This document shows, one piece after another, positions 1-64,000 of a stretch of DNA of 64,000 nucleotides (the first letter of the stretch is position 1; every line of letters begins with the position of its first letter). The stretch is from Haloglomus salinum. GTDB lineage: Archaea; Halobacteriota; Halobacteria; Halobacteriales; Haloarculaceae. The notes beneath the pieces are model-generated. The model saw nothing but the letters and a program-made list of their open reading frames with translations, searched no databases and was not told where the DNA came from. The DNA lies in NCBI RefSeq assembly GCF_024298825.1, contig NZ_CP101153.1, forward strand, positions 3,658,001 to 3,722,000, in the 5' to 3' direction. A program made the translations under genes and the position numbers.

Positions 1-114
1 GACGAACCCGTTGCAGCCCAGATACCAGATGTCGACGCCTTCGGGTTCGGCATCGGCCACCTCGCGTGGGAGCCAGTCGCTCCAGTCGGAGGTGCCGAGT
101 TCGTGTGCGCACAT
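1..114 (-). CDS. MBL-fold metallohydrolase, 5' fragment
   Basis: Only the first 38 codons lie in the window, and the gene runs off the left edge. The reverse strand reads from an ATG ending at 114. After an acidic lead it gives DIWYLGCNGFV, which resembles the first beta strand of UlaG/lactonase-like metallo-beta-lactamase proteins, where an I-W-x-L-G-x-(N/A)-G-F motif precedes the first metal-site loops. The metal-binding histidines would lie outside the window, so the assignment rests on this one strand and is tentative. Confidence 0.5.
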   Translation of the reverse strand, partial: MCAHELGTSDWSDWLPREVADAEPEGVDIWYLGCNGFV

Positions 115-197
115 GCGTGTACGGGGCTGGATGCGCACGCGGGTTGAACGTTCCTCCTCGGGGCAAGGCCTACCCGGGAGCCGGCACCAGCGCCCGT

Positions 198-545
198 ATG
201 GACCCGCGCCACCGCGACGGCCTGCTGGCGCTCCTTGCTCTGGTCGGGCTGGCGCTCCCGCTCGAGCACGACCGCCGCCGGCGGCTGCGCGACCCCGGCG
301 CGGCCTTGGCCGGTGTCGGGACCGCGCTCGCCGTGGAGTGGGCCTTCCTCCGGTGTCCGCACCGGTTGCTGTCTGTGTGGGAACGCCCGGCCGTCAATCT
401 GGGGAGCGCCCTCGCGGTGGTCATGGGTGGGATGCTGGCCCGTCGTCGTCCCCGACTCCTGGTCGCCGGGGTATGGGGAATCCTGACCTACCTGGGGCTG
501 CTCGCACGGCTCCTCCGGAGGGGCGAAGCGGCTGATAATCGATAA
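198..545 (+). CDS. small membrane protein, unknown
   Basis: A 115-residue protein beginning MDPRHRDGLL. It has a hydrophobic helix at about 9-22, another around 35-48, and a third and fourth between 65 and 100, with arginine-rich turns between them that suggest a small integral membrane protein. I do not recognise the family. The ATG at 198 is preferred over upstream in-frame codons because the earlier stretch is arginine/proline-rich shadow sequence without hydrophobic pattern. It is divergent from the MBL-fold fragment and convergent with proA, and no conserved catalytic residues are visible. Confidence 0.55.
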   Translation: MDPRHRDGLLALLALVGLALPLEHDRRRRLRDPGAALAGVGTALAVEWAFLRCPHRLLSVWERPAVNLGSALAVVMGGMLARRRPRLLVAGVWGILTYLGLLARLLRRGEAADNR

Positions 546-708
546 TGGGGCCCACGGAACGCCCAGATGACGTATCTATGGGACGTTCTCGTCTCGAAGG
601 GGACTCGTCATCCGGGAATTTGCGGCTGCCGCATCGACCCGTGAATCCGAGGCCCGACACGTAAACCGTATGGCCCGATATCGAAGTCCGGGCCGGGACG
701 GGTCGGCG

Positions 709-2067
709 TTACTCTCCGGACCGGTGTCCGGGGTTCCACTCGCCGTCGAAGTCCTCGTGGCGGAAGGGTTTCGCATCGTCGCCGGCGTACGTGCCGACGA
801 GTTGGCCGTCGCCTTCCAGATACCACTTGTAGGTGGTCAGGCCCTCCAGGCCGACGGGACCGCGGGCGTGGGTTTTGCCGGTGCTGATGCCGACCTCTGC
901 GCCGAGTCCGTAGCGGAAGCCGTCGGCGAAGCGGGTGGAGGCGTTGTGGAAGACGCTCGAGGAGTCGACCCCGCGCATGAACCGGGCGGCGCGGTCGGCG
1001 TCCTCGGTCAGGACCGACTCGGTGTGCTTCGAGCCGTATTCGGTGACGTGCCCGACGGCCGCGGTCAGGGAATCGACCACCCTGATGTCGAGTTCGAGGT
1101 CGCCGTACTCCTGGCCCCAGTGCTCCTCCGTGGCCTCTCCGACATCGACGTGTTCGCGCGTGCGCTCGCAGCCGCGCAGGGTCACGTCGTGGTCGCGGTA
1201 CGTCTCGACCATGTCCGGCAGGAACTCCGCGGCCACGTCCTGATGGACCAGCAGCGTCTCGACGGCGTTGCAGACCGCGGGGTACTGCACCTTCGCGTCG
1301 AGCGCGACCTCTTCGGCCATGGCGAGGTCGGCCTCGCAGTCGACGAAGACGTGACAGACACCCTCCGTGTGCCCGAGGACGGGGATGGAGGTGTTATCCT
1401 GGATGTACTGGACGAACGCCGAGGAGCCTCGCGGCATCAGGAGGTCGACGGACTCGTCCATCCCGAGCACCTCGTCGACGTCCTCGCGGGCCTCGATGTT
1501 GGCCGCCCAGCCGTCGGGCACGTCGCTGGTCGCCTCGACGATGCACTCGTAGAGGACGCGGTTGGAGTGGAGCGCCTCGCTCCCGCCCTTCAGGATGACC
1601 GCGTTGCCTGACTTCAGGCCGAGCGAGGCGATCTGGACCAGGGCGTCCGGGCGCGACTCGAAGACGGCCGCGACCACGCCGATGGGGACGCTCACCTTGT
1701 AGAGGTCGAGGTCGTCGTCGAGGTGGCGGGCGCTGAGCGTCCGGCCGAGGGGGTCCTCCTGCCCGGCGACGCTGCGCACCATCTCGATGATGCTGTCGAG
1801 CTTGCTGTCCGAGAGCTTCAGCCGGTCGACCAGGGCCTGCGTGTACTCGCCCTGTTCGAGCAGCGTCTCTGCCTCGGCCACGTCGCGCTCGTTGGCCTCG
1901 AGGATGCGGTCCCGGTTCGCGTCGATGGCGTCTGCGATGTCCTGCAGCGCCTCGCTGCGGGCCTCGTCCGACAGCGTGGCCAGTTCGAGCGCTGCGCGCT
2001 CGGCCCGTGCGACCTTCTCGGCCGTCGTCCGGTCGTCGGTGGTCTCGGCGGTGGTGTTCTCAGTCAT
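709..2067 (-). CDS. proA: glutamate-5-semialdehyde dehydrogenase (gamma-glutamyl phosphate reductase)
   Basis: ProA reduces gamma-glutamyl phosphate to glutamate-5-semialdehyde with NADPH, the second step of proline synthesis in the cytoplasm. The 452-residue product has the aldehyde dehydrogenase superfamily layout: a cofactor-binding half with [15 protein letters not shown] near 127-141 and ILKGGSEA near 158-165, then the catalytic cysteine Cys266 in YPAVCNAVE. Length is slightly above bacterial ProA because of an acidic, threonine-rich N-terminus typical of halophiles. It is the last gene of proC-proB-proA: its ATG overlaps the end of proB by 8 bases, which suggests translational coupling and an equimolar kinase/reductase pair. 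Confidence 0.95.
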
Positions 2068-2932
2068 CGGTGACCCTGTTCACGGGGACGAATATCGTTC
2101 CGACGGGTTTGGCGTTAGCGATTCTGTCGAGGACCGCGGGCTCCGCGGAGCCGGCGATGATGGCGGGGATGCCGTGCTCGCTCACGTCGCGGGCGCCCTC
2201 GACCTTGGTGCGGATGCCGCCGAACTCCGCGTCGGCGGTTCCGGAGACGAGCCCCTCGACGGCGGCGTAGTTGCGCCCGACCGCCACGATGCGCTCGGCC
2301 CCTGGGTCGTGCTTCGGATTCCCGGTGTAGACCCCGTCCACGTCGGTCAGGGTCACCAGCAGGTCGACGTCGACGCCGATGGCGATGGAGGCCGAGATCA
2401 TGTCGTTGTCGCCGATCTGCAGTTCCTCGGTCGCGACGGCGTCGTTCTCGTTGATGATGGGCACGACGCCCCAGGAAAGCAGCGTCTCGATGGTGTTGTG
2501 GAAGTTGGTGAACCGCTCGGGGTTCTCGAGGTCGTGCTCGGTGAGGAGAATCTGTGCGATCTTCCGGTCGTGGCGCGCAAAGCTCGCCGTGTACCGGTGC
2601 ATCAGGTGACTCTGCCCGACTGTCGAGAGGGCCTGTGCCTCCTCGACCGTGCGGTCCGAGTGATCGAGACCGACCCGGCCGATGCCGGCGCCGACGGCGC
2701 CCGACGAGACGAGGATGACCTCCTTCCCGTGCGAGAGGAGGTCCTCGATGTCGTCGACGAGCTTGTCCAGCTTCGTGTTGTCGAGGTTCGACGACTCGTC
2801 GGTGAGCGAGTTCGTCCCGGCCTTCACGAGGACGCGCTCGGCGTCGGCCGCCAGCTGCCGGGTCCGGTCGACCTCCTCGGCGGTCACCTCGCCGTCGGCC
2901 TCGTACTCGCCCGGCTGCCCCCGCTCACTCAT
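2060..2932 (-). CDS. proB: glutamate 5-kinase
   Basis: ProB phosphorylates glutamate with ATP, the committed step of proline synthesis. The 290-residue protein has the amino-acid kinase fold: [11 protein letters not shown] near 34-44, the glycine loop [13 protein letters not shown] near 72-84, the INENDAVA loop, and [11 protein letters not shown] toward the C-terminus. It stops after the kinase domain and lacks the C-terminal PUA domain of enteric ProB, as in many short-form kinases. The start at 2932 is chosen because ATGAGCGAGC begins the acidic tail common in haloarchaea and overlaps the proC end by 8 bases, exactly as proA overlaps proB. Upstream in-frame codons lie inside proC. Confidence 0.95.
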
Positions 2933-3707
2933 CGCCGACCTCCGCCGAGAGCTCACGTGAGCGCCGGGCCGCTGCCTCGACCGCCGCGCCGACCTCGTCG
3001 TAGACGTCGCTGTCGCGGAGGACATCCATCCCCTCGATGGTAGTCCCGTTCGGCGAGCAGACGGCGTCGATGAGCTCCTCGATGCTCCGGTCCGAGCGCA
3101 GGACGGTCTCGGCGGCGCCCTTGAATGTCTGGGCCGCAAGCGTCTCCGCGGCCTCCTCGTCCATGCCCTCCTCGACGGCCGCATCGCGCATCGCGCCGAT
3201 GAGATAGAAGACGAATGCCGGGCTGGAGCCGTTCAGTGCCGTGGCGGTGTCCATCAACGACTCGTCGATGACCGCGTAGTCCCCGAGGTCGTGCAGCAGC
3301 TCGAAGACGACCGACGGGACCTCCCCGTCAGCGCCCACCACCGCGGCAGCCATCGTACCCGTCTCGGCCGCCAGGTTCGGCATCAGCCGGACCACCCTCG
3401 CGTCCGTGCGCGCCGCGACGTAGTCGGTGGAGACGCCCGCGGCGATGCTGACCAGCGTCTGGTCGGCCGAGAGGTCGAGGTCCTCGAGGACCGCCCCCAC
3501 GATGTCGGGCTTGACGACGACGAACACGACCTCCGAGTCCGTCGCTTCGGACGGGTCCGTGGTCGTCTTCTCGCAGTACTGCTCGACAGCAGCGAGTGCA
3601 GCCGTATCCAGGTCGGCAGCGACGATGTCGTAGCCGCCGGCTCGCGAGAGTCCTTTGATCAGGGCGCTTCCCATGTTCCCACAGCCGATGACGCTGACGG
3701 AGACCAT
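2925..3707 (-). CDS. proC: pyrroline-5-carboxylate reductase
   Basis: ProC reduces 1-pyrroline-5-carboxylate to proline with NAD(P)H, the last biosynthetic step. The 260-residue protein opens with the Rossmann nucleotide loop [15 protein letters not shown] and continues with [11 protein letters not shown], a [11 protein letters not shown] segment, and the substrate/dimer region [18 protein letters not shown], all diagnostic for the family. The ATG at 3707 places the Rossmann strand at residue 3, as usual. It is first in the proCBA operon. A TATA-like CCGTATACCGG about 30 bp upstream on the same strand implies a leaderless transcript. Confidence 0.95.
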
Positions 3708-3733
3708 TGTTACCCGCTGAATACGTGGACACC

Positions 3734-3742
3734 GGTATACGG
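3734..3742 (-). promoter_or_regulatory. TATA-like promoter of proCBA
   Basis: On the reverse strand this reads CCGTATACC, centred about 30 bp before the proC ATG. That is the spacing expected for an archaeal TATA box driving a leaderless mRNA. The core GTATAC is itself palindromic. An almost identical element precedes the unknown gene at 22030. Confidence 0.55.
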
Positions 3743-3830
3743 GCTTTGGTTTCCGCGTGCGCGGGACGCTGGCTCCCTCGGGCCGGCACCGCCCGGTCGG
3801 ATGCCGCCGGTCGGACGCCGCGACGGCCAC

Positions 3831-4592
3831 TCACTCGCTCGATAGCGTCTCCCGGGCCGCCCCGACCGCCTCCGCGACGCCGTCGAGCAACATCGCGGTG
3901 TCCACCCCGGCGATGAGGAACCCGAACCCGAGCGAACCGAGCGTTCGAATCTCGTCCGGGCTCGATCCGAGCGTCCCCACCGGCGTTCCAGCCGTCTCGC
4001 CGGCCTCGAGGACCGTGCCGATGGCCTCCCGCAGTTCGGGACTCGACCACTCGGCGAAGACGCCGAGGTTGGCCGACAGGTCGGCTGGCCCGACGAACAG
4101 CGCGTCGACCCCCTCGACCGCGGCGATATCGGCGGCGTTCTCGACGCCCGCCTCGGTCTCGATCTGCAGGATGGTGAGGACCTCCTGGTTGGCCGTCTCG
4201 ACGTACGCCTCGAAGTTCCGGCCGTAGTCGGAGGCCCGCGCGGCCGCGATGCCCCGCATCCCGCCCGGGGGATAGCGACAGGCCTCAACCGCGGCCGCGG
4301 CCTCGTCGGCGGACTCGACCATCGGCACCATCACGCCCGCGACGCCGGTGTCGAGGACGCGCTTGATGCGAACGGGGTCGTTCCAGGGGACCCGCGCGAG
4401 CGGGAGCGCATCGCCCGGCGCGGCGTCGACAGCACGGGCACAGTCGGTCACCGTCTCCAGCGAGTTCGGCGTGTGTTCCGTATCGAGCATCACGAAGTCG
4501 GCATCGGGAGCGAGCAGTTCGGCGACGGCAGGGTCGGCGAGCGAGGCCCAGGTCCCGACGACGGGGTCGCCACTGCGGAGTGCGTCACGCAT
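3831..4592 (-). CDS. HpcH/HpaI aldolase/citrate lyase family protein
   Basis: A 253-residue class II pyruvate-type aldolase of the HpcH/HpaI (COG3836) family. These enzymes reversibly split 2-keto-3-deoxy acids to pyruvate and an aldehyde using a divalent metal. Visible family motifs are FVMLDTEHTPN near the N-terminus, MVPMVESADEA, the metal-binding glutamate segment LQIETEAGVEN, and ALFVGPADLSANLG. The start at 4592 (MRDALRSGDPVVGTWASL) matches the family start. The substrate cannot be told from sequence; sugar-acid or aromatic-acid catabolism are both possible. It stands alone between proC and the YlbF-like gene. Confidence 0.88.
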   Translation of the reverse strand: MRDALRSGDPVVGTWASLADPAVAELLAPDADFVMLDTEHTPNSLETVTDCARAVDAAPGDALPLARVPWNDPVRIKRVLDTGVAGVMVPMVESADEAAAAVEACRYPPGGMRGIAAARASDYGRNFEAYVETANQEVLTILQIETEAGVENAADIAAVEGVDALFVGPADLSANLGVFAEWSSPELREAIGTVLEAGETAGTPVGTLGSSPDEIRTLGSLGFGFLIAGVDTAMLLDGVAEAVGAARETLSSE

Positions 4593-4645
4593 GGCTCGGA
4601 GGTAGTGCGGTCCACGCAAAAAGACCGGTGCGGCGCCGGGGGTTG

Positions 4646-5053
4646 TCAGTCCTCGCAGCAGCCGCCGGCCTTGCCGCCGAAGTCGACCGCGAGCGGGTCG
4701 GAGATGAGCTCGTTCAGCTCCTGCAGCGAGAGTTCGAGTCGGTTCTGTGCGGCCTGGAACTCGGCCATCTCCGGGATGTCGTTGAGCTCCTGCTGGGCCT
4801 CCTGCAGTTCGCGGAGGTCCTCGTTGGTCGCGTCGCCGGTCTGCCGGGCGAGCATGAACTCCTCGCGGAGCTGCTCGAACTCCCGGACCTGCGCCTGGAT
4901 CTCCTCGTCGGACTCGACGGCCTCCTTCGCCTCCATGAACTCCTGGTAGGCTGGCAGTTCGGTGATGACCTCGCCGAGTTCCGAGGCGAGTTCCGTCGCC
5001 TGTGCCGCCGGGTGTTCCGCCTCCGTGTCGACCTCGCTCGAGTCGATGCTCAT
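4646..5053 (-). CDS. YlbF/YmcA-family protein with C-terminal Cys pair
   Basis: A 135-residue, almost wholly helical acidic protein. Residues about 20-120 form the two long helices of the YlbF/YmcA family (AYQEFMEAKEAV, then EIQAQVREFEQLREEF and LSLQELNELISDPLAVDFGG). In Bacillus such proteins form the Y-complex that modulates RNase Y, but archaeal members have no assigned role. The tail ends GGKAGGCCED, so two adjacent cysteines sit at the extreme C-terminus; a redox or metal role is possible but unproven. It lies just upstream of, and on the same strand as, the aldolase gene. Confidence 0.8.
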   Translation of the reverse strand: MSIDSSEVDTEAEHPAAQATELASELGEVITELPAYQEFMEAKEAVESDEEIQAQVREFEQLREEFMLARQTGDATNEDLRELQEAQQELNDIPEMAEFQAAQNRLELSLQELNELISDPLAVDFGGKAGGCCED

Positions 5054-5136
5054 TGGCCGCGCTTGGGACTGACACGATTTAGGTCTGCCGAACGCACGCG
5101 CCGAGGGACGCCGGGACGTGGCGGGTCCCGGCACCC

Positions 5137-5307
5137 TCAGTCGGGACCCTCGACCCCGTAGTCCTCCTCGGCGACGACGACGTTGAGGATGGTCCCCACA
5201 GGGAGTGCCATCCCGACGACGTACATCCAGGTCAGCAGGAGCAACACGCCCCCAGCGACGCCGTAGAGCTGGACGCTCTGCGAGGTGGAGGCGTAGAGGC
5301 TGTCCCC
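5137..5307 (-). pseudogene. remnant of YihY/BrkB-type membrane protein
   Basis: The last 56 codons of a reverse-strand frame read like the C-terminal transmembrane part of YihY/virulence factor BrkB proteins: SVQLYGVAGGVLLLLTWMYV followed by VGTILNVVVAEEDYGVEGPD. The frame upstream of about 5307 turns into low-quality serine/arginine-rich sequence, with no start codon and no further membrane helices. About 230 residues of the usual protein are therefore missing. The remnant lies directly downstream of the DUF1328 gene, consistent with deletion of most of the gene. Confidence 0.6.
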
Positions 5308-5410
5308 GATACCCGATACCCGATACCACCCCGACGACTGCCACGAACGTTGCGACGGTCCGTGCGGTGGGGACGTGCGACCCGCCACGACGTCGTTCGA
5401 CACGGACAGC

Positions 5411-5638
5411 TCAGAGGACCAGCGAGACCACGAGCAGGACGAGGAAGATGACGACCATGATGCGGGCGATCTCCATACTGATACCCGCGACACCGCGCGC
5501 GCCGACGAGCCCAGCGACGATGGCCAGCACGAAGAAGACGAGCGCGTACTGGAGGAAATCACCCGAGAACAGCAGCGGCATCATCGGAAGCGACGAAGCG
5601 AGTCCAGACGCAAGTGATACTGGGAGGCTCACTGACAT
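5411..5638 (-). CDS. DUF1328 small membrane protein
   Basis: A 75-residue protein with two hydrophobic helices. The second half matches the DUF1328 (YtjA) pattern: FLQYALVFFVLAIVAGLVGA, then GVAGISMEIARIMVVIFLVL, ending at the membrane. The first 25 residues are an extra hydrophobic/serine stretch not found in the 50-residue bacterial proteins. The function of the family is unknown; bacterial members are often linked to envelope stress. A TATA-like GGATAAGTATCC lies about 25 bp upstream, suggesting a leaderless transcript. Confidence 0.8.
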   Translation of the reverse strand: MSVSLPVSLASGLASSLPMMPLLFSGDFLQYALVFFVLAIVAGLVGARGVAGISMEIARIMVVIFLVLLVVSLVL

Positions 5639-5656
5639 CAGCTGTGGTCGCCACGT

Positions 5657-5668
5657 GGATACTTATCC
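5657..5668 (-). promoter_or_regulatory. TATA-like promoter of DUF1328 gene
   Basis: The reverse strand reads GGATAAGTATCC, centred about 25 bp before the ATG at 5638. It is a near-palindrome (GGATA/TATCC), so it could also bind a regulator. Confidence 0.45.
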
Positions 5669-5750
5669 TGGACCTAAGCACTGACAGTCCGGTTCCTCGC
5701 CGGAATCCGATGGCGACAGCGCCGGCGGCTCGGGACCCGCGGAAACACCG

Positions 5751-5760
5751 ACGTTATACG
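5751..5760 (+). promoter_or_regulatory. TATA-like promoter of dph2
   Basis: ACGTTATACG is centred about 27 bp upstream of the dph2 ATG, the spacing of a leaderless archaeal promoter. Confidence 0.5.
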
Positions 5761-5782
5761 CGCCGAGGCGTACCCTCGGACA

Positions 5783-6841
5783 ATGAGTCAGGACGCCGAC
5801 GCCCCCGAGCGGACGGAGGGTGACCTCACGCGGACCGGGATGGCGCTCAAGCACGAGCGCACGTGGGACTACGAACTCGACCGCATCGTGGAGGCCGTCG
5901 AGGAACGGGACGCCGAGAAGGTCGGCCTGCAGTTCCCCGAGGGCCTGAAACGCCGGGGGCCGAACGTCGCCGACGACCTGCGCGAACTGCTCCCCGACGG
6001 CGTGCGGGTGATGATATCTGGGCAGCCCTGCTACGGCGCCTGCGACCTCGACACCTACCTGATGCGCCGTACCGACGTGTTCGTCCACTTCGGTCACTCT
6101 CCGATGAAGGAATCCGACTCCATCATCTACGTCCCGCTGTTCTCGAACGTCGACGTGGCGCCCATCATGGAGGAGTCGCTCGACGAACTCGCGGACCCCG
6201 ATGTCGACCCGGACGTGGGCCTCGTGACGACGGCCCAGCATATGAACAAGTTCGACGAGATGCGCGCGTGGCTGGAGGAGCGCGGCTTCACGGTCCACAC
6301 GCGCCGGGGCGACGACCGCCTCACCCACGAGGGACAGGTCCTGGGCTGCAACTACGCCTCCGCCGATATCGACGCCGAACAGGTCCTCTACGTCGGCGGT
6401 GGGAAGTTCCATCCCCTGGGCCTCGCGATGGAGCACCCCGAGAAGAAGGTCGTCATCGGGGACCCCGTCAACAACGTCGTGACGGTCGCGGACACGGAGA
6501 AGTTCCTCAAGCAGCGCTACGGTGCCGTCCACCGCGCGATGGACGCCGAGACGTTCGGCGTCCTCTTCTGCACGAAGATCGGACAGGGTCGCTGGGACGT
6601 GGCCAACGAGATCGTCGAGGCCAACGACGACGCCTACCTCATCACGATGGACGAGATCACGCCGGACCGGCTGGTCAACTTCGACATGGACGCCTTCGTC
6701 AACACGGGCTGTCCGCGCATCACCACCGACGACGGCCCGCAGTTCAAGAAGCCGATGCTCACCCCCGGCGAGTACGAGATCGCCATCGGCGAGAAGCCGC
6801 TCGACGAGCTGTCGTTCGATACGTTCCACGGCACCTGGTAG
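5783..6841 (+). CDS. dph2: 2-(3-amino-3-carboxypropyl)histidine synthase (diphthamide step 1)
   Basis: Archaeal Dph2 is a non-canonical radical-SAM [4Fe-4S] enzyme. It transfers the aminocarboxypropyl group of S-adenosylmethionine to a histidine of elongation factor 2, starting diphthamide synthesis. The 352-residue protein carries the three well-separated cluster cysteines in QPCYGACD, VLGCNYA and NTGCPRI, rather than a CxxxCxxC loop. Other family segments are VGLQFPEGLKRR near the N-terminus and VYVGGGKFHPLG-like sequence in the middle. Length is normal for archaeal homodimeric Dph2. It stands alone, with a TATA-like element 27 bp upstream. Confidence 0.95.
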   Translation: MSQDADAPERTEGDLTRTGMALKHERTWDYELDRIVEAVEERDAEKVGLQFPEGLKRRGPNVADDLRELLPDGVRVMISGQPCYGACDLDTYLMRRTDVFVHFGHSPMKESDSIIYVPLFSNVDVAPIMEESLDELADPDVDPDVGLVTTAQHMNKFDEMRAWLEERGFTVHTRRGDDRLTHEGQVLGCNYASADIDAEQVLYVGGGKFHPLGLAMEHPEKKVVIGDPVNNVVTVADTEKFLKQRYGAVHRAMDAETFGVLFCTKIGQGRWDVANEIVEANDDAYLITMDEITPDRLVNFDMDAFVNTGCPRITTDDGPQFKKPMLTPGEYEIAIGEKPLDELSFDTFHGTW

Positions 6842-7161
6842 AGCGTTTTTCGGGTCCGGATTCCGCGCGCTCCGGCCGGTGAAGCGCGCTCGCTTCGCTC
6901 GCGCGCATGCTCTCCGCAATCGTCAACCAGATGCCGTATGCCGTAGATGGCTTCGTCGGGATTCTCCGAGAGTTACGGGGTGAGCAGCAGTGATACTTGA
7001 TACAGGCTCCCGAAGTCACGGGAACTCCGGTTCATCGGGCGTATTAGGTCAGGAGGCGAACGAAGTCGGCGATTCAGTCGCTGAGAATTACACTTGTTCT
7101 CGATTCTCACGGTTTGGGCAAGCGCCCGAGCACCTTTTTCTATCGTAGGAGGAGGTAGGAT
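6842..7161. other. intergenic stretch with hairpins upstream of usp
   Basis: This 320-bp stretch has no convincing gene. Directly after dph2 there is a T-run (6846-6850) that could serve as terminator, then a GC-rich region with GCGCGC arms at 6884-6889 and 6901-6906. Base composition then falls toward the usp gene. At 7082-7109 TGAGAAT pairs with ATTCTCA across 14 bases, and an inner TTCTC at 7096-7100 could compete for the same left arm. A purine-rich ribosome-binding sequence ends the region. Confidence 0.5.
7148..7156 (+). promoter_or_regulatory. strong Shine-Dalgarno sequence before usp
   Basis: GGAGGAGGT ends five bases before the ATG at 7162. Most genes in this window appear leaderless, so a clear anti-16S complement is unusual here and fixes the start codon. 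Confidence 0.6.
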
Positions 7162-7671
7162 ATGACACTGCTCGTTCCGTTCGATGGGTCTGACCTCGCT
7201 GAAGCAGCGCTTGTGCGCGCAACCGAGTTCGGGAACGTATTCGACGAGGATGTGCTGGCTGTAAGTGTAATCCCGAAAGGGAACACCGACTATGCCAGAG
7301 AACGTGGCTGGGTCAAGCGGGATGAAGAATTCGCTATGGAATCTGTTGTGGCAACATTACACGAGCAAGTGACCGACCTATGTCCGAGTGCCGATTTCCG
7401 TCATAAAGTCGTGGACCGCTATGCTCCATCCGGCTCTATTGCGAAGCGCCTGCGAAAAGTGGCACGAGAAGAGGACGCCTCGATGGTCTTCCTCGGTAGT
7501 GAGAATGCCGGTCATCTCGTTTCGACCCTGAGTAGCGTGGGGTCAACTGTTGCGACAGATGGGGCCTACGATGTCGTCATCGTTCGTGACCGGACCCCCG
7601 CCAAAATCGCCAAACTGAAAAACGTCTCACCGTACAAAAATCCGAAATCGGATTTCTATCTCCACGAGTGA
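7162..7671 (+). CDS. universal stress protein (UspA family), divergent
   Basis: A 169-residue protein with the Usp fold pattern: an N-terminal strand TLLVPFDGSDLAEAALVRA, a helical middle, and VFLGSENAGHLVSTLSS followed by a final strand DVVIVRD. The ATP-binding glycine motif is degenerate, with SENAGHLV where GxxGxxxxxxxxGS is expected. A lysine-rich tail (KIAKLKNVSPYKNPKSD) follows the domain. Compared with its neighbours the gene is clearly lower in GC, less acidic, and uses many A/T-ending codons, which suggests recent acquisition. It is preceded by a strong Shine-Dalgarno sequence and is convergent with the permease. Confidence 0.8.
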   Translation: MTLLVPFDGSDLAEAALVRATEFGNVFDEDVLAVSVIPKGNTDYARERGWVKRDEEFAMESVVATLHEQVTDLCPSADFRHKVVDRYAPSGSIAKRLRKVAREEDASMVFLGSENAGHLVSTLSSVGSTVATDGAYDVVIVRDRTPAKIAKLKNVSPYKNPKSDFYLHE

Positions 7672-7703
7672 ACGCCGAGGAGGATGGCAACTGGTCAGCT
7701 AAC

Positions 7704-9032
7704 TCAGTCCGCCGCCTGCGCCTGCCCCCCGGAGCTCTCCTCGCCCATCCCACTCTCGCGGTGGAGCCAGTAGAGGAAGACGAACAGGCCCGTGGCGAAC
7801 ACGTTCAGCACGAGCTTGTAGTTCAGTTCGATGCCGACCTCTGCAATCTTGACGCTCGACGCCGGCGGGATGAGGCCGGCGCCCAGGAAGAGGAAGTGGA
7901 CGACGACCCCGACGATGACCGCCGAGACGAATATCATCCCGGAGAGGACGGCGGCGAAGGTGGTGCCGTAGTAGTCGCGGTAGGCGTCCATGATGGGCGG
8001 GACGATGAGGTCGGCGTAGATGTACGAGAGGACAGCCCCGAACGGGAGCCCGTTGCTGAACAGGACTGCCGCGAAGGGGACGTTGCCGACCGAGCAGACG
8101 AACGTGGCCACGCCGATGAACGCACCAACGACCGCCGTCCAGAACACGTACACCGGGAGGCCGAACGTCGGGCCGGAGAAGATGGTCGTCCAGACCGACT
8201 CGGGGATGAAGCCGGCGATGAGACCGGCGAAGAGGAAGCCGATGGCGATCTCGTCCCAGAGCATCCCCCACTCCTTCCACTGCTTGTCGGCGAGGGCCTT
8301 CCAGCCGGCCGGCGAGGTGGCCTGCGCGCGGATGCTCGAGTTCGTCTCCTCCGGGTCGAAGCTCTCCCTGCACGACTCCGAGCAGAAGTAGTAGGTCCGG
8401 CCGTCGTGCTCCGTCGAGTAGTCGGTCTCCTCGGGGTCGACCTCCATCCCGCAGACGGGGTCCTGGGCCGTCTCGCCCGCGTCGTCGGTGACGTTCGTGC
8501 GCGCCTGCTCGATGAGGTCGTCAGGGACGAGGTAGACGAACCCGAACGCCAGCAGACCGATGAGCATGAACCCGCCGACGACGTCGGCGACGAGGAACTG
8601 CCAGCCCAGCAGGAGGACGATGACGACGCCGATCTCGATGACGAGGTTCGTCGACGCGAACATGAACGCGCCGATGGTTGCGGCCGCGGAGCCACCCTTC
8701 TTGAACAGGTTCTTCGCGGTGGCGATGGCGCTGTACGAGCACGACGAGGAGACGAACCCGAACAGCGAGCCGTATCCCAGTTCCCGAGCGCCGTGGCCGT
8801 TCAGCAGGTCCGCGACCTGCTCGTCGGAGGTCCACGCCTCGACGCCGCCGGCGATGGCGAACCCGACCACGAGCGCCCACCAGGTTATCCACGCCATCGC
8901 CGCCGTGGTAGTGGCGAACTGGCGGAGGCTCTCGGTGAAGAACGTCCCCAGCGGCTGGTTCGTCGTGAATACCCCGATTCCAACCGTCAGAAGCGCGATA
9001 ACGGCAAGGATGGCGTACTCCCTGCGTTCCAT
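7704..9032 (-). CDS. permease with embedded YHS metal-binding domain
   Basis: A 442-residue protein of the DUF318/SO_0444-like permease family, often tied to heavy-metal or organic-metal efflux. Membrane segments occur at about 8-24, 46-62, 86-98, 117-168 and then 260-430. The two family signatures are FGFVSSSCSYSAIATAKNLF (about 91-110) and FVCSVGNVPFAAVLFSNGLP in the second half. Between the two membrane halves sits a YHS domain at about 190-226 with Cys194, Cys217 and Cys221 in DPVCGMEV and YYFCSESCRESF, a metal-binding module seen in copper transporters. The start at 9032 (MERREYAIL) is preferred over 9092 because it directly precedes the first helix. Cu or another soft metal is the likely substrate, by inference. 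Confidence 0.85.
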   Translation of the reverse strand: MERREYAILAVIALLTVGIGVFTTNQPLGTFFTESLRQFATTTAAMAWITWWALVVGFAIAGGVEAWTSDEQVADLLNGHGARELGYGSLFGFVSSSCSYSAIATAKNLFKKGGSAAATIGAFMFASTNLVIEIGVVIVLLLGWQFLVADVVGGFMLIGLLAFGFVYLVPDDLIEQARTNVTDDAGETAQDPVCGMEVDPEETDYSTEHDGRTYYFCSESCRESFDPEETNSSIRAQATSPAGWKALADKQWKEWGMLWDEIAIGFLFAGLIAGFIPESVWTTIFSGPTFGLPVYVFWTAVVGAFIGVATFVCSVGNVPFAAVLFSNGLPFGAVLSYIYADLIVPPIMDAYRDYYGTTFAAVLSGMIFVSAVIVGVVVHFLFLGAGLIPPASSVKIAEVGIELNYKLVLNVFATGLFVFLYWLHRESGMGEESSGGQAQAAD

Positions 9033-9467
9033 GGCCGGATGTACCGGCGTCTCACTTACCCTGATTTCGCTTGTTGCAGCAGCACTCGCCACGGGGAGAA
9101 CGTTTCGGGAATCGGGGCTCCGGACGACGGCTCACCTGTGGAACCAAACCGGGGCGGCGTCTGTCCCGATTTGCTCGGAGCGGCAGCGTACGACTGGGCC
9201 GACACCGAGGGGTCGCTCACGGAGGTTCAAATACCAGGGCCCGGCCAGCGTTCCCGTGACCTGACGAGTCGTCGCCGGACCGCCGACCCGAGCGGGTGGG
9301 ACGCCACCGCGCGCTCGGTTCCGCCAGCGCGGTACCACGGTCCGGCGGTCGGGAGCGGTACCGCCTGTTCGCAAGCAGGCACGGGGGTCGATAACCGCCA
9401 GGGGACGTCGACACCGACTCCCGCGCGTGGCGGCATTTTAAATATCGGGTCCGTCTACTCTCGGGAT
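9033..9467. other. gene-free spacer before DUF655
   Basis: These 435 bp hold no open frame with protein-like character. Visible structure includes a 10-bp palindrome GCGGTACCGC at 9355-9364, with a related GCGGTACC about 20 bp earlier. A hairpin lies at 9363-9380 (GCCTGTT/AGCAGGC-type arms with one wobble). The promoter of the DUF655 gene is at the right end. I found no tRNA. Confidence 0.5.
9436..9444 (+). promoter_or_regulatory. TATA box of DUF655-ksgA cluster
   Basis: TTTTAAATA is centred about 28 bp before the ATG at 9468. It is one of the clearest AT-rich cores in the window and indicates a leaderless mRNA. Confidence 0.65.
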
Positions 9468-10067
9468 ATGACTGACGCCGGCGACACGGACGATTCGCAG
9501 TCGGCCGTTGCCGACGAGGACGACCCGCGTGAGGCGGTCGTGCTGGACTACCTCCCGACGGGGTTGCCGGACGAGCAGCGGAGCAACACCCCCGTCGCGT
9601 ACGCACTGGGTGTCGACGAGTTCGACCTCTATCTCGTTCGCTTCGAGGGCGACACCGACCTGAACGTGGGTGACAGGGTTGCCACCGACCCTCGGGGCGA
9701 GGAGGTGAGTCGCGTGGGACACGTCGGTTTCGACGAACTCTCGGGGGCCGCGGAGTCGGAGCTGGAGTACGCTGTCGCGGCGATCGTCGACGAGGAGGAG
9801 CGACGGTTCGTCGACTTCTTCAACGAGGCCCAGGCCATCACAACACGTCTCCACGCGCTCAACCTGCTCCCGGGCATCGGGAAGAAGCTCCGCAACAACG
9901 TCCTCGACCTGCGCAAGCGCCAGCCCTTCGAGTCGTTCGACGACCTCGAGGAGCGGGTGTCCGGCCTTCACGACCCCCGGCAGGTTCTCATCGACCGCAT
10001 CGTCGAGGAGATCCGAGAGGACGACATGAAGTACCGCATCTTCGCCACCCGGGACCGGGGCGAGTGA
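9468..10067 (+). CDS. DUF655 family RNA-binding-like protein
   Basis: A 199-residue member of archaeal DUF655 (COG1491). After an acidic tail it has VVLDYLPTG, an OB-like region with VGDRVATDP, then a helical part and a helix-hairpin-helix segment LNLLPGIGKKLRNNVLDLRK. HhH motifs bind nucleic acid backbones non-specifically. Archaeal DUF655 genes usually lie next to ksgA, as here (ksgA follows), and a role in rRNA processing or translation has been suggested from this context. The ATG at 9468 is fixed by the TATA box 28 bp upstream. Confidence 0.9.
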   Translation: MTDAGDTDDSQSAVADEDDPREAVVLDYLPTGLPDEQRSNTPVAYALGVDEFDLYLVRFEGDTDLNVGDRVATDPRGEEVSRVGHVGFDELSGAAESELEYAVAAIVDEEERRFVDFFNEAQAITTRLHALNLLPGIGKKLRNNVLDLRKRQPFESFDDLEERVSGLHDPRQVLIDRIVEEIREDDMKYRIFATRDRGE

Positions 10068-10101
10068 GGCCGAGTCACGCGGCCGGTCGGTGACGCCAAC
10101 C

Positions 10102-10107
10102 CTTTAT
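10102..10107 (+). promoter_or_regulatory. TATA-like element before ksgA
   Basis: CTTTAT lies about 33 bp before the ATG at 10138, between DUF655 and ksgA, so ksgA may have its own promoter besides any read-through. Confidence 0.4.
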
Positions 10108-10137
10108 CGCCCCGGCGACGAACTGGCGATAGCGCGT

Positions 10138-10977
10138 ATGACACGACGGGACCCGGATGCTCTGCGGCGCCGTGCCGGCGTCCGCGGGGACCCGGACCAG
10201 GACCAGCACTTCCTCATCGACGACCGTGTGTTGGACCGCCTTCCGGACTATCTGCCGGCCGACGCCGCGGACCACGTTCTCGAGATCGGCGGGGGCACCG
10301 GCGGGCTGACCGACCGGCTCCTCGCCGCCAGCGACGGCCACGTCACCGTGGTCGAACGGGACCCGGACCTCGCGGCTTTCCTCCGGGAGGAGTTCGCAGA
10401 CGCCGTCGACGCGGGACGACTCGATGTCATCGAGGGGGATGCCCTCGAGTGCGACCTGCCAGCGTTCACCGGCTCCGTGTCGAACCTCCCGTACGGGGCG
10501 TCCAGCGAGTTCTGTTTCCGGTTGCTTCCCGAGGGGAGACCCCTCGTGCTGATGCTCCAGCGCGAGTTCGCCGAGCGGATGGCCGCCGAGCCCGGGACAG
10601 ACAACTACGGCCGGCTCTCGGTGACCGCGGGCCACTACGCCGACGTGGAGGTCGTCGAGACCGTTCCACCGACGGCGTTCGACCCCGAGCCCGCGGTCGA
10701 GAGCGCCGTCGTCAGATGTCTCCCCCGCGACCCGGACTACGACGTGGACGAGGCCGCGTTCATGGCACTCGTTCGGGGTGTCTTCACGCAGCGGCGCAAG
10801 ACGATGCGGAACGCCGTCCGGAACACGGTTCACATCAGCGGCATCGCGGACGCCGATGCCGTCGTCGACGCGGCCGGCGAGGAGCTGATGAGCCGGCGTG
10901 CGGGCGACGTGACACCGTCCGAGTTCGCCGAGTTGGTGAGACTCGCGACCGAGGTGACGGAGGTCGACCCACCGTGA
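10138..10977 (+). CDS. ksgA: 16S rRNA (adenine-N6,N6)-dimethyltransferase KsgA/Dim1
   Basis: KsgA dimethylates two adjacent adenines in the 3'-terminal hairpin of 16S rRNA during small-subunit maturation. The 279-residue protein begins with the family QHFLIDDRVLDRL segment (about 23-35). The SAM-binding loop HVLEIGGGTGGLT follows at 46-58, and the catalytic NLPY motif at 116-119, all diagnostic. The C-terminal domain contains FTQRRKTMRNAV, which contacts rRNA. The ATG at 10138 is supported by a TATA-like element. Its stop overlaps the ATG of the MscS gene (TGATG), so the two are probably translated together. Confidence 0.95.
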   Translation: MTRRDPDALRRRAGVRGDPDQDQHFLIDDRVLDRLPDYLPADAADHVLEIGGGTGGLTDRLLAASDGHVTVVERDPDLAAFLREEFADAVDAGRLDVIEGDALECDLPAFTGSVSNLPYGASSEFCFRLLPEGRPLVLMLQREFAERMAAEPGTDNYGRLSVTAGHYADVEVVETVPPTAFDPEPAVESAVVRCLPRDPDYDVDEAAFMALVRGVFTQRRKTMRNAVRNTVHISGIADADAVVDAAGEELMSRRAGDVTPSEFAELVRLATEVTEVDPP

Positions 10978-12341
10978 TGGAGGTGGTCGACGCGGCCGGG
11001 ATACTGCTTCAGACCGAACCGCAGCTCGACCCCTGGACGTGGACGCTCTCCCGCACGGAGCAGTACCTCGTCAGTGCGGGGCTCCTGGCACTGTTCCTCC
11101 TCACGGCCGCGTTCGTCTACGCGCTGGGGCAGCCACTGAAGCGACGCATCCGGGACGACGAGGTCGTCGAGGCACTCCAGTCTCTCTCCATCAGTCTTAC
11201 CGGGCTGGGCGTAGCGTTCGCGCTGGTTGTGGTCTGGCGGCTGCGCGACGAGGTGACGACCGCCTTCACCTTCGTCCGACTCGGCCCGACCGACGGGGTT
11301 CGGTTCCTCGTGACCGCTGCCGCATTCGGGGCGGCGTTCACCGTCACCCGTATCACGAAACGGGCCATCCGGCGGGGGTCGGAGGCCGACGCCATCACAG
11401 CCCACCAGAAGGAGGTTGCTCACCACGTCGTCCAGATTCTCGTCTTCGCGCCCGCGGCGCTGTTCGTCCTCGCGCTGTACGGGGTGAACCCGCAGAACCT
11501 CCTCATCGGCGCCGGCGCGGCGGGCCTCGTCATCGGGCTGGCGGCTCGCCAGACTCTGGGGGCCATCGTCGCCGGGTTCGTCCTCCTCGTCTCGCGCCCG
11601 TTCGAGGTGAACGACTGGGTCGTCATCGACCAGGAGGAGGGCGTCGTCACCGACATCTCCATCTTCAACACGGAGATACGCACGTTCGACAACGAGGTCG
11701 TCGTCATCCCGAACGACGAGGTCACGAAGAACAACATCATCAATCGCTCTCGGAACGGGAAGCTCCGTATCCAGGTCGACGTGGGCGTCGACTACGACAT
11801 GGAGATAGCGCGGGCGATGGAACTGGCCCGCGATACGATGCACGTCCTCGACGAGGTGCTGGACGAACCGTCACCGGACGTCGTCATCGACGAACTCGGG
11901 GCGTCCTCGGTGGTGCTGACGCTGCGGTTCTGGATTCCGGACCCGACCATCGAGCGCAAGTGGGCCGCACAGAACGCCGTCATCGACGGGGTCAAGAACG
12001 CTTTCGAGGAGGATGGTGTGAAGATACCCTACCCGCAGCGCGAGCTGATGGCCCGCGAGGAAACCGGGGGCTTCCGGCTCACCGACGACCGTCGTGAGGT
12101 CCGGGCAGGGGAGACCGGCGAGACCGAGGCAGTGGTTCGGGAGGTCGAGTCCGGTGGTGACGAAGACGGTCCGGGCACGCATATGAGCGCCGTGACCGAC
12201 CCGACCGTCGAGATCGACGACGGGGACAGCACCCTCCAGCCTCGCACTACGGAGGGGGAGTACATCGCCGCCATCGAGCGCGTGGAGGGCGGCTCGGAGC
12301 TGTCCGACCCCGTCGAACCGATGGACCGTGACCATGACTGA
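10977..12341 (+). CDS. mechanosensitive ion channel, MscS family
   Basis: A 454-residue MscS-type channel that would open under membrane tension to release osmolytes. Three or four N-terminal membrane helices span about 30-165. The pore helix and beta domain follow: GAGAAGLVIGLAARQTLGAI, then SRPFEVNDWVVIDQEEGVV, TEIRTFDNEVVVIPNDEVTK and NIINRSRNGKLRIQVDVGV, the hallmark MscS beta barrel. A C-terminal alpha/beta domain ends with PYPQRELMAR, followed by an acidic, probably disordered tail of about 95 residues. Start and stop overlap ksgA and the HemK-like gene by 1 and 8 bases, so this channel is embedded in a translation-related operon. Confidence 0.92.
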   Translation: MEVVDAAGILLQTEPQLDPWTWTLSRTEQYLVSAGLLALFLLTAAFVYALGQPLKRRIRDDEVVEALQSLSISLTGLGVAFALVVVWRLRDEVTTAFTFVRLGPTDGVRFLVTAAAFGAAFTVTRITKRAIRRGSEADAITAHQKEVAHHVVQILVFAPAALFVLALYGVNPQNLLIGAGAAGLVIGLAARQTLGAIVAGFVLLVSRPFEVNDWVVIDQEEGVVTDISIFNTEIRTFDNEVVVIPNDEVTKNNIINRSRNGKLRIQVDVGVDYDMEIARAMELARDTMHVLDEVLDEPSPDVVIDELGASSVVLTLRFWIPDPTIERKWAAQNAVIDGVKNAFEEDGVKIPYPQRELMAREETGGFRLTDDRREVRAGETGETEAVVREVESGGDEDGPGTHMSAVTDPTVEIDDGDSTLQPRTTEGEYIAAIERVEGGSELSDPVEPMDRDHD

Positions 12342-12930
12342 CGGCGACCGCCCGCGGCTGGCGAGCCTCCGGGGCGAACCGGATGTCTACCGCGCGGCCG
12401 AGGACTCGCACCTGCTCGCGAAGACGGCGGTCGCCCGCATCGAGAGCGACGACCTCGTGCTCGACCTCGGGACGGGCTCGGGCTACGTCGGGCGCACGGT
12501 CGCCGAGGCGTGCAGCGCCCGGGTCGTCGCCTCCGACCTCAACCCGCATGCGTGCCAGCAGGCTGGCGACGCCGGGCTCGCGGTGGTCAGAACGGATATG
12601 GTCTCGGCGTTCCGCGACGACACCTTCGACTGGGTCCTGTTCAACCCGCCCTATCTCCCGACCCCCGAGGACCGCGAGTGGGGGGACTGGATGGAGCAGG
12701 CGCTCTCCGGGGGCGAGGACGGCCGTGCGGTGGTGAACCCGTTCCTGGCGTCCGTCCGGCGCGTCCTCGCTCCGGGTGGCCGCGCGCTACTGCTCGTCTC
12801 CTCGCTCACCGGACTCGACGCGGTGCGGAACACGGCCCGCAACGAGGGGCTGATGACGGACGAAGCGGCCGAGGAGCAGTTCCCGTCCGAGCGGCTGGTG
12901 GTACTCGAACTCACGCCGACCGGCACGTGA
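12334..12930 (+). CDS. HemK2/PrmC-like protein methyltransferase
   Basis: A 198-residue SAM-dependent methyltransferase of the archaeal/eukaryotic HemK2 (Mtq2) type, which methylates the glutamine of the GGQ motif in release factor aRF1. Visible are VYRAAEDSHLLAKTA, the SAM loop VLDLGTGSGYVGRTV, and the catalytic NPPYLPTPED. The protein lacks the extra N-terminal helical domain of bacterial PrmC, as expected for archaeal forms. The ATG at 12334 overlaps the MscS stop by 8 bases; a GTG six bases earlier is possible. With ksgA and DUF655 it completes a translation-modification cluster. Confidence 0.88.
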   Translation: MTDGDRPRLASLRGEPDVYRAAEDSHLLAKTAVARIESDDLVLDLGTGSGYVGRTVAEACSARVVASDLNPHACQQAGDAGLAVVRTDMVSAFRDDTFDWVLFNPPYLPTPEDREWGDWMEQALSGGEDGRAVVNPFLASVRRVLAPGGRALLLVSSLTGLDAVRNTARNEGLMTDEAAEEQFPSERLVVLELTPTGT

Positions 12931-12979
12931 GCGGCGCCTCCCCCGCGGCAGATTACTCCTGAGCATCAATCTGATTAGC

Positions 12980-12988
12980 AAATATTAT
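12980..12988 (+). promoter_or_regulatory. TATA box of the MetE-like operon
   Basis: AAATATTAT is centred about 31 bp before the ATG at 13015, in an AT-rich patch after the HemK-like gene. It decides the start of the first MetE-like gene. Confidence 0.6.
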
Positions 12989-13014
12989 TCGGGGTGGTAC
13001 CGTATCCGTCTCCG

Positions 13015-14025
13015 ATGACCGAACTCGTCGCGACGACACCGGGGCTTCTCCCGCTGCCCGACTGGGCGAAGGGGGAGCTCTCGGACCTGAAAGGGCACCA
13101 GAAGTCCGACCTCATCGACGGAACCGAGGGCGAGGACGTGACCGAGGCGTACGACCGCGTCCGCACCGAGGAGCTCGAGTGGCAGACCGAGGCCGGGCTC
13201 GACCGCGTGGTCGAGGGGCAGGGTCGCTGGGACGACAACATCGCGCACCCGCTCGCCGTGTCCGACGCCGTCGACACACGCGGCATCGTCCGCTACTACG
13301 ACAACAACAACTTCTACCGCGAGCCGGTTGTCACCGACGAACTCGCCGCGAGCGGCGACGTGGCGGCCGAGCTCGACGCGGCGGCCGAGCTGCTGGAGGC
13401 TGACGCTGGTGGGCTGCAGGCGGTTCTCCCGGGACCGTACTCGCTGGCCGACCTCGCCACGGACGAACACTACGGCGACGAGGCAGCGTTCCTTGACGCC
13501 GTCGCCGACTTCCTCGTCGACGAGGTCGACGGGTTCCCCGGCGTGGAGACGCTGTTCCTGCTGGAGCCCTCGCTCGTCGAGAACCCGCCCGAAGAGGGGG
13601 CTGACGAGCGCGCCAGCGCGGCCATCGACCGCGTGGCCGGCGCGACCGATGCCGAGGTCGTCTGTCACACCTACTGGGGTGCCGTGCCCGAGAAGGCGTA
13701 CGCCCACCTGATGGACGCCGACCTCGACGCCATCGGCTTCGACTTCGTCAGCGACCACGAGGCGAACCTCTACAACATCACGGAGTACGGAACCACCGAC
13801 GACATCGCGCTGGGCCTGGTCGACGGCCAGAACACGCGCGTCGAGTCCGTCGAAACCGTCCGCGACCGCGTGGAGTGGGTGAACGAACAGGTCCCCGCGC
13901 AGTCGTTCGAGACGACGTACCTCACCGCGAACACGGAGCTGTTCTACCTGCCCGTGAACCGCGCCCGCGAGAAACTGGACGTGCTCGCGCGTGCCGCCGC
14001 GGGCGAGACGGAGGTGGAAGCATGA
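13015..14025 (+). CDS. MetE-family protein, probable partner of methionine synthase
   Basis: A 336-residue protein of the UROD/MetE superfamily, with ATTPGLLPLPDWAKGELSDL at the N-terminus, VLPGPYSLADLATDEHY (TIM-barrel phosphate loop) in the middle and DLDAIGFDFVSDHE later. It lacks the clear zinc-binding H-x-C and late cysteine of true MetE: at the corresponding place it has VVCHTYWGAV and no SPDCGLK-like segment. It may be a catalytically reduced partner subunit or a corrinoid/methyl-carrier binding protein. Its stop overlaps the ATG of the canonical gene by 4 bases, so the two products are probably made together. Confidence 0.8.
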   Translation: MTELVATTPGLLPLPDWAKGELSDLKGHQKSDLIDGTEGEDVTEAYDRVRTEELEWQTEAGLDRVVEGQGRWDDNIAHPLAVSDAVDTRGIVRYYDNNNFYREPVVTDELAASGDVAAELDAAAELLEADAGGLQAVLPGPYSLADLATDEHYGDEAAFLDAVADFLVDEVDGFPGVETLFLLEPSLVENPPEEGADERASAAIDRVAGATDAEVVCHTYWGAVPEKAYAHLMDADLDAIGFDFVSDHEANLYNITEYGTTDDIALGLVDGQNTRVESVETVRDRVEWVNEQVPAQSFETTYLTANTELFYLPVNRAREKLDVLARAAAGETEVEA

Positions 14026-15173
14026 GCGACTGGCCCGAGGTCGGCGACGATGACCGTGACGGACGTGACGCTCGCGAGGCGGTGCCCGCGACCGCGCCCG
14101 ACGGTGGGGTCGACGTGCGCGAGCAGTTCCGCCCCGACGACCACCCGACCGACCACTTCCTCCTGACGACCGTGGTCGGCTCGTACCCGAAGCCCAAGTG
14201 GCTCAACCGGTCGGAGGACCTGGTCGACGACGAGGAGTACGACTTCGACGAGGACCACCTCCACGAGGCCCACGACGACGCGGCGCGCCTCATCACGGAG
14301 GAGCACGAGCGCGCCGGCCTCGACGTCGTCTGCGACGGCGAGATGCGCCGCAACGAGATGGTCGAGTACTTCGCCCACCGCATCGACGGCTACGAGTTCA
14401 ACGGCCCCGTCAAGGTGTGGGGTCACAACTACTTCGACAAGCCCTCGGTCGTGGACGAGGTCGCCTACGGCGAGCAGTGGCTGGTCGAGGAGTTCGAGTT
14501 CACCAGCGGCGTCGCCCAGCGACCCGTCAAGGTCCCCATCACGGGGCCGTACACGCTCGCGAACTGGTCGTTCAACGAGCACTACGAGGACGAGGAGACA
14601 CTGGCCTACGAGCTGGCCGACCTCGTCAACGAGGAGATCGAGGCGCTCGTCGACGCGGGCGCACGCTACATCCAGATCGACGAGCCGGCACTCGCGACGA
14701 CGCCGGACGACCACGCCATCGTCGGCGAGTGTCTCGAGCGCATCGTCGACGACGTGCCCGCGGACGTGCGGCTGGGGCTGCACGTCTGCTACGGCGACTA
14801 CTCGCGCATCTATCCCGAGATACTCGAGTTCCCGGTCCACGAGTTCGACCTCGAACTCGCCAACGGCGACTACGAGCAGGTCCCCGTCTTCCAGGACCCC
14901 GAGTTCACGAAGGACCTCGCGCTCGGCGTCGTCGACGCCCACACCGCCGAGGTCGAACCGGTCGAGGTCATCAAGGAGAACATCAAGAAGGGCTTCGAGA
15001 TCGTCCCGCCGGAGCGCCTGACCATCTCCCCGGACTGCGGCCTGAAGCTCCTCCCCCGTGACATCGCGTACGGCAAGATGGAGAACATGGTGCAGGCCGC
15101 CCGCGAGGTCGAGCAGGAACTCGACGACGGCGAAATCGACGTCGGGTTCGCCGCGCCGGCCGCAGACGACTGA
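14022..15173 (+). CDS. metE: cobalamin-independent methionine synthase (short archaeal form)
   Basis: A 383-residue protein equivalent to the C-terminal catalytic half of bacterial MetE. It methylates homocysteine to methionine with a zinc-bound thiolate. Family motifs are LLTTVVGSYPKP near 47-58, VCDGEMRRNEMVEYF, PVKVPITGPYTLANWS, YIQIDEPAL, the zinc ligands in GLHVCYGDYS, and the last zinc cysteine in SPDCGLKLLP. Archaeal short forms probably take the methyl group from a methylcorrinoid protein or methyl-tetrahydropterin rather than triglutamyl folate. It is translationally coupled (ATGA) to the upstream MetE-like gene. Confidence 0.9.
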   Translation: MSDWPEVGDDDRDGRDAREAVPATAPDGGVDVREQFRPDDHPTDHFLLTTVVGSYPKPKWLNRSEDLVDDEEYDFDEDHLHEAHDDAARLITEEHERAGLDVVCDGEMRRNEMVEYFAHRIDGYEFNGPVKVWGHNYFDKPSVVDEVAYGEQWLVEEFEFTSGVAQRPVKVPITGPYTLANWSFNEHYEDEETLAYELADLVNEEIEALVDAGARYIQIDEPALATTPDDHAIVGECLERIVDDVPADVRLGLHVCYGDYSRIYPEILEFPVHEFDLELANGDYEQVPVFQDPEFTKDLALGVVDAHTAEVEPVEVIKENIKKGFEIVPPERLTISPDCGLKLLPRDIAYGKMENMVQAAREVEQELDDGEIDVGFAAPAADD

Positions 15174-15204
15174 GCCGCACACCGCCCGTCCTTCCTGGCC
15201 GCGC

Positions 15205-16233
15205 TCAGCCCCCTTCCGGTCTGGCGGTGGTGCCCGCCGGTGCGAGTTCCTCCCGCCGCGTTCCCGCACGCAGTCCCATCTCGGCGATGTTCCCGCCGCT
15301 CTCGACGGTCCGGCGGAGCGCGTCGAGCACCCGGCCGGGCCGGTAGCTCCCTGCGGCGTCTGCCAGTCGGCGGTCCATCGACTCCACCGACGCCCGGATC
15401 TCCTCGCGCCGCTCGAGGGCGTCGTTCGCCGTCTCGACTGCCGCGTCGCCGACGACGACGGCGGTCGCCTCCTCGACCACGGCCCGTGCCTCCCGGGCCA
15501 GGCTGTGGAACTCGCTCGCCGGAACGGACTCGGGGAAGGACTCGACCGCACCGGCGACCTCGGCGATGGTTTCGGCGTCGTCGGCGACCCGCTCCAGTTC
15601 GCGGGCGACGGTGCGGAGCTCGAACAGTTCCAGCCGGCTCAGTCCGAGCGCGTCCACCTCGTCGAGCCGGGCGAGCCCGCGCCCGAGATGCCGGTCGATC
15701 ATCGCGTACAGCCGGTCGGCTTCGGCCTCGCGGTCGGCCACGTACGGGGCCTCATCCGCGGTGAGCGCGTCGGTCGCGTCGCGGTGCATCGAGAGCGCCG
15801 TGAACCGGAGCTGACGAACCGACTGGTGGACCGACACCTCGCCGGGGTCGAGCAGCGCCCGCACGACGAGTTCCGTTCCCGTCTCCGCTGCGAGCGTGAC
15901 GCCGACGAACGTGTTGGCGACCCGCTCGACGGCCGCGCGCTGCTCGGCCGAGAAGCCATCGGGCGCCCGGAGCGTCAGGTGCTCGAACCCCGCCGCGTAG
16001 GCGGCCCGTACCGCGCGTTCGAGTCGGACCGGCGACTCCCCGGCGACCGGGAGCTGGACCCGGGCGGTCGCGTCCTCCTCGGGCGCTTCCGGCTCGAGAA
16101 CCAGCTGGTCCTCGCTGCGGGGGTCGATGTGGACGGTCGTCCCGGCGGTGATACCGGCTCGCCTGGCCCACTCCTTCGGGAGCGAGACCGTGTACGTGCC
16201 GCCGCCGACCCGCTGGACCTTGCGCCGCTCCAT
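15205..16233 (-). CDS. AbrB-PhoU fusion, phosphate-signalling regulator
   Basis: A 342-residue protein with an N-terminal AbrB/SpoVT swapped-hairpin DNA-binding domain (about 1-47: VQRVGGGTYTVSLPKEWARR, then TVHIDPRSEDQLVL). PhoU-like four-helix segments follow from about 125 (QLRFTALSMHRDATDAL, ELRTVARELERVADDAETIA). It is the last gene of the pst operon, with one base of overlap to phoU. The architecture suggests a transcription regulator that senses phosphate-uptake status through its PhoU part, possibly acting on the region upstream of pstS. This role is inferred from domain order and context. Confidence 0.88.
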   Translation of the reverse strand: MERRKVQRVGGGTYTVSLPKEWARRAGITAGTTVHIDPRSEDQLVLEPEAPEEDATARVQLPVAGESPVRLERAVRAAYAAGFEHLTLRAPDGFSAEQRAAVERVANTFVGVTLAAETGTELVVRALLDPGEVSVHQSVRQLRFTALSMHRDATDALTADEAPYVADREAEADRLYAMIDRHLGRGLARLDEVDALGLSRLELFELRTVARELERVADDAETIAEVAGAVESFPESVPASEFHSLAREARAVVEEATAVVVGDAAVETANDALERREEIRASVESMDRRLADAAGSYRPGRVLDALRRTVESGGNIAEMGLRAGTRREELAPAGTTARPEGG

Positions 16234-16907
16234 CAGTAGATCAGCTCCGGGTCGCTCTCGACCATATAGAGGGTGCGGGCGGCGATGTTGACGGCGTGGT
16301 CAGCGACCCGTTCGAGGTCCCGAACCGTGAGCAGCAGTTGAGACACGTCGTCGAGCAGACGCTCCAGCTCCCACGCGTCGGTCGCGGCCTCGCGCTCGAC
16401 CAGGTCGCGCGCGACCGCCTCCGATGCGCGCCCACACAGCGCGTCGACCGTGTCGTCGTCCTCGTGGATAGCCCGACAGGCCGCCGCGTCCCGGTCGGCG
16501 TACGCGTCGAGGCTGCGGGCGACGAGGTCACGGGCCGCCGTGCCGATATCCCCGACGGAGACCTCCGGCACCAGGCTCTCGTCCCCGGCGAGGGCGTAGC
16601 GGCCGAGGTTCGCGGCGAGGTCGGCGATCCGCTCCAGGTCGGTGAGGATCTTGAACGAGGCGGCCACGAACCGGAGGTCACCGGCGACCGGCTGCTGGAG
16701 CGCGAACAGGTCGATACACCGGCTCTCAAGCTCGAGATAGCGCTCGTTGACCGTCGCGTCACCTTCGGCGACCTCGCGGGCGAGCGACTCGTCGCCGGTC
16801 CGCAAAGCCTCCAGCCCGTCGTCGAGTCGCCCGAGGACGAGCTGTCCCATCGCGAGCACGTCCCCGCGGAGGTCGTCGAGGTCGTCCTGGTAACCCGTTC
16901 GGGGCAT
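16233..16907 (-). CDS. phoU: phosphate-signalling complex protein PhoU
   Basis: A 224-residue PhoU with the duplicated three-helix bundle. The first repeat includes QPVAGDLRFVAASFKILTDLERIADLAANLG, the second LTVRDLERVADHAVNIAARTLY, each with the metal-binding E/D-R-x-x-D pattern. PhoU restrains Pst transport and links it to regulation. The ATG at 16907 gives MPRTGYQDDL, which matches the family start. A GTG at 16916 overlapping the pstB stop is also possible and would add three residues. It is followed at once by the AbrB-PhoU gene. Confidence 0.92.
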   Translation of the reverse strand: MPRTGYQDDLDDLRGDVLAMGQLVLGRLDDGLEALRTGDESLAREVAEGDATVNERYLELESRCIDLFALQQPVAGDLRFVAASFKILTDLERIADLAANLGRYALAGDESLVPEVSVGDIGTAARDLVARSLDAYADRDAAACRAIHEDDDTVDALCGRASEAVARDLVEREAATDAWELERLLDDVSQLLLTVRDLERVADHAVNIAARTLYMVESDPELIY

Positions 16908-16912
16908 CGTGG

Positions 16913-17836
16913 TCACCCGAACTTGCCGGTGATGTAGTCCTCGACCCGCTCGCTGTGGGGGTTCTCGAACACCTGGTCGGTGTCACCGTACTCGACGAGC
17001 TCGCCGCCGGTGAGGAAGACAGCCGTCTGGTCGGAGATACGGGCCGCCTGCTGCATGTTGTGGGTGACGATGACGACCGTGTACTCCTCGCTCAGCTGGT
17101 CGATGAGGTCCTCTATCTTGGCGGTCGCGATGGGGTCCAGGGCCGAGGCGGGCTCGTCCATCAGGATGACATCCGGGTCGACCGACAGGCAGCGGGCGAT
17201 GCAGAGCCGCTGTTGCTGGCCGCCCGACAGTCCGAGGGCGTTGTCGTCGAGCCGGTCGTTCACCTCGTCCCAGAGCGCCGCGTCGCGGAGACACCGCTCG
17301 ACGAGCTGCTCGCGCTCGTCCTCGTCGCTCCGGTCGAGCAGCCGCGCGAGCAGCCCCGTCTGCAGGTCGCCATGCTTCTCGGGACCGTACGAGATGTTCT
17401 CTCGGATCGACTTCGGGAAGGGGTTCGGCGACTGGAACACCATCCCGACACGCTTGCGGAGTTCGACGAGGTTCACCCCGTCCTGGTAGATCTCCTCCCC
17501 GTCGATACGGACGGAGCCGTCGACCCGGGCACTCCCGATGCGGTCGTTCATCCGGTTGAGACACCGGAGGAACGTCGACTTCCCGCAACCCGAGGGGCCG
17601 ATGAGCGCGGTGACGCTGTTCTCCGGAATCTCGATGGAGACGCCCTTCAGGGCGTGGTCGTCGCCGTAGTGAACATCGAGGTCCTCGGCTGCGAGCTTGG
17701 TCCGGCCGTCGAACGCGTACTCGCGCCACTCCTCGCGGACCTGTTCTTCGGTCTCGCCGCTCGTCGTCTCGAGGGGCTGGTCCGGTGCTGTCTCCGCTTC
17801 CGTCCGCTCTGCCTCCGCCTGTGTGGTTTCACTCAT
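16913..17836 (-). CDS. pstB: phosphate ABC transporter ATP-binding protein
   Basis: PstB powers phosphate import on the cytoplasmic face of the PstCA channel. The 307-residue protein has a roughly 45-residue acidic extension, then the ABC domain: A-loop and strand [18 protein letters not shown], Walker [11 protein letters not shown]-loop [12 protein letters not shown], signature [15 protein letters not shown], Walker [13 protein letters not shown], and switch His in [21 protein letters not shown] is typical of PstB. Its start overlaps the end of pstA by 8 bases and its stop touches phoU. Confidence 0.96.
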
Positions 17837-19439
17837 GGTTGAGTCGCCTCCGGAAGTAGTACCGCGCGCCGATGCCGATCGCGTAGAACGACAGCACCAC
17901 CACCAGCAACATCAGTGCCGTCGCCCACTGGAACTGCTCGGGGCTGGCGACGTTGTCGCCGAGGCCGACGCCCGCCTTGATCAGCGCGAACAGCTGGAAC
18001 GGGAGCGCCGTCGTCGCATCCAGCAGCTCGGGGTTGGCGACGAACGGCGGCGTGCTCGTGAACTGGAAGCCGCCAATCACGTCGACGGTCTGCCCCCCCG
18101 AGACGAACGTCCCGCCGGTCATCGTCAGCAGGATGGGGGCGGTCTCGCCCGCGATCCGGCCGACGCCGAGGATGACGCCCGTGACGACGCCTGGAAGCGC
18201 AGCCGGGATGACCACGCTCTTGACCGTCTGCCACTTCGTGACCCCCAGCGCGGCGCTCGCGTCGCGGTACTCGTCGGGCACCGCGATGATCGCCTCCCGG
18301 CTCGTGATGAGCACCAACGGGAGAAGCATGAACCCGAGCGTGAGCATCCCCGATATCAGCGACTTGTTCCCCCCGAACCGTGGGACGAGGAAGGCGAAGC
18401 CGAACAGGCCGAACACGATGCTGGGCGTGCTCCAGAGCCCGTTGGTCGCCACCTCGACGGCCTGGGTGAGTCGACCCCGCTCGGCGTACTCCGTGAGGAA
18501 GATCGCCGCACCGACGCCCAGCGGCACCGCGAACAGCACCGCGCCGACCACCAGCCAGACCGTCCCGACGATCGCCGGCAGCACGCCCTTCACCTCGGCG
18601 AACAGTCCGGCTCCGTTCATCACGAACGGCACCGAGACCGGGAGCGCGACCGGTCCCACTGCCGGGCCGACACCCTGGCCGACCCGGGCCCCGTTCAACA
18701 GCCCAGGAATCCCCTTCACCGCCGTGAACGCGACCAGAACGAACAGCACGCCCACGATGGAACTCGCGTTCAGGTAGATGAGTACGTACGCGCCCATATG
18801 CCGGCCACGGGCGCCGAAGCCGCCGTACGCCTTCGCCGCGGCCCAGCCCGAGAGGAGCGCGGCGAACAGCGTCGCCGTGGGGACGACGAACTCGGCGGTG
18901 AGCGAGGCCTGCTGCTCGAAGGCCAGCTCCCACACCCAGGCCGGCCCGATGGTCCCGGTGACGAAGACCAGTCCCGTCAGGAGGGTGAGGGCGCCGGCTG
19001 GGAGCGTCGAGCCGATGTCCTCCCGGGGGAGCGCGGTCAGGGCGAACGCGCCGCCGCCCACGAGGAGGGCGACGGGCAGCCAGGTGAGCCCACCCAGCCC
19101 GAGTGTCTGGGAGGCGACCAGCCCACCGACCGTGAACCAGATGCCCGAGAGGACCGCCGTCGCGACCAGGCCGGCGCTCGGGCTCGGCTGGGTCTCGACG
19201 TAACCCAGGAACGAGCCGACGCCGAAGGTGATGACCGCCCCGCCCAGGCCCGCGAGGATCAGCCCGAGCAGCGTGACGACCGGCACGCCGCCGACCGGGT
19301 CGCTGATGGTGACGAGTTCGAACAGCGCCGCCAGCGAGAGGGCAAAGAGGAGTGCCGCGAGCGCGATCGCGCCCGCCGCGACCGCGTTCGTCTCCGAGGT
19401 GTCGCCCTTGACGAGGTTCGTCCGCGTCGTGCCCGCCAT
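17829..19439 (-). CDS. pstA: phosphate ABC transporter permease PstA, long form
   Basis: The C-terminal ~270 residues are an ordinary PstA permease: [34 protein letters not shown], and the EAA loop [20 protein letters not shown] with [13 protein letters not shown]. The protein is 536 residues, about twice the bacterial length. The first ~250 residues add some eight hydrophobic segments with no recognisable transporter motif. Its start shares one base with the pstC stop and its end overlaps pstB by 8, so the operon is tightly coupled. Confidence 0.93.
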
Positions 19440-20569
19440 CAGACATCACCTCCCAGCTTCCGGCGCATCCGCCACTCGATGTACTGTGCCCCGATGGAGA
19501 TGACGAGTACCGTGATGAACAGGATGACGCCCGCGACGAACAGGGCGTCCATCTGGAGCCCGTCGGCCTCGCCGTAGTTGTTGGCGATGAGCGAGGTGAG
19601 CGTCGCCTGGCCGTAGAAGGCGTTGTACAGCGGCTCCGTCAACTGCGGCACGCCCCGCAACATGACCGTCGCGGCCATCGTCTCGCCGATGGCCCGCCCG
19701 ACTCCCAGCAGGACCGCCGCCGAGACGCCCGAGAACGCCGCCGGCAGGGTGATGGAGGTCATCGTCTGCCAGTCGGTCGTTCCCATCGCGAGCGAGCCGC
19801 TCTTCATCGACTCGGGGACGCTCGAGAGGGCGTCCTCGGCCACCGAGACGACCGTCGGCAGCGCCATCAGCCCGACGACGATGCCGACGAACAGGTACGA
19901 CCCCTGGCCGACGGTCTGGAACTGGTCGGCCGCCCACGGGCTCAGGATGGTGAACCCGATGAACCCGTAGACGATGGAGGGGATACCGGCGAGGATCTCC
20001 ACGCCCGGCTTGACGACCTCGCGGACGGTCGGTGGTGCGATCTCCGAGAGGAACAGCGCTGCGGCCACGCCCAGCGGCGCCGCGACCGCCGTCGCGATGG
20101 CCGTCACCATCACCGTCCCGTGGATCATCGGGACCATCGAGTACCGGATCGGCGGGGAGACCGCGTCCCACTGCGTCTGCGTGAACAGCCGCAGCCCGGG
20201 GATGGAGACGCCGAACACGGTCGCGCTCTCGTACTGGATGACGGGAATCGACTCGACGAAGATGAAGACGATGATCAACAGCAGTATCAGGACGGTCGAG
20301 ACCATCATCGAGAAGGTCAGCACCCGGGCGGTCAGGCCCTGGTGCCGGAGCCAGCCGTACCCCGTACTGACGAGGAACACGGCGAAGGGGATGATAGTCA
20401 GGGGCGACACCGCGAGGAACCCGGCGAGTGCCGACAGGAGCGCGACGGTCATCACGCTGACCGTGGCCAGCGCCGCCGGCTCCGTCTCCTCGACGAAGTC
20501 CCGGAGCTGCCGGCGCCGTCGCGCGAACATGCCCGCACTCGCGGCCGGTTCGTTCGTTGTGTTCGACAT
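19439..20569 (-). CDS. pstC: phosphate ABC transporter permease PstC
   Basis: A 376-residue PstC. A cytoplasmic head with ARRRRQLRDFVEETEP is followed by six or more membrane helices, and the permease signature is ESMKSGSLAMGTTDWQTMTS and GRAIGETMAATVML. With PstA it forms the membrane channel of the high-affinity phosphate importer. The ATG at 20569 lies 70 bp after pstS, and a stretch of weakly structured DNA separates them, so different mRNA levels for the binding protein and the permeases are possible. Confidence 0.95.
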   Translation of the reverse strand: MSNTTNEPAASAGMFARRRRQLRDFVEETEPAALATVSVMTVALLSALAGFLAVSPLTIIPFAVFLVSTGYGWLRHQGLTARVLTFSMMVSTVLILLLIIVFIFVESIPVIQYESATVFGVSIPGLRLFTQTQWDAVSPPIRYSMVPMIHGTVMVTAIATAVAAPLGVAAALFLSEIAPPTVREVVKPGVEILAGIPSIVYGFIGFTILSPWAADQFQTVGQGSYLFVGIVVGLMALPTVVSVAEDALSSVPESMKSGSLAMGTTDWQTMTSITLPAAFSGVSAAVLLGVGRAIGETMAATVMLRGVPQLTEPLYNAFYGQATLTSLIANNYGEADGLQMDALFVAGVILFITVLVISIGAQYIEWRMRRKLGGDV

Positions 20570-20639
20570 GGTATGTGACGTATCGTATGAAACGGTGAGG
20601 ACGGGAACGGCAACGGCCTCGTCGACAGGAACCCCCGCG

Positions 20640-21791
20640 TTACGCCTGCTCGGGCAGCTTGTCGGCCTCTGACTGGATATCGCTCGTCGGAAGCGGGATG
20701 TAGTTGTTCTGTTCGACGAAGACGATCTGACCGAAGTTCGTCAGGAACATGTTCAGGAAGGCCCCCTCCCGCTTGTCCGTCCCGCTCGGGGTGTCCTCGG
20801 TGATCTTCGTGTACATGTGGAGGTCGCGGTTCAGCGGGTAGGAACTGTCGAAGATGGTGTTCTCGGCGTCCTTGTCCGGCTGGTACAGGGTCCCCTCGAA
20901 CTCGATGCCGATCGGCTGGACCGTCTCGCTGGTGAACGCCAGCGCCATGTACGCGATGGCACCGTCGTTGTTGGAGACGGCCTCGGCGACCTGCTGGTTC
21001 TGTCCGAACCGGGAGTTGACGCCCGGCATCGGTGCGTCGGCGCTGCCGAGCATGTTGAGCCGGAACGCCGTGTCCGTGCCCGAGCCCTCCGCACGGCCGA
21101 TGACGAAGATCTCCTGGTCGGGGCCGCCGACCTCGGACCAGTTGGTTATCTCGTCCTGGTAGATCTTCCGGACCTGCTCACCGGTGAGCTGCTGGACGCC
21201 GTTGTCGTAGATATCGCTGCTCACGACGACCGGCTGGCCGTCGCGGCCGACGACGTGGTCGACGACCTCCTCGTTGGCCTTCTCCTCGCTCCAGCCGAGT
21301 TCGGCCGTGATGGGGCCGGAGGAGTTTCCGATGTCGACCAGCTCGTCGCGGACCGCCTTGCAGCCGGTGCCGGAGTGGCTCAGGCTGACCGTCGTGTTGT
21401 ACGGCGGGTTCGACCGCTGACCCGTCTTCTCGAAGCCGTACTTGGCCGCGAAGTAGTCCGCAAGGTTGTCGTCCGTCTGGATCTCGTTCCAGCCGGGCAC
21501 CTGCCCCTCGTCATTGGAGCCCCAGTACTCGCCGTCGCTCGGCGGCGCGTTCGCGTTCCAGTAGGAACTGCCCTTGTTCGAGATGGGGTAGACGGTCGAG
21601 GAGCCCTCGGCGGTGAGCAGCGCCGGGCCGCCGCTGCCGCCGTCGCCACCGTCGCCACCGTCGCCGCCGCCGCCGCTGTTGTTCTGGCCGTTGCTGGTGC
21701 AGCCAGCCAGCCCCGCTGCCCCGATGGCGCCCGAACTGACGAGGAACTTCCGCCGTGATACGCCGGTACCGGACGTTGTGCCGTCTGACAT
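20640..21791 (-). CDS. pstS: phosphate-binding lipoprotein PstS
   Basis: PstS captures phosphate outside the cell and delivers it to PstCA. The 383-residue precursor has a Tat signal with the twin arginine and lipobox in GVSRRKFLVSSGAIGAAGLA followed by GC. A flexible Gly/Asp linker comes next. The binding domain shows LTAEGSSTVYPIS (phosphate loop), SHSGTGCKAVRDELVDIGNSS, and GRAEGSGTDTAFRLNMLG, all PstS features. The ATG at 21791 is chosen over the TTG one codon earlier. A TATA element buried in a palindrome lies about 38 bp upstream. Confidence 0.95.
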   Translation of the reverse strand: MSDGTTSGTGVSRRKFLVSSGAIGAAGLAGCTSNGQNNSGGGGDGGDGGDGGSGGPALLTAEGSSTVYPISNKGSSYWNANAPPSDGEYWGSNDEGQVPGWNEIQTDDNLADYFAAKYGFEKTGQRSNPPYNTTVSLSHSGTGCKAVRDELVDIGNSSGPITAELGWSEEKANEEVVDHVVGRDGQPVVVSSDIYDNGVQQLTGEQVRKIYQDEITNWSEVGGPDQEIFVIGRAEGSGTDTAFRLNMLGSADAPMPGVNSRFGQNQQVAEAVSNNDGAIAYMALAFTSETVQPIGIEFEGTLYQPDKDAENTIFDSSYPLNRDLHMYTKITEDTPSGTDKREGAFLNMFLTNFGQIVFVEQNNYIPLPTSDIQSEADKLPEQA

Positions 21792-21819
21792 CAACTGAGA
21801 GGACCCGGGATTCGATTAA

Positions 21820-21838
21820 AGCGGTTTATAATACCGCT
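21820..21838 (-). promoter_or_regulatory. pstS promoter with palindromic operator over the TATA box
   Basis: AGCGGT (21820-21825) and ACCGCT (21833-21838) are perfect inverted repeats that enclose TTATAAT. On the reverse strand the core reads ATTATAA and lies upstream of the pstS ATG at TATA-like distance, allowing for a short leader. A dimeric regulator binding here would block TBP, so this is a good candidate operator. Confidence 0.6.
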
Positions 21839-21880
21839 ATGCGCCGATACAGGCCGATTCGGAGCCGAGGGGTCCGCCCC

Positions 21881-21925
21881 GTTCGGGTGGGTTCATCCAC
21901 GTTCGAGGGGGTTCGCCCACGTTCG
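21881..21925. repeat. five GTTC-starting 10-bp repeats upstream of pstS
   Basis: Five consecutive units each begin GTTC exactly 10 bp apart: GTTCGGGTGG, GTTCATCCAC, GTTCGAGGGG, GTTCGCCCAC, GTTCGACCCA. The spacing is about one helical turn, and units 2 and 4 resemble each other more closely. The block lies about 50-95 bp upstream of the pstS TATA element, where an archaeal activator could bind. Confidence 0.55.
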
Positions 21926-21933
21926 ACCCATGA

Positions 21934-21947
21934 CGGATATATATCCG
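21934..21947. promoter_or_regulatory. 14-bp perfect palindrome between divergent genes
   Basis: CGGATATATATCCG is a perfect palindrome with an AT core. It lies midway between the divergent pstS and 22030 genes. It is too far from either start to be their basal TATA box, so it is best read as a candidate regulator site. Confidence 0.45.
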
Positions 21948-21997
21948 ACCCGACCGCTACCGAGGGGTGCTGTCCCGAACGAACGGCTCTGACGGAA

Positions 21998-22006
21998 GGT
22001 ATACGG
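21998..22006 (+). promoter_or_regulatory. TATA-like promoter of the 22030 gene
   Basis: GGTATACGG is centred 28 bp before the ATG at 22030, giving a leaderless transcript. It has the same core as the proC promoter. Confidence 0.5.
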
Positions 22007-22029
22007 GCTGTGACCGGTGACCCCGGAAC

Positions 22030-22959
22030 ATGAACGAGAGCGGGCTCGTTGGACTGCCAGTGGGGAGCGCGGTCGATGCGATTGTCGACCGCGGGGACGG
22101 CGACCGCGACCCCGACACCGTACGCGAGGCGCTCGACCCGGTCACCGAGGACGGCGTCGTCACCCGCGAGGCCGTCGACGACACCGTCTCCGATACGTCG
22201 AAGCTGGTCGCCACCGCGGAGACGCGGGTCGAACTCGCCGGTATCGCCCACGAGGACGCGACCGCGGCAGCCGACCCCGTCGCCGACATCGACGTCGTCG
22301 CGGCCCGGCTGGGGACGTACGACGACCGGCTGGCAGCGGTCGAGGCGCGTGCCGCCGACCTCTCGGATGGGCTCCGTCCCCCCGTCGAGCAGCTGGGCGA
22401 CCCGGGCGCGGTGTACGAACTGGCGGTCGAACTCCGCGAGGTCGCGGCGACCGCGCAGAACGTCGCCCGGGAGGCCGACGAGCTCTCGTTCGACCTGGAG
22501 GCGTTCGAGTCGTGGCTCGCCAGTCCGGACCGCCGGTACGACGAACTGGCCGAGGACATCGACCTGGTTTCGGGGTCGCTCGAGGAGCTGTCGGCCGCGG
22601 CCGACGCGCTTTCCGCGAGCGAGACGCCCGCGGCGGACTGGGCGGATGCCACGATGCGGGCGCACGTGATGGCGCTGCTCGCCACCGACCTCTGCGCCGA
22701 GGCCGCCGACCTCCGGACCTGGGCGGACCGCGAGGGCGACCCGTTCCGGGCGGAGCTCGCAGACCGGGTCGCGGCGACGGAGCGGGAGGCACGAGCTCTC
22801 GTCGAGACGCTGTCGGAGCACGGCGAGCCGGCCTGGCACGACCGGTTCGGTTCGGACCTCGCAGCGTTCGAGCGCGCCCTGTCCGCGTTCGCACCGCCCG
22901 TGGACTGGGACCGGGTCCAGGAGACCCTGGAGGAGCGCCGCGCGGCAGCGTTCGACTAG
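22030..22959 (+). CDS. acidic coiled-coil protein, unknown (possible halo-transducer-like)
   Basis: A 309-residue acidic, alanine-rich helical protein. The N-terminal 60 residues look like a small helical domain (VGSAVDAIVDRGDGDRDPDT, REAVDDTVSDTSKLVATAE). The rest has heptad-like patterns such as ERAADL- and LEAFESWL-type helices and an aromatic C-terminus PAWHDRFGSDLAAFERAL. No membrane segment or catalytic motif is seen. Similar haloarchaeal proteins have been labelled halo transducer protein, but I cannot see a methyl-accepting signalling hairpin here. It is divergent from pstS and its end overlaps the lipoprotein end by 4 bases. Confidence 0.7.
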   Translation: MNESGLVGLPVGSAVDAIVDRGDGDRDPDTVREALDPVTEDGVVTREAVDDTVSDTSKLVATAETRVELAGIAHEDATAAADPVADIDVVAARLGTYDDRLAAVEARAADLSDGLRPPVEQLGDPGAVYELAVELREVAATAQNVAREADELSFDLEAFESWLASPDRRYDELAEDIDLVSGSLEELSAAADALSASETPAADWADATMRAHVMALLATDLCAEAADLRTWADREGDPFRAELADRVAATEREARALVETLSEHGEPAWHDRFGSDLAAFERALSAFAPPVDWDRVQETLEERRAAAFD

Positions 22960-23729
22960 CCGACCCAGTCCGGCCGGTCGATGGTCGTGTTCCCGACCGC
23001 CGTGAGTCGGTGGGTTATCTCGACCCGGACCGTCTCGCCCCGGACGGTCGTGTCGTAGCGCAGCCGGAGCGACCGGACCAGCCCCGATTCCTCGACAGTC
23101 AGTCGCGCGGTCACGTTCCGTGGTTCGCCCAGCGAGATGGGGATGACTCCCTCCTCCAGCGGCGGGGGCTCCGCGGTGCGCAGGACGACCCCTTCGGTGG
23201 TCTGCTCCACCCGGTACTCGCCGCCGGCCGCGAGCTGCTCCCGGAGCATCACCCATCGGCGGAAGTGCCCCGGAACGGACGGGAACGGGCCCCGTTCGAT
23301 CCGGGTGCCGTCCTGGTCGTACGTCCGGACGAACACCGCCGAACCGTCCTTCCACAGTTCGCTCCGGGCGACCGCCGGCGTCAGCCCGGGAGACCCCTCT
23401 GTCTCGACACGCTCGTAGATGGTACCGTTCGCAGCGACCCGCCGGTCGCGGTCGATGCGGGTGGTCCAGTTCCGGCCACGGATCTCGACCGTCCGCGTCA
23501 GGCGATAGCTCGTGGCCTCGCGCCGCCGCGCGTCCGCCGCGAGCAGCCGGTCGGCGTCCAGCGCCGTCACCCCCTCGGCAGCCGGGACGCCCGGGGCGGC
23601 CGTCGGTACCCCCTCCGGCACCGCCGCCGGCGTCAGCGTCTCCGTGCCCGACGACGGTGCGGACAGCGCGTTGCACCCCGCAAGCAGGATGAGAGCGAGG
23701 AGGGCGACGACGAGCCGGCGTCGATGCAT
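22956..23729 (-). CDS. haloarchaeal lipoprotein, unknown (DUF7537-like)
   Basis: A 257-residue protein with a Sec/lipobox signal: MHRRRLVVALLALILLAGC, with lipid-anchor Cys19. A Thr/Ala/Pro linker follows, then a beta-rich domain containing SYRLTRTVEIRG, ERVETEGSP, FVRTYDQDGTRI and LRLRYDTTVRGETVRVEITH. This resembles the LolA/LppX-like outer-surface domains of haloarchaeal lipoproteins, though the function is not known. The ATG at 23729 puts the signal peptide at the very start; a TATA-like CTAAACTC lies about 27 bp upstream. Confidence 0.8.
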   Translation of the reverse strand: MHRRRLVVALLALILLAGCNALSAPSSGTETLTPAAVPEGVPTAAPGVPAAEGVTALDADRLLAADARRREATSYRLTRTVEIRGRNWTTRIDRDRRVAANGTIYERVETEGSPGLTPAVARSELWKDGSAVFVRTYDQDGTRIERGPFPSVPGHFRRWVMLREQLAAGGEYRVEQTTEGVVLRTAEPPPLEEGVIPISLGEPRNVTARLTVEESGLVRSLRLRYDTTVRGETVRVEITHRLTAVGNTTIDRPDWVG

Positions 23730-23894
23730 CACACGGGGATAGGTGGAAGCCGAGTTTAGCTCTTGTGTCGGTCCTACCTCAGTTGTATCGACACGTACTA
23801 CACAATACCCCAATCATATCAATATATTCGCCAGTATGAAATATACTCGGCGAGCCTCCGTCGGTCCCGGGAGGGGCCCCGAGCCGACTGGCGT

Positions 23895-24509
23895 TCAGGA
23901 ACCGGGTAGCAGGTCCCCCAGCGCCGCCCCGATGACCATCGGCACCAGCGTGACCGACACCTGGCAGAACGAGAGCCACGGCTGTGACCAGTCCAGCCGA
24001 CCCCACGCGGTCATCGCGACCAGCGCCGTGACGAACGAGATGATGAGGATACCGGCGAGCCGCCGGGGGATGAACCCCAGCAACGGTCGGTAGACGCGTA
24101 CGTCCTGGAAGTCGGCGACGTAGAGGATACCGACCGTGAGCAGGACGGACGCGCCGAGGGTCCCGGCGAGGTAGAGGGGGTTGGTGGCGACGAACGCGCC
24201 GACCTCCAGGGTGCCTCCCTCCACGAACATGGGGATACCGAACAGGAGCGCCCCCAGCAGCGCCTCGGCGGCGTCCGCGCGGTCGAAGCCGTAGACGACG
24301 TTGCCGAACGGCCCCGACTGCATCTCGCCGAGGACGAGTTTCGCGCGCTCGACAGCCTCGCGCTCCTCGGGGTCGTCGACAGTCCGGGAGAGGGCCTCCA
24401 GTTCGTCGAGCACGTCGCTCGTCGTCGGTGGCGGCTCCCCGAGCGGGCGCGGTGGGTGGTCCTCGCTGGCGGTCGAGCCCTCGTCGTGGGCCGCGCCGTC
24501 CTCGGTCAT
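23895..24509 (-). CDS. DUF2391 integral membrane protein
   Basis: A 204-residue protein. The first ~65 residues are acidic and helical (VLDELEALSRTVDDPEEREA), followed by five or six hydrophobic segments from VVYGFDRADAAEALLGALLF onward to VTLVPMVIGAALGDLLPG. This matches the TIGR02587/DUF2391 membrane family of unknown function. It begins one base after the 3-hydroxyacyl-CoA dehydrogenase stop on the same strand, so the two are very likely co-transcribed. Confidence 0.75.
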   Translation of the reverse strand: MTEDGAAHDEGSTASEDHPPRPLGEPPPTTSDVLDELEALSRTVDDPEEREAVERAKLVLGEMQSGPFGNVVYGFDRADAAEALLGALLFGIPMFVEGGTLEVGAFVATNPLYLAGTLGASVLLTVGILYVADFQDVRVYRPLLGFIPRRLAGILIISFVTALVAMTAWGRLDWSQPWLSFCQVSVTLVPMVIGAALGDLLPGS

Positions 24510-24510
24510 C

Positions 24511-25398
24511 CTACGCCTCGTCGACCGGGCGGACGGCCTCGCCGTCCTCCCAGACGTAGAACCCGCGGCCGGACTTCTGTCCGAGGTGGCCGGCGCGGAC
24601 CTTGCGACGCAGCACCTCCGGCGGGCGGAAGCGCTCGCCCAGTTCCTCGCGCAGGTGTTCGAGGATGTCGAGTCGGACGTCCAGCCCGACCACGTCGGAG
24701 AGCTTCAGCGGTCCCATCGGATGGCGGTACCCCAGCTCCATCGCGGCGTCGATATCGGCGGTCTTCGCGGTGCCCGTCTCCAGCATCCGCATCGCCTCGG
24801 CGCCGAGCGTGACGCCGAGCCGCGAGGATGCGAACCCTGGCGCGTCACGGACGACGACGGCCTCCTTCTCCAGCGACTCGACGAAGTCGATGGCGTGCTG
24901 ACGGGCGTCGTCGCCCGTCTGCTCGGCGGTCACCACCTCGACCAGCCCCATCACGTACGCGGGGTTGAAGAAGTGGAGCCCACAGAACCGCGACGGGTCC
25001 TCGAGCGACGCGGCGAGTTCGGTCACCGGAAGCGAGGAGGTGTTGGAGGTGACGAGTGCGTCGTCGTCGACGACGGCCACGGCTTCATCGAGCACGCTGG
25101 TCTTCAGGTCGAGTTGCTCGGGAACGGCCTCGATGACGACGGTCGCGTCCGCGCAGGCGTCGATGTCCTCCGTCGTCCGCACGCGCTGGCGCGCGGCCTC
25201 GGCCGCGGCGGCGTCGAGTTTGCCACGGTCGGCGGCGCCGGAGATGCTCTCGTCGACCGCGTCGGCGGCCTCCTCGAGAACCGACTCGTCCACGTCCCGA
25301 AGCGTCACCTCGTGTCCCACGACGGCGGCGGCGTGGGCGATGCCCCGCCCCATCGTTCCGGCACCGAGGATGGCCACGTGTTCTGTCGTATCTGCCAT
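24511..25398 (-). CDS. 3-hydroxyacyl-CoA dehydrogenase (HbdA/PaaH type)
   Basis: A 295-residue NAD-dependent dehydrogenase that oxidises L-3-hydroxyacyl-CoA in beta-oxidation, or runs in reverse for polyester or fatty acid synthesis. The Rossmann loop VAILGAGTMGRGIAHAAAVV starts at residue 8. TSNTSSLPVTELAASL and the catalytic histidine in GLHFFNPAYVMGLVEVV follow, then the C-terminal dimer domain with YRHPMGPLKLSDVVGLD. The ATG at 25398 is supported by a TATA-like CCCTTAACGG 28 bp upstream. A second fatty-acid gene (enoyl-CoA hydratase) lies at 32068 and a thioesterase is divergent, hinting at acyl-CoA metabolism. Confidence 0.93.
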   Translation of the reverse strand: MADTTEHVAILGAGTMGRGIAHAAAVVGHEVTLRDVDESVLEEAADAVDESISGAADRGKLDAAAAEAARQRVRTTEDIDACADATVVIEAVPEQLDLKTSVLDEAVAVVDDDALVTSNTSSLPVTELAASLEDPSRFCGLHFFNPAYVMGLVEVVTAEQTGDDARQHAIDFVESLEKEAVVVRDAPGFASSRLGVTLGAEAMRMLETGTAKTADIDAAMELGYRHPMGPLKLSDVVGLDVRLDILEHLREELGERFRPPEVLRRKVRAGHLGQKSGRGFYVWEDGEAVRPVDEA

Positions 25399-25420
25399 GT
25401 CCACGAACGCGAGCGGGACC

Positions 25421-25430
25421 CCGTTAAGGG
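25421..25430 (-). promoter_or_regulatory. TATA-like promoter of 3-hydroxyacyl-CoA dehydrogenase
   Basis: The reverse strand reads CCCTTAACGG, centred about 28 bp before the ATG at 25398. Confidence 0.5.
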
Positions 25431-25520
25431 TTCGGCGCTGGAGTCGCACCCGGGCGACTCGACGGCGGATTCGACCGCAACCTTCATAACTCGCCGATTC
25501 GACTCCTCAAGCGGCGATAA

Positions 25521-25550
25521 TTAAAAAATAACTTCGTTATATTTATTATT
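25521..25550 (+). promoter_or_regulatory. AT-rich promoter/operator before acyl-CoA thioesterase gene
   Basis: This is the most AT-rich 30 bp in the neighbourhood. It contains the inverted repeat ATAAC-TTC-GTTAT at 25528-25540, immediately followed by a TATA-like TTATATTTATT. The gene begins at 25598, so the transcript would have a leader of about 30 bases. Confidence 0.5.
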
Positions 25551-25597
25551 CTGCACCTATTCGACTAATTCCTGACTCTGGTCTCCGGATACCCACG

Positions 25598-26857
25598 ATG
25601 AAACGAAACTCCGACGACAGCGACTGGAATCGTGCTTCCAGTACCCTCTCCATCGAAGTCCCGTCCCGCTCACCGAACGACGAGGCAGTCGATCTCCGTG
25701 TCACCGGCGCGGCACCCGGCTCGACCGTCGAGTTCCGTGCCACGCTCGTCGACGACGAGGGCAGGGAGTGGATATCGCGGGCGGCGTACACGGCCGACGG
25801 GGAGGGCATCGTCGACTGCCGCGACCGTGCCCCCGAGCGAGGGACGTACGAGGGCGTCGAACCGATGGGGTGGCTGTGGTCGATGCGGACCGACGCCGAT
25901 GCCCGGTTCGTGAGCCTCGGCGACCGTGCCGAGGTGCCGGTCGCCCTGCAGGCCAGTACCGACGCTGCGGCGAGCGAGCGGGAGGTGACACGGATGCTGT
26001 ACGACCCGGCCATCGAGACACGAGCCGTCGACCACGAGGGCCTCGTCGGCGACCTGTTCCTCCCGCCGGACGGCGGGCCGCATCCGGTCGTCCTCGACCT
26101 GCACGGGTCGGCCGGCCGGACCTCCCACCGGCTCGCGCGGACGCTCGCGACCCACGGGTTCGCCGTGTGCTCGCTCCAGTACTTCGGCGAGCCCGACCCG
26201 ATTCCGGACGAACTCGCTCGCGTGCCGCTCTCGTACTTCGACGAGGCGGCAGCCTGGCTCCGCGACCAGCCCGACCTCCGGGGAGGGCGGCTGGGCGTCG
26301 TCGGAACATCCCGCGGGGCCGAACTCGCGCTCCTGCTCGGCGCGAGGGCCGACTGGGTGGGCGCCGTCGTCTCCTACGCCGGGAGCGGTGTCGTCTGGGA
26401 TACGCCCGACGGCACGCCGGCCTGGGTGGTCGACGGGGAGCCGATTCCACATCTCTCGGGGGAGGGACCGCCGGAGCGGACGGACGACGGTCGGGTCCGC
26501 ACGCGGCCGGTTCTGGAGCGGGGCTTCGAGAACGCCTCGGAGGCCGCCCGCCGCGCCGCGACCATCCCGGTCGAGCGGATCGAGGGGCCCGTCCTCCTGC
26601 TCTCTGGCGATGCGGACCCGGTGTGGCCGGCCCGACGGCTCTCGGCCGTCACGGCCGAGCGGCTGTCGCGACACGACTTCCCCCATCCGTTCGAGCACCT
26701 GACCTACGACGGCTGTGGCCACCTTATCGGCGTGCCGCACGTTCCGTTCGGGGGTGTCGAAGCGGGCGATGTGACCGCCCGCGCGACCGCACACGCCGCG
26801 GCGGACTCCTGGCCGGTCGTGCTGGAGTTCCTCGACCGTGGGCTGAACGAGCACTGA
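25598..26857 (+). CDS. acyl-CoA thioesterase / BAAT-family alpha/beta hydrolase
   Basis: A 419-residue protein with two domains. Residues about 15-125 form the beta-sandwich of acyl-CoA thioester hydrolase/BAAT N-terminal domains (VDLRVTGAAPGSTVEFRATL, then TYEGVEPMGWLWSM). Residues 145-415 form an alpha/beta hydrolase with HPVVLDLHGSAGR, the nucleophile elbow VVGTSRGAELALLLG (serine, so hydrolase rather than amino-acid transferase), LLLSGDADPVWPA, and a terminal His in YDGCGHLIGVP. It would release free acids from acyl-CoA in the cytoplasm. It is divergent from the 3-hydroxyacyl-CoA dehydrogenase. Confidence 0.88.
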   Translation: MKRNSDDSDWNRASSTLSIEVPSRSPNDEAVDLRVTGAAPGSTVEFRATLVDDEGREWISRAAYTADGEGIVDCRDRAPERGTYEGVEPMGWLWSMRTDADARFVSLGDRAEVPVALQASTDAAASEREVTRMLYDPAIETRAVDHEGLVGDLFLPPDGGPHPVVLDLHGSAGRTSHRLARTLATHGFAVCSLQYFGEPDPIPDELARVPLSYFDEAAAWLRDQPDLRGGRLGVVGTSRGAELALLLGARADWVGAVVSYAGSGVVWDTPDGTPAWVVDGEPIPHLSGEGPPERTDDGRVRTRPVLERGFENASEAARRAATIPVERIEGPVLLLSGDADPVWPARRLSAVTAERLSRHDFPHPFEHLTYDGCGHLIGVPHVPFGGVEAGDVTARATAHAAADSWPVVLEFLDRGLNEH

Positions 26858-26899
26858 CGGCGGGAACCCTTTTGTCGAATCCCGGCGAACACCCGCCCG

Positions 26900-28177
26900 A
26901 TGGAGTTAGAAGACCATGCCGAGGAACTCGCCTCCGACCTCGGCGTCGACAAAGAGGAGGTCTTAGAGGACCTGGAACGGCTGGTACAGTACAGCGTGCC
27001 GGTGGACGAGGCGAAGGGTTCGCTCCGCCGGAAGTACGGCGGTGGCGACGGTGGCGGCGGTTCCGAGCCGACCAAGGCCGACATCGCCGACATCGAACCC
27101 GACTCCGGCAACGTCACCGTCACGGCCCGCGTCCTCACCGTCGGCAAGCGGTCCATCCGCTACAACGGCGAGGACCAGGTCATCCACGAGGGCGAACTGG
27201 CCGACGAGACGGGCGTCATCGATTTCACCGCGTGGAACGACTTCGGCCTCTCGGAAGGCGACACCATCACCGCGGGCAATGCCGGCGTGCGCGAGTGGGA
27301 GGGCGAGGCCGAGTTGAACCTCGGCGACTCGACGACCCTCGCGTTCGAGGACGAGTCGCTCGACGTGCCGTACGAGGTCGGCGGCGACCGCAACCTCGCC
27401 GACCTCGAACCCGGCGACCGCGGGCGGAACCTGGAGGTCCGCGTGATGGAGGTCGAGTCGAAGGTCATCGACGGCCGCGACGGCGAGACCGAGATCCTGA
27501 GCGGTGTCCTCGCCGACGAGTCGACCCGGCTCCCGTTCACCGACTGGGACCCGCATCCCGAACTCGTCGAGGGCGCGTCCGTCCGAATCGAGGATGTCTA
27601 CGTCCGGGAGTTCCGGGGCGTCCCCTCGGTGAACGTCTCCGCGTTCTCGCTGGTCGCAGCCATCGACCGCGAGGTCGCGGCCAACGACGAGGCCCAGCAG
27701 CTCCCCATCGGCGAGGCCGTCGACGGCGGTGGCGCGTACGACGTGGAGCTCGTCGGTAACGTCATCGAGGTCCGGGACGGCTCGGGGCTCATCCAGCGCT
27801 GTCCGGAGTGTGGCCGTGTGGTCCAGAACGGCCAGTGCCGCTCGCACGGACAGGTCGACGCGGAGGACGACCTCCGCGTGAAGGCCATCCTCGACGACGG
27901 GACCGGCACCGCGACGGCGGTTCTCGACCGCGAGATGACCGAGGCCATCTACGGCGGGACGCTCGAGGACGCCCTCGACGCCGCTCGCGACGCGATGGAC
28001 CGCGAGGTCGTGGCCGAGGACATCGCCGCCGACCTCGTCGGCAAGGAGTTCCGCGTCCGCGGGACGCTCTCGGTCGACGAGTACGGCGCCAATCTCGACG
28101 CCACCGAGTTCGCGTCCGTCGACGACGACCCGGCCGCGCGTGCGACCGCCCTCCTCGAATCGCGGGGTGACGCATGA
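26900..28177 (+). CDS. rpa1: replication protein A, three OB folds plus zinc finger
   Basis: A 425-residue single-stranded DNA-binding protein of the haloarchaeal RPA1 type. After a short helical N-terminus and a Gly-rich hinge (about 48-56), OB folds lie near 70-150 (VTVTARVLTVGKRSIRYNG), 177-255 (LEVRVMEVESKVIDGRDGE) and 280-420. The third contains a zinc finger with Cys301, Cys304, Cys313 and His316 (RCPECGRVVQNGQCRSHG). It protects ssDNA in replication and repair. Its stop overlaps the next ATG (ATGA), forming the known haloarchaeal rpa, rpa-associated protein, phosphoesterase operon. Confidence 0.93.
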   Translation: MELEDHAEELASDLGVDKEEVLEDLERLVQYSVPVDEAKGSLRRKYGGGDGGGGSEPTKADIADIEPDSGNVTVTARVLTVGKRSIRYNGEDQVIHEGELADETGVIDFTAWNDFGLSEGDTITAGNAGVREWEGEAELNLGDSTTLAFEDESLDVPYEVGGDRNLADLEPGDRGRNLEVRVMEVESKVIDGRDGETEILSGVLADESTRLPFTDWDPHPELVEGASVRIEDVYVREFRGVPSVNVSAFSLVAAIDREVAANDEAQQLPIGEAVDGGGAYDVELVGNVIEVRDGSGLIQRCPECGRVVQNGQCRSHGQVDAEDDLRVKAILDDGTGTATAVLDREMTEAIYGGTLEDALDAARDAMDREVVAEDIAADLVGKEFRVRGTLSVDEYGANLDATEFASVDDDPAARATALLESRGDA

Positions 28178-29814
28178 GCGCGAACGGCGACGAGAACGGC
28201 GACGGCAGCGACGACGGCGACAGCGGCCCGGGGACCCGGGAGGTGGCCTACCGGCTGTTCGCCGCCGAGTTCGAGGACTGCGACTTCCAGTTCTCCGAGA
28301 GCGACGAGGAGCGCGCCCCCAACTTCGTCATCACGCCGACCGGCGGGCGCGTCAACCGGATGTTCCTCGTCGGCGTCCTCACCGAGCTCGAGCAGGTGAA
28401 CCAGTCCATGCTCCGGGCACGCATCGTCGACCCGACGGGCGCGTTCGTGGTCTACGCCGGACAGTACCAGCCCGAGGCGCTCTCGTTCCTGGAGCGGACC
28501 GACCCGCCGGCGTTCCTCGCGGTGACGGGGAAGGCCCGGACCTACCAGCCCGAGGATACGGATGTCGTCTACTCATCCGTGCGCCCGGAGAGCATCAGCG
28601 AGGTCGACGCCGCGACCCGGGACCGCTGGGTGGTCTCGACCGCCGAGCAGACGCTGGACCGTATCGGCGTGATGGCCGCGGCCATCGAGTCCGGGCACTC
28701 CGGCGACGTGCTCCGGCAGCAACTCGAGGACGCAGGCGTCGACGCCGCACTCGCGCAGGGCGTCTCCCTCGCCCGGGAGCACTACGGCACGACGCCGGCC
28801 TATCTCGATGCACTCCGGGACCTCTCGCTGGACGCGACGCGCGTCGTCGCGAACGAGCGCGACGAGGCCGGGTCGCTCGATATCGCTCCCGACGAGGGCG
28901 GCGAGGCCGACCTCGCGATGCTGCAGCCGCCGGACGCACCATCCATCTCGGGAGGGGCAGCCGACACCTCGACCGGAGCGAGCCCGACAGAGGGGGCTGA
29001 CGACGCGACGGTTACGACCGCATCGGAGTCGCCGAGCAAGGGCGAGGCGGCGGCTGCCTCCGGCGGTGACGCGACGGCGACCGGCACGCCGGAGTCGCCC
29101 GACACGGCCGAGGCGTCGGAGCCATCGGATACCACGGCGGCCGAGACCACGGCGGAACCTGCCTCGGCGGAGGCCACCGCTACCGAGGCGACTGCTACCG
29201 ACTCCCGGGGGACCGACTCACCCGAGACGACCGGGACCGACGAGGGAACGTCTACGACGGCCGAGACCACGGAACCGGGCGAGACGATGGACTCGACCGA
29301 GACCGCGGAACCGGCGGCTACTCCCGAGCCGGACACGGGCGAGGCGGACGACGACATCGGCGAGTTCGAACCTGGTGAGTTCGACGCCGAGGAGCCCGAG
29401 GAGGACCCGCTCGGTGACGAGGTCCGCGAGCAGGTCGAGGAGGAGTACGGGACGGAGTTCTCCACCGGGACCGAAGTCGAATCCGAGCCGGACCTGGAGC
29501 CCGAAGCCGAACCGGAGTCGACCCCCGAACCCGAAGCCGAGGCAGAGCCGGAGGCCGAACCGGAACCGGAATCCGAATCCACCGACACCGACGCCGGTGA
29601 CGCGGAGCCAGCCGAGGATGTCGACCTCTCCGAGGCCGTGATGGACGCGATGCAGGCCCTCGACGACGGCGACGGCGCGCCGACCGACGCGGTGATAGAG
29701 CGTGTCGTCGACCGGACCGGCGCGTCCCCCGACGAGGTCGACGACGCCGTACAGGACGCGCTGATGGGCGGGCAGTGTTACGAACCCGAGGACGGCCTGC
29801 TGAAGCCCATCTGA
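28174..29814 (+). CDS. RPA-associated protein with long acidic linker
   Basis: This is the COG3390-type partner of archaeal RPA. The 546-residue protein has an N-terminal OB fold at about 25-125 (REVAYRLFAAEFEDCDFQFS, NRMFLVGVLTELEQVNQSML, ARIVDPTGAFVVYAGQYQPE). A helical part reaches about 230. Some 250 residues of low-complexity Thr/Glu/Ala/Pro repeat follow (many TAE, TAT and PEPE units). A C-terminal winged-helix-like domain spans about 485-546 (VMDAMQALDDGDGAPTDAVI). RPA-associated proteins bind the cognate RPA. The linker is much longer than I would expect for the family. The gene overlaps rpa by 4 bases. Confidence 0.88.
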   Translation: MSANGDENGDGSDDGDSGPGTREVAYRLFAAEFEDCDFQFSESDEERAPNFVITPTGGRVNRMFLVGVLTELEQVNQSMLRARIVDPTGAFVVYAGQYQPEALSFLERTDPPAFLAVTGKARTYQPEDTDVVYSSVRPESISEVDAATRDRWVVSTAEQTLDRIGVMAAAIESGHSGDVLRQQLEDAGVDAALAQGVSLAREHYGTTPAYLDALRDLSLDATRVVANERDEAGSLDIAPDEGGEADLAMLQPPDAPSISGGAADTSTGASPTEGADDATVTTASESPSKGEAAAASGGDATATGTPESPDTAEASEPSDTTAAETTAEPASAEATATEATATDSRGTDSPETTGTDEGTSTTAETTEPGETMDSTETAEPAATPEPDTGEADDDIGEFEPGEFDAEEPEEDPLGDEVREQVEEEYGTEFSTGTEVESEPDLEPEAEPESTPEPEAEAEPEAEPEPESESTDTDAGDAEPAEDVDLSEAVMDAMQALDDGDGAPTDAVIERVVDRTGASPDEVDDAVQDALMGGQCYEPEDGLLKPI

Positions 29815-29817
29815 GCG

Positions 29818-30624
29818 GTGGCCCCCGAGACTCCACGCGTCGAACCGCTTCCCGGCGAACCGGCGGCCGTCGCCGAGACGGATGAGGGACGTGTACTCGT
29901 GCTGGCGGACTACCACGCCGGGCTGGAGGTGGCGCTCCGCCACGACGGCGTGGAACTCGGCAACCGTGCCGACGAGCGCCGCGAGTCCGCTCTCCGGCTG
30001 CTGGCCGAGAGCGGCGCCGACCGCGTCGTCCTGCTCGGCGACGTGGGCAACGCCATCGGCGACCCGAACGAGACCGAACAGCGCGAGCTGGACGAACTGT
30101 TCGCCGCGCTGACCGAGCGCGTCCCCGTCACCGTGACGCCGGGGAACCACGACGGCGGCCTCGCGGAGGTGGTGGCCGACCTCGGCTACGCCCCGGGCGA
30201 CGCGCCGGACGGGCACGCCGTGACGGTCACCGACGCCGCGGGCACCCGCGTCGGTGGGGTCGGGTTCGCGCACGGGCACACGTGGCCCGGGCGCGGGGTC
30301 GTCGAGGCGCCCGTGGTCTGTACCGCTCACGAGCACCCGGTCGTCCGGCTGGAGGACGAGGTCGGCGGCCGACGGGTCGAGCGCGCGTGGCTCAGGGGTC
30401 GACTCGCACCCGACCCCTTCGTGGCTCACGCCGCGGACGCCGGTGATGAGTCACCCGAGGTGGTCGGTGACCTCGTCGTGTGCCCGGCGTTCAACGACCT
30501 CACCGGCGGAACCTGGGTGAACGAGGGCCAGGACTTCCTCTCCCCGTTCCTGCCCGAGGGCCTCGTCGATGGGGAGGCGTACCTGCTGGACGGGACGCGA
30601 CTCGGGGAGTACCAGTCCGTCTGA
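29818..30624 (+). CDS. metallophosphoesterase of the RPA operon (RPE)
   Basis: A 268-residue calcineurin-like phosphoesterase. Metal-binding motifs appear in order: VLVLADYHAGLEV (D-x-H), VVLLGDVGNAI (GD), VTVTPGNHDGG (GNHD), GFAHGHTWPG and CTAHEHPV (final histidines). It begins with GTG three bases after the preceding stop, so it is the third gene of the RPA operon. A genetic link of this phosphoesterase to RPA is known in haloarchaea, but its substrate is not; a nuclease or phosphatase role in DNA repair is an inference. Confidence 0.9.
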   Translation: MAPETPRVEPLPGEPAAVAETDEGRVLVLADYHAGLEVALRHDGVELGNRADERRESALRLLAESGADRVVLLGDVGNAIGDPNETEQRELDELFAALTERVPVTVTPGNHDGGLAEVVADLGYAPGDAPDGHAVTVTDAAGTRVGGVGFAHGHTWPGRGVVEAPVVCTAHEHPVVRLEDEVGGRRVERAWLRGRLAPDPFVAHAADAGDESPEVVGDLVVCPAFNDLTGGTWVNEGQDFLSPFLPEGLVDGEAYLLDGTRLGEYQSV

Positions 30625-30740
30625 CTGTGGTGCAGTTCAGCCAACAAATCGGGCCGATAACTGGGTCTGATGGCCGATACAGATAGAGATGATTCACCTG
30701 GAGCGTAATCGATTGCAGTAGCCGAACACGGCCGCCCCGG

Positions 30741-30749
30741 AGAGTTAAC
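30741..30749 (+). promoter_or_regulatory. TATA-like promoter of small MscS gene
   Basis: AGAGTTAAC is centred about 29 bp before the GTG at 30774, which supports a leaderless GTG start. Confidence 0.45.
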
Positions 30750-30773
30750 CCGGCGGGCTTCGTCCAGGGGGAC

Positions 30774-31325
30774 GTGCTCGGGCAGATACCCGTCCAGGCC
30801 TCGATAGTTCGTAGCGCACTCGACGAGTTCGTCGCCGGGCTGGCCGCCGCCCTGCCGGACCTGCTGACTGGGCTGCTCTTCCTGGTACTCGCCGCGGTGG
30901 TCATCAAGCTCGTCATGACCGTCGTCAGGCTCGTTCTTCGGCGGAGCGTGCCGCAGTCACAGGCAGTCTACCGGCAGTTCGTCTCGACCATCGTGTTCGT
31001 CTTCCTCTGTTTCGGGGCGGGGCTCAGTTTCCTCTCTATCGTCGGGCTCACCGCCATCGCCGCCTCGCTCGGGACGGCCACCGGCTTCCTCGCACTGGGC
31101 GTCTCGTACGCGCTGTCTGGGATGCTGGCCGACGCCGTCGCCGGGGTCTACCTGCTCCGCGACCCGGATTTCATGCCCGGTGACCGGATAGATGTCGGCG
31201 GCACCGTCGGCGAGGTGAAGAGTATCGAACTCCGGAAGACCCGCTTCCGGGTCGAGGGGGACACGATGGTCCGCGGGAACGCCGAGATCGAGAAGAAGTG
31301 GACGAAGCTGGACGACAACGACTAG
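30774..31325 (+). CDS. small mechanosensitive channel-like protein
   Basis: A 183-residue protein with an N-terminal helix (ALPDLLTGLLFLVLAAVVIK), two further helices, and a pore-helix-like segment GTATGFLALGVSYALSGMLA. An MscS beta-domain core follows (LRDPDFMPGDRIDVGGTVGE, VKSIELRKTRFRVEGDTMV). It stops after the beta domain and so lacks the large C-terminal cage of MscS; it is less than half the length of the MscS at 10977. It may form a channel without vestibule. The GTG start is fixed by a TATA-like element. Confidence 0.78.
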   Translation: MLGQIPVQASIVRSALDEFVAGLAAALPDLLTGLLFLVLAAVVIKLVMTVVRLVLRRSVPQSQAVYRQFVSTIVFVFLCFGAGLSFLSIVGLTAIAASLGTATGFLALGVSYALSGMLADAVAGVYLLRDPDFMPGDRIDVGGTVGEVKSIELRKTRFRVEGDTMVRGNAEIEKKWTKLDDND

Positions 31326-31982
31326 TCAGGCGATGCCGAACAGCAACAGTTCGGCGCCGAACCCGAGCAGGACGACGCCCGACACCGCCTGGAGGCCCAC
31401 CGCGACCCGCGGACGGGCGGCCAGGACGCCCCGGACGCGGTGGGCCGACAGTGCAACGGCCCCGAGGTAGGTCATCGTGAGGACGGCGTACCACCCCCCG
31501 TGCGCGGCCAGGTCGACCACGTCGGGACCGGCGAACTGCGGCAGGAACGCCAGGAAGAACACCAGGACCTTCGGGTTGAGGACGTTCACCGCGACACCCT
31601 GGAGGTACGCCCCGGGGATACCGTCGCTCGGCCACCGCCGGCTGCTCCCGCTCTCGTCGCGGCTTTTCCGGTCGCCGATGGTGGCACCCGAGCCGTGGGC
31701 GAGCCGGCGGAGTGTCGACCCGCCAAGGAAGAGCAGGTACGCCGCGCCGACGAGCCGCAGTCCCCCGTAGGCCGCCGGCGACGCGCGCAACAGCGCGGAC
31801 AGGCCGAGCGTCACGCCGGCCGTGTGGCCGAGGATGCCCGTCGCGACGCCGGCCGCAGCGGCCAGGCCGACGCGCTGGCTGTCACCGAGCCCCCTATCGA
31901 GGACGTAGAACGTGTCCGGGCCCGGAGCGAGGACGAGCGCCCCGGCGGCGAGCAGGAAGGCGACGGGGAGGTCGACCGGCAT
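31326..31982 (-). CDS. LysE/RhtB-family amino acid exporter
   Basis: A 218-residue membrane protein with six hydrophobic segments. The family signature is near the N-terminus, ALVLAPGPDTFYVLDRGLGD, and the middle motif is GVAVNVLNPKVLVFFLAFLP. LysE/RhtB proteins export amino acids such as lysine, threonine or homoserine by proton exchange; which one is carried here cannot be told. The ATG at 31982 places the first helix directly at the start. It ends four bases from the small MscS gene (convergent). Confidence 0.88.
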   Translation of the reverse strand: MPVDLPVAFLLAAGALVLAPGPDTFYVLDRGLGDSQRVGLAAAAGVATGILGHTAGVTLGLSALLRASPAAYGGLRLVGAAYLLFLGGSTLRRLAHGSGATIGDRKSRDESGSSRRWPSDGIPGAYLQGVAVNVLNPKVLVFFLAFLPQFAGPDVVDLAAHGGWYAVLTMTYLGAVALSAHRVRGVLAARPRVAVGLQAVSGVVLLGFGAELLLFGIA

Positions 31983-32037
31983 CCGATGGGGGTGCGAGAG
32001 CAACGCGCGAATAGCTGTCGCCTGGCTCGCCCGCAGG

Positions 32038-32046
32038 CATTTATCC
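32038..32046 (+). promoter_or_regulatory. TATA-like promoter of enoyl-CoA hydratase
   Basis: CATTTATCC is centred 26 bp before the ATG at 32068, consistent with a leaderless mRNA. Confidence 0.5.
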
Positions 32047-32067
32047 GAGCCGGGAGTGGCCCTGCTC

Positions 32068-32859
32068 ATGACGTCCGAACACGTCGACGTGACCCACGCC
32101 GCCGACGGTGCTGTCGGCCGCATCACCTTCGACCGACCGGAGCGGAACAACTCGATGGACCAGCAGGCGGCCGACGAACTCCAGCGGGCCGCCATCGACC
32201 TCGTCGAGGACGATGCGGTCCGGTGTATCGTTCTGACGGGGACGGGCGGCGCGTTCAACACGGGGGCCGACCTCACCGCGCTCTCCGGCGACGGGAGCGA
32301 CGGGGCCACGGTCCGGCGCATCGCTGGCGCGCTGCACGGGATGGTGAGCCAGCTCGCTCGCGCCCCCAAGCCCGTTGTCTGTGGCGTCAACGGCGTCGCG
32401 GCTGGCGGCGGTGTCGGCCCGGCCATCTGCGGGGACGTGGTGCTTGCCGCCGAGTCGGCCCGATTCGAGTTCGCCTACCCCCGAATCGGGCTCTCGGCCG
32501 ACGGCGGCTCGTCGTACTTCCTGCCACGCCTGGTCGGGCTCCGCGAGGCACAGCGCATCGCCTTCCGCGACGAACCGGTCGGCGCCGGGGAGGCCGCCGA
32601 CATCGGTCTCGCAACCGAGGCGGTCCCCGACGACGAGTTCGAGGAGCGGCTCGCAGCGGAGGCCGCACGGCTCGCCGAGGGTCCGACGCTGGCCCACGCC
32701 GCGACGAAGGGCCTCCTGCGCTCGTCGCTGGACCGCTCGCTGGACGAGCAGCTCGCGACGGAGGCCGAGACCATCGCCGGACTCACCGCCACCGAGGATT
32801 TCTCGCGGGGACTGGACGCCTTCCTCGGCGAGGGCGGGGCCGACTTCCAGGGCGAGTAG
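32068..32859 (+). CDS. enoyl-CoA hydratase/isomerase family protein
   Basis: A 263-residue crotonase-fold enzyme that hydrates 2-enoyl-CoA, or isomerises it, in fatty acid or branched-chain catabolism. Visible are VGRITFDRPERNNSMDQQAA, the oxyanion-hole segments LTGTGGAFNTGADLTAL and VNGVAAGGGVGPAICGDVVL, and FAYPRIGLSADGGSSYFLPR. The second acidic residue of the hydratase pair appears as Asp in LSADGG, where Glu is usual, so isomerase or dehalogenase-like activity is possible. The start is supported by a TATA element 26 bp upstream. It is convergent with the MFS gene. Confidence 0.9.
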   Translation: MTSEHVDVTHAADGAVGRITFDRPERNNSMDQQAADELQRAAIDLVEDDAVRCIVLTGTGGAFNTGADLTALSGDGSDGATVRRIAGALHGMVSQLARAPKPVVCGVNGVAAGGGVGPAICGDVVLAAESARFEFAYPRIGLSADGGSSYFLPRLVGLREAQRIAFRDEPVGAGEAADIGLATEAVPDDEFEERLAAEAARLAEGPTLAHAATKGLLRSSLDRSLDEQLATEAETIAGLTATEDFSRGLDAFLGEGGADFQGE

Positions 32860-32882
32860 AGCCAGACTCGACGGCGGCCCCC

Positions 32883-34208
32883 TCAGTCATCGGCGGGAAC
32901 CGTCCGGCCGCCTGTGGGCCGACTCTCGACCAGCGCGAGCCCCGCCAGCCCGGCGGCCGCGAACGCGAGCGTGCTGGCGACCGCGAACGCGGCCGGGTAG
33001 CCCGCGAGTGTCGCCATGCCACCCACCAGCGTCGGGCCGACGACGCCGCCCAGCCCCTTCGCGGTCGAGCGCAGGCCCATCAGCTCGGACTCCCGGCCCG
33101 CCGGAGCCACATCGCCGATGAAGGCGACGGCGCCGGTGGTCATCGCCGAGAAGGAGACGCCGAGGACGAACAGCGCGCCGCCCGCGACCGCCACCCGGGC
33201 CAGCCCGGTCCCGAGCCACGTCGGGCCGGCGACGCCGAGGAGGCCAGCGCCGGTGGTGGGAACGGTCGCGGTCGCCGCCAGAACCGCGAATCCACCGCTT
33301 CCGGCCATCCCGGCCACGATGAGTGGTTTGCGGCCGATGCGGTCCGCCGCGACGCCCAGCAGGTACATGGCCCCGACCTGGGTCCCGTGGTTGACCGCGA
33401 GCAGGGCGCCCATCACGGGCTCGGCGACGCCGACCACGTCGACGAGGTACGGGGCCATCAGTGCCATCACGCCCAGGACGGTCACGTTGCGCACGGCGAG
33501 AGCGACGTACAGCCAGCGCAGGCCCTTCACGCGGAAGTGGCCGCGCTCGCCCGCCGCGGGGAACAGGCGGTGCCGGACCTCTCGGAGGAGTTCGGTGCGG
33601 GTCTGTTGGGGCGCGTCGTCGCCCGAGTCCACGTCGGTCTCCGTACCTGCGTCGGTCGGGTCGACGAGGAACGCCGCGGCGACCGTCGACAGTGCCGAGA
33701 GGCCGGCGACGACGAGGTAGAGTTCGGGGCGTGCGACGGCGCCCAGCAGGAGCCCGGCGACGAACTGGCCGCCGGCGAACCCCCCCGACCGCGCCGAGTT
33801 GAACGTTCCGAGCGACCGGCCACGTCCGTCCGCGCCGCCGCGCTCGCTGGCGATGGTGAGCGCGACCGGCGCGAACCCGGCCGCGAAGACCGCGTACAGC
33901 CCCCGGAGGCCGACCGGGACCCAGACACCGTCGGCGGCGGCCAGCGGTGCGGCGGCGAGGGTCGCGAGGGTCCCCGTGACCACCAGCACCGTGCGACGAC
34001 GGCCCGTCACGTCCGCGAGCGCGCCCCAGACCGGCGAGGCGAGCATCAGCCCCGCGAAGTAGGCCGTGGCAACGGCGCTCACGGCGAGCGGCGACCCCTC
34101 GCGCCCAACGTAGACGGCCATCGCCGTCCCCATCAGGACGCCGCCGCCGAAGCGCGTGGCTGCCGCCGTGGCGAGCAGTACCCACTGGGTCCGGACCGAC
34201 CGGAACAC
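32883..34208 (-). CDS. MFS transporter
   Basis: A 441-residue major facilitator with 12 predicted helices in two halves. The A-motif occurs as GALADVTGRRRTVLV in the first half and again as GVAADRIGRKPLIVAG in the second. A charged cytoplasmic loop between the halves (about 195-235) includes DAGTETDVDSGDD. The first helix starts at once after a GTG codon at 34208. It is drug-efflux-like by motif, with unknown substrate. Its 5' side is divergent from the Usp-like pair. Confidence 0.88.
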   Translation of the reverse strand: MFRSVRTQWVLLATAAATRFGGGVLMGTAMAVYVGREGSPLAVSAVATAYFAGLMLASPVWGALADVTGRRRTVLVVTGTLATLAAAPLAAADGVWVPVGLRGLYAVFAAGFAPVALTIASERGGADGRGRSLGTFNSARSGGFAGGQFVAGLLLGAVARPELYLVVAGLSALSTVAAAFLVDPTDAGTETDVDSGDDAPQQTRTELLREVRHRLFPAAGERGHFRVKGLRWLYVALAVRNVTVLGVMALMAPYLVDVVGVAEPVMGALLAVNHGTQVGAMYLLGVAADRIGRKPLIVAGMAGSGGFAVLAATATVPTTGAGLLGVAGPTWLGTGLARVAVAGGALFVLGVSFSAMTTGAVAFIGDVAPAGRESELMGLRSTAKGLGGVVGPTLVGGMATLAGYPAAFAVASTLAFAAAGLAGLALVESRPTGGRTVPADD

Positions 34209-34311
34209 GCCACCGTCTCGGCGAGGGCCGGTCTTGAGCGCCGTGGTTCGACCGCGCCCCCCGGCGAGTCCCGACCGTCGGTTTCAGGCCTCCGGCGGGG
34301 GAAGCCGACCC

Positions 34312-34707
34312 ATGCACTACCTCGTCGCGACCGACTCGGTCCACACCACTGCGGTGGCCTGTGACTACCTCGACAGCCGGCTCGACGGCCCCGGCGCCGA
34401 CACCGTGACGCTTCTGACGGTTTCGGCCGGCGACGCGCGCGATGCCGGTGACGCGGCGAACGTCGCCCGGGCCCGCCTCGCCGGGCGGGCGACGCTGGCG
34501 ACGCGGACGCGCGATGGCGACCCCGCCGAGGCGATGCTGGCGGCCACGGACGAACTGGGTGCGGACGTCCTCGTCCTCGGCCCGCGCTCCGGTGCTCCCG
34601 GCAGCGATACCGAACTCGGGTCGACGGCCCGGACGGTGCTGGCCCGGGCCTCCATCCCGGCGGTCGTCGTCCCGCTGGAGCGACTCGACCCCGACGGAGT
34701 CGAGTAA
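34312..34707 (+). CDS. minimal universal-stress-like protein
   Basis: A 131-residue protein beginning MHYLVATDSVHTTAVACDYL and ending with the Usp nucleotide-binding pattern LVLGPRSGAPGSDTELGSTA and the final strand PAVVVPL. The central part is shortened relative to typical 140-160-residue Usp proteins. It is a close structural parallel of the next gene, which begins MTRYLVATATSATTEAASDY, so the two probably arose by tandem duplication. The second glycine motif is only partly conserved. Confidence 0.8.
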   Translation: MHYLVATDSVHTTAVACDYLDSRLDGPGADTVTLLTVSAGDARDAGDAANVARARLAGRATLATRTRDGDPAEAMLAATDELGADVLVLGPRSGAPGSDTELGSTARTVLARASIPAVVVPLERLDPDGVE

Positions 34708-34758
34708 GCGACGCCCCGCACGGAAATCGCCACGTGGCCGGCCGCTCCGGGGGTGACA

Positions 34759-34766
34759 GGCTTAAG
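34759..34766 (+). promoter_or_regulatory. TATA-like promoter of second Usp-like gene
   Basis: GGCTTAAG is centred about 32 bp before the ATG at 34795, so the downstream paralogue has its own promoter. Confidence 0.45.
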
Positions 34767-34794
34767 CACCCTCCGGCGTAGAGTCCGACAGGAG

Positions 34795-35160
34795 ATGACA
34801 CGGTATCTCGTGGCCACGGCCACCTCGGCGACGACCGAGGCCGCGAGTGACTACCTCATCCCGAAACTCGACGACGAGGACGAGGTGTACGTCCTGACCG
34901 TCGAGGAGGCGGGCGTCGAGATGGACCGGGACGCACTCTCGACCGCACAGGTCAAACTGACGGAGGAAACGACCGTCCGTACCGTCCGCCGTGAGGGCGA
35001 CCCGGCCGCAGAGATCGTCGCGTTCGTCCGCGAGAAGGACATCGACGAGGTGATTCTCGGCCCGCGCCGCGAGGGCGGCGAGGGGTTCAGTACCATCGGC
35101 ACGACCACGCGGACCGTGCTCAACAAGGTCGAGGGGCCGGTGTTCGTGGTACCGAAGTAG
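34795..35160 (+). CDS. minimal universal-stress-like protein (paralogue)
   Basis: A 121-residue protein, MTRYLVATATSATTEAASDY at the start and DEVILGPRREGGEGFSTIGT followed by FVVPK at the end. It has the first strand, the short ATP-loop-like GPRREGG and the last strand of Usp proteins but little between them. It shares order and several signature positions with the gene just upstream (34312), indicating local duplication. The ATG at 34795 is preferred over one 14 codons earlier because of the TATA element. Confidence 0.8.
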   Translation: MTRYLVATATSATTEAASDYLIPKLDDEDEVYVLTVEEAGVEMDRDALSTAQVKLTEETTVRTVRREGDPAAEIVAFVREKDIDEVILGPRREGGEGFSTIGTTTRTVLNKVEGPVFVVPK

Positions 35161-35184
35161 ACACGGGGTCGTTCTGGTGGTGAC

Positions 35185-35553
35185 TCAGTCCTCCAGCGGC
35201 TCGATGAGTTCCACGACGTGCCCGTCCGGGTCCTTCACGAACGCCGTCCGGGCGCCGGCGGCGGGCTGGTCGCCCGGTTCCTTCACGACGCCGTGGTGGT
35301 CGATGGCCTCGAACGCCGCGTCCACGTCCTCGACGCCGACGGCGAGGTGGTCCCAGAGGTCACCGGCCTCGCCGGGCTCCTGGCCCTCGGTCTCCGAGAG
35401 CTGGAGTTCGGTGCCGTTCTCGTCGGCGACGTACAGGTTGGTGGTGTCGCCGCTCTCGAAACCCCAGCTGTGCTCGAAAGAGAGGTTCTGCTCGTACCAC
35501 TCGACCGACCGCTCGGCGTCGGCCACGTTCAGACAGGTGTGGAGTATCGCCAT
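35185..35553 (-). CDS. VOC/glyoxalase I-like protein
   Basis: A 122-residue single-module vicinal-oxygen-chelate protein. Pairs of beta-alpha-beta-beta-beta units are evident: LHTCLNVADAERSVEWYEQN, then ELQLSE, and WDHLAVGVEDVDAAFEAI followed by AFVKDPDGHVVELIEP. Metal ligands would be His5, Glu near 50 (ELQL), His near 69 (DHLAV) and Glu near 117 (VELIE), which fits lactoylglutathione lyase-like enzymes. The start at 35553 puts the first metal histidine at position 5 as usual. Confidence 0.88.
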   Translation of the reverse strand: MAILHTCLNVADAERSVEWYEQNLSFEHSWGFESGDTTNLYVADENGTELQLSETEGQEPGEAGDLWDHLAVGVEDVDAAFEAIDHHGVVKEPGDQPAAGARTAFVKDPDGHVVELIEPLED

Positions 35554-35674
35554 CGTCGGAATCGGCGGCCGCCGGCGGCAAGTCCGTGTCGGTCCCGGAG
35601 CCGACGCGGGCGCTGGGGGTGAGAGCAACCGGGCGTGTCGGAGGAGCCAAACCGCCCGGGGACCAACGCCGCCC

Positions 35675-36145
35675 ATGCACTGGCGGGCGGTTCTGGTCGG
35701 CGTCGCCTGGGGTGTGGGGTATCTCGCGGTCTGCTATCTCTACCCTGCACTGGAGCGGGTCGGACTGGTCGCGGGCCTGTTGCTCCTGGGTTCCGGGGCG
35801 CTCGCGGGCGCGGCAGCGGGATGGCTCGCGCGAGGGGGGCCCGCAGAGAGTGCCCGGCACGGCCTCTTCGCGGGCGCCGTCACGGGCGTCGTGTTCGCCG
35901 CGGCGTTCTGGCACGTGCTCTCGGTCAGCCGGTTCAACAGCTTCACCCCGTTCGGGCACGGTGGCGCGTTCTTCGCCGTCAAGCTGAGCTTCGTCTACAG
36001 TGCCGGGGACTTCCCGGTCATCGCCCGGAACCCGGGTCGCGTCGGGGGCGCCATCGCCATCGCCGGGGGCGCCGTCATCACCCTCGTCGCGGCCTACGCT
36101 GGCTACGTGGCGTCCGTCCGTGAGACGGTCGACTTCATCGGATAG
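35675..36145 (+). CDS. membrane protein, unknown (DUF5518-like)
   Basis: A 156-residue protein with four hydrophobic segments: AVLVGVAWGVGYLAVCYLYP, then AGLLLLGSGALAGAAAGWLA, GLFAGAVTGVVFAAAFW and GGAIAIAGGAVITLVAAYAG. The glycine-rich paired-helix pattern resembles small haloarchaeal DUF5518-type proteins, but I am not certain. There are no charged catalytic motifs. It is divergent from the VOC gene and precedes the propeller protein. Confidence 0.65.
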   Translation: MHWRAVLVGVAWGVGYLAVCYLYPALERVGLVAGLLLLGSGALAGAAAGWLARGGPAESARHGLFAGAVTGVVFAAAFWHVLSVSRFNSFTPFGHGGAFFAVKLSFVYSAGDFPVIARNPGRVGGAIAIAGGAVITLVAAYAGYVASVRETVDFIG

Positions 36146-36262
36146 CTTCTCGTTCCAGCTGTCGCGACCGTGTGTGCCGAGTCAGCGGGACAGCAGCGAC
36201 TGTGCACGGCCTCGACGCGGAGGTGGCAAGACACTTGCCGGCGGAGGCGACACCAACCGGGG

Positions 36263-37576
36263 ATGCCCTCCAGACGAGCACTGTTGGCGGCCCTCGGCGC
36301 AGCCGGTGCAGCGGGTGCGGTCGGTGCTGCCAGGGTGGCCGGTGTCCGCCGTCCGGTCGGCCTCTCCGACGCCGAGTGGCACCGCGGTGCGTACGACCGC
36401 CAGCGGACGGGGAACGGCCGTGAGCGCGACGCCCCCGGCCCGGGGCTGACACGCCGCTGGGCCACCGACGTTCCGGACGACGCACACTCGTCCTCTCCGA
36501 TACTGGTCGACGGGAGCGTCCACGTCGTCGCCGCCGTTCCCTCCACACGGGCAGGAGACCGACCCCGCCCGGTCCGGTTCCTCCGACTGGACGCCGCGAG
36601 CGGGGCCGTCGAGCTGGACAGCCTGGTAACCCGCCACGAGAGCCCCGGGACGAGCGACGCGGTCGCCTGGGACTCGCTGGTGTACGCCGACGGGACGTTC
36701 TACCTGCTGGCGTTCGACGGCGTCCACGCGCTCGCGCCCGACGGGACCGAGCGCTGGCACCGCCCGCTCGGCGGCGCCCCGAGCAACAGCAACCTCGCCA
36801 CCGCGCATCCCGTCGTCGTCGACGGCTCGGTGTACGCACCGACCGCGAGCACGACCTGGCACACCGACGCCAGCGAGGGACTCTACGCCCTGGACGCGGC
36901 CACCGGCGACGTCCGGTGGCGCTACGAGGTGCCGAACGACGTACGGGGCTGGACCTTCGCGCCGTCGTACGCGGACGGGACCCTCTACTGCTCCGTGCTG
37001 GACCTCGGCGTCGTCGCGCTGGACACCGCGGACGGAACGGTACAGTGGGAGCGTCGCGTGCCCGTCACCGGCCCGCCGACCGTGGGCGAGGGCCGGGTCT
37101 TCGCCTCCGTCGAACCGTCGGACAGCGACCGGTCCGGGGTCGTGGGCCTCGATATGGGGACCGGGAAGCCGGACTGGCGCACGGAGGCCGACGGGACCTG
37201 GCTCGGGCGGTCGGTCGCCACTGCGGGTGGCCTCGTCTTCCACCGCGAGCGCCTCTCGGACATCGTCTGCCGGGAGGCGGCCACCGGCGAGGAGCGATGG
37301 CGGCACGGACTGGCCTTCAGCGGGCTGGGGACACCAGCCATCGCCGACGGCCGGGTGTACGCCCTGGCTCGCCCGGAAGAGAAGGGACCCAGCGGCCTCC
37401 TCGCCATCGATGCGGAGAGCGGCGACCGCGTGGGGTTCGCGCGGACCCGGTACGAGACGGGCGGGGACACCAGCGTCGCGCTCGGCGGCGGACTGGCGTT
37501 CGCCACGTCGTCGTACGGCGTGGTGCAGTGCTTCGAGTCCTGCCTCGCCGGTGCCGAGGGGCACTGTCTGCACTGA
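36263..37576 (+). CDS. PQQ-like beta-propeller protein, probably exported
   Basis: A 437-residue protein. The N-terminus MPSRRALLAALGAAGAAGAV looks like a Tat-type signal (one Arg pair before a hydrophobic core), though without lipobox. The mature part is a WD/PQQ-like propeller with repeats such as LYALDAATGDVRWRYEVPND, VVALDTADGTVQWERRVPV, VGLDMGTGKPDWRTEADGTW and REAATGEERWRHGLAFSGLG. No PQQ-dehydrogenase active-site residues are visible, so a structural or assembly role at the cell surface is more likely than an enzyme. Three cysteines near the end (CFESCLAGAEGHC) may form disulfides. Confidence 0.85.
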   Translation: MPSRRALLAALGAAGAAGAVGAARVAGVRRPVGLSDAEWHRGAYDRQRTGNGRERDAPGPGLTRRWATDVPDDAHSSSPILVDGSVHVVAAVPSTRAGDRPRPVRFLRLDAASGAVELDSLVTRHESPGTSDAVAWDSLVYADGTFYLLAFDGVHALAPDGTERWHRPLGGAPSNSNLATAHPVVVDGSVYAPTASTTWHTDASEGLYALDAATGDVRWRYEVPNDVRGWTFAPSYADGTLYCSVLDLGVVALDTADGTVQWERRVPVTGPPTVGEGRVFASVEPSDSDRSGVVGLDMGTGKPDWRTEADGTWLGRSVATAGGLVFHRERLSDIVCREAATGEERWRHGLAFSGLGTPAIADGRVYALARPEEKGPSGLLAIDAESGDRVGFARTRYETGGDTSVALGGGLAFATSSYGVVQCFESCLAGAEGHCLH

Positions 37577-37607
37577 GAACGGGGCGACCGGTAGCCGAGT
37601 AGCCGAC

Positions 37608-37997
37608 TCACCGGTCCCTGGCCGCCCGGCCGGCGGCACGGGTCACGGCCAGCCCTACCATCCCGCCGGCGGCGCCGAATGCCCCGACCAGCACGGCGTC
37701 CTGAACTGGCTCCGGAGCGAGTCCGAGGCCGAACCGGAACCCGATGATGGTGAGCAGGAGCGCGAGGAAGGCGACCCGGCCGCGCCGGGTGCTGCCGAAC
37801 CACTCCTCCAGCCCAGCGAGGCGGTCACGTACCCGACAGACGGTCGCCGCGACGGCGAACGGGACGAGGAGCCCGACGGCGAGCGCGGGACGGACGATAG
37901 TGGTTCCGGCACTGGAGAGCACGGCTCCAGTGAATATCAGGTACACGACGCCCAGAACAGTCAGCAGCACGTCGACACCGGTCGCCGAGCGGAGCAT
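37608..37997 (-). CDS. small membrane protein, unknown
   Basis: A 129-residue protein with about four hydrophobic segments: GVDVLLTVLGVVYLIFTGAV, then PALAVGLLVPFAVAATVCRV, FLALLLTIIGFRFGLGL and VLVGAFGAAGGMVGLAVTRA. I do not recognise the family. It ends 32 bp from the propeller gene (convergent) and begins 17 bp before the asd stop on the same strand, so it may be co-transcribed with asd. Confidence 0.6.
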   Translation of the reverse strand: MLRSATGVDVLLTVLGVVYLIFTGAVLSSAGTTIVRPALAVGLLVPFAVAATVCRVRDRLAGLEEWFGSTRRGRVAFLALLLTIIGFRFGLGLAPEPVQDAVLVGAFGAAGGMVGLAVTRAAGRAARDR

Positions 37998-38013
37998 CCC
38001 GCAGCCTCCCGGG

Positions 38014-39048
38014 CTACAGGTAGCCTTCCGCCAGCAGCAGCTCGCCGTTCAGCACGCTCGCGCCGGCGGCGCCACGCATCGTGTTGTGCGCGAGACAGTT
38101 GAACTGGATGCCGGTCGTCGTGCTGCGGATGCCGCCCGCGGAGACGGCCATCCCGTCGTCGAGCATCCGGTCGAGGCGGGGCTGGGGGCGGTCGGGCTCC
38201 TCGAACACCTTTATCATCCGCTCGGGCGAGGAGGGGAGGTCAGCACCCGGCAGTTCGGCCATCGCGTCGGCGGCCTGGTCGGGGGTCAGGTCCTCGGCGG
38301 TGTCGGCCCAGACGTTCTCGAGGTGGCCGTCGAGGGTCGCGATGCGGTTGCAGGAGGCCGCCACGTCCACGTCGTGGAGGTGGACCTCGCTGCCATCGAA
38401 CGTGCCCAGCAGCTTCGTCGTCTCGGTCTCCATCTTCTGCTCCTCGCCGCCGATGTGCGGGATGGCGTTGTCGATGATCTCCATCGAGGTGACGCCGGAG
38501 TAGCCGGCGCCGGAGACGGCCTGCAGCGTCGAGACGCGCACCGATTCGAGGCCGAACTGGTCGAGCGCGGCCAGCGTCGGGACCATCGTGATGGTCGAGC
38601 AGTTGGGGTTCTTCAGGAGCGCGCCGTCCCAGCCGCGCTCGTCTCGCTGGACCTCGAGGAGGCCGACGTGGTCGCCGTTGACCTCGGGGATGACGAGGGG
38701 CACGTCGTCGGCCATCCGCGCGTTCGAGGAGTTCGAGGAGACCACGTAGCCGGCCTCGCAGAACTCGGGTTCGACCTGTTCGCCGACACTGGACGGGAGC
38801 GAGGAGAAGATGAGGCTCACGTCGTCGGGGACCTCGCTCGGGTCGGTGGCGGAGACGGTCAGGTCTGCGACGGATGCCGGAATGGGCGAGTTGACGCGCC
38901 ACTTCGCGGCGTCGCGGTACGTCTCGCCGGCGGAGTCGGCCGACGCGGTGAGCGCGGCGATCTCGAAGTCAGGGTGCGGTTCGAGCAGCTGGATGAGGCG
39001 CTGGCCCACGGCGCCCGTCGCACCGAGGATGCCAACCTTCGTCGTCAT
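38014..39048 (-). CDS. asd: aspartate-semialdehyde dehydrogenase
   Basis: Asd reduces aspartyl phosphate to aspartate-4-semialdehyde, the branch point to threonine, methionine, isoleucine and lysine. The 344-residue protein has the Rossmann loop KVGILGATGAVGQRLIQLLE, SSNARMADDVPLVIPEVNG, the catalytic cysteine in NPNCSTITMVPTLAAL, the QAVSGAGYSG segment and VHLHDVDVAASCNR. It follows the archaeal/fungal Asd type, where the nucleophile lies in N-C-(S/T). The ATG at 39048 begins exactly at the Rossmann strand. Confidence 0.95.
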   Translation of the reverse strand: MTTKVGILGATGAVGQRLIQLLEPHPDFEIAALTASADSAGETYRDAAKWRVNSPIPASVADLTVSATDPSEVPDDVSLIFSSLPSSVGEQVEPEFCEAGYVVSSNSSNARMADDVPLVIPEVNGDHVGLLEVQRDERGWDGALLKNPNCSTITMVPTLAALDQFGLESVRVSTLQAVSGAGYSGVTSMEIIDNAIPHIGGEEQKMETETTKLLGTFDGSEVHLHDVDVAASCNRIATLDGHLENVWADTAEDLTPDQAADAMAELPGADLPSSPERMIKVFEEPDRPQPRLDRMLDDGMAVSAGGIRSTTTGIQFNCLAHNTMRGAAGASVLNGELLLAEGYL

Positions 39049-39151
39049 TACCCCTTCGTGTGCTACGGGTACGCAAAACGGTTCTGAATCGGGACGGCAC
39101 CCGGGGACCGAACCGAGGTCGACGAGACGCGAGGGGATGTGATGGGACGGG

Positions 39152-40198
39152 TCAGGCCGAGAACACGCGCACGCCATCGTCCATCCGGTCGGTCGCGCGG
39201 CCCCGCTCGACCAGTTCCGCGCACGCGCCGATGGTCTCGAACAGGACGTAGGGCTCCTCCGCGATGTCGGCGCGGGTGTTCGCCACCTCGAAGGCCGGCG
39301 CCGGGCCGACCTCCGCGAGCGTCGACTCGACATCGTCGAGCAGGTCGTCGAGGCTCTCGAGGGAGCGCTCGACGGCGCCCGAGTAGTCCGTGAAGACGGG
39401 ACCGTGCCCCGGGTAGACGCGGTCGAACGAGTACGACTGGAGCGAGCCGTAACACCGGTAGGAGGCGCTGATGGAGTCGAAGGTACCGCCATCGAGCCCG
39501 GCGTGGAGGGCGGCCGCACGGAACGGCTCGATGACCGCGTCGGCCGAGAAGAGGACGCGCTCGCCCGCGTCGGCATCGGCGCCGTCGGCGTCCGGCCCGA
39601 GTGTGGCGGCGAAGGCGAACTGGTCGGCCTGGTGACCGGGACAGTGGATGCTCTCGAAGGTGACGCCGCCGGCATCGAACGCGTCACCCGCCGCGAGGCG
39701 CACATCGACGGCCTCGGGCGGGCAGTAGCGGGCGTTGCGCTTGAGCGACTCGACGGCCTGCGAGACGACGTACTCGCGGAGCCCCTCGGGAACACCGACC
39801 ACGCGGGCGTTCTCCGTGACGACCTCGTGGAGGTCGTCCGGGTCGCGTTCCAGGCGCTCGACGGCCGCAGCAGGCGCGTACACCGTCGGGTCGCCCGCGT
39901 CGAGGAGGTTCGACACCTGCCCATCGTGGTCCGTATGTGGATGGGTGACGAGGACGTGCGCGATGTCCGCGGGCTCGAAGCCGTGCGCGTCGAGCCCCTC
40001 GCGGAGCTCCTCGGCGCCGCGGTCCTCGGGGGCACCGGCGTCCACGAGAACCGGCTCCTCGGCGTCGACGAGGTAGCAGGCGGCGTGGCCCGGCGGCCAG
40101 TCGACGGTCGTCTCGATGCGGTGAACGGGGGGCGCCGTCGAGGTGCTCTGCGTGTCGGTGCGTGCGTCGGCGTCTGTCGGTGGGGTAGCGTCAGTCAT
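39152..40198 (-). CDS. MBL-fold metallohydrolase
   Basis: A 348-residue protein with the di-metal metallo-beta-lactamase signature VLVTHPHTDHDGQVSNLL (HxHxDH). Later metal ligands lie in SIHCPGHQADQFAF, LFSADAVIEPF and VYPGHGPVFTDY. The order fits glyoxalase II/thioesterase or lactonase-like families. The first ~25 residues are acidic and threonine-rich. Its ATG overlaps the end of the MFS gene by 8 bases, so the transporter and hydrolase are probably made together; export of, or protection from, the hydrolase product is one reading. Confidence 0.88.
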   Translation of the reverse strand: MTDATPPTDADARTDTQSTSTAPPVHRIETTVDWPPGHAACYLVDAEEPVLVDAGAPEDRGAEELREGLDAHGFEPADIAHVLVTHPHTDHDGQVSNLLDAGDPTVYAPAAAVERLERDPDDLHEVVTENARVVGVPEGLREYVVSQAVESLKRNARYCPPEAVDVRLAAGDAFDAGGVTFESIHCPGHQADQFAFAATLGPDADGADADAGERVLFSADAVIEPFRAAALHAGLDGGTFDSISASYRCYGSLQSYSFDRVYPGHGPVFTDYSGAVERSLESLDDLLDDVESTLAEVGPAPAFEVANTRADIAEEPYVLFETIGACAELVERGRATDRMDDGVRVFSA

Positions 40199-41654
40199 CG
40201 TAGGTGTCGGGGTCGAGCGTGTCGGGGTCGAGCGTGTCGGGGTCCGACGCGACGTTTCCAGCGGATTCCTCGTCGGGAACCGAGTCGCTGTCGGTTTCCG
40301 TGCCGAGCAGTGTCGCGTTCACGAGCAGGAGACAACCCACCGCCAGCCCCGCACACGCGAGGTAGGTGAGGTCGTACCCGACCGCCGTGACGGCGGGGAA
40401 CGCGACGAGCGGGCCGAGCGAGAGGCCGATGTCGCCGAACACGTTGTAGAGGCCGCCGAACTTGCCGGTCTCACCGGTCGGGGAGAGGTCGCCGAGTGTG
40501 GCGAGCAGCGCCGGGCCGGAGCCGCCCGTCCCGGCCCCGACGAGTGCGACGCCCGCGGCAACGCCGAGGAACGAGGGGACGAGGGCGAGCGCGGCGAAGC
40601 CGGCCGCGAGCAGCGCGAACGCGGGCAAGGTCACCAGCGCCCGGTGCTCGACGCGGTCGGAGAGATGACCGCTCACGACCGTCGAGATGGAGGAGACGAC
40701 GACGCCCCCGCCCATGACGAGGCCGCTGACGCCGGCCGCCGTGAGGACGCCGACCTGCAGTTCGAGTTCGGCAGCGTACTTGACGGCGGTCGTCAGGAGG
40801 ATGCCGCCGAACAGGAAGCGGATGGTCCCGTTGGCGATTCCGACCGGGACGACGCCGGGCGTCGAGCGCGCGAGTCCGGGCAGTTCACGCAGTGGCACGC
40901 GTGCGCCGGCACTCGCCCGCACGTCGGGGAGGACCACGAAGGCGACGACGCCCGCCAGCAGCGCGAGGGTCCCCGCGGTGAGGAAGGCGGTCTGCACGTC
41001 GAACACGTCCGTGAGGACACCGCCGACGACGAGGCCGGCCGGGAAGCCGAGCGACTGCCCGCCCCGCATGTAGCCCGTCCACTTCCCGCGGGTCTCCCGG
41101 GTCGTGATGCCGGTGATGATGGCGAACGCGCCGACGAAGACGAACGCCGAGCCGACGCCCCAGAAGGCCCGGGCGAGGACGAAGACGAGCCCCGGCGCCG
41201 AGACGGTCCCGACCACCGGGAGCGTCGCGAGGTCGACGGCCGGCGTGTAAAGGCCGACGACGTAGCCGAAGGGAGCGAGGCCCTGGACGAACAGGCCGGC
41301 TATCATGGGCTTGCGAGCGCCGCGCTCGTCGATGAGCTGCCCAGCGGGCGTGTTCATGACGAGCCGGGCGATGCGGTTGGCCGCGAGGATGACGCCGAGC
41401 ATCACCGCGGAGATGCCCAGCACGCGGTCGAGCAACGGAAGCGTCGGGAAGGCGACGCCGGTGGCGACGCCGCCGAGGAAGACACCCGCGGTGACGGCGA
41501 TGGCGACGGTCCGAACGGAGTGTTCGGAGCCGTCGCTGCCGGCTGCTCCGTCGTCCGGCGGGCCGCTCGCGCCCGCATCCGCCGGCACGGAACCGCCATC
41601 CGGCGCCGCGACACGGCGCTCGTCGGCTCCCGACTCGACTGCCTGTTCAGCCAT
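40191..41654 (-). CDS. MFS transporter with repeat tail
   Basis: A 487-residue major facilitator with 12 helices. GQLIDERGARKPMIAG carries the A-motif after helix 2, and SGHLSDRVEHRALVTL is its counterpart in the second half. The first ~45 residues are acidic Gly/Ala/Asp. The C-terminus carries DPDT repeats (SDPDTLDPDTLDPDTYDD), encoded by three 15-bp DNA repeats. A TATA-like CACTTAAC lies about 35 bp upstream. It forms an overlapping pair with the MBL hydrolase. Confidence 0.88.
   Translation of the reverse strand: MAEQAVESGADERRVAAPDGGSVPADAGASGPPDDGAAGSDGSEHSVRTVAIAVTAGVFLGGVATGVAFPTLPLLDRVLGISAVMLGVILAANRIARLVMNTPAGQLIDERGARKPMIAGLFVQGLAPFGYVVGLYTPAVDLATLPVVGTVSAPGLVFVLARAFWGVGSAFVFVGAFAIITGITTRETRGKWTGYMRGGQSLGFPAGLVVGGVLTDVFDVQTAFLTAGTLALLAGVVAFVVLPDVRASAGARVPLRELPGLARSTPGVVPVGIANGTIRFLFGGILLTTAVKYAAELELQVGVLTAAGVSGLVMGGGVVVSSISTVVSGHLSDRVEHRALVTLPAFALLAAGFAALALVPSFLGVAAGVALVGAGTGGSGPALLATLGDLSPTGETGKFGGLYNVFGDIGLSLGPLVAFPAVTAVGYDLTYLACAGLAVGCLLLVNATLLGTETDSDSVPDEESAGNVASDPDTLDPDTLDPDTYDD
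40204..40244. repeat. 15-bp tandem repeat in MFS 3' end
   Basis: The unit GTGTCGGGGTCGAGC occurs twice perfectly and once for 11 bases. It encodes the DPDTL repeats at the tail of the transporter. Because the unit is a multiple of three, copy-number change would not shift the frame. Confidence 0.7.
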
Positions 41655-41756
41655 CGGTGTCGATGGTCCGCTTCGGTGTTACCACTGTTAAGTGATGTGT
41701 CTCGTTTTATCGGGTTCGTTTATGCAGGGTGGCTTCCGGACGGGCGCGCCGACCCG

Positions 41757-42461
41757 TCAGTCGGCATACGGCGGCGTGAGTGGGTCGGCATCGAGCGCCG
41801 GACGGCGCCCGTCCAGCGGCGCGAACGTCTCGTCGCGACGGCGCTCCAGCCAGCGGAGGAGGCGCGCGGCCCAGTCGAGTTTCGCGTGCTTCTCCGCGCC
41901 GACCGTCGGGTCCCGGAGGTCCCAGCCCGGGAACCGCAGGCTGTCGGCGCCGAGGTGGTCGGCGAGGAAGGCCGCCCGGTCGCCGTCCGTGAACCCGCCG
42001 AAGTTCCGGACCGGCCCCACGGGCGCGGCCTGCGTCGTGGGGAGGAGCGCGTCGGGGGCACAGTCCGGCACGACCGACTCGACGAGGCCGAGGTTGTCAC
42101 CGTGGGCGTGCGCGGCCACCGGGACGCCCTCGTAGGTCAACCGTCGGACCGTGTCGGGGTTCTTGTCGAGGTCGGTCACCATGCAGTCGACGGTGACACC
42201 GTACTCACGGCAGGTGTCGGCCGCGACGGAGGCCGCGAACACCACCTCGGCGTCCCGGGCGACATCGAGTTCGTCGACCAGTCGCTCGGCGCCGCCGGCC
42301 ACGGCGACGGTCGCCCCCGACACCTGCTCGCGGAGGGGACCGATATCGAAGGGGGTCGCCAGCGCGGCCAGTCGGTCGCGGGCTCGCTCGTCGCCGCCCC
42401 GGTCGTAGCCGAGGTCGGCGAGGAGTCGTTCGTAGACGGGGTTCCACTGTTCGAAGTGCAT
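41757..42461 (-). CDS. mptE: 6-hydroxymethyl-7,8-dihydropterin pyrophosphokinase, MptE type
   Basis: A 234-residue DUF115-family enzyme that activates 6-hydroxymethyl-dihydropterin with ATP, replacing bacterial FolK in archaeal pterin synthesis. Family features are the start MHFEQWNPVYERLLADLGYD, the loop VAVAGGAERLVDELD, and CMVTDLDKNPDTVRRLTYEG with HAHGDNLGLV, the conserved T-D-L-D and H-x-H-G-D-N motifs of MptE. It lies on the same strand as folP (43161-44297), the next enzyme of the pathway, but a forward-strand gene separates them. Confidence 0.9.
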   Translation of the reverse strand: MHFEQWNPVYERLLADLGYDRGGDERARDRLAALATPFDIGPLREQVSGATVAVAGGAERLVDELDVARDAEVVFAASVAADTCREYGVTVDCMVTDLDKNPDTVRRLTYEGVPVAAHAHGDNLGLVESVVPDCAPDALLPTTQAAPVGPVRNFGGFTDGDRAAFLADHLGADSLRFPGWDLRDPTVGAEKHAKLDWAARLLRWLERRRDETFAPLDGRRPALDADPLTPPYAD

Positions 42462-42676
42462 TGCTGGACCTGTAGCTCCGAGACTGCTGTGACTCCGCAG
42501 ATAGGTTGCGGGCCGAAGGGCACCAAGGTACCCCTACCCGGTGTGCCCTCCGGCTTCCACCTGCGCGTTGTCGTGGGGATGTCATAAGTTTTCTCGTCCG
42601 AGCGCTGATACCTGGCGTTCGGGCGTCGGACCCCTGTCGGACGTGTGTTTTCACGCTGGGAGAACGGTCGGGGGGC

Positions 42677-42685
42677 TTTCAAGTA
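42677..42685 (+). promoter_or_regulatory. TATA-like promoter of gene 42708
   Basis: TTTCAAGTA is centred about 27 bp before the ATG at 42708. Confidence 0.4.
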
Positions 42686-42707
42686 CCGGTAACGAACGGG
42701 TAGTTGA

Positions 42708-43100
42708 ATGAGCGTCGGGACCGATGCGGACGACGGAGCAGGTGTGGTGGGCCGGGTGGGTGAGCTCTCCTCGCTCGGGCGCTTCTGCACGGAGGAGTTC
42801 GCCAGGCTGTGGCTCATCGCCACGGCCACGTACGTCGTCGGTGACAGCGTGACCACACTCGCGATCGTCAAGCACTCACAGACCGTGGCCGAGGGGAACG
42901 TGGCCATGGCCACAGCCATCGACGCGTTCGGCGAGGCCGGCCTCATCGGCCTGAAACTCGTGGCCATGCTGTTCGGTATCGCCGTCAGCATCTACGCGAC
43001 CCGCGACCACGACCGGATGCTCTACTACACGCCACCTGTCTTCCTCGCCGTGGTCGGGGCGTTCGCCACTGCCTACAATATCCGATTACTTGTCGGATAG
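42708..43100 (+). CDS. small membrane protein, unknown
   Basis: A 130-residue protein with a soluble 30-residue head. Three hydrophobic segments follow: EEFARLWLIATATYVVGDSV, then AGLIGLKLVAMLFGIAVSIY and PPVFLAVVGAFATAYNIRLL. The intervening GDSVTTLAI and AFGEAGLIGLK pattern resembles small haloarchaeal membrane families, but I cannot name one. It sits alone on the forward strand between the pterin genes mptE and folP. Confidence 0.65.
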   Translation: MSVGTDADDGAGVVGRVGELSSLGRFCTEEFARLWLIATATYVVGDSVTTLAIVKHSQTVAEGNVAMATAIDAFGEAGLIGLKLVAMLFGIAVSIYATRDHDRMLYYTPPVFLAVVGAFATAYNIRLLVG

Positions 43101-43103
43101 TTC

Positions 43104-43134
43104 CGAGAATCCCAGACTATTTCGATTATTCTCG
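43104..43134. terminator. hairpin between convergent genes
   Basis: CGAGAAT (43104-43110) and ATTCTCG (43128-43134) form a 7-bp stem with a 17-base AT-rich loop. It lies between the convergent 42708 gene and folP and could end transcription from either side. Confidence 0.45.
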
Positions 43135-43160
43135 ATTTACGCAGGCATTATATCGATAAC

Positions 43161-44297
43161 TCATAGCGCATCCTCGATACGCTCCAGCGCCGCCCGTAGT
43201 CGGTCGGAGCCGTCCACCTCGCGGACGACCGACCGGAGTGCCGCGGGCGTCCCGTAGAGGACGCCGGTCCCCGTCTCGCTCCCGGGCGCGAAGCCGGCTC
43301 CCACGGGTGGGGCCGTCAGCGTCGCGCGGTCCCGCTCGCTCAACCCCGACAGTTCGAACACGCGGGTCGCAGCACGGGCGGCGTGGTCGATGTCCGCTGG
43401 CGCACCGAGCCGGTTCAGGTGTCGCTGCACCTCCGCCGGCGTCCGTGCGTCCAGTTCCTCGACGCCAGCGGACGCGTCCCGCAGGCGGTCCGGCGTGAAC
43501 GCGTCGCCGACGAGCGCGGCGTCGCGGGTCTCGGCCACGTCGTGTGTGCGGACGACGTGGGCCCCGCGTTCGATGGCCATCGCGGTCGCGGCCAGTGACA
43601 CCGGCAGGGCCGCCTCGGTGTCGCGGCCGGCCAGGTCGCGGAGAAAGTTCTTCCGGTTGATGGAGACGAGGATGGGGCGGCCGTACCCCCGGAACTCCCG
43701 GAGCCGCCGGAACGTCTCGCGGTCGTTCTCGAGGGTCTTGGACTCGGACCAGCCGCCGAAGGCCGGGTCGACGATGGTCTTGTCCGTGAACCCGTTCATC
43801 GACAGGGCCTCGTAGATGTCATCGACTTCCTCCACAGCACCGGGGCGTTCGAGGTCCGGCGGCGAGGCCATCTTGCCGACGGCCACGTCGTACTCCTCGC
43901 AGACACGCGGCATCTCGGGGTCGGCGAAACCACAGATGTCGTTGACCATGTCGAACCCGCGGTCGAGAGCGGCTTCGGCGACCTCGTGGTAGCGTGTCTC
44001 GATGGAGAAGACGGCGTCGCCGGAGACGGACTGGATGGTGTCGACGGCCGTATCGAGGCGGTCGAGCTCCTCCTCGGCCGACAGGACCTCGAGGCGCTTG
44101 TTCGCGGATTCCAGGCCCACGTCGACGATGTCGGCGCCCTCACCGATGAGCGCCTCGTCCACGTACTCTGCCGCTGCGCCGGGGTCGTCGAACACGCTGG
44201 GCTTGTACGGGGACTCCTTCGAGACGTTCAGCACACCCATGATGCGGGTGGGCTGGTCGTCGCCGATGGCCAGGCCGGCCGCGTCGACGGTTCGCAT
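43161..44297 (-). CDS. folP: dihydropteroate synthase
   Basis: FolP joins 6-hydroxymethyl-dihydropterin pyrophosphate to p-aminobenzoate. The 378-residue protein has the TIM-barrel DHPS pattern. The phosphate-binding start is IMGVLNVSKESPYKPS (the bacterial form is GVLNVTPDSFSDGG), with EGADIVDVGLESANKR, DMVNDICGFADPEMPRV, IVDPAFGGWSESKTLENDRE and HVVRTHDVAETRDA after it. It is about 100 residues longer than bacterial FolP, with an extra C-terminal part from about residue 290. The ATG at 44297 starts directly at the barrel; upstream codons encode low-complexity sequence. Confidence 0.9.
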   Translation of the reverse strand: MRTVDAAGLAIGDDQPTRIMGVLNVSKESPYKPSVFDDPGAAAEYVDEALIGEGADIVDVGLESANKRLEVLSAEEELDRLDTAVDTIQSVSGDAVFSIETRYHEVAEAALDRGFDMVNDICGFADPEMPRVCEEYDVAVGKMASPPDLERPGAVEEVDDIYEALSMNGFTDKTIVDPAFGGWSESKTLENDRETFRRLREFRGYGRPILVSINRKNFLRDLAGRDTEAALPVSLAATAMAIERGAHVVRTHDVAETRDAALVGDAFTPDRLRDASAGVEELDARTPAEVQRHLNRLGAPADIDHAARAATRVFELSGLSERDRATLTAPPVGAGFAPGSETGTGVLYGTPAALRSVVREVDGSDRLRAALERIEDAL

Positions 44298-44428
44298 AGC
44301 CGAATCGAGGGGCGGCGGCCGGAAAGACCTACGGAAACCGGTGGTCGGACGAACGCCCGCGGTCGGGTCCGGCGGGCGACCCAATCCCAGGGCGGTGGGT
44401 TCAGGACCCCCGGCGAGGTAACGCCGCC

Positions 44429-46066
44429 ATGGTGTGGCGTAACCGTCGTGCAGCCTACTACTTCGCCGCCGTTCTGCTGGTGACGGTCGGGTTCACGCTG
44501 ACCTACAATGCCGGGATGCGGGTGTGGGAGGGCCGGCCCCAGCCGCTGTACCGGTCGGTCGAGGTCGTCTTCCAGACGTTCACCACGACCGGGTACGGCG
44601 AGGACGCGCCGTGGGCGACCCCGCAGATGAACGTGCTCGTGGTCGTGATGCAGCTGACCGGTATCGGGCTCATCCTGACGGCTGTCGACGTGTTCGCCGT
44701 GCCGTGGATCCAGGAGGCACTGGCCGTCGAGCCCCCGACGGCGGTGCCGGACCTGGCCGACCACGTCGTGGTCTGTGGTTACACGTCGCTCGGCGAGACG
44801 TTCCTGGAGGAACTCCGGAACCGGAATCACGACTACGTCATCGTCGAACCCGACCGCGAGGCCGCGGTCGAGTTGCACCGCGAGGAGGTGCCGGTCGTCC
44901 ACGGCGACCCGGAGCGACGGGAGACGCTGGAGAACGCAGGGCTCGTCGACGCACGGACCGTCCTCGTCGACGCGCCGGACGACATCAGCGCCAGCGTCGT
45001 CCTCACCGCCCAAGACGTCGCGCCCCACGTCGACGTGGTGACGCTCATCGAGGACGCGGACCTCGCACAGTACCACTACATCGCCGGCGCCGACGAGGTC
45101 CTCTCGCCCCGGCAGCTGCTGGGCCGGAGTCTCGCTGCGCAGGTCCCCACCGCCGTCTCCACCAACGTCGAGGAGGGCGTCGTCATCGGCGAGAACTTCG
45201 AACTCGTGGAGCTGGCCGTCCGCGAGGGGAGCGACCTCGCCGGCCAGTCGTTCCGGGAGGCCCGCATCCGCGACCGCTTCGGCGTGACGGTCATCGGCGC
45301 GTGGGTTGACACCGACTTCCGGATGCCCGTCGACCCGGGGACGATCATCCGGGCGGGGACCCGATTGCTGGTCGCGGGCAGCGAGGCCGAACTCGACCGA
45401 CTGCGCGACGCCACGGCCGCCAGCGTCCGTCCACTCGCCCCCCAGCACGTCGTCATCGCTGGTCTCGGGCAGACCGGGGTGGCCGCCTGCGAGGCACTCT
45501 CCGACACCAACACCCGGCTGACGGTGCTGGACCGTGAGTCGGACGAGGGGGTGGACGTGGTCGGCGACGCGAGGGAACCGGAGCGACTCGACGCCGCCGG
45601 CATCGGCGAGGCACGGGCGTTCATCCTCGCACTCGGCGACGACACCTCGACCGTGTTCGCGACGCTCGTCGCGCGCGACCGCAACCCGGACCTCGACATC
45701 GTGGCCCGGGCCGACGAGGAGGCCGACGAACCCAAGCTCTACCGGGCCGGCGCCGACTACGTCCAGTCGCTGGCCACGGTCAGCGGGCGGATGCTCCTCT
45801 CGACCGTCTTCGAGGACGAGGAGGTGCTGGGCTACCACCAGCGGATCGAGGTGGTCCAGGTTCCGGCCGGCGACCTCGCCGGGCAGACGCTGGCGGACGC
45901 TGCCGTCCGCGAGACCACCGGCTGCACCGTGCTCGCCGTGGAGCGCGACGACGTCACCGTCACCGACATCGACCCACACGAGTTCGTCTTCGAGGCCACC
46001 GACGAGGTGGTCGTCGCCGGCACGGACGCGAGCGTCGAACAGTTCGAGGCCCAGTTCCGCGACTGA
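44429..46066 (+). CDS. potassium channel with two RCK/TrkA domains
   Basis: A 545-residue two-helix K+ channel. Helix 1 is at about 10-28 (YYFAAVLLVTVGFTLTYNAG), and the pore helix and selectivity filter follow in FQTFTTTGYGEDA (TTGYGE at 53-58). Helix 2 is at about 68-90. Two RCK units come after it, each with a Rossmann loop (VVVCGYTSLGETFLEELRNR and VVIAGLGQTGVAACEALSDT) and a TrkA-C domain. RCK domains gate the channel in response to nucleotides or ions. In a halophile it would control the very high internal potassium. It is divergent from folP. Confidence 0.92.
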   Translation: MVWRNRRAAYYFAAVLLVTVGFTLTYNAGMRVWEGRPQPLYRSVEVVFQTFTTTGYGEDAPWATPQMNVLVVVMQLTGIGLILTAVDVFAVPWIQEALAVEPPTAVPDLADHVVVCGYTSLGETFLEELRNRNHDYVIVEPDREAAVELHREEVPVVHGDPERRETLENAGLVDARTVLVDAPDDISASVVLTAQDVAPHVDVVTLIEDADLAQYHYIAGADEVLSPRQLLGRSLAAQVPTAVSTNVEEGVVIGENFELVELAVREGSDLAGQSFREARIRDRFGVTVIGAWVDTDFRMPVDPGTIIRAGTRLLVAGSEAELDRLRDATAASVRPLAPQHVVIAGLGQTGVAACEALSDTNTRLTVLDRESDEGVDVVGDAREPERLDAAGIGEARAFILALGDDTSTVFATLVARDRNPDLDIVARADEEADEPKLYRAGADYVQSLATVSGRMLLSTVFEDEEVLGYHQRIEVVQVPAGDLAGQTLADAAVRETTGCTVLAVERDDVTVTDIDPHEFVFEATDEVVVAGTDASVEQFEAQFRD

Positions 46067-46102
46067 CCCCGGCAGGCGGCCACCCCCGCCCGGCCAACCA
46101 CG

Positions 46103-46111
46103 CCGTTCAAA
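46103..46111 (+). promoter_or_regulatory. TATA-like promoter of deoxyhypusine synthase
   Basis: CGTTCAAAC is centred about 28 bp before the ATG at 46135. Confidence 0.4.
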
Positions 46112-46134
46112 CACCCGCCGCACGCATCGCCGGT

Positions 46135-47160
46135 ATGACCGAGGACGATTCGACGGACGACGCACACGAAGAGCCACCCCGCGAGGAGTTCAGCCACGAC
46201 CCTGTCGACCACGTCGACGTGCGCGGGGGGATGAGCGTCGCCGACCTCGTCGCGGAGTACGGCGACGCGGGCATCGGCGCCGCGGACCTCCACGAGGCCG
46301 TCGACGTGACCGCAGAACTGTTCGACGACGATGTGACCACCCTGATGGGCCTGGCGGGCGCGATGGTGCCGGCGGGGATGCGAGCAATCGTGGCGGACCT
46401 GATTCGGGACGGCCACGTCGACGCGCTCGTGACGACGGGTGCGAACCTGACCCACGACGCCATCGAGGCCATCGGCGGGAAGCACCACCACGGCCGGGTC
46501 CACGCGCCCGACCGCACGGAGCGCGAGCACGACGAGCAGCTCCGCGACGAGGGGGTCGACCGCATCTACAACGTCTACCTCCCGCAGGAGCATTTCGCGG
46601 CGTTCGAGAGTCACCTCCGCGACGAGGTGTTCCCGGAACTGGGCGAGGAGGTCGTCTCCATCGCCGCGTTCACCGACGCACTCGGCGCGGCGAACGCCCG
46701 CGTGAACGACGCGGACGACGTGGACGAGGACGCCGGTATCGCCGCGGCCGCCCACGAACACGACGTGCCCATCTACGTCCCGGCGGTGCAGGACTCCGTA
46801 CTGGGGCTCCAGGCGTGGCTCCACTCGCAGGTGTCGGGCTTCTCGCTCGATGCGCTCTCGGACATGAGCGACCTGAACGACCTCGCGTACGAGGCCGACG
46901 AGACGGGCGCGCTCGTCGTCGGCGGCGGCGTCCCGAAGAACTACGTCCTCCAGACGATGCTCGTCACGCCGGGCGCGTACGACTACGCCGTCCAGTTGAC
47001 GATGGACCCACCACAGACCGGCGGCCTCTCCGGTGCGACGCTGGACGAGGCCCGGTCGTGGGGGAAACTGGAGAAGGAAGCACGGAACGTCTCCGTCTAC
47101 GCGGACGCGACCATCACGCTCCCGCTGGTGGTCGCGGGCGCACTGGACCGGCTGGAGTGA
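46135..47160 (+). CDS. deoxyhypusine synthase
   Basis: This enzyme transfers the aminobutyl group of spermidine (in some archaea agmatine serves) to a lysine of initiation factor aIF5A. The 341-residue protein has LAGAMVPAGMRAIVADLIRD, VTTGANLTHDAIEAIGGKHH, IYVPAVQDSVLG, VVGGGVPKNYVLQTML, and the catalytic lysine Lys311 in ARSWGKLEKEA. These are the NAD- and substrate-site motifs of the family. It stands alone downstream of the K+ channel, with its own TATA-like element. Confidence 0.93.
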   Translation: MTEDDSTDDAHEEPPREEFSHDPVDHVDVRGGMSVADLVAEYGDAGIGAADLHEAVDVTAELFDDDVTTLMGLAGAMVPAGMRAIVADLIRDGHVDALVTTGANLTHDAIEAIGGKHHHGRVHAPDRTEREHDEQLRDEGVDRIYNVYLPQEHFAAFESHLRDEVFPELGEEVVSIAAFTDALGAANARVNDADDVDEDAGIAAAAHEHDVPIYVPAVQDSVLGLQAWLHSQVSGFSLDALSDMSDLNDLAYEADETGALVVGGGVPKNYVLQTMLVTPGAYDYAVQLTMDPPQTGGLSGATLDEARSWGKLEKEARNVSVYADATITLPLVVAGALDRLE

Positions 47161-47216
47161 CCGGACAGGCTCCCACCGGCGGCGGGCCGTTTCGAGCGTC
47201 GAATCCGACTCCGAAT

Positions 47217-47223
47217 TTATATA
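47217..47223 (+). promoter_or_regulatory. TATA box of ArlD/E-like gene 47249
   Basis: TTTATATA-type core ending at 47223, centred about 30 bp before the ATG. It is a strong element by the standards of this window. Confidence 0.6.
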
Positions 47224-47248
47224 CTGAGGGAGCCCACCTCACGATAGC

Positions 47249-47956
47249 ATGCAGTTGAGCCCCCAGGAGTACGACCTGATGGAGCTCCGGCAGGTCGCGC
47301 GGCCGGCGGAGGACGGGACGGAGCCGCCTCGGGAGGACCGGCCGGGGGGAGACAGGGGAGCGCACCGGGCCGACGGCGGGGCCGCCGTCGCTGGGGGGCC
47401 GGACCCGTGGGGGGAGACGGGCCCTCGGCAGCCGGACGCGACGCCACCGGGGGCGTCGAACCAGTCGTCGGAGCGCGGCGACCGGTCGGCGGCAAGCGAA
47501 GAGCAGTACACGGGCGGGGTGCCGGACCACCTCAGGGCCTCGGATGGACGGACCCGCGCGACCGCGGCCCGCCGACCCGAAACGGCCGGGCGCGAGCCGC
47601 CGGCCCGTGGTCAGGCACCGCGCAACGAGCGGCCGGGACTCGCGTCCCTGGCGCTGGCCGGCACGGGCTCGCAGGAGCGGCCGTACCTGCGCTCGCTTCC
47701 GGAGGGGGCGGCGACCGAGTTGCTGATCTTCCGGTGGCTGGAGGGCCTCGTCGAACGGGCCGGGAGTCAGGGAGCCCACGACGCGCTGGAGTACTACCGG
47801 GCCATCGACTGGCTGACCGAGGATGCGGCCGCGAACCTGCAGGACTACCTCGGCGGCCTGCCCGACCCGGCCGGCGACCAGCCCGGACTGACGACCGAGG
47901 ACCACCGAACGAGCCTCGAGTTCGTCATGCACATCGCCGGGCATCACGGAGACTGA
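47249..47956 (+). CDS. ArlD/E-domain (FlaD/E) protein with long disordered linker
   Basis: A 235-residue protein. The start LSPQEYDLMELRQVA resembles the short N-terminal helix of haloarchaeal FlaD/E proteins. About 115 residues of Gly/Pro/Arg/Glu-rich, low-complexity linker follow. The C-terminal ~75 residues are a FlaD/E (PF04659-type) domain: PYLRSLPEGAATELLIFRWL, then GAHDALEYYRAIDWLTEDAA. Such domains occur in ArlD/ArlE of the archaellum, where they connect motor and chemotaxis inputs, but no arl gene is present in this window. A second, shorter homologue lies at 53685. It is convergent with the vWA lipoprotein. Confidence 0.8.
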   Translation: MQLSPQEYDLMELRQVARPAEDGTEPPREDRPGGDRGAHRADGGAAVAGGPDPWGETGPRQPDATPPGASNQSSERGDRSAASEEQYTGGVPDHLRASDGRTRATAARRPETAGREPPARGQAPRNERPGLASLALAGTGSQERPYLRSLPEGAATELLIFRWLEGLVERAGSQGAHDALEYYRAIDWLTEDAAANLQDYLGGLPDPAGDQPGLTTEDHRTSLEFVMHIAGHHGD

Positions 47957-47998
47957 CTCGGCCCACTGGAGCGGGTGACCGTCCCGCTCCCACCGCCG

Positions 47999-49651
47999 TC
48001 AGGCCACGCCCTCGCCCGGTTCACCGGGAGTGACGGTCGGCGTCCCCGCCCGGGTCCCGTTGGCGAGCGTCCGGACGATATCGAGGTCGCGCTGCATCCG
48101 TTCGGCCCTCAGCGCCTGCTTCTCGCGGGCGAAGTAGTCGGCGAACCGGTCGAACCGGGTCCGATACACCGGGGACACCTGCAGGTCGAGCGAGCGCTGT
48201 TCCCACTCGCTGCCGCCGGTCGCCGTGAGTGCCGGAATCCCGTCGCCCTCGGCGGGTGTGGTCGGTCCACGGCCGGCCGCCTTCCGCCGTTCGTAGGCCG
48301 CCCACGACCGCCCGAGTTCGGCGTAACGCGCCAGCGCGACCGCCTTCCGGACGCCCGTGGTGGCGAAGAACTCCGGCTCACGGTCCCGGAGGTCGACCGT
48401 CCGGGTCGTCCGGTGACGCTCCCCGTCACGGGTCCGGTAGGTGGCCACCAGCGTCGCCCGCCTCGGGCCGTCGCCGGTCGGTTCCAGCTCGACGAGGGTC
48501 ACGCTCCCCTCCGTCCGGTTCCCCTCACGCCGTGAGGGGAACAGCGTGGTCACGTGCATCACCTCGCCGCTCGTCGCGTTCGCGTCGGGGGTCCCGTGGA
48601 CCCGGGCCACGTCCATCCCGTCGGACTGCACCTGCACCCGGAGGTCGTAGACGAGCGGCGTCACCATGTACTGGAACCCCTCGTCCATGCGCTCCCGGAA
48701 GGCCTCGGCCGAGCGGACGGTGTAGTGGTTCGCGCCCTCGACGGCGTTGAGCTGCTCGACCAGCCGCGAGTTGAAGTCGACGCCGACCCCGACGAAGGTG
48801 GAGTGTATCCCGTTCGCGGCGTGCCCGCCGAGCCGCTCCTCCAGCGCGCCCTCGTCGGTCTGTCCGGTGTTGGGCATCGCGTCCGTGACGTAGACGATGC
48901 GGGTCGCACGGTCGCTCTCGGGGTCGGCCCGCTGCTGTGCCATCTCCACCGCAGTCCGCATCCCGTCGTCGAGGTTGGTTCCGCCGTCGGCACGCAGCGA
49001 GTCGATGCGCTCGTCCAGGCGTTCCTCACCGGCCTCGTCGACGCGCTGTAGCTCCTGGACCACTCGCGCGGAGTCGTCGTAGGCGACGATGCCGACCCGG
49101 TCGCTCGCGTTCAGCCGGTCGGTCATCGTCTCGACTGCCTGCTTCGCGGCCTGCATCTTGCGCACCGTCTCCGGGCTCTCGCCCGAGGGCGTGCCCCCCT
49201 CGCCGTCGTAGTAGTAGCGACGCATCTCGTCGGACATCGACCCGGAGGTGTCCACCACGACGACGAGGTTCAGTTTCGGGCGCTCGAACGCGGCCTGTGA
49301 GATGCCGGAGTTCAGCCCGACGGTCGTGAAGTACTCGGTCTCGTTGGAGAGCGGGTCACGGCTCACCGCGGGCGATGCCGAGGGGCAGAACGTCCGGTCG
49401 CAGCTCCCGTTCCCGGTATCGAAGTAGTAGTCGTGGTAGAGCCCGGCAGCGGTCATGTCCGTCGGCTGGGGGACGTAGCCCGCGTCGATGTTCTCGCGGA
49501 AGGCGTGAGCGTCCTGTGCGCCGCCCGCGGCGAGCCCGACGCTTCCCCCGCCGCTCGCGGCGAACCCGCCCCCATCCGGGCCTCCGACCCCGGAGCAGCC
49601 AGCAGTCACCAGCAGTGCAGCCGTCGCCACCGCGAGGACCACCCGACGCAT
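47999..49651 (-). CDS. von Willebrand factor A lipoprotein
   Basis: A 550-residue surface protein. The signal MRRVVLAVATAALLVTAGCS has a lipobox with Cys19 as lipid anchor, followed by a Gly/Ala-rich linker. The vWA domain at about 125-320 contains a perfect MIDAS motif VVVDTSGSMS (134-140 DxSxS) and later ADGGTNLDDGM and IVYVTDAMPNTG. The rest is a beta-sandwich and a helical tail with many Glu/Arg. YfbK/TerY-like lipoproteins of this design occur in many bacteria and archaea, and metal-dependent adhesion or complex assembly is likely. It is divergent from the small acidic gene at 49813. Confidence 0.88.
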   Translation of the reverse strand: MRRVVLAVATAALLVTAGCSGVGGPDGGGFAASGGGSVGLAAGGAQDAHAFRENIDAGYVPQPTDMTAAGLYHDYYFDTGNGSCDRTFCPSASPAVSRDPLSNETEYFTTVGLNSGISQAAFERPKLNLVVVVDTSGSMSDEMRRYYYDGEGGTPSGESPETVRKMQAAKQAVETMTDRLNASDRVGIVAYDDSARVVQELQRVDEAGEERLDERIDSLRADGGTNLDDGMRTAVEMAQQRADPESDRATRIVYVTDAMPNTGQTDEGALEERLGGHAANGIHSTFVGVGVDFNSRLVEQLNAVEGANHYTVRSAEAFRERMDEGFQYMVTPLVYDLRVQVQSDGMDVARVHGTPDANATSGEVMHVTTLFPSRREGNRTEGSVTLVELEPTGDGPRRATLVATYRTRDGERHRTTRTVDLRDREPEFFATTGVRKAVALARYAELGRSWAAYERRKAAGRGPTTPAEGDGIPALTATGGSEWEQRSLDLQVSPVYRTRFDRFADYFAREKQALRAERMQRDLDIVRTLANGTRAGTPTVTPGEPGEGVA

Positions 49652-49812
49652 GACATCAGAACGTGTGGGTCGCTATCACATGTAGGCGACGTAGCATCAA
49701 AGGCGGATTTGAGCGATTGGACGGGGCCGGTATCGCCCCGGTACGGGACTGCATCGCAGGTTTCGGGCCTGTCGTCACACCTATCACCCGGGTTCCCTTA
49801 TCCCCGACCGCC

Positions 49813-50121
49813 ATGAGTGCGAACGACGACAACGACCCTGTCGAGGAGCTGACCCAGATGTTCGAGGACGGCCCCTTCTCGGACCTGCTCGAGGGCACCG
49901 ACATCGACCCGGAGGACTTCGTACAGGACCTCATCGACGCGGCCGACGAGACCAACACCGCGCTCGAGGACCTGTTCATCGAGTTCAACGAGTCCAGCCC
50001 CGTCCCCGGGAGCGACCTCCTGGCGGAGCTGGGCGAGGAGACCCAGCAGACCCGCAAGGAGCTGCTGGACATGTTCCGCGATGCGGCCGAGGAGATGGGC
50101 GACCGGGGCGGCCGGAACTGA
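49813..50121 (+). CDS. small acidic helical protein, unknown
   Basis: A 102-residue, strongly acidic protein predicted to be nearly all helix: DPVEELTQMFEDGPFSDLLE, then DFVQDLIDAADETNTALEDL and ELGEETQQTRKELLDMFRDA. It has no cysteine, no membrane segment and no recognised domain. It precedes another small acidic helical protein (50236) on the same strand after a 114-bp gap. The two share composition and pattern but little direct identity. Confidence 0.65.
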   Translation: MSANDDNDPVEELTQMFEDGPFSDLLEGTDIDPEDFVQDLIDAADETNTALEDLFIEFNESSPVPGSDLLAELGEETQQTRKELLDMFRDAAEEMGDRGGRN

Positions 50122-50203
50122 CTCGCGACCCACCACGGAAACTGTCTACCGCCGTTTTATTGCCGGTACGGGGGAGAATAGTCCGCCACGACCCCCGTAA
50201 AAC

Positions 50204-50211
50204 GTTTTAGT
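50204..50211 (+). promoter_or_regulatory. TATA-like promoter of gene 50236
   Basis: GTTTTAGT is centred about 29 bp before the ATG at 50236. A similar CGTTTTAT occurs about 50 bp further upstream and could be an alternative promoter. Confidence 0.45.
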
Positions 50212-50235
50212 CCGACGGCACTCGACCCGGATGCA

Positions 50236-50526
50236 ATGAGCAGTAGTTCGACACTCATCGACGAGCTACAGCAACGTCTCGACGAGACCGAGGACGGCCT
50301 CCAGGACCTGCTCGACGAGGCGCAGTCCGACAGCGACAACCCCGGGTCGGTCGTCAAGACACTCCGTGAGGACGTCCAGAACACCGGTCAGAGCGTCGGC
50401 GAGATGATCCAGACCGCCTTCGAGTCCACCGACTCGAACGACGAGGATTTCCTCCAGAACCTCAAACAGGACATCCAGCAGGAGGGCCAGGACCTGAAGC
50501 AGTCGCTGCGGGAGCGGACGAACTGA
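50236..50526 (+). CDS. small acidic coiled-coil protein, unknown
   Basis: A 96-residue protein with heptad-like helices: STLIDELQQRLDETEDGLQD, then VVKTLREDVQNTGQSVGEMI and FLQNLKQDIQQEGQDLKQSL. It is rich in Gln, Glu and Asp and has no cysteine or membrane segment. The composition recalls phasin- or gas-vesicle-accessory-like helical proteins, but no such signature is clear. The start is fixed by a TATA-like element; the mRNA is probably leaderless. Confidence 0.65.
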   Translation: MSSSSTLIDELQQRLDETEDGLQDLLDEAQSDSDNPGSVVKTLREDVQNTGQSVGEMIQTAFESTDSNDEDFLQNLKQDIQQEGQDLKQSLRERTN

Positions 50527-50559
50527 GGTCAGGACACGCCGGCCGTCTCTCCTCTCGAT

Positions 50560-51801
50560 CTATCGCGCGAACAGTGCCCGCCGGTCCACATCCAGCCGCA
50601 GGAGGAACGGGAGCGTCGCCAGCGCGAGCAGGAGTTCGAGCCCGCCGGCGAGCAGGAACGCCGTCTCGAACCCGAACGCGTCCGCGGCGGTCCCGCCGCC
50701 GACGATGCCCACGAGGAAGCCGATACTGCCGAAGATGTTGAACCCACCCATCGCCGCCCCGCGCTCGCCGCTCCCGGCGAGGTCGGTCACCAGGGCCATC
50801 GTCGCGGGCGCCATCAAGGCACCCAGGACGCCGACCGTGACCATCGCCGCCGCGACGAGCGGGACGCTCGGGGCGAGGCCGACAAGCACCACGCCGACCC
50901 CGTACAGGGCCGAGCCGGCGACGATGGGTGTGGTGCGGCCGATACGGTCCGAGAGCACACCGAAGGGGTACTGCAGCAGTGCGAACGGGACGAAGAAGGC
51001 CCCGAGCAGGAGGCCCGTGGTCGCGGGCGTGGCCTCGAACGCCGACCGGAAGTAGAGCGTCCCGACGAGCGCGAAGAAGCCCGCGGTCAACCGGTCCACG
51101 AAGCCGAAGGCGTACGGGACCGCCAGCGCCGGCGTCCGCTGGAGTCCCGCGACGACCTCCCGGAACGAATCGCGGTCCCGGTCGGTGCCGTCTGCCGTCG
51201 AAGCACCGGCAGCGGGCTCACCGACGGCCAGGGCCAGTCCCGCGGCGACGAGCAGGACCCCGGCGGCGACCCACAGGGGGAGCAGGGGGGTCACGCCGTA
51301 GAGCTGTCCACCCAGCGGTGCGCCCAGCGCCGTTCCGGAGCCGATGGCGATACCAGCGGCTCCCATGTTGCGACCGTGACCGCCGTCGAGTTCCATCAGC
51401 GCCGTCATCGCCAGCGAGAAGGGCGCGATGGTCGCGGCACCCTGCAGCGCCCGGACCAGGAGGACCACTTCGAACGAGGGGGCAACCAGCTGCGGGAGGA
51501 GCGCGAGTCCGACGTAGCCGAGCGCGCCACCCAGCGCCCCCGCGACGATGAAGGGGACGCGGCGGCCGGCGGCGTCGCTGGCGGCGCCCCAGAGCCCGGC
51601 GAACAGGACGAACGCACCGAACTCGGCCGCGAGGAACCACATGCTCGCGTCGAGGTCGGTGGTGGCGCCCAGCGCCCCCACCAGCCGGTCGACGCCGGGG
51701 TAGAGGAGGACCTGCGCGAGCAGGACGCTGAAGACCACCAGCGCGAGCACGGTTCGGGCCCGACGGTCCGGCATCGGTTGCTCTAGCTCGGCCCGATACA
51801 T
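50560..51801 (-). CDS. MFS transporter
   Basis: A 413-residue transporter with 12 helices. GLWGAASDAAGRRVPFIVAG carries the loop 2-3 signature and GVLSDRIGRTTPIVAGSALY the second-half copy. LVRALQGAATIAPFSLAMTA is typical of multidrug-type members. The start at 51801 (MYRAELEQPMPDRRARTV) is preferred; another ATG at 51774 is possible and would drop the first nine residues. The promoter region shares short repeats with the divergent gene at 51918. Confidence 0.87.
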   Translation of the reverse strand: MYRAELEQPMPDRRARTVLALVVFSVLLAQVLLYPGVDRLVGALGATTDLDASMWFLAAEFGAFVLFAGLWGAASDAAGRRVPFIVAGALGGALGYVGLALLPQLVAPSFEVVLLVRALQGAATIAPFSLAMTALMELDGGHGRNMGAAGIAIGSGTALGAPLGGQLYGVTPLLPLWVAAGVLLVAAGLALAVGEPAAGASTADGTDRDRDSFREVVAGLQRTPALAVPYAFGFVDRLTAGFFALVGTLYFRSAFEATPATTGLLLGAFFVPFALLQYPFGVLSDRIGRTTPIVAGSALYGVGVVLVGLAPSVPLVAAAMVTVGVLGALMAPATMALVTDLAGSGERGAAMGGFNIFGSIGFLVGIVGGGTAADAFGFETAFLLAGGLELLLALATLPFLLRLDVDRRALFAR

Positions 51802-51917
51802 CCCTCTTTCTTGCGCCTCCGGACGAGGCTTCTTGCGCTCCCGCATGGCTGCAAGGGTGTCCGCCCTCCGTCGGGCCGTGGGCTTCTTTGCGCTCGGCGG
51901 GACATCTCCGACGAGGG

Positions 51918-52493
51918 ATGCGATTCGACTTCACGGAGCCCGAGCGGGTGTTCGAGGCGCTCGACCGGGGGCGGGACCAGAGCCGAGACCGGAACCCGGC
52001 GTCCACTGGCGACCATCGATACCGGGCGGCCGTCGAGACGGCGCTGCCGTCGTTTCCCGACGGGCTGGACCGTCTCCCCTGTCGTGTCATCGACCGGTCG
52101 GACGACGGGGAACCGGTCCACCGGTTCGGCGTGACGCCGGTGATGACCACGCCGCTCGTACACACCTTCGACCTCCCCCTCTCCCGCGTCCGGACGTACG
52201 ACCACCGGGTGCGGGTCCTCGGTGTCGGACACGGGCGAACGCCGACGGCCGCGCTCCGGTCGCTCCGGCGTCGAGGGCTCGTAGTCCAGCTGGAACTCCG
52301 GCGCGGCACCGGCGAGTTCGAGCCGCTCCTGTGGGCGACCGACACCCAGGTCTACATGGAGGGCGTCTCGGGGTACGACATCCACCGGGAACCGGATGTC
52401 GTCGACAAGGGTGTGCAGGCGAGGCTGCTGAGTCGGGGGGAGGAGTTCGTCCACGTGGACGAGGCGTCGGACCGGAACGACGCCGAGGGATAG
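51918..52493 (+). CDS. hypothetical protein, basic N-terminal half
   Basis: A 191-residue protein that I do not recognise. It begins MRFDFTEPERVFEALDRGRD and contains VRVLGVGHGRTPTAALRSLR and VVQLELRRGTGEFEPLLWA in the middle, ending in an acidic tail. Secondary structure looks mixed alpha/beta, with no membrane segment. Its relatively high arginine content is unusual for the neighbourhood. The ATG at 51918 follows a GAGGG ribosome-binding-like sequence. It is convergent with the actin-like gene. Confidence 0.6.
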   Translation: MRFDFTEPERVFEALDRGRDQSRDRNPASTGDHRYRAAVETALPSFPDGLDRLPCRVIDRSDDGEPVHRFGVTPVMTTPLVHTFDLPLSRVRTYDHRVRVLGVGHGRTPTAALRSLRRRGLVVQLELRRGTGEFEPLLWATDTQVYMEGVSGYDIHREPDVVDKGVQARLLSRGEEFVHVDEASDRNDAEG

Positions 52494-52530
52494 CTGCCCG
52501 TCCGCGGGCACGTCGTAGCTGGTGACGGAG

Positions 52531-53622
52531 TCAGTACGCGCCCCGGTCGACGAGGCGGTCGGAGATACGCTGTGCGCCGCGGGCCGCCGCCGTCACCGGG
52601 TCGTCCGGTGCGATGACCTCGACCTCCCGCTGGAGTTCCGCGCGCAGGCGCGCCTCGAACTCGTCGACGAGACCCGGGATGCAGGTCATTCCCCCGGTGA
52701 GAACGACGGGGTTGTCGAGCGCGAGGTTGTACGTCTTCATCGAGTCGTTGGCGAACTCCGGGAGGAAGGTGTTCGCGAGTTCGTCGACCGCCGCGTCGAC
52801 GTACTCGTCCATCGCGTCCATGACACTGCGCTCGATGGTGAACTCGTGACTCCCGCCACCGGGCTGCTGGATGACATCCGTGAACGGCTCGAACGAATCG
52901 AAGTCAGCGTGTTGCTCCTTGTACTCCCGGGCGGTGGTGCGGTCGATGTTGACCCGGCCCTGCGTCTCCTCCTCGACGAGGTTGGCGATACGGCGGTCGA
53001 CCTCGTTGCCGGTGACGGCGCCGGTAGCGAAGTGCGAGAACTGCTCGCCGCGTCGGTACGCCGAGGCCTCCATGTTCGTCGACCCGAGGTTGATACCGAC
53101 GAATATCTCCTCGACGGCCTCGAGCCCGTCGCCCAGCGCCGGAATCGCCCCGCAGAGCGACTCGGGATACGAACGGATGCCGTGGTCACCGATGCCGCTC
53201 TCGTCGATGACGCGCTCCAGGTTCGCCAGTCCCTGCTCGTTGTCGATACTGGGGATGGCGTAGACCACGACGCTGTCCGAATCCACGTCGTTGGCCGAGA
53301 CGACCTCGCGGAAGAACCGCTCGGCCAGGTCGGCGCGCTCGTCGTCCTCCGGCAGTCCCGACCGGAGCATGAACTCCACCTCGTCGGGGTACTCCAGTGC
53401 GGCCTCCTCGCCGTAGAGCAGGCGCTCCTCGCCGGTGATGGCGTCCTCGTAGGTGGCGATACAGGTGAGCGTCGTACTGACAGACAGGTTGCCGTCGGCG
53501 TCCGGGTGGACCACGACCGTCCGCGTGCTCCCGAGTTTGACGCCGACGGGCGCCGGGTCGTCGTCCGTGCTCTCGCCCTGCTCGTCCTGCTTCCCCCCGT
53601 CGTCTTCGGATTCACTCGCCAT
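52531..53622 (-). CDS. actin/MreB/Hsp70-superfamily protein (possible salactin relative)
   Basis: A 363-residue protein of the actin-ATPase superfamily. A disordered acidic N-terminus (1-25) precedes phosphate loop 1, VGVKLGSTRTVVV, at about 26-38. The connect region has VVVYAIPSIDNEQGL (118-132) and YPESLCGAI with Glu154. Phosphate loop 2 is FVGINLGSTNMEAS at about 174-187, and the adenosine loop VVLTGGMTCIPGLVDEF is at 306-322. The length fits MreB/crenactin-type actins, and the haloarchaeal actin called salactin is the likeliest relative. Lys29 and Asn178 stand where the catalytic/metal aspartates of D-L-G-T and D-x-G-G-T are expected. A TATA-like CTATTTACT lies 27 bp upstream. Confidence 0.8.
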   Translation of the reverse strand: MASESEDDGGKQDEQGESTDDDPAPVGVKLGSTRTVVVHPDADGNLSVSTTLTCIATYEDAITGEERLLYGEEAALEYPDEVEFMLRSGLPEDDERADLAERFFREVVSANDVDSDSVVVYAIPSIDNEQGLANLERVIDESGIGDHGIRSYPESLCGAIPALGDGLEAVEEIFVGINLGSTNMEASAYRRGEQFSHFATGAVTGNEVDRRIANLVEEETQGRVNIDRTTAREYKEQHADFDSFEPFTDVIQQPGGGSHEFTIERSVMDAMDEYVDAAVDELANTFLPEFANDSMKTYNLALDNPVVLTGGMTCIPGLVDEFEARLRAELQREVEVIAPDDPVTAAARGAQRISDRLVDRGAY

Positions 53623-53644
53623 ACGCGTCGCCTCTCGTGAGGAT

Positions 53645-53653
53645 AGTAAATAG
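53645..53653 (-). promoter_or_regulatory. TATA-like promoter of actin-like gene
   Basis: The reverse strand reads CTATTTACT, centred 27 bp before the ATG at 53622. It lies in the 62-bp gap after the ArlD/E-like gene, so the actin-like gene can be transcribed alone. Confidence 0.5.
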
Positions 53654-53684
53654 CTCCCGGCTAGCACCGGGTCCGAACGGCCCC

Positions 53685-54068
53685 TTATCGCTCCCGGACC
53701 TCCCACTCAGCCAGCCGCGCGATGCGTGCGAGACTCCGCATGTGGTCGGCGCGGTCGAGGTCGTCGAACCGGCTGGGGCGGTTCCCGACACCGAGCAGGT
53801 ACGCTTCCAGGTCGTCGCGGACCTCCGGAGTGAGCCAGCCCATGAAGCGGTAGTACTCCAGCGCGGCGACCGCGCCGTCGAATCCACCCGACGCGACGAG
53901 GTCCGCTAGCCAGTCGAGGACGAACGACGTCGTCTCCTCGTCGTTCGGAAGGGCGGAGAGATACGGGAGTTGCACCCCGAGATTCCCACCGGTGCCCGGA
54001 CCGGACGCCGACTGCTCCCGGAGCGCCCGCAGTTCCTCCACGTCGTACTCCAGCGGGTTGACCCCCAT
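53685..54068 (-). CDS. short ArlD/E-domain (FlaD/E) protein
   Basis: A 127-residue protein. VNPLEYDVEELRALREQ at the start parallels LSPQEYDLMELRQVA of the 47249 protein. A very short linker is followed by the FlaD/E domain: PYLSALPNDEETTSFVLDWL, then GAVAALEYYRFMGWLTPEVR and LEAYLLGVG. In the archaellum this domain belongs to ArlD/ArlE, which link the motor to chemotaxis. Here it precedes the actin-like gene on the same strand by 62 bp. A TATA-like CATTATGAAC lies 27 bp before its ATG. Confidence 0.8.
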   Translation of the reverse strand: MGVNPLEYDVEELRALREQSASGPGTGGNLGVQLPYLSALPNDEETTSFVLDWLADLVASGGFDGAVAALEYYRFMGWLTPEVRDDLEAYLLGVGNRPSRFDDLDRADHMRSLARIARLAEWEVRER

Positions 54069-54090
54069 CGGGCGTCGATGTGAACCGCAG

Positions 54091-54100
54091 GTTCATAATG
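54091..54100 (-). promoter_or_regulatory. TATA-like promoter of short ArlD/E-like gene
   Basis: The reverse strand reads CATTATGAAC, centred about 27 bp before the ATG at 54068. Confidence 0.5.
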
Positions 54101-54339
54101 GGCCGGGCCACTCCGGCCCCGTCCGGTCACAGCGCGCCATGCTACGGCGGGGTCGTGGCTCCACCACGAGGAAGAGCCAGGTGCGGCGAGAACTGTGATT
54201 ACGACCGAAGCCGGCGCCGTCCCCGACCGTTCAGGTGGTACGGGATGGTAGAACCACACGAATAGCAGAACACCTCATCAAAACGAACGTATTCGAAGCG
54301 GACTTCCGATATTTTCGAGCTACACTGGGACTTTCGGAA

Positions 54340-54348
54340 CTCTTATCC
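54340..54348 (+). promoter_or_regulatory. TATA-like promoter of csp
   Basis: CTCTTATCC is centred about 31 bp before the ATG at 54375. Confidence 0.45.
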
Positions 54349-54374
54349 CCACTCTCCGGTTCCCTTTACTCGCA

Positions 54375-54569
54375 ATGGCAAACGGTAAGGTTGACTTCTT
54401 CAACGACACGGGCGGTTACGGTTTCATCACGACTGAGGACTCTGACGAGGACGTTTTCTTCCACATGGACGACGTCGGCGGCGAGGACCTCACCGAAGGT
54501 ACCGATCTGGAGTTCGACATCGAACAGGCCCCGAAGGGCCCGCGCGCGACGAACGTCGTCCGCGCCTGA
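54375..54569 (+). CDS. cspA: cold-shock domain protein (CspA family)
   Basis: A 64-residue single cold-shock domain that binds single-stranded nucleic acid and acts as RNA chaperone. Both RNA-binding motifs are present: RNP1 as GGYGFIT and RNP2 as DVFFHMDDV. The start MANGKVDFFND matches the family. The protein is much more acidic than bacterial CspA, as expected in high salt. Codon use differs slightly from neighbours (more T-ending codons such as GGT and ACT), as in highly expressed genes. Confidence 0.95.
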   Translation: MANGKVDFFNDTGGYGFITTEDSDEDVFFHMDDVGGEDLTEGTDLEFDIEQAPKGPRATNVVRA

Positions 54570-54583
54570 ACTGACGGCTACGC

Positions 54584-54599
54584 ACGTCGCCTGACGGCG
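54584..54599 (+). terminator. candidate terminator hairpin after csp
   Basis: GTCGCC and GGCGAC form a perfect 6-bp stem around the loop TGAC, starting 14 bases after the csp stop. No T-run follows, so it may act as an mRNA-stabilising hairpin instead. Confidence 0.4.
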
Positions 54600-54856
54600 A
54601 CACAGCGCACCGAACTTTCTCGGACTGCTACACGGTGAGCAACAGTGCCGCCTCCATCCTGCCGTGGACCCGACCCGTTTTGACATCGGGCGGCCTACCG
54701 ACGACCGGCCGATGACGAGCGCTCGCACCGAGCCGGCGTAGGCACCCGGCGATGACGACCCCTATGAGTGCCGAGGCCGCTATTTCGACAGTAGCACCGC
54801 CTCCGGGAGAATCTTGCCATGAAAGTAGCCGTCGGCCCCGTTCTGGGCCGTGCCCG

Positions 54857-55471
54857 TCAGACGGCCCGGAACGCCCGGAGTGTGTCGCGGTCGCAGTCCT
54901 CGACAGCCACCTGCTCGAATCCGCGCTGGGTGAAGACCGCGTTCCAGTCCCGGTAGTAGAGCGGGACCTCGTCCTGGACGTAGTTGACCTCCGTCTCGGC
55001 CGGCGGCTCCTCGTCGTGCCCTTCGTTCTCGACGGTGACGATGAGGTCGTCGGTCACGCGGGCGATGTCGTCGAACACCCACTCGGCGTCGGGATGGATG
55101 TGCTGGAGGGTCTCGACGGAGTAGGTCACGTCGAACGCGTCGTCGTCGAACGAGGGGACGACGTCCTCGATGGCGTCGAGGTAGAATCGGCCCGTGGCGG
55201 CGAGGTCGGGGTAGTTGTCGGTCATCACCGCCAGCGCCTCGTCGTTCAGCTCGATGCCGGCGAGACGCTCGAACCCCTCGTCGTGGAGGTGCGCGAGGTG
55301 ACGCCCGGAGCTACAGCCCAGCTCGAGCACCCGGGCGTCGCAGTCCACGAACCGCTCGAGCACGCCCAGCACGGCCTCGCTGCGTTCGTCCGGGCCGTAG
55401 TAGGCGTAGTACGCCGGCGAGAACTCGCCGGACCGTTCCGCCCACTGACGCCGGACATCGTGAGAATCCAC
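54857..55471 (-). CDS. class I SAM-dependent methyltransferase
   Basis: A 204-residue methyltransferase. DARVLELGCSSGRHLAHLHD is motif I of the Rossmann SAM fold, GIELNDEALAVM is motif II, and DVTYSVETLQHIHPD is the post-motif II segment. The substrate is not evident; small-molecule methylation is likelier than nucleic acid, as NPPY is absent. The start is taken as GTG at 55471 (MDSHDVRRQWAERSG) because no in-frame ATG lies near; upstream sequence is low complexity. It lies 95 bp downstream of the response regulator on the same strand. Confidence 0.82.
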   Translation of the reverse strand: MDSHDVRRQWAERSGEFSPAYYAYYGPDERSEAVLGVLERFVDCDARVLELGCSSGRHLAHLHDEGFERLAGIELNDEALAVMTDNYPDLAATGRFYLDAIEDVVPSFDDDAFDVTYSVETLQHIHPDAEWVFDDIARVTDDLIVTVENEGHDEEPPAETEVNYVQDEVPLYYRDWNAVFTQRGFEQVAVEDCDRDTLRAFRAV

Positions 55472-55566
55472 AGTGAGACAACCGGGAGCAGCGTGATAGA
55501 CCCGTCGGAATCGTCGGCCCAGCTCGTGGGGTGCGGCCGGAGGCGGGCGCAATCGACCGGATGTCG

Positions 55567-56073
55567 CTATGAGGAGTTCGCGGCTGGTGCCCCGACGGCC
55601 TCCCGGATGCGCTCGACGAGCAGGTCGTGGTCCGGGTCGGTGCCCTTCGGGACGTAGTCCGTGACCCCCTGTTCCATGGCCGCGTCCGCCACCGCCTCGG
55701 AGCCCTTGTTGGTGAAGAGGATGAACGAGACCTCCTCGTCGCGTTCGCGGACTGCATCGAGGAACTCCAGGCCGTCGACCGCGGGCATCCGGTAGTCGCT
55801 GACGATACAGTCCACCGCCGTATTGGTCAGCTCCCTGAACGCGGTGACGGCACCGGTGGCGGTCGTCACCCTGATATCGTCGTGGTCGCGCTCGATGAGC
55901 CCCGCGACGGCGTCGACGAGTTCCGGCGAGTCGTCGACGAGCAGCACGTGGATCTGCCGGGCAGCCGCGTCCGCGTCTCCGTCCGGGCGGTCGGTCGGCG
56001 CTATCGGCGAGTCCCCTGTCGGTGGGTCCTCTGTCGGTGGGTCCTCTGTCGGTGGGTCCTCGGATGTGGTCAT
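55567..56073 (-). CDS. single-domain response regulator
   Basis: A 168-residue receiver protein. After a repeated acidic head (PPTED units), the CheY fold shows the acidic pair Asp47-Asp48 in HVLLVDDSPE, the phosphorylated Asp93 in CIVSDYRMPAVDGLEF, the Thr/Lys switch in FILFTNKG, and Lys143 in DYVPKG. No DNA-binding output domain follows, so it acts through protein contacts. A histidine kinase at 57556 is the nearest candidate partner but is on the other strand, with the CapA-type gene between. Confidence 0.9.
   Translation of the reverse strand: MTTSEDPPTEDPPTEDPPTGDSPIAPTDRPDGDADAAARQIHVLLVDDSPELVDAVAGLIERDHDDIRVTTATGAVTAFRELTNTAVDCIVSDYRMPAVDGLEFLDAVRERDEEVSFILFTNKGSEAVADAAMEQGVTDYVPKGTDPDHDLLVERIREAVGAPAANSS
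56016..56060. repeat. 15-bp tandem repeat in response regulator 5' end
   Basis: Three perfect copies of CTGTCGGTGGGTCCT encode the repeated DPPTE units at the N-terminus of the response regulator. Copy-number change would keep the frame. Confidence 0.75.
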
Positions 56074-56377
56074 GGTGGGTCACTCACGGCGGCCCCGCGG
56101 CAGGCTATCGGGGCGCCACACTCCGGGCCGGGAGGCCCGCGCTCGCGGGTGCGGCGCTCGGCTCACGACCCGTGTCCGCCCGGGGCGTGCCTGATGGTCC
56201 CATGCGTGCTCCGGGCTCTTAACCTGGGCATGTGGCTCATCTGATATATCCTGGCGGCGAACGACCGCCGTCCTGACAGCGGACACCCGGGACGACGGTT
56301 CCGTGGCGATTCCCCCGCGTCGCGGGACAGTCCGCGCCCGAGGGTTTTCCTCCGTTCGTCACGCTCGTCCGTCACGG
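56074..56377. other. divergent intergenic region between response regulator and CapA-type gene
   Basis: These 304 bp hold no protein-like frame. They include GC-rich inverted repeats around 56133-56146 (CCCGC-GCTC-GCGGG type) and a TATA-like TGATATATCC near 56241-56250. A T-rich GGGTTTTCC about 31 bp before the CapA-type ATG may be its promoter. Confidence 0.45.
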
Positions 56378-57472
56378 ATGTCGCCGACACGCCGGGCCGT
56401 GCTCGCGGCCACCGCGTCACTCGTCCCGCTGGGAGGCTGTGCCGGGTCGGCCTCGCCTGGGCCGACGAGCGGTGGAAGCGGTGGGGACGCGCGGATCGGG
56501 CTGGCTGGTGACGTGATGCTCGGACGAGGGGTCGACGAGCGCCACGCCAATCGACGGCCGGCGTCGGTCTGGGGGACGACACTGCCCGACCTGCGCCGAC
56601 TCGACGGCACCCTCGCCAATCTCGAGTGCTGCATCTCCGAGCGCGGTACCCGGTGGCCGGGGAAGGGCTACTACTTCCGGGCTGGCGAGTGGGCCCTCCC
56701 GGCGCTCGACGTGGCCGGCATCGAGGCGGTCAGCCTCGCCAACAACCACACGCTCGACTTCGGGCCCTCGGCGCTCCGGGACACGCTCGCCGGGCTCGAA
56801 CGGACCGGAATCGAATCGGCTGGTGCCGGGAGGGACCGCCGGGCGGCGCTGGAACCCGCTATCGTCGACATCGGCGATGTCTCGGTCGCCGTCCTCGCGC
56901 TGACCGACCGGATGCCGACCTTCGCCGCCGGCCCCCGACGGCCGGGCACCGCGAGGATGGGGCTCGGCGAGCGGAGCTGGCGTGCGCGCCGGCTCGTCCG
57001 GGACGTGCTCCGACGGCCGGCCGTCGCCCGCGCGGACCTCGTCGTCGCCTCGCTCCACTGGGGGCCGAACTGGACAGTGGTCAAACACCCCACACGCCGG
57101 GCCTTCGGCCGGTGGCTGGTCGACGCGGGTGTCGATGTCGTCCACGGCCACAGCGCGCACGTCCCGCACGGTATCGAGGTGTACGAGGGCGCCCCCATCC
57201 TGTACGACTGTGGTGACCTCGTCGACGACTATCTGGTGAAGGAGTCCCTTCACAACGACCGGAGCTTCCTGTTCGAACTCGTAGTCGAGGGCGGGAGCGT
57301 CATCGCGGTCCGCCTCCATCCGGTCGAAATCAGCGGGCGTACGGCCCACCGCGCGACGGGCGAGGTGGCACGCTGGCTGCGCGAGCGGTTCCGGACGCTC
57401 TCGACCCGGTTCGACACGCCGGTCCGCGCCGTTGGGACGGGACCGCTCCGGATTCCCGTCGCCGACGAGTGA
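56378..57472 (+). CDS. CapA-type lipoprotein (poly-gamma-glutamate/capsule enzyme family)
   Basis: A 364-residue protein with signal MSPTRRAVLAATASLVPLGG followed by Cys21, giving a Tat-like lipobox. The mature part is a PGA_cap (metallophosphatase-like) domain: GLAGDVMLGRGVDERHA, TLANLECCISERG, AVSLANNHTLDFG, VVASLHWGPNW and DVVHGHSAHVPHGIEVYEG. The order matches CapA/PgsA proteins of capsule or polyglutamate synthesis, as well as related metallo-enzymes. A cell-surface polymer role is an inference; no capB/capC partner is nearby. Confidence 0.86.
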   Translation: MSPTRRAVLAATASLVPLGGCAGSASPGPTSGGSGGDARIGLAGDVMLGRGVDERHANRRPASVWGTTLPDLRRLDGTLANLECCISERGTRWPGKGYYFRAGEWALPALDVAGIEAVSLANNHTLDFGPSALRDTLAGLERTGIESAGAGRDRRAALEPAIVDIGDVSVAVLALTDRMPTFAAGPRRPGTARMGLGERSWRARRLVRDVLRRPAVARADLVVASLHWGPNWTVVKHPTRRAFGRWLVDAGVDVVHGHSAHVPHGIEVYEGAPILYDCGDLVDDYLVKESLHNDRSFLFELVVEGGSVIAVRLHPVEISGRTAHRATGEVARWLRERFRTLSTRFDTPVRAVGTGPLRIPVADE

Positions 57473-57517
57473 TGGCACCGGTCCATACCGGAGACAGGTA
57501 ATCACCCGGCGTTATCC

Positions 57518-57526
57518 GCGTAAAGC
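57518..57526 (+). promoter_or_regulatory. TATA-like promoter of histidine kinase
   Basis: GCGTAAAGC is centred about 33 bp before the GTG at 57556. Confidence 0.35.
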
Positions 57527-57555
57527 TTCTTGCGGGGAGCGGTTCCAGTGGGCCC

Positions 57556-58674
57556 GTGTCGCGGGAAATCGGCGATAGCGAGATGGGGGTCTGGGCCTGG
57601 CTAGTTGTCATCATCGGGGCGCTACTCCTCCTCGGGGGCATCGCGTACGGGATGCTGTTCGAGATCGTCATCGACCGGCCGGCGACGACCCGCGAGTACC
57701 TCGTGCTGGTACTGGAGGTCATGACGCTGGTACTGCTGGCCGGATTCGCGCTCGGCGTCGTCGCCGGCGGCGTCTGGCTCGGGCGGTCGTCGTTCGGGCC
57801 GGAGTGCCAGCGCCGTGTGGCCATGTGGTGTCTGGTCGGTCTGTTCGGGAGCTGCCTGGTCATCGTCGTGCTGCAGGGGAACGAACTGCTGGTCGGGAGC
57901 AGGAGTTCCATCCGGTTCCTCGTCCAGGACGCGGTCGTGGCGGTCTCGGGCGGGACCTTCGCGGGCATGTTGCTCGGGGGCTACGATGCCAACCTCCGTC
58001 GACGTGCCGCCGAGGTAGTCGCCCAGCGCAACGCCCTCGCGACGGCGAACGAGCTCCTCCGCCATCACGTCCTCAACGGGATGCAGGTGGTGCTGGGGTA
58101 CACAGAGATCGTCCGCGAGGAGCCCCAGGAGGCCGACGAGCGACACCTAGACGCCGTGGCAGACCGCGGGCGGGGCGTCGTGGACCTGGTGCAGCGGATG
58201 GGGTACCTGATGCGCTCGCTCGCCGAGCGAACCGAACTCTACCCCGTCGCTGTCGCCCCCATCGTCAGGGACCGTGTCGATGACCTGCAGGCCGAACACC
58301 CCGAGGTCTCGCCCTCGGTGAGATGCCCGGAGCCAGTACGGGTCCAGGCCGACGACCTGCTCGGCGAGGTGGTCTGGAACCTCCTCGACAACGCGGTCGT
58401 CCACAGCGACCGCGAGACACCCACAATCGAGGTCACGGTGACCCGGAACGGCGACCGGGCGATAATCGAGGTGGCCGACGACGGACCCGGAATCCGTGAC
58501 GAACGGAAGGAGTCGGTCTTCGAGCCGGAGGAGTCCACGGCCGACGTGGGTCGCGGACTCGGGCTCTACCTCGTCGAGACCATCGTCGACCGGTACCACG
58601 GAGCCGTTCACGTCGAGGACAACGACCCCCGTGGCGCCGTCTTCGTGGTGGTGCTGCCGGGCGCAGCCGCCTGA
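57556..58674 (+). CDS. membrane histidine kinase
   Basis: A 372-residue sensor kinase starting with GTG. Four membrane helices span about 12-140, with little periplasmic sequence. The phosphoacceptor region is ELLRHHVLNGMQVVLGYTEI (His170 or His171), and the kinase core shows the N-box VVWNLLDNAVVHSD, G1 VADDGPGI and G2 GRGLGLYLVETIV. This fits the HisKA/haloarchaeal kinase group in which H-x-L-x-N replaces the usual H-E-L-R. With little external domain it probably senses the membrane or an internal signal. It is followed at 28 bp by a K+ channel on the same strand. Confidence 0.88.
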   Translation: MSREIGDSEMGVWAWLVVIIGALLLLGGIAYGMLFEIVIDRPATTREYLVLVLEVMTLVLLAGFALGVVAGGVWLGRSSFGPECQRRVAMWCLVGLFGSCLVIVVLQGNELLVGSRSSIRFLVQDAVVAVSGGTFAGMLLGGYDANLRRRAAEVVAQRNALATANELLRHHVLNGMQVVLGYTEIVREEPQEADERHLDAVADRGRGVVDLVQRMGYLMRSLAERTELYPVAVAPIVRDRVDDLQAEHPEVSPSVRCPEPVRVQADDLLGEVVWNLLDNAVVHSDRETPTIEVTVTRNGDRAIIEVADDGPGIRDERKESVFEPEESTADVGRGLGLYLVETIVDRYHGAVHVEDNDPRGAVFVVVLPGAAA

Positions 58675-58702
58675 ATGGCGTTCCCCGGGGCGGAGCATCC
58701 CG

Positions 58703-59572
58703 ATGGGACTACGTGGGACGGCCGCGTGGAGGCGTGACGTGACGACGCCTCCTGCCGACCTCCGCAGGACCGTCCGCTTCTACCTGCTGGACCACGAGAC
58801 GCCGCTCGGCAAGGCCATCGACATCGGGCTGCTGGTCCTGAACCTGCTGTTCGTCGTGGTGCTGGTCGTGGAGACCTATCCGCTCCGGGCGGCGACGGCG
58901 GACCTCCTCCGGACGGTCGAGGTGGCGCTCGCGACCATCTTCCTCGTCGAGTACGGTCTCCGACTGTACGGTGCCGAGTCACGGATGGCGGAGGCGACGG
59001 ACCCGTACACGGTGGCCGACCTCCTCGCGGTCCTCCCCACCGTCCTCGTGTTCGTCGTGCCCGGTGTGGCCCTCGTGTTCGCGGCGGAACTCGGCTTCTT
59101 CCGGGCGCTCCGGGTGGTCCGAGTCCTCCGGTTCTACCGATTCACCCGCGACGCCGAGTTCTTCTTCGGCACCGTCTCGGACAACACGTTGCGGGCGCTG
59201 AAGCTCCTGTTGACCGTGCTCGTGGTGTTCTTCCTCTCGGCGGGGCTGTTCTACAGCGCAGAGCACGCCGTCAACCCGGACGTGAACACGTTCGGTGACG
59301 CGTTCTACTACACCGTGGTCACGCTGTCGACCGTCGGGTTCGGTGACATACTGCCGACCACCCCTGCAGGGCGCTGGGTCACGGTCGCCTCCATCCTCGG
59401 TGCCATCATCCTCATCCCGTGGCAGGGGAGCCGCATCGTCCGTGAGTGGGCCCGCCGGGACAAGGTGGACGTGACCTGTCCGAACTGCGGACTGGCGGCC
59501 CACGACCGCGACGCCTCACACTGCAAGGCCTGCGGCGAGGTCATCTATCAGGAGTACGACGGCGAGCCCTGA
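58703..59572 (+). CDS. voltage-gated-type potassium channel with C-terminal zinc ribbon
   Basis: A 289-residue six-helix channel. S1 starts near 41 (IDIGLLVLNLLFVVVLVVET). An S4-like arginine helix is at about 134-149 (RALRVVRVLRFYRFTR). The pore helix and filter lie in YTVVTLSTVGFGDILP (TVGFGD at 210-215), and S6 follows at about 224-240. After S6 a short tail carries a zinc-ribbon with Cys259, Cys262, Cys274 and Cys277 (CPNC...CKAC), which is unusual in this channel type. A GTG at 58739 is an alternative start. It lies just after the histidine kinase, so coupling of signalling and K+ flux is possible. Confidence 0.87.
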   Translation: MGLRGTAAWRRDVTTPPADLRRTVRFYLLDHETPLGKAIDIGLLVLNLLFVVVLVVETYPLRAATADLLRTVEVALATIFLVEYGLRLYGAESRMAEATDPYTVADLLAVLPTVLVFVVPGVALVFAAELGFFRALRVVRVLRFYRFTRDAEFFFGTVSDNTLRALKLLLTVLVVFFLSAGLFYSAEHAVNPDVNTFGDAFYYTVVTLSTVGFGDILPTTPAGRWVTVASILGAIILIPWQGSRIVREWARRDKVDVTCPNCGLAAHDRDASHCKACGEVIYQEYDGEP

Positions 59573-59613
59573 CACTCCGTAGCTATCCCGTAACTAGTCC
59601 TCTTATGCACCGG

Positions 59614-59638
59614 GTTATCGAGCCGAATCAACGATAAC
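59614..59638 (+). terminator. hairpin between convergent channel and eIF-1A genes
   Basis: GTTATCG (59614-59620) and CGATAAC (59632-59638) form a perfect 7-bp stem with an 11-base loop, 41 bp after the channel stop. It lies in a 144-bp convergent gap and may stop transcription from both sides. Confidence 0.45.
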
Positions 59639-59716
59639 TCCCGAAGGTCATGAAGTAGCGACTCGAAACGAAGTAGAATGGAGAGATACGCTCCGCGTAG
59701 CCGACGGCCGACGGCG

Positions 59717-60001
59717 TTACTCGATGTGGCCTTCGCGGCGGAGCTGCTCGGCGTCCTGCTCGTCGTAGCGCCACTCCACGTTGGCCTTCTCGTCCTGCCA
59801 GTCCCACGGCTCGACGAGGACCACGTCGCCCTCGTTGATCCAGACGCGGTACTTCATGCGACCGGGGATGCGGCCCATCCGGTTCTTGCCGTCCTGGCAC
59901 TGCACCCGGACGTGATTCCCGCCGTTGTGTTCAGTCACAACGGCGAACAGCTCGTCGTCGTTGGGCATCCGGAGGTTCCGGCGCCCGCTCTCTTCGCTCA
60001 T
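59717..60001 (-). CDS. eif1A: translation initiation factor aIF-1A
   Basis: A 94-residue OB-fold protein that binds the A-site of the small subunit during initiation. The diagnostic run is [19 protein letters not shown], followed by [20 protein letters not shown], with [19 protein letters not shown] in the OB core. The C-terminus is acidic and ends GHIE, slightly shorter than eukaryotic eIF1A. The ATG at 60001 is fixed by the TATA-like CTTATACGG 26 bp upstream, indicating a leaderless mRNA. Confidence 0.96.
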
Positions 60002-60020
60002 ACGTACGGTACGTCGTGTG

Positions 60021-60030
60021 GCCGTATAAG
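60021..60030 (-). promoter_or_regulatory. TATA box of aIF-1A
   Basis: The reverse strand reads CTTATACGGC, centred 26 bp before the ATG at 60001. Confidence 0.55.
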
Positions 60031-60170
60031 GTTCCTGATAGCCGCGGTACCACGAGACACGGGACCGAGATATCGGTGCCACCGGCTGGCAGTGACTGGA
60101 ATCAGCGGTCAGCAGGTGGTGGGAACCGTTCCTCACAACCACGAGCTACCGACCGATAGATGACCCACCA

Positions 60171-60180
60171 ACATTTATGA
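60171..60180 (+). promoter_or_regulatory. TATA-like promoter of small gene 60204
   Basis: ACATTTATGA is centred 28 bp before the ATG at 60204 and decides this start over the ATG inside the element itself. Confidence 0.55.
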
Positions 60181-60203
60181 CAGTTCGCGTGGTACCGACA
60201 CAC

Positions 60204-60362
60204 ATGAGCTACAAACAGCGACCCACCGGCGGGGAAGATGGGGCCCCGGCGACGGTCGCCAGTGTTCTGCACCGGCTCGCAGAGAAGTTCCGTACGCACG
60301 TGGCCGAATGGCCGTCCCGGTTCGTCCGGATGCAGGAAGAGGCCCTCCGCGGCCTCGAGTAG
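60204..60362 (+). CDS. 52-residue basic-acidic small protein
   Basis: A small protein MSYKQRPTGGEDGAPATVAS and then a helical part VLHRLAEKFRTHVAEWPSRF and MQEEALRGLE. The amphipathic helix with Phe/Trp suggests binding to a membrane or a partner. The in-frame ATG at 60177 lies inside the TATA element, so 60204 is the better start. No family recognised. It ends directly beside the convergent Usp gene. Confidence 0.55.
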   Translation: MSYKQRPTGGEDGAPATVASVLHRLAEKFRTHVAEWPSRFVRMQEEALRGLE

Positions 60363-60363
60363 G

Positions 60364-60801
60364 TCAGTCCGCGGCCAGTTTCACCGTCAGCACCGGCGCC
60401 GGTGACTTCCTGACGATCTCCTCCGTGACGCTCCCGATGAGGTAGTGGTCCAGCCCCGTCCGGCCGTGCGTGGCGATGACGACCACGTCGATGCCGGCCT
60501 CGTCCACGTAATCGAGGATGCCCTGTTTGGGTGTTCCCTCCTGCACCACGCGCTCGATGGTGAGCCCGTCGTCCAGTTCCGTGACGGACTCGTCGATGGC
60601 CTCCTCGGCGCGCTCGCGCTCGCGCTCGGTCCATGCTTCGGGCGCGAGCCCGCTGGAGGGGCTCTCGAACCGGTTGCGCGTGTCGACCACCGAGAGGACG
60701 TGCACCGTCGCATCGTAGGTGGTCGCGAGTTCGTTCGCGTGCGTCACGGCGGCCCGGGTTCCTTCGCTCCCATCGGTGGGGAGCAGGATATCGTCGTACA
60801 T
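60364..60801 (-). CDS. universal stress protein (UspA family)
   Basis: A 145-residue Usp with full nucleotide-binding features: start MYDDILLPTDGSEGTRAAVT, VLSVVDTRN, DVVVIATHGRTGLDHYLIGS (the G-x2-G-x9-G(S/T) motif), and the final strand APVLTVKL. It probably binds ATP and forms dimers. The ATG at 60801 puts the first strand at residue 4 as usual, and a TATA-like TTTTCTATCC lies 25 bp upstream. It is adjacent to the TSUP permease gene, as often seen for stress-linked permeases. Confidence 0.93.
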   Translation of the reverse strand: MYDDILLPTDGSEGTRAAVTHANELATTYDATVHVLSVVDTRNRFESPSSGLAPEAWTERERERAEEAIDESVTELDDGLTIERVVQEGTPKQGILDYVDEAGIDVVVIATHGRTGLDHYLIGSVTEEIVRKSPAPVLTVKLAAD

Positions 60802-60820
60802 GAGCGTCGGTTCGGCGGCC

Positions 60821-60830
60821 GGATAGAAAA
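60821..60830 (-). promoter_or_regulatory. TATA-like promoter of usp 60364-60801
   Basis: The reverse strand reads TTTTCTATCC, centred 25 bp before the ATG at 60801. Confidence 0.5.
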
Positions 60831-60879
60831 CGCCCGTGGTGGCTGGTTCCACGCCGGCGGCGCGCGCTGAAGCCGCGGT

Positions 60880-62004
60880 TCAGAGGCCGATGAATCCCAC
60901 GCCGCCAGCCGCCATCAGGAACAGCGCGACCGAGATGACAGCGAACAGGCCGCCGACACCCTTCTTGATGGTCCCGGTGTCCAGCGCGTTCGAGACGTAC
61001 GGAGCTATCTGTCCACCCGTCACCGTCGCCGGGACGGTCCAGACGACCATGTTCCACGGCGTGGCGGCGAGGTCCAGCGAGTGGCCGCCGACGAGGCCGC
61101 CACCGAAGACGTGGACCAGCGAGGCCAGGATAGCCGTCGTCGCGACGATGATGTGGTTGGTTCCGATGGCGACCCTGACCGGTACCTCGGTGCGGAGCAT
61201 CGAGATGATGCCCAGTTCGCCCGACCCGAAGCCGGCCAGCCCCTGGAACGTGCCACCGACGGCGTAGTTGGCGAACCGTTCGAGATACCCACTCCGGGTG
61301 TAGCTGTAGTCGTCACCCTCGCGGTCGACACGGGTGACGTTGCCCTCGGCGTCCGTCTCGACGCCGGCCGGCCCGAGTTTGTCGTCGTCGTTCGGGAGAT
61401 CGCGCTGGCCACCGTCGGAGCGAGGCTCGCCCCCGTCGGCCGCAGCGCCGGCCTCGCTCTCACTCTCGCTGTCCGACTCGTGACCGTGCCCGAGGTCGGC
61501 CTTGAACAGGAGGTACGACGCGGTCATCAGCGCCAGCCCGAGTGCCAGGTGGAACAGGGGCTCCGGAATGATGAAGGAGAGCAGCGCTCCACCCACCACG
61601 AACGGGACCGAGCCGCCGACGATGGTGAGCGCCACCCGCCGGTCGACCAGCCCGTACTGGATGAAGGCGATGGACGAACTGGAGAGGCCGAACGACTCGC
61701 TGATGAGCCCCACCTTCACGATGGTCTCGGGGGAGAGCGGCCGCGCCAGCAGTGGGAAGATGAAGATGAGGAACGGCACGAACAGCGCCGAACCGCTGAT
61801 TCCCACGGTGTTGACGATGGTGGCACCCAGCAGGAAGAAGAAGAACAGCCACCAGTACTCGAACCAGTATCCCGGTTCGACGGTCCCGGTCGGCGCGAAC
61901 AGGTAGACGCCCGCGACGAACAGGACCGGCGCGAGGAAGACGAACACGTGCTGGTACTTGAGGAAGGACTTCTGTACCCGGCTGGAGGACGGTGTATCAA
62001 TCAT
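60880..62004 (-). CDS. TSUP-family permease (TauE/SafE-like) with acidic His-rich loop
   Basis: A 374-residue membrane permease of the sulfite exporter TauE/SafE family, with about eight helices in two halves. The two family repeats are FLLGATIVNTVGISGSALFV in the first half and GTFQGLAGFGSGELGIISML in the second, each with the G-x-G-S/G-x-(L/G) pattern. Between them is an insertion of about 65 residues (roughly 172-236) with GHGHESDSESESEAGAA and further acidic residues, much longer than usual and possibly metal- or salt-binding. Likely substrates are sulfite or organosulfonates, which sequence alone cannot decide. Confidence 0.86.
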   Translation of the reverse strand: MIDTPSSSRVQKSFLKYQHVFVFLAPVLFVAGVYLFAPTGTVEPGYWFEYWWLFFFFLLGATIVNTVGISGSALFVPFLIFIFPLLARPLSPETIVKVGLISESFGLSSSSIAFIQYGLVDRRVALTIVGGSVPFVVGGALLSFIIPEPLFHLALGLALMTASYLLFKADLGHGHESDSESESEAGAAADGGEPRSDGGQRDLPNDDDKLGPAGVETDAEGNVTRVDREGDDYSYTRSGYLERFANYAVGGTFQGLAGFGSGELGIISMLRTEVPVRVAIGTNHIIVATTAILASLVHVFGGGLVGGHSLDLAATPWNMVVWTVPATVTGGQIAPYVSNALDTGTIKKGVGGLFAVISVALFLMAAGGVGFIGL

Positions 62005-62068
62005 CGTCTGGTGACACCAACTTGGACGTTACGAGGAGAGAGCGGCTGTCGGCCTCGGACGTTGACAT

Positions 62069-62140
62069 CTAGGAGAACTCACCCAGCAGTGAACGACGGA
62101 ATCGTTCGGCGGCGCGAGCGGTCGACGCAACCGTGGTCAT
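62069..62140 (-). CDS. candidate 23-residue micropeptide
   Basis: MTTVASTARAAERFRRSLLG followed by EFS. The ATG lies 26-30 bp after the strongest TATA element of the region (62166-62174, reverse strand TTTTTTATACGG), the exact spacing of a leaderless gene. The peptide is a short amphipathic helix with several arginines. It could be translated, or the transcript could be a leader or a small RNA for the TSUP gene, which begins 64 bp further on. Confidence 0.35.
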   Translation of the reverse strand: MTTVASTARAAERFRRSLLGEFS

Positions 62141-62165
62141 GAGTACCCGGCAGTACGATGTTCCG

Positions 62166-62174
62166 TATAAAAAA
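62166..62174 (-). promoter_or_regulatory. strong TATA box upstream of micropeptide/TSUP gene
   Basis: The run TATAAAAAA (reverse TTTTTTATA) is the most canonical AT-rich promoter core in the last 10 kb. On the reverse strand it fits the micropeptide start at 62140. It could instead act on the forward strand. Confidence 0.5.
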
Positions 62175-62253
62175 GGCCTTCCGTTGTCTGGCGGCGTGTG
62201 GTGCCGGCACACGGGTGTGGCGGCACCTGGGGACGGAACGAAACCGGCCGAGT

Positions 62254-62261
62254 GATTTACT
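62254..62261 (+). promoter_or_regulatory. TATA-like promoter of usp 62282
   Basis: GATTTACT is centred about 24 bp before the GTG at 62282, supporting that start. Confidence 0.45.
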
Positions 62262-62281
62262 CGGACATCGAACCGGCACGC

Positions 62282-62713
62282 GTGTACGACCGCATCCTCG
62301 TCCCGACCGACGGTAGCGACGCGATGGAGACGGTGTTCGACCACGCCGCGGACCTCGCTGGCAAGTACGACGCTTCGGTCCACGTCGTCCACGTCCTCGA
62401 CAAACGGGCTTTCCTCACCCTCGACGAGGGGATGAAGGCCGACGTGGAGGCCGAGCTGGCCGAACAGGGCGAGCGAGCCGTCGCCGCGGCCGCCGACCGG
62501 TTCGACACGGCGGGCCTGACGGTGACGACGGCGTGCCGGAGCGGCGACCCGGCCGAGGAGCTGTCGGAGACGGTCGCCGAGGCCGACATCGACCTCGTCG
62601 TGATGGGAACCGAGCGCGGTGAGTTCAGCCGCTCGATGATGGGCAGCGTCTCGGGGAAACTGACCGCCAACGTCGACGTGCCGGTGCTGGTCGTGAACCT
62701 GCCGGCCGAGTGA
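62282..62713 (+). CDS. universal stress protein (UspA family)
   Basis: A 143-residue Usp starting with GTG as MYDRILVPTDGSDAMETVFD, then VHVVHVLDKRAF and DLVVMGTERGEFSRSMMGSV followed by PVLVVNLP. The ATP motif is G-x2-G-x9-G-type with EFSRSMM in the variable part. GTG at 62282 is chosen over an upstream GTG because it gives the family start and has a TATA element 24 bp before it. It is the third full-length Usp of the window. Confidence 0.92.
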   Translation: MYDRILVPTDGSDAMETVFDHAADLAGKYDASVHVVHVLDKRAFLTLDEGMKADVEAELAEQGERAVAAAADRFDTAGLTVTTACRSGDPAEELSETVAEADIDLVVMGTERGEFSRSMMGSVSGKLTANVDVPVLVVNLPAE

Positions 62714-62720
62714 AGCGTGT

Positions 62721-62999
62721 TCAGGGCGACGACGGTCCCGACGGCGCCCCGGAGGCCGTCGACCCGTCGCCGGTCGAGTCGTCCGCGTAGGACTGGCGGA
62801 GCTCCTCCTCGAACACCAGCCGGGTCGCGTGCCCGCAGTAGGGACATCGGAGCTCCGTCACCGCCTCGACCGTCCAGCCGTTGAGGACGCCGATCTCGCC
62901 GCCGCGGACGCGTTCCTCGAACGGGCGCCCGCACTCGTCACACTCGATGCCCGTCAGCTGGACGTAGGCGATGTTCTCCAGGTCGAGCTGCTGTACCAC
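62721..62999 (-). CDS. zinc-ribbon protein, unknown
   Basis: A 92-residue protein with two CxxC knuckles, GIECDECGRPF and LRCPYCGHATR, about 35 residues apart, which form a zinc-ribbon. The rest is short strands and an acidic tail rich in Ser/Gly. No further domain is seen, so a nucleic-acid or protein-bridging role is possible. The GTG at 62999 is preferred to the GTG at 63017 because a TATA-like GCTTAAAC lies 29 bp upstream of it. Confidence 0.7.
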   Translation of the reverse strand: MVQQLDLENIAYVQLTGIECDECGRPFEERVRGGEIGVLNGWTVEAVTELRCPYCGHATRLVFEEELRQSYADDSTGDGSTASGAPSGPSSP

Positions 63000-63024
63000 G
63001 GGTGCGACCGTTCCCACTCGAACG

Positions 63025-63032
63025 GCTTAAAC
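63025..63032 (-). promoter_or_regulatory. TATA-like promoter of zinc-ribbon gene
   Basis: The reverse strand reads GTTTAAGC, centred 29 bp before the GTG at 62999 and only 11 bp before the GTG at 63017, which argues for the former start. Confidence 0.45.
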
Positions 63033-63037
63033 CTCCG

Positions 63038-64000
63038 TCAGACGCCCGACACACGGGCGACGGCGGCCCTCGGAGCCCGTACCGGCGGCTCGATAGCTGG
63101 TGCTCCCGTCGACGTTCCGTTCCGGGTCGTCTCCTGCACGACGTACCGCTGGCCCACCATCGGGTCGAGCAGGCTGTCGACGGGGGCACGGTCGTCACGC
63201 AGGACGGGGACGTCGTCGGTCGGGGGCGGCTCCTCGCGGAGCTTCCGAACCTCGAACGAGAGGTCGATACCGATGTCACGGCGCACCTCCCGGGCCCGGA
63301 GGGTCGCCTCGCTCACCCGCGTCCCGTTCCGGGTCGCGACCAGCTGGATGTTCTGGACGATCGAGCCACCGACCGTCGGGAACGTGTAGACCTGCGGGTA
63401 CACCTCCGACATGGTGCGGTACTCCGCGCGGTAGAACTTCGACGCGGGCCCGCTCTCCGCGGAGATGACGTTCGCGTACAGCATCCCGTCGGCCGAGAGC
63501 CGAGACTCGGCCAGTTCGAAGAACTCCACCGTCGTCAGCTGGAAGGGGACCTTGTCCTTCTTGTACGCGTCGAGGACGATGAGGTCGTAGGACCGGTTCG
63601 TCTCGCGGAGGTAGCGCCGGCCGTCGCCCTGGTAGATGTTGAGCCGCTCGTGGGACTCGTCGACGGCGAAATATCGCTTCGCCACGTCGATAACCTCGGG
63701 GTCTATCTCGACCACGTCGACGGTCGCGTCGTACTCCTCAACGAACCGCTTGGGCCCGGTGAACCCGCCCCCGCCGATGAACAGCACGCGGTCGATGTCG
63801 TCGGGGTCGTCGGTCAGCAGGTAGGGGAGGTGGAAGTACCGCGTGTACTCGAAGACGTGTCGCGTCGGCCGGTCGACATCCATCGCACTGTGTTGCTGGT
63901 CGTCGAGGTACAGCGTCCGGGTGTCGTTGATCTGGGTCACCTCGAGTTCCTGGTACGGCGTCTGGGTCTCGTAGAGGACGCGCCCCTCGACGGCGAAGCC
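63038..64000 (-). CDS. spermidine-synthase-like protein, 3' part
   Basis: The frame is open to the right edge, so the N-terminus lies outside the window. The visible ~320 residues form a class I methyltransferase-fold aminopropyltransferase-like domain: TRTLYLDDQQHSAMDVDRPT, VLFIGGGGFTGPKRFVEEYD, VDVVEIDPEVIDVAKRYF, GDGRRYLRETNRSYDLIVLD, and DKVPFQLTTVEFFELAESRL. The nucleotide loop is GGGGFTG, where true spermidine synthases have GGGDGG. This fits the membrane-fused spermine/spermidine synthase-like proteins of haloarchaea; the missing N-terminal part would hold membrane helices. A Ser/Pro-rich tail follows. Confidence 0.8.
   Translation of the reverse strand, partial: GFAVEGRVLYETQTPYQELEVTQINDTRTLYLDDQQHSAMDVDRPTRHVFEYTRYFHLPYLLTDDPDDIDRVLFIGGGGFTGPKRFVEEYDATVDVVEIDPEVIDVAKRYFAVDESHERLNIYQGDGRRYLRETNRSYDLIVLDAYKKDKVPFQLTTVEFFELAESRLSADGMLYANVISAESGPASKFYRAEYRTMSEVYPQVYTFPTVGGSIVQNIQLVATRNGTRVSEATLRAREVRRDIGIDLSFEVRKLREEPPPTDDVPVLRDDRAPVDSLLDPMVGQRYVVQETTRNGTSTGAPAIEPPVRAPRAAVARVSGV

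Follow-up and report, generated by a model that had tools for sequence, protein, structure and literature searches.

The window analysed here is a stretch of 64,000 nucleotides from the genome of Haloglomus salinum. Its minus strand encodes an actin-superfamily protein of 363 amino acids (open reading frame 52531-53622, ATG at 53622), preceded by the gene for a small ArlD/E-domain protein. The features of this locus are as follows.

53685..54068, minus strand: gene for an ArlD/E-domain (Arch_fla_DE) protein of 127 amino acids (PF04659, 67 bits), directly upstream of salactin
53643..53650, minus strand: TATA-like TTTACTAT, some 24 nt upstream of the salactin ATG, recognised from sequence
52531..53622, minus strand: salactin gene, 363 amino acids (Pfam PF25229, 591 bits, residues 23-358; AlphaFold2 pLDDT 92.5; MamK and MreB the nearest structures)
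53557..53622, minus strand: acidic N-terminal tail, residues 1-22 (MASESEDDGGKQDEQGESTDDD), modelled with low confidence (pLDDT 51-54 over the first 20 residues)
53515..53547, minus strand: phosphate-1 loop VGVKLGSTRTV, residues 26-36, placed by alignment to MamK and MreB (Lys in 101/102 salactins)
53161..53163, minus strand: connect-1 Glu154, kept according to the family alignment (Asp in many non-haloarchaeal salactins)
53071..53103, minus strand: phosphate-2 loop FVGINLGSTNM, residues 174-184, placed by alignment to MamK and MreB (Asn in 102/102 salactins)
53068..53070, minus strand: Glu185, aligned with the Glu/Asp that MreB and MamK conserve just after their phosphate-2 loop
52669..52701, minus strand: adenosine loop LTGGMTCIPGL, residues 308-318 (G310, G311, M312 and G317 invariant)

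The protein is a full-length salactin, and an ordinary member of that known family. It matches the Pfam Salactin profile with 591.3 bits (curated cut-off 27.1) over profile positions 1-335 of 335, and its matches to the Volactin (PF25216; 24.9 bits, cut-off 35) and MreB (19.4 bits) profiles are under the cut-offs. A sequence-only reading of this DNA had proposed salactin as the relative to compare; the choice was right, as the protein is itself a salactin. The genome encodes one copy. A long, charged, disordered N-terminal tail has been described for the salactin of H. salinarum, and this trait is present here in residues 1-22. An in-frame GTG would extend the reading frame to 53706, but the start at 53622 is preferred because of the TATA-like TTTACTAT, which suggests that the gene has its own promoter and a leaderless haloarchaeal start. 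A frame or start error was dropped as an explanation for the loops, both of which sit well inside the frame.

In actin, MreB and Hsp70 alike, the handling of Mg-ATP is taken to require the two aspartates of the phosphate loops, and bacterial actins are commonly frozen by mutating the second of them. The sequence-only reading, which gave no strand, had claimed that both are replaced in this protein, by Lys29 (codon 53536-53538) and Asn178 (codon 53089-53091), and that Glu154 and the adenosine loop are kept. The loops and residues are as it described, and the comparison with solved structures bears out the replacement. Searching the PDB with the single salactin sequence gave at best Actin-related protein 6 (E 0.11), so we rely here on a profile built from 53 salactins, which matches MamK and MreB structures with E values of 6e-10 to 1e-5. 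In the phosphate-1 loop, the salactin profile (vpvGvklGstrt) aligns over LFLGVDLGTSHT of MamK (5ljv), with the core GvklGstrt over GVDLGTSHT, and in the phosphate-2 loop avnlGstnle aligns over IVDIGAGTTDI of the same structure. Since neither loop contains an internal gap, Lys29 and Asn178 occupy the positions of the catalytic and the second aspartate, and in the MamK/MreB profile alignment no other loop position corresponds to these aspartates. Thus, two traits of the superfamily, the Asp of phosphate-1 and that of phosphate-2, are absent, and two others, the acidic or Gln residue of connect-1 (E154) and the adenosine GG (G310-G311), are present.

Membership in the actin superfamily, also claimed from sequence, is supported both by the profile matches and by an AlphaFold2 model made from the same 53-salactin alignment (mean pLDDT 92.5). 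The model is closest to MamK (5ljv, Z 31.4), followed by MreB (Z about 30) and actin (Z about 28), and the predicted fold is that of an actin. The missing aspartates lower the case for a canonical actin ATPase, not that for relatedness, because fold and profile show common descent. Position 185 is Glu in 48, Asp in four and Gly in one of the 53 aligned salactins. R232, K235 and E236 are invariant in the salactin alignment, on the ribose/adenine side, and presumably resemble the R210-K213-E214 arrangement of actin; this side of the pocket looks conventional, judging from the residues that line it. In the salactins of non-haloarchaeal orders of the phylum (L082-L095), position 154 is mostly Asp rather than Glu.

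Lys29 is found in 101 of 102 distinct salactins and Asn178 in all 102, a set that covers haloarchaea as well as other orders of the phylum (86/87 and 87/87 in a smaller first set), so both residues are conserved well beyond the haloarchaea, for which the question had been raised. Identity to the query falls to about 33-35% overall (33-41% outside haloarchaea), and only 28 columns of the 53-salactin alignment are invariant. Given this divergence, the near-absolute conservation of Lys29 and Asn178 is far above chance and points to strong selection on both residues. The loops of H. salinarum salactin (GVKVGSTRT and AINMGSTNL) contain the same Lys and Asn, and replacement of both phosphate-loop aspartates is a family-wide salactin trait. 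In a phylogenetic tree a branch with 100/99 support separates the salactins from volactins and MamK-like archaeal actins, with long branches between groups. The MamK-like archaeal actins form separate groups and keep both aspartates. A decaying pseudo-actin site with unselected loops was ruled out, since both residues are almost invariant among salactins of low overall identity.

More than one salactin is encoded in some genomes. The sole salactin of the 102 that lacks Lys29 is a paralog with Asn29 (L111/L209:10255-11385), and the genome that encodes it also carries two Lys29 salactins inside an archaellum operon (L208). P342A alone stood out as co-varying with the Asn29 replacement, and was not informative.

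The upstream gene is one of only three ArlD/E-domain genes in the H. salinum genome. A second lies in the window about 5 kb from salactin (47249-47956, plus strand, 235 amino acids), with a gene for deoxyhypusine synthase just upstream of it. No Pfam domain was found in the flanking open reading frames 51888-52493 and 49663-50121. Among distinct haloarchaeal salactin loci with enough flanking sequence, an ArlD/E-domain gene adjoins salactin in 50 of 66 (directly upstream and on the same strand in 45, adjacent in another arrangement in five), whereas none of the 12 loci of other orders has such a neighbour. The reading frames of the pair are often only a few bases apart or overlap. Within 20-kb stretches, an ArlD/E-domain gene recurs across most of the genera sampled, and several of these genera also have genes for CheY, CheC and CheD within the stretch; Haloferax elongans shows the arrangement CheY-CheC-CheD-ArlD/E-salactin. 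Halovenus carboxidivorans encodes two salactins within its archaellum operon, after FlaH and between the flagellins and FlaC/D-E (L010:2920-8460), and this layout is repeated in a second genome (L208). A tree of the ArlD/E domains resolved no single clade of salactin-linked sequences apart from those of archaella. H. salinarum has only two ArlD/E-domain genes, neither adjoining salactin, and a published analysis that used H. salinarum as bait called the synteny poor.

The H. salinarum protein is the only salactin for which ATP-dependent polymerisation and dynamic instability are established. Its reported ATPase activity increases with KCl up to 2.9 M, and the protein pellets with ATP or AMP-PNP and not with ADP, GTP or ATP-gamma-S; critical concentrations are 0.96 uM with ATP and 0.37 uM with AMP-PNP, with no polymerisation in ADP up to 10 uM (PMC10746226). 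The filaments are dynamically unstable, growing and collapsing from the cell poles (PMC10746226), and bundles formed in vitro did not depolymerise. The published ATPase is unexpected, because replacement of the phosphate-2 Asp abolishes hydrolysis in AlpC (PMC4446434) and the corresponding D161A replacement strongly impairs filament dynamics in MamK (PMC5059902). This discrepancy is real. The word 'aspartate' is absent from the salactin paper (PMC10746226), and we found no mention of the Asp replacement in salactin in the literature searched.

We predict that the single-copy salactin of H. salinum is an ATP-gated actin filament with a MamK/MreB-like fold, in which Lys29 and Asn178 replace the two Mg-ATP aspartates, and give this reading a probability of about 0.7. 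Lys29 would neutralise the beta and gamma phosphates and do some of the work of the carboxylates that coordinate Mg, and Asn178 would preserve the second loop's hydrogen-bonding geometry. Glu154 and Glu185 may stay as catalytic or metal-facing acids, and ATP binding and hydrolysis would toggle the filament interface, as in other actins. In most haloarchaea the small ArlD/E-domain protein encoded alongside may be a co-worker of the filament, as the gene order suggests. It is plausible, given the altered loops, that the chemistry itself is changed, for example in metal use. Chemistry without the first Asp has a precedent in acetate kinase, which belongs distantly to the superfamily and has Asn at that position. 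A bolder version, unlikely in its full form, would combine two proposals: that phosphate handling has moved from Mg-coordinating carboxylates to Lys and Asn, with lysine-assisted and perhaps Mg2+-independent turnover, and that the filament belongs in most haloarchaea to a polar module whose ArlD/E-domain adaptor is a relative of the archaellum switch.

The same discrepancy could be settled in the other direction, with salactin acting as a switch that binds ATP and polymerises without meaningful hydrolysis, the reported ATPase coming from a contaminant and disassembly being driven by other factors. Both aspartates are lost in salactin, when loss of the second alone is reported to abolish hydrolysis in AlpC and to impair dynamics in MamK. 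Polymerisation is better with AMP-PNP than with ATP, and bundles were static in vitro. Because the portion of the salactin paper text that was searched (PMC10746226) contains neither a catalytic-mutant control nor a test of Mg dependence, a contaminant or a weak ATPase is possible. However, the activity increases with KCl up to 2.9 M, a salt level at which a contaminating E. coli enzyme should be inactive, and filament collapse in vivo is rapid. On this evidence we consider a non-hydrolysing switch improbable. Far less credible is a further proposal, that salactin does not hydrolyse ATP and enters filaments as a subunit alongside another actin of the same cell. It was prompted in the sequence-only reading by the replaced active site, and the presence of two or more salactins in some genomes would be in keeping with it. 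However, H. salinum has one salactin and no volactin, a Pfam Actin search of its genome returned a weak match to salactin itself and nothing else, and the four MreB-profile matches are Hsp70 proteins; thus, the idea lacks a partner here. In addition, H. salinarum salactin, with the same Lys and Asn, is reported to hydrolyse ATP and polymerises alone (PMC10746226), and both paralogs in the archaellum operons carry Lys29 and Asn178. Thus, of the two options offered from sequence, the results fit the first, a protein that forms filaments with altered nucleotide chemistry, and do not support the second, a non-hydrolysing partner of another actin. Besides DnaK, the genome encodes three Hsp70-family proteins (L073, L074 and L075, at G000:C1:2226381, 2178443 and 2176782), two of which are close neighbours.

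The cellular role of the ATP-gated filament is a separate question. In Haloferax, FlaD forms mobile foci at the poles (PMC6509185), and the foci from which salactin filaments grow are also polar, so the ArlD/E-domain protein is a reasonable polar adaptor and candidate salactin partner, the gene order being an association and not proof. We found no salactin partner reported in the literature. It is possible, although we lean against it, that salactin serves mainly, in most haloarchaea, in a polar archaellum/chemotaxis apparatus, via this adaptor, rather than in chromosome segregation. The adjacency in 50/66 haloarchaeal loci, the CheY-CheC-CheD genes of several genera, the paired salactins inside the archaellum operons of Halovenus and one other genome, and the shared polar position of FlaD foci and filament origins would all fit such a role. 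However, deletion of salactin in H. salinarum left motility unchanged and caused a defect in DNA distribution in low phosphate, and the adjacency is absent from all 12 non-haloarchaeal loci. The two roles could both hold.

The salactin family is known; as far as the literature searched shows, the family-wide loss of both aspartates and the conserved haloarchaeal ArlD/E neighbour are new. A family that lacks both residues, yet is published as ATP-consuming and dynamically unstable, does not fit the usual rule for actins. This makes a single purified salactin, with a handful of point mutations, a direct test bed for the role of the aspartates, and the conserved neighbour provides a candidate partner.

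Among known systems, the closest is the salactin of H. salinarum (AAG18772.1; PF25229), which is about 67% identical to the window protein and shares its Lys and Asn loops, charged N-terminal tail and actin fold. It differs in having no ArlD/E-domain gene within 4 kb, whereas the window gene has one directly upstream, and in having been characterised biochemically, whereas the window protein is known here from its sequence and a model. MamK (5ljv) and MreB (4czj, 1jcg) are the closest solved folds (Z about 30-31), and share the gap-free loops, connect-1 Glu and adenosine GG, but have Asp in both phosphate loops in place of Lys29 and Asn178. Volactin (PF25216; HVO_2015 of Haloferax volcanii) is, like salactin, a dynamic haloarchaeal actin without the phosphate-2 Asp, that position being Ser (GISFGAGMTN) in 30/30 loci aligned (L116-L145), but unlike salactin it keeps the phosphate-1 Asp (GLDVGTMN). 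Mad28 of magnetotactic bacteria provides another natural loss of the phosphate-2 Asp, again to Ser (PMC10653835), but belongs to a different family, and the text searched reports no Lys in its phosphate-1 loop.
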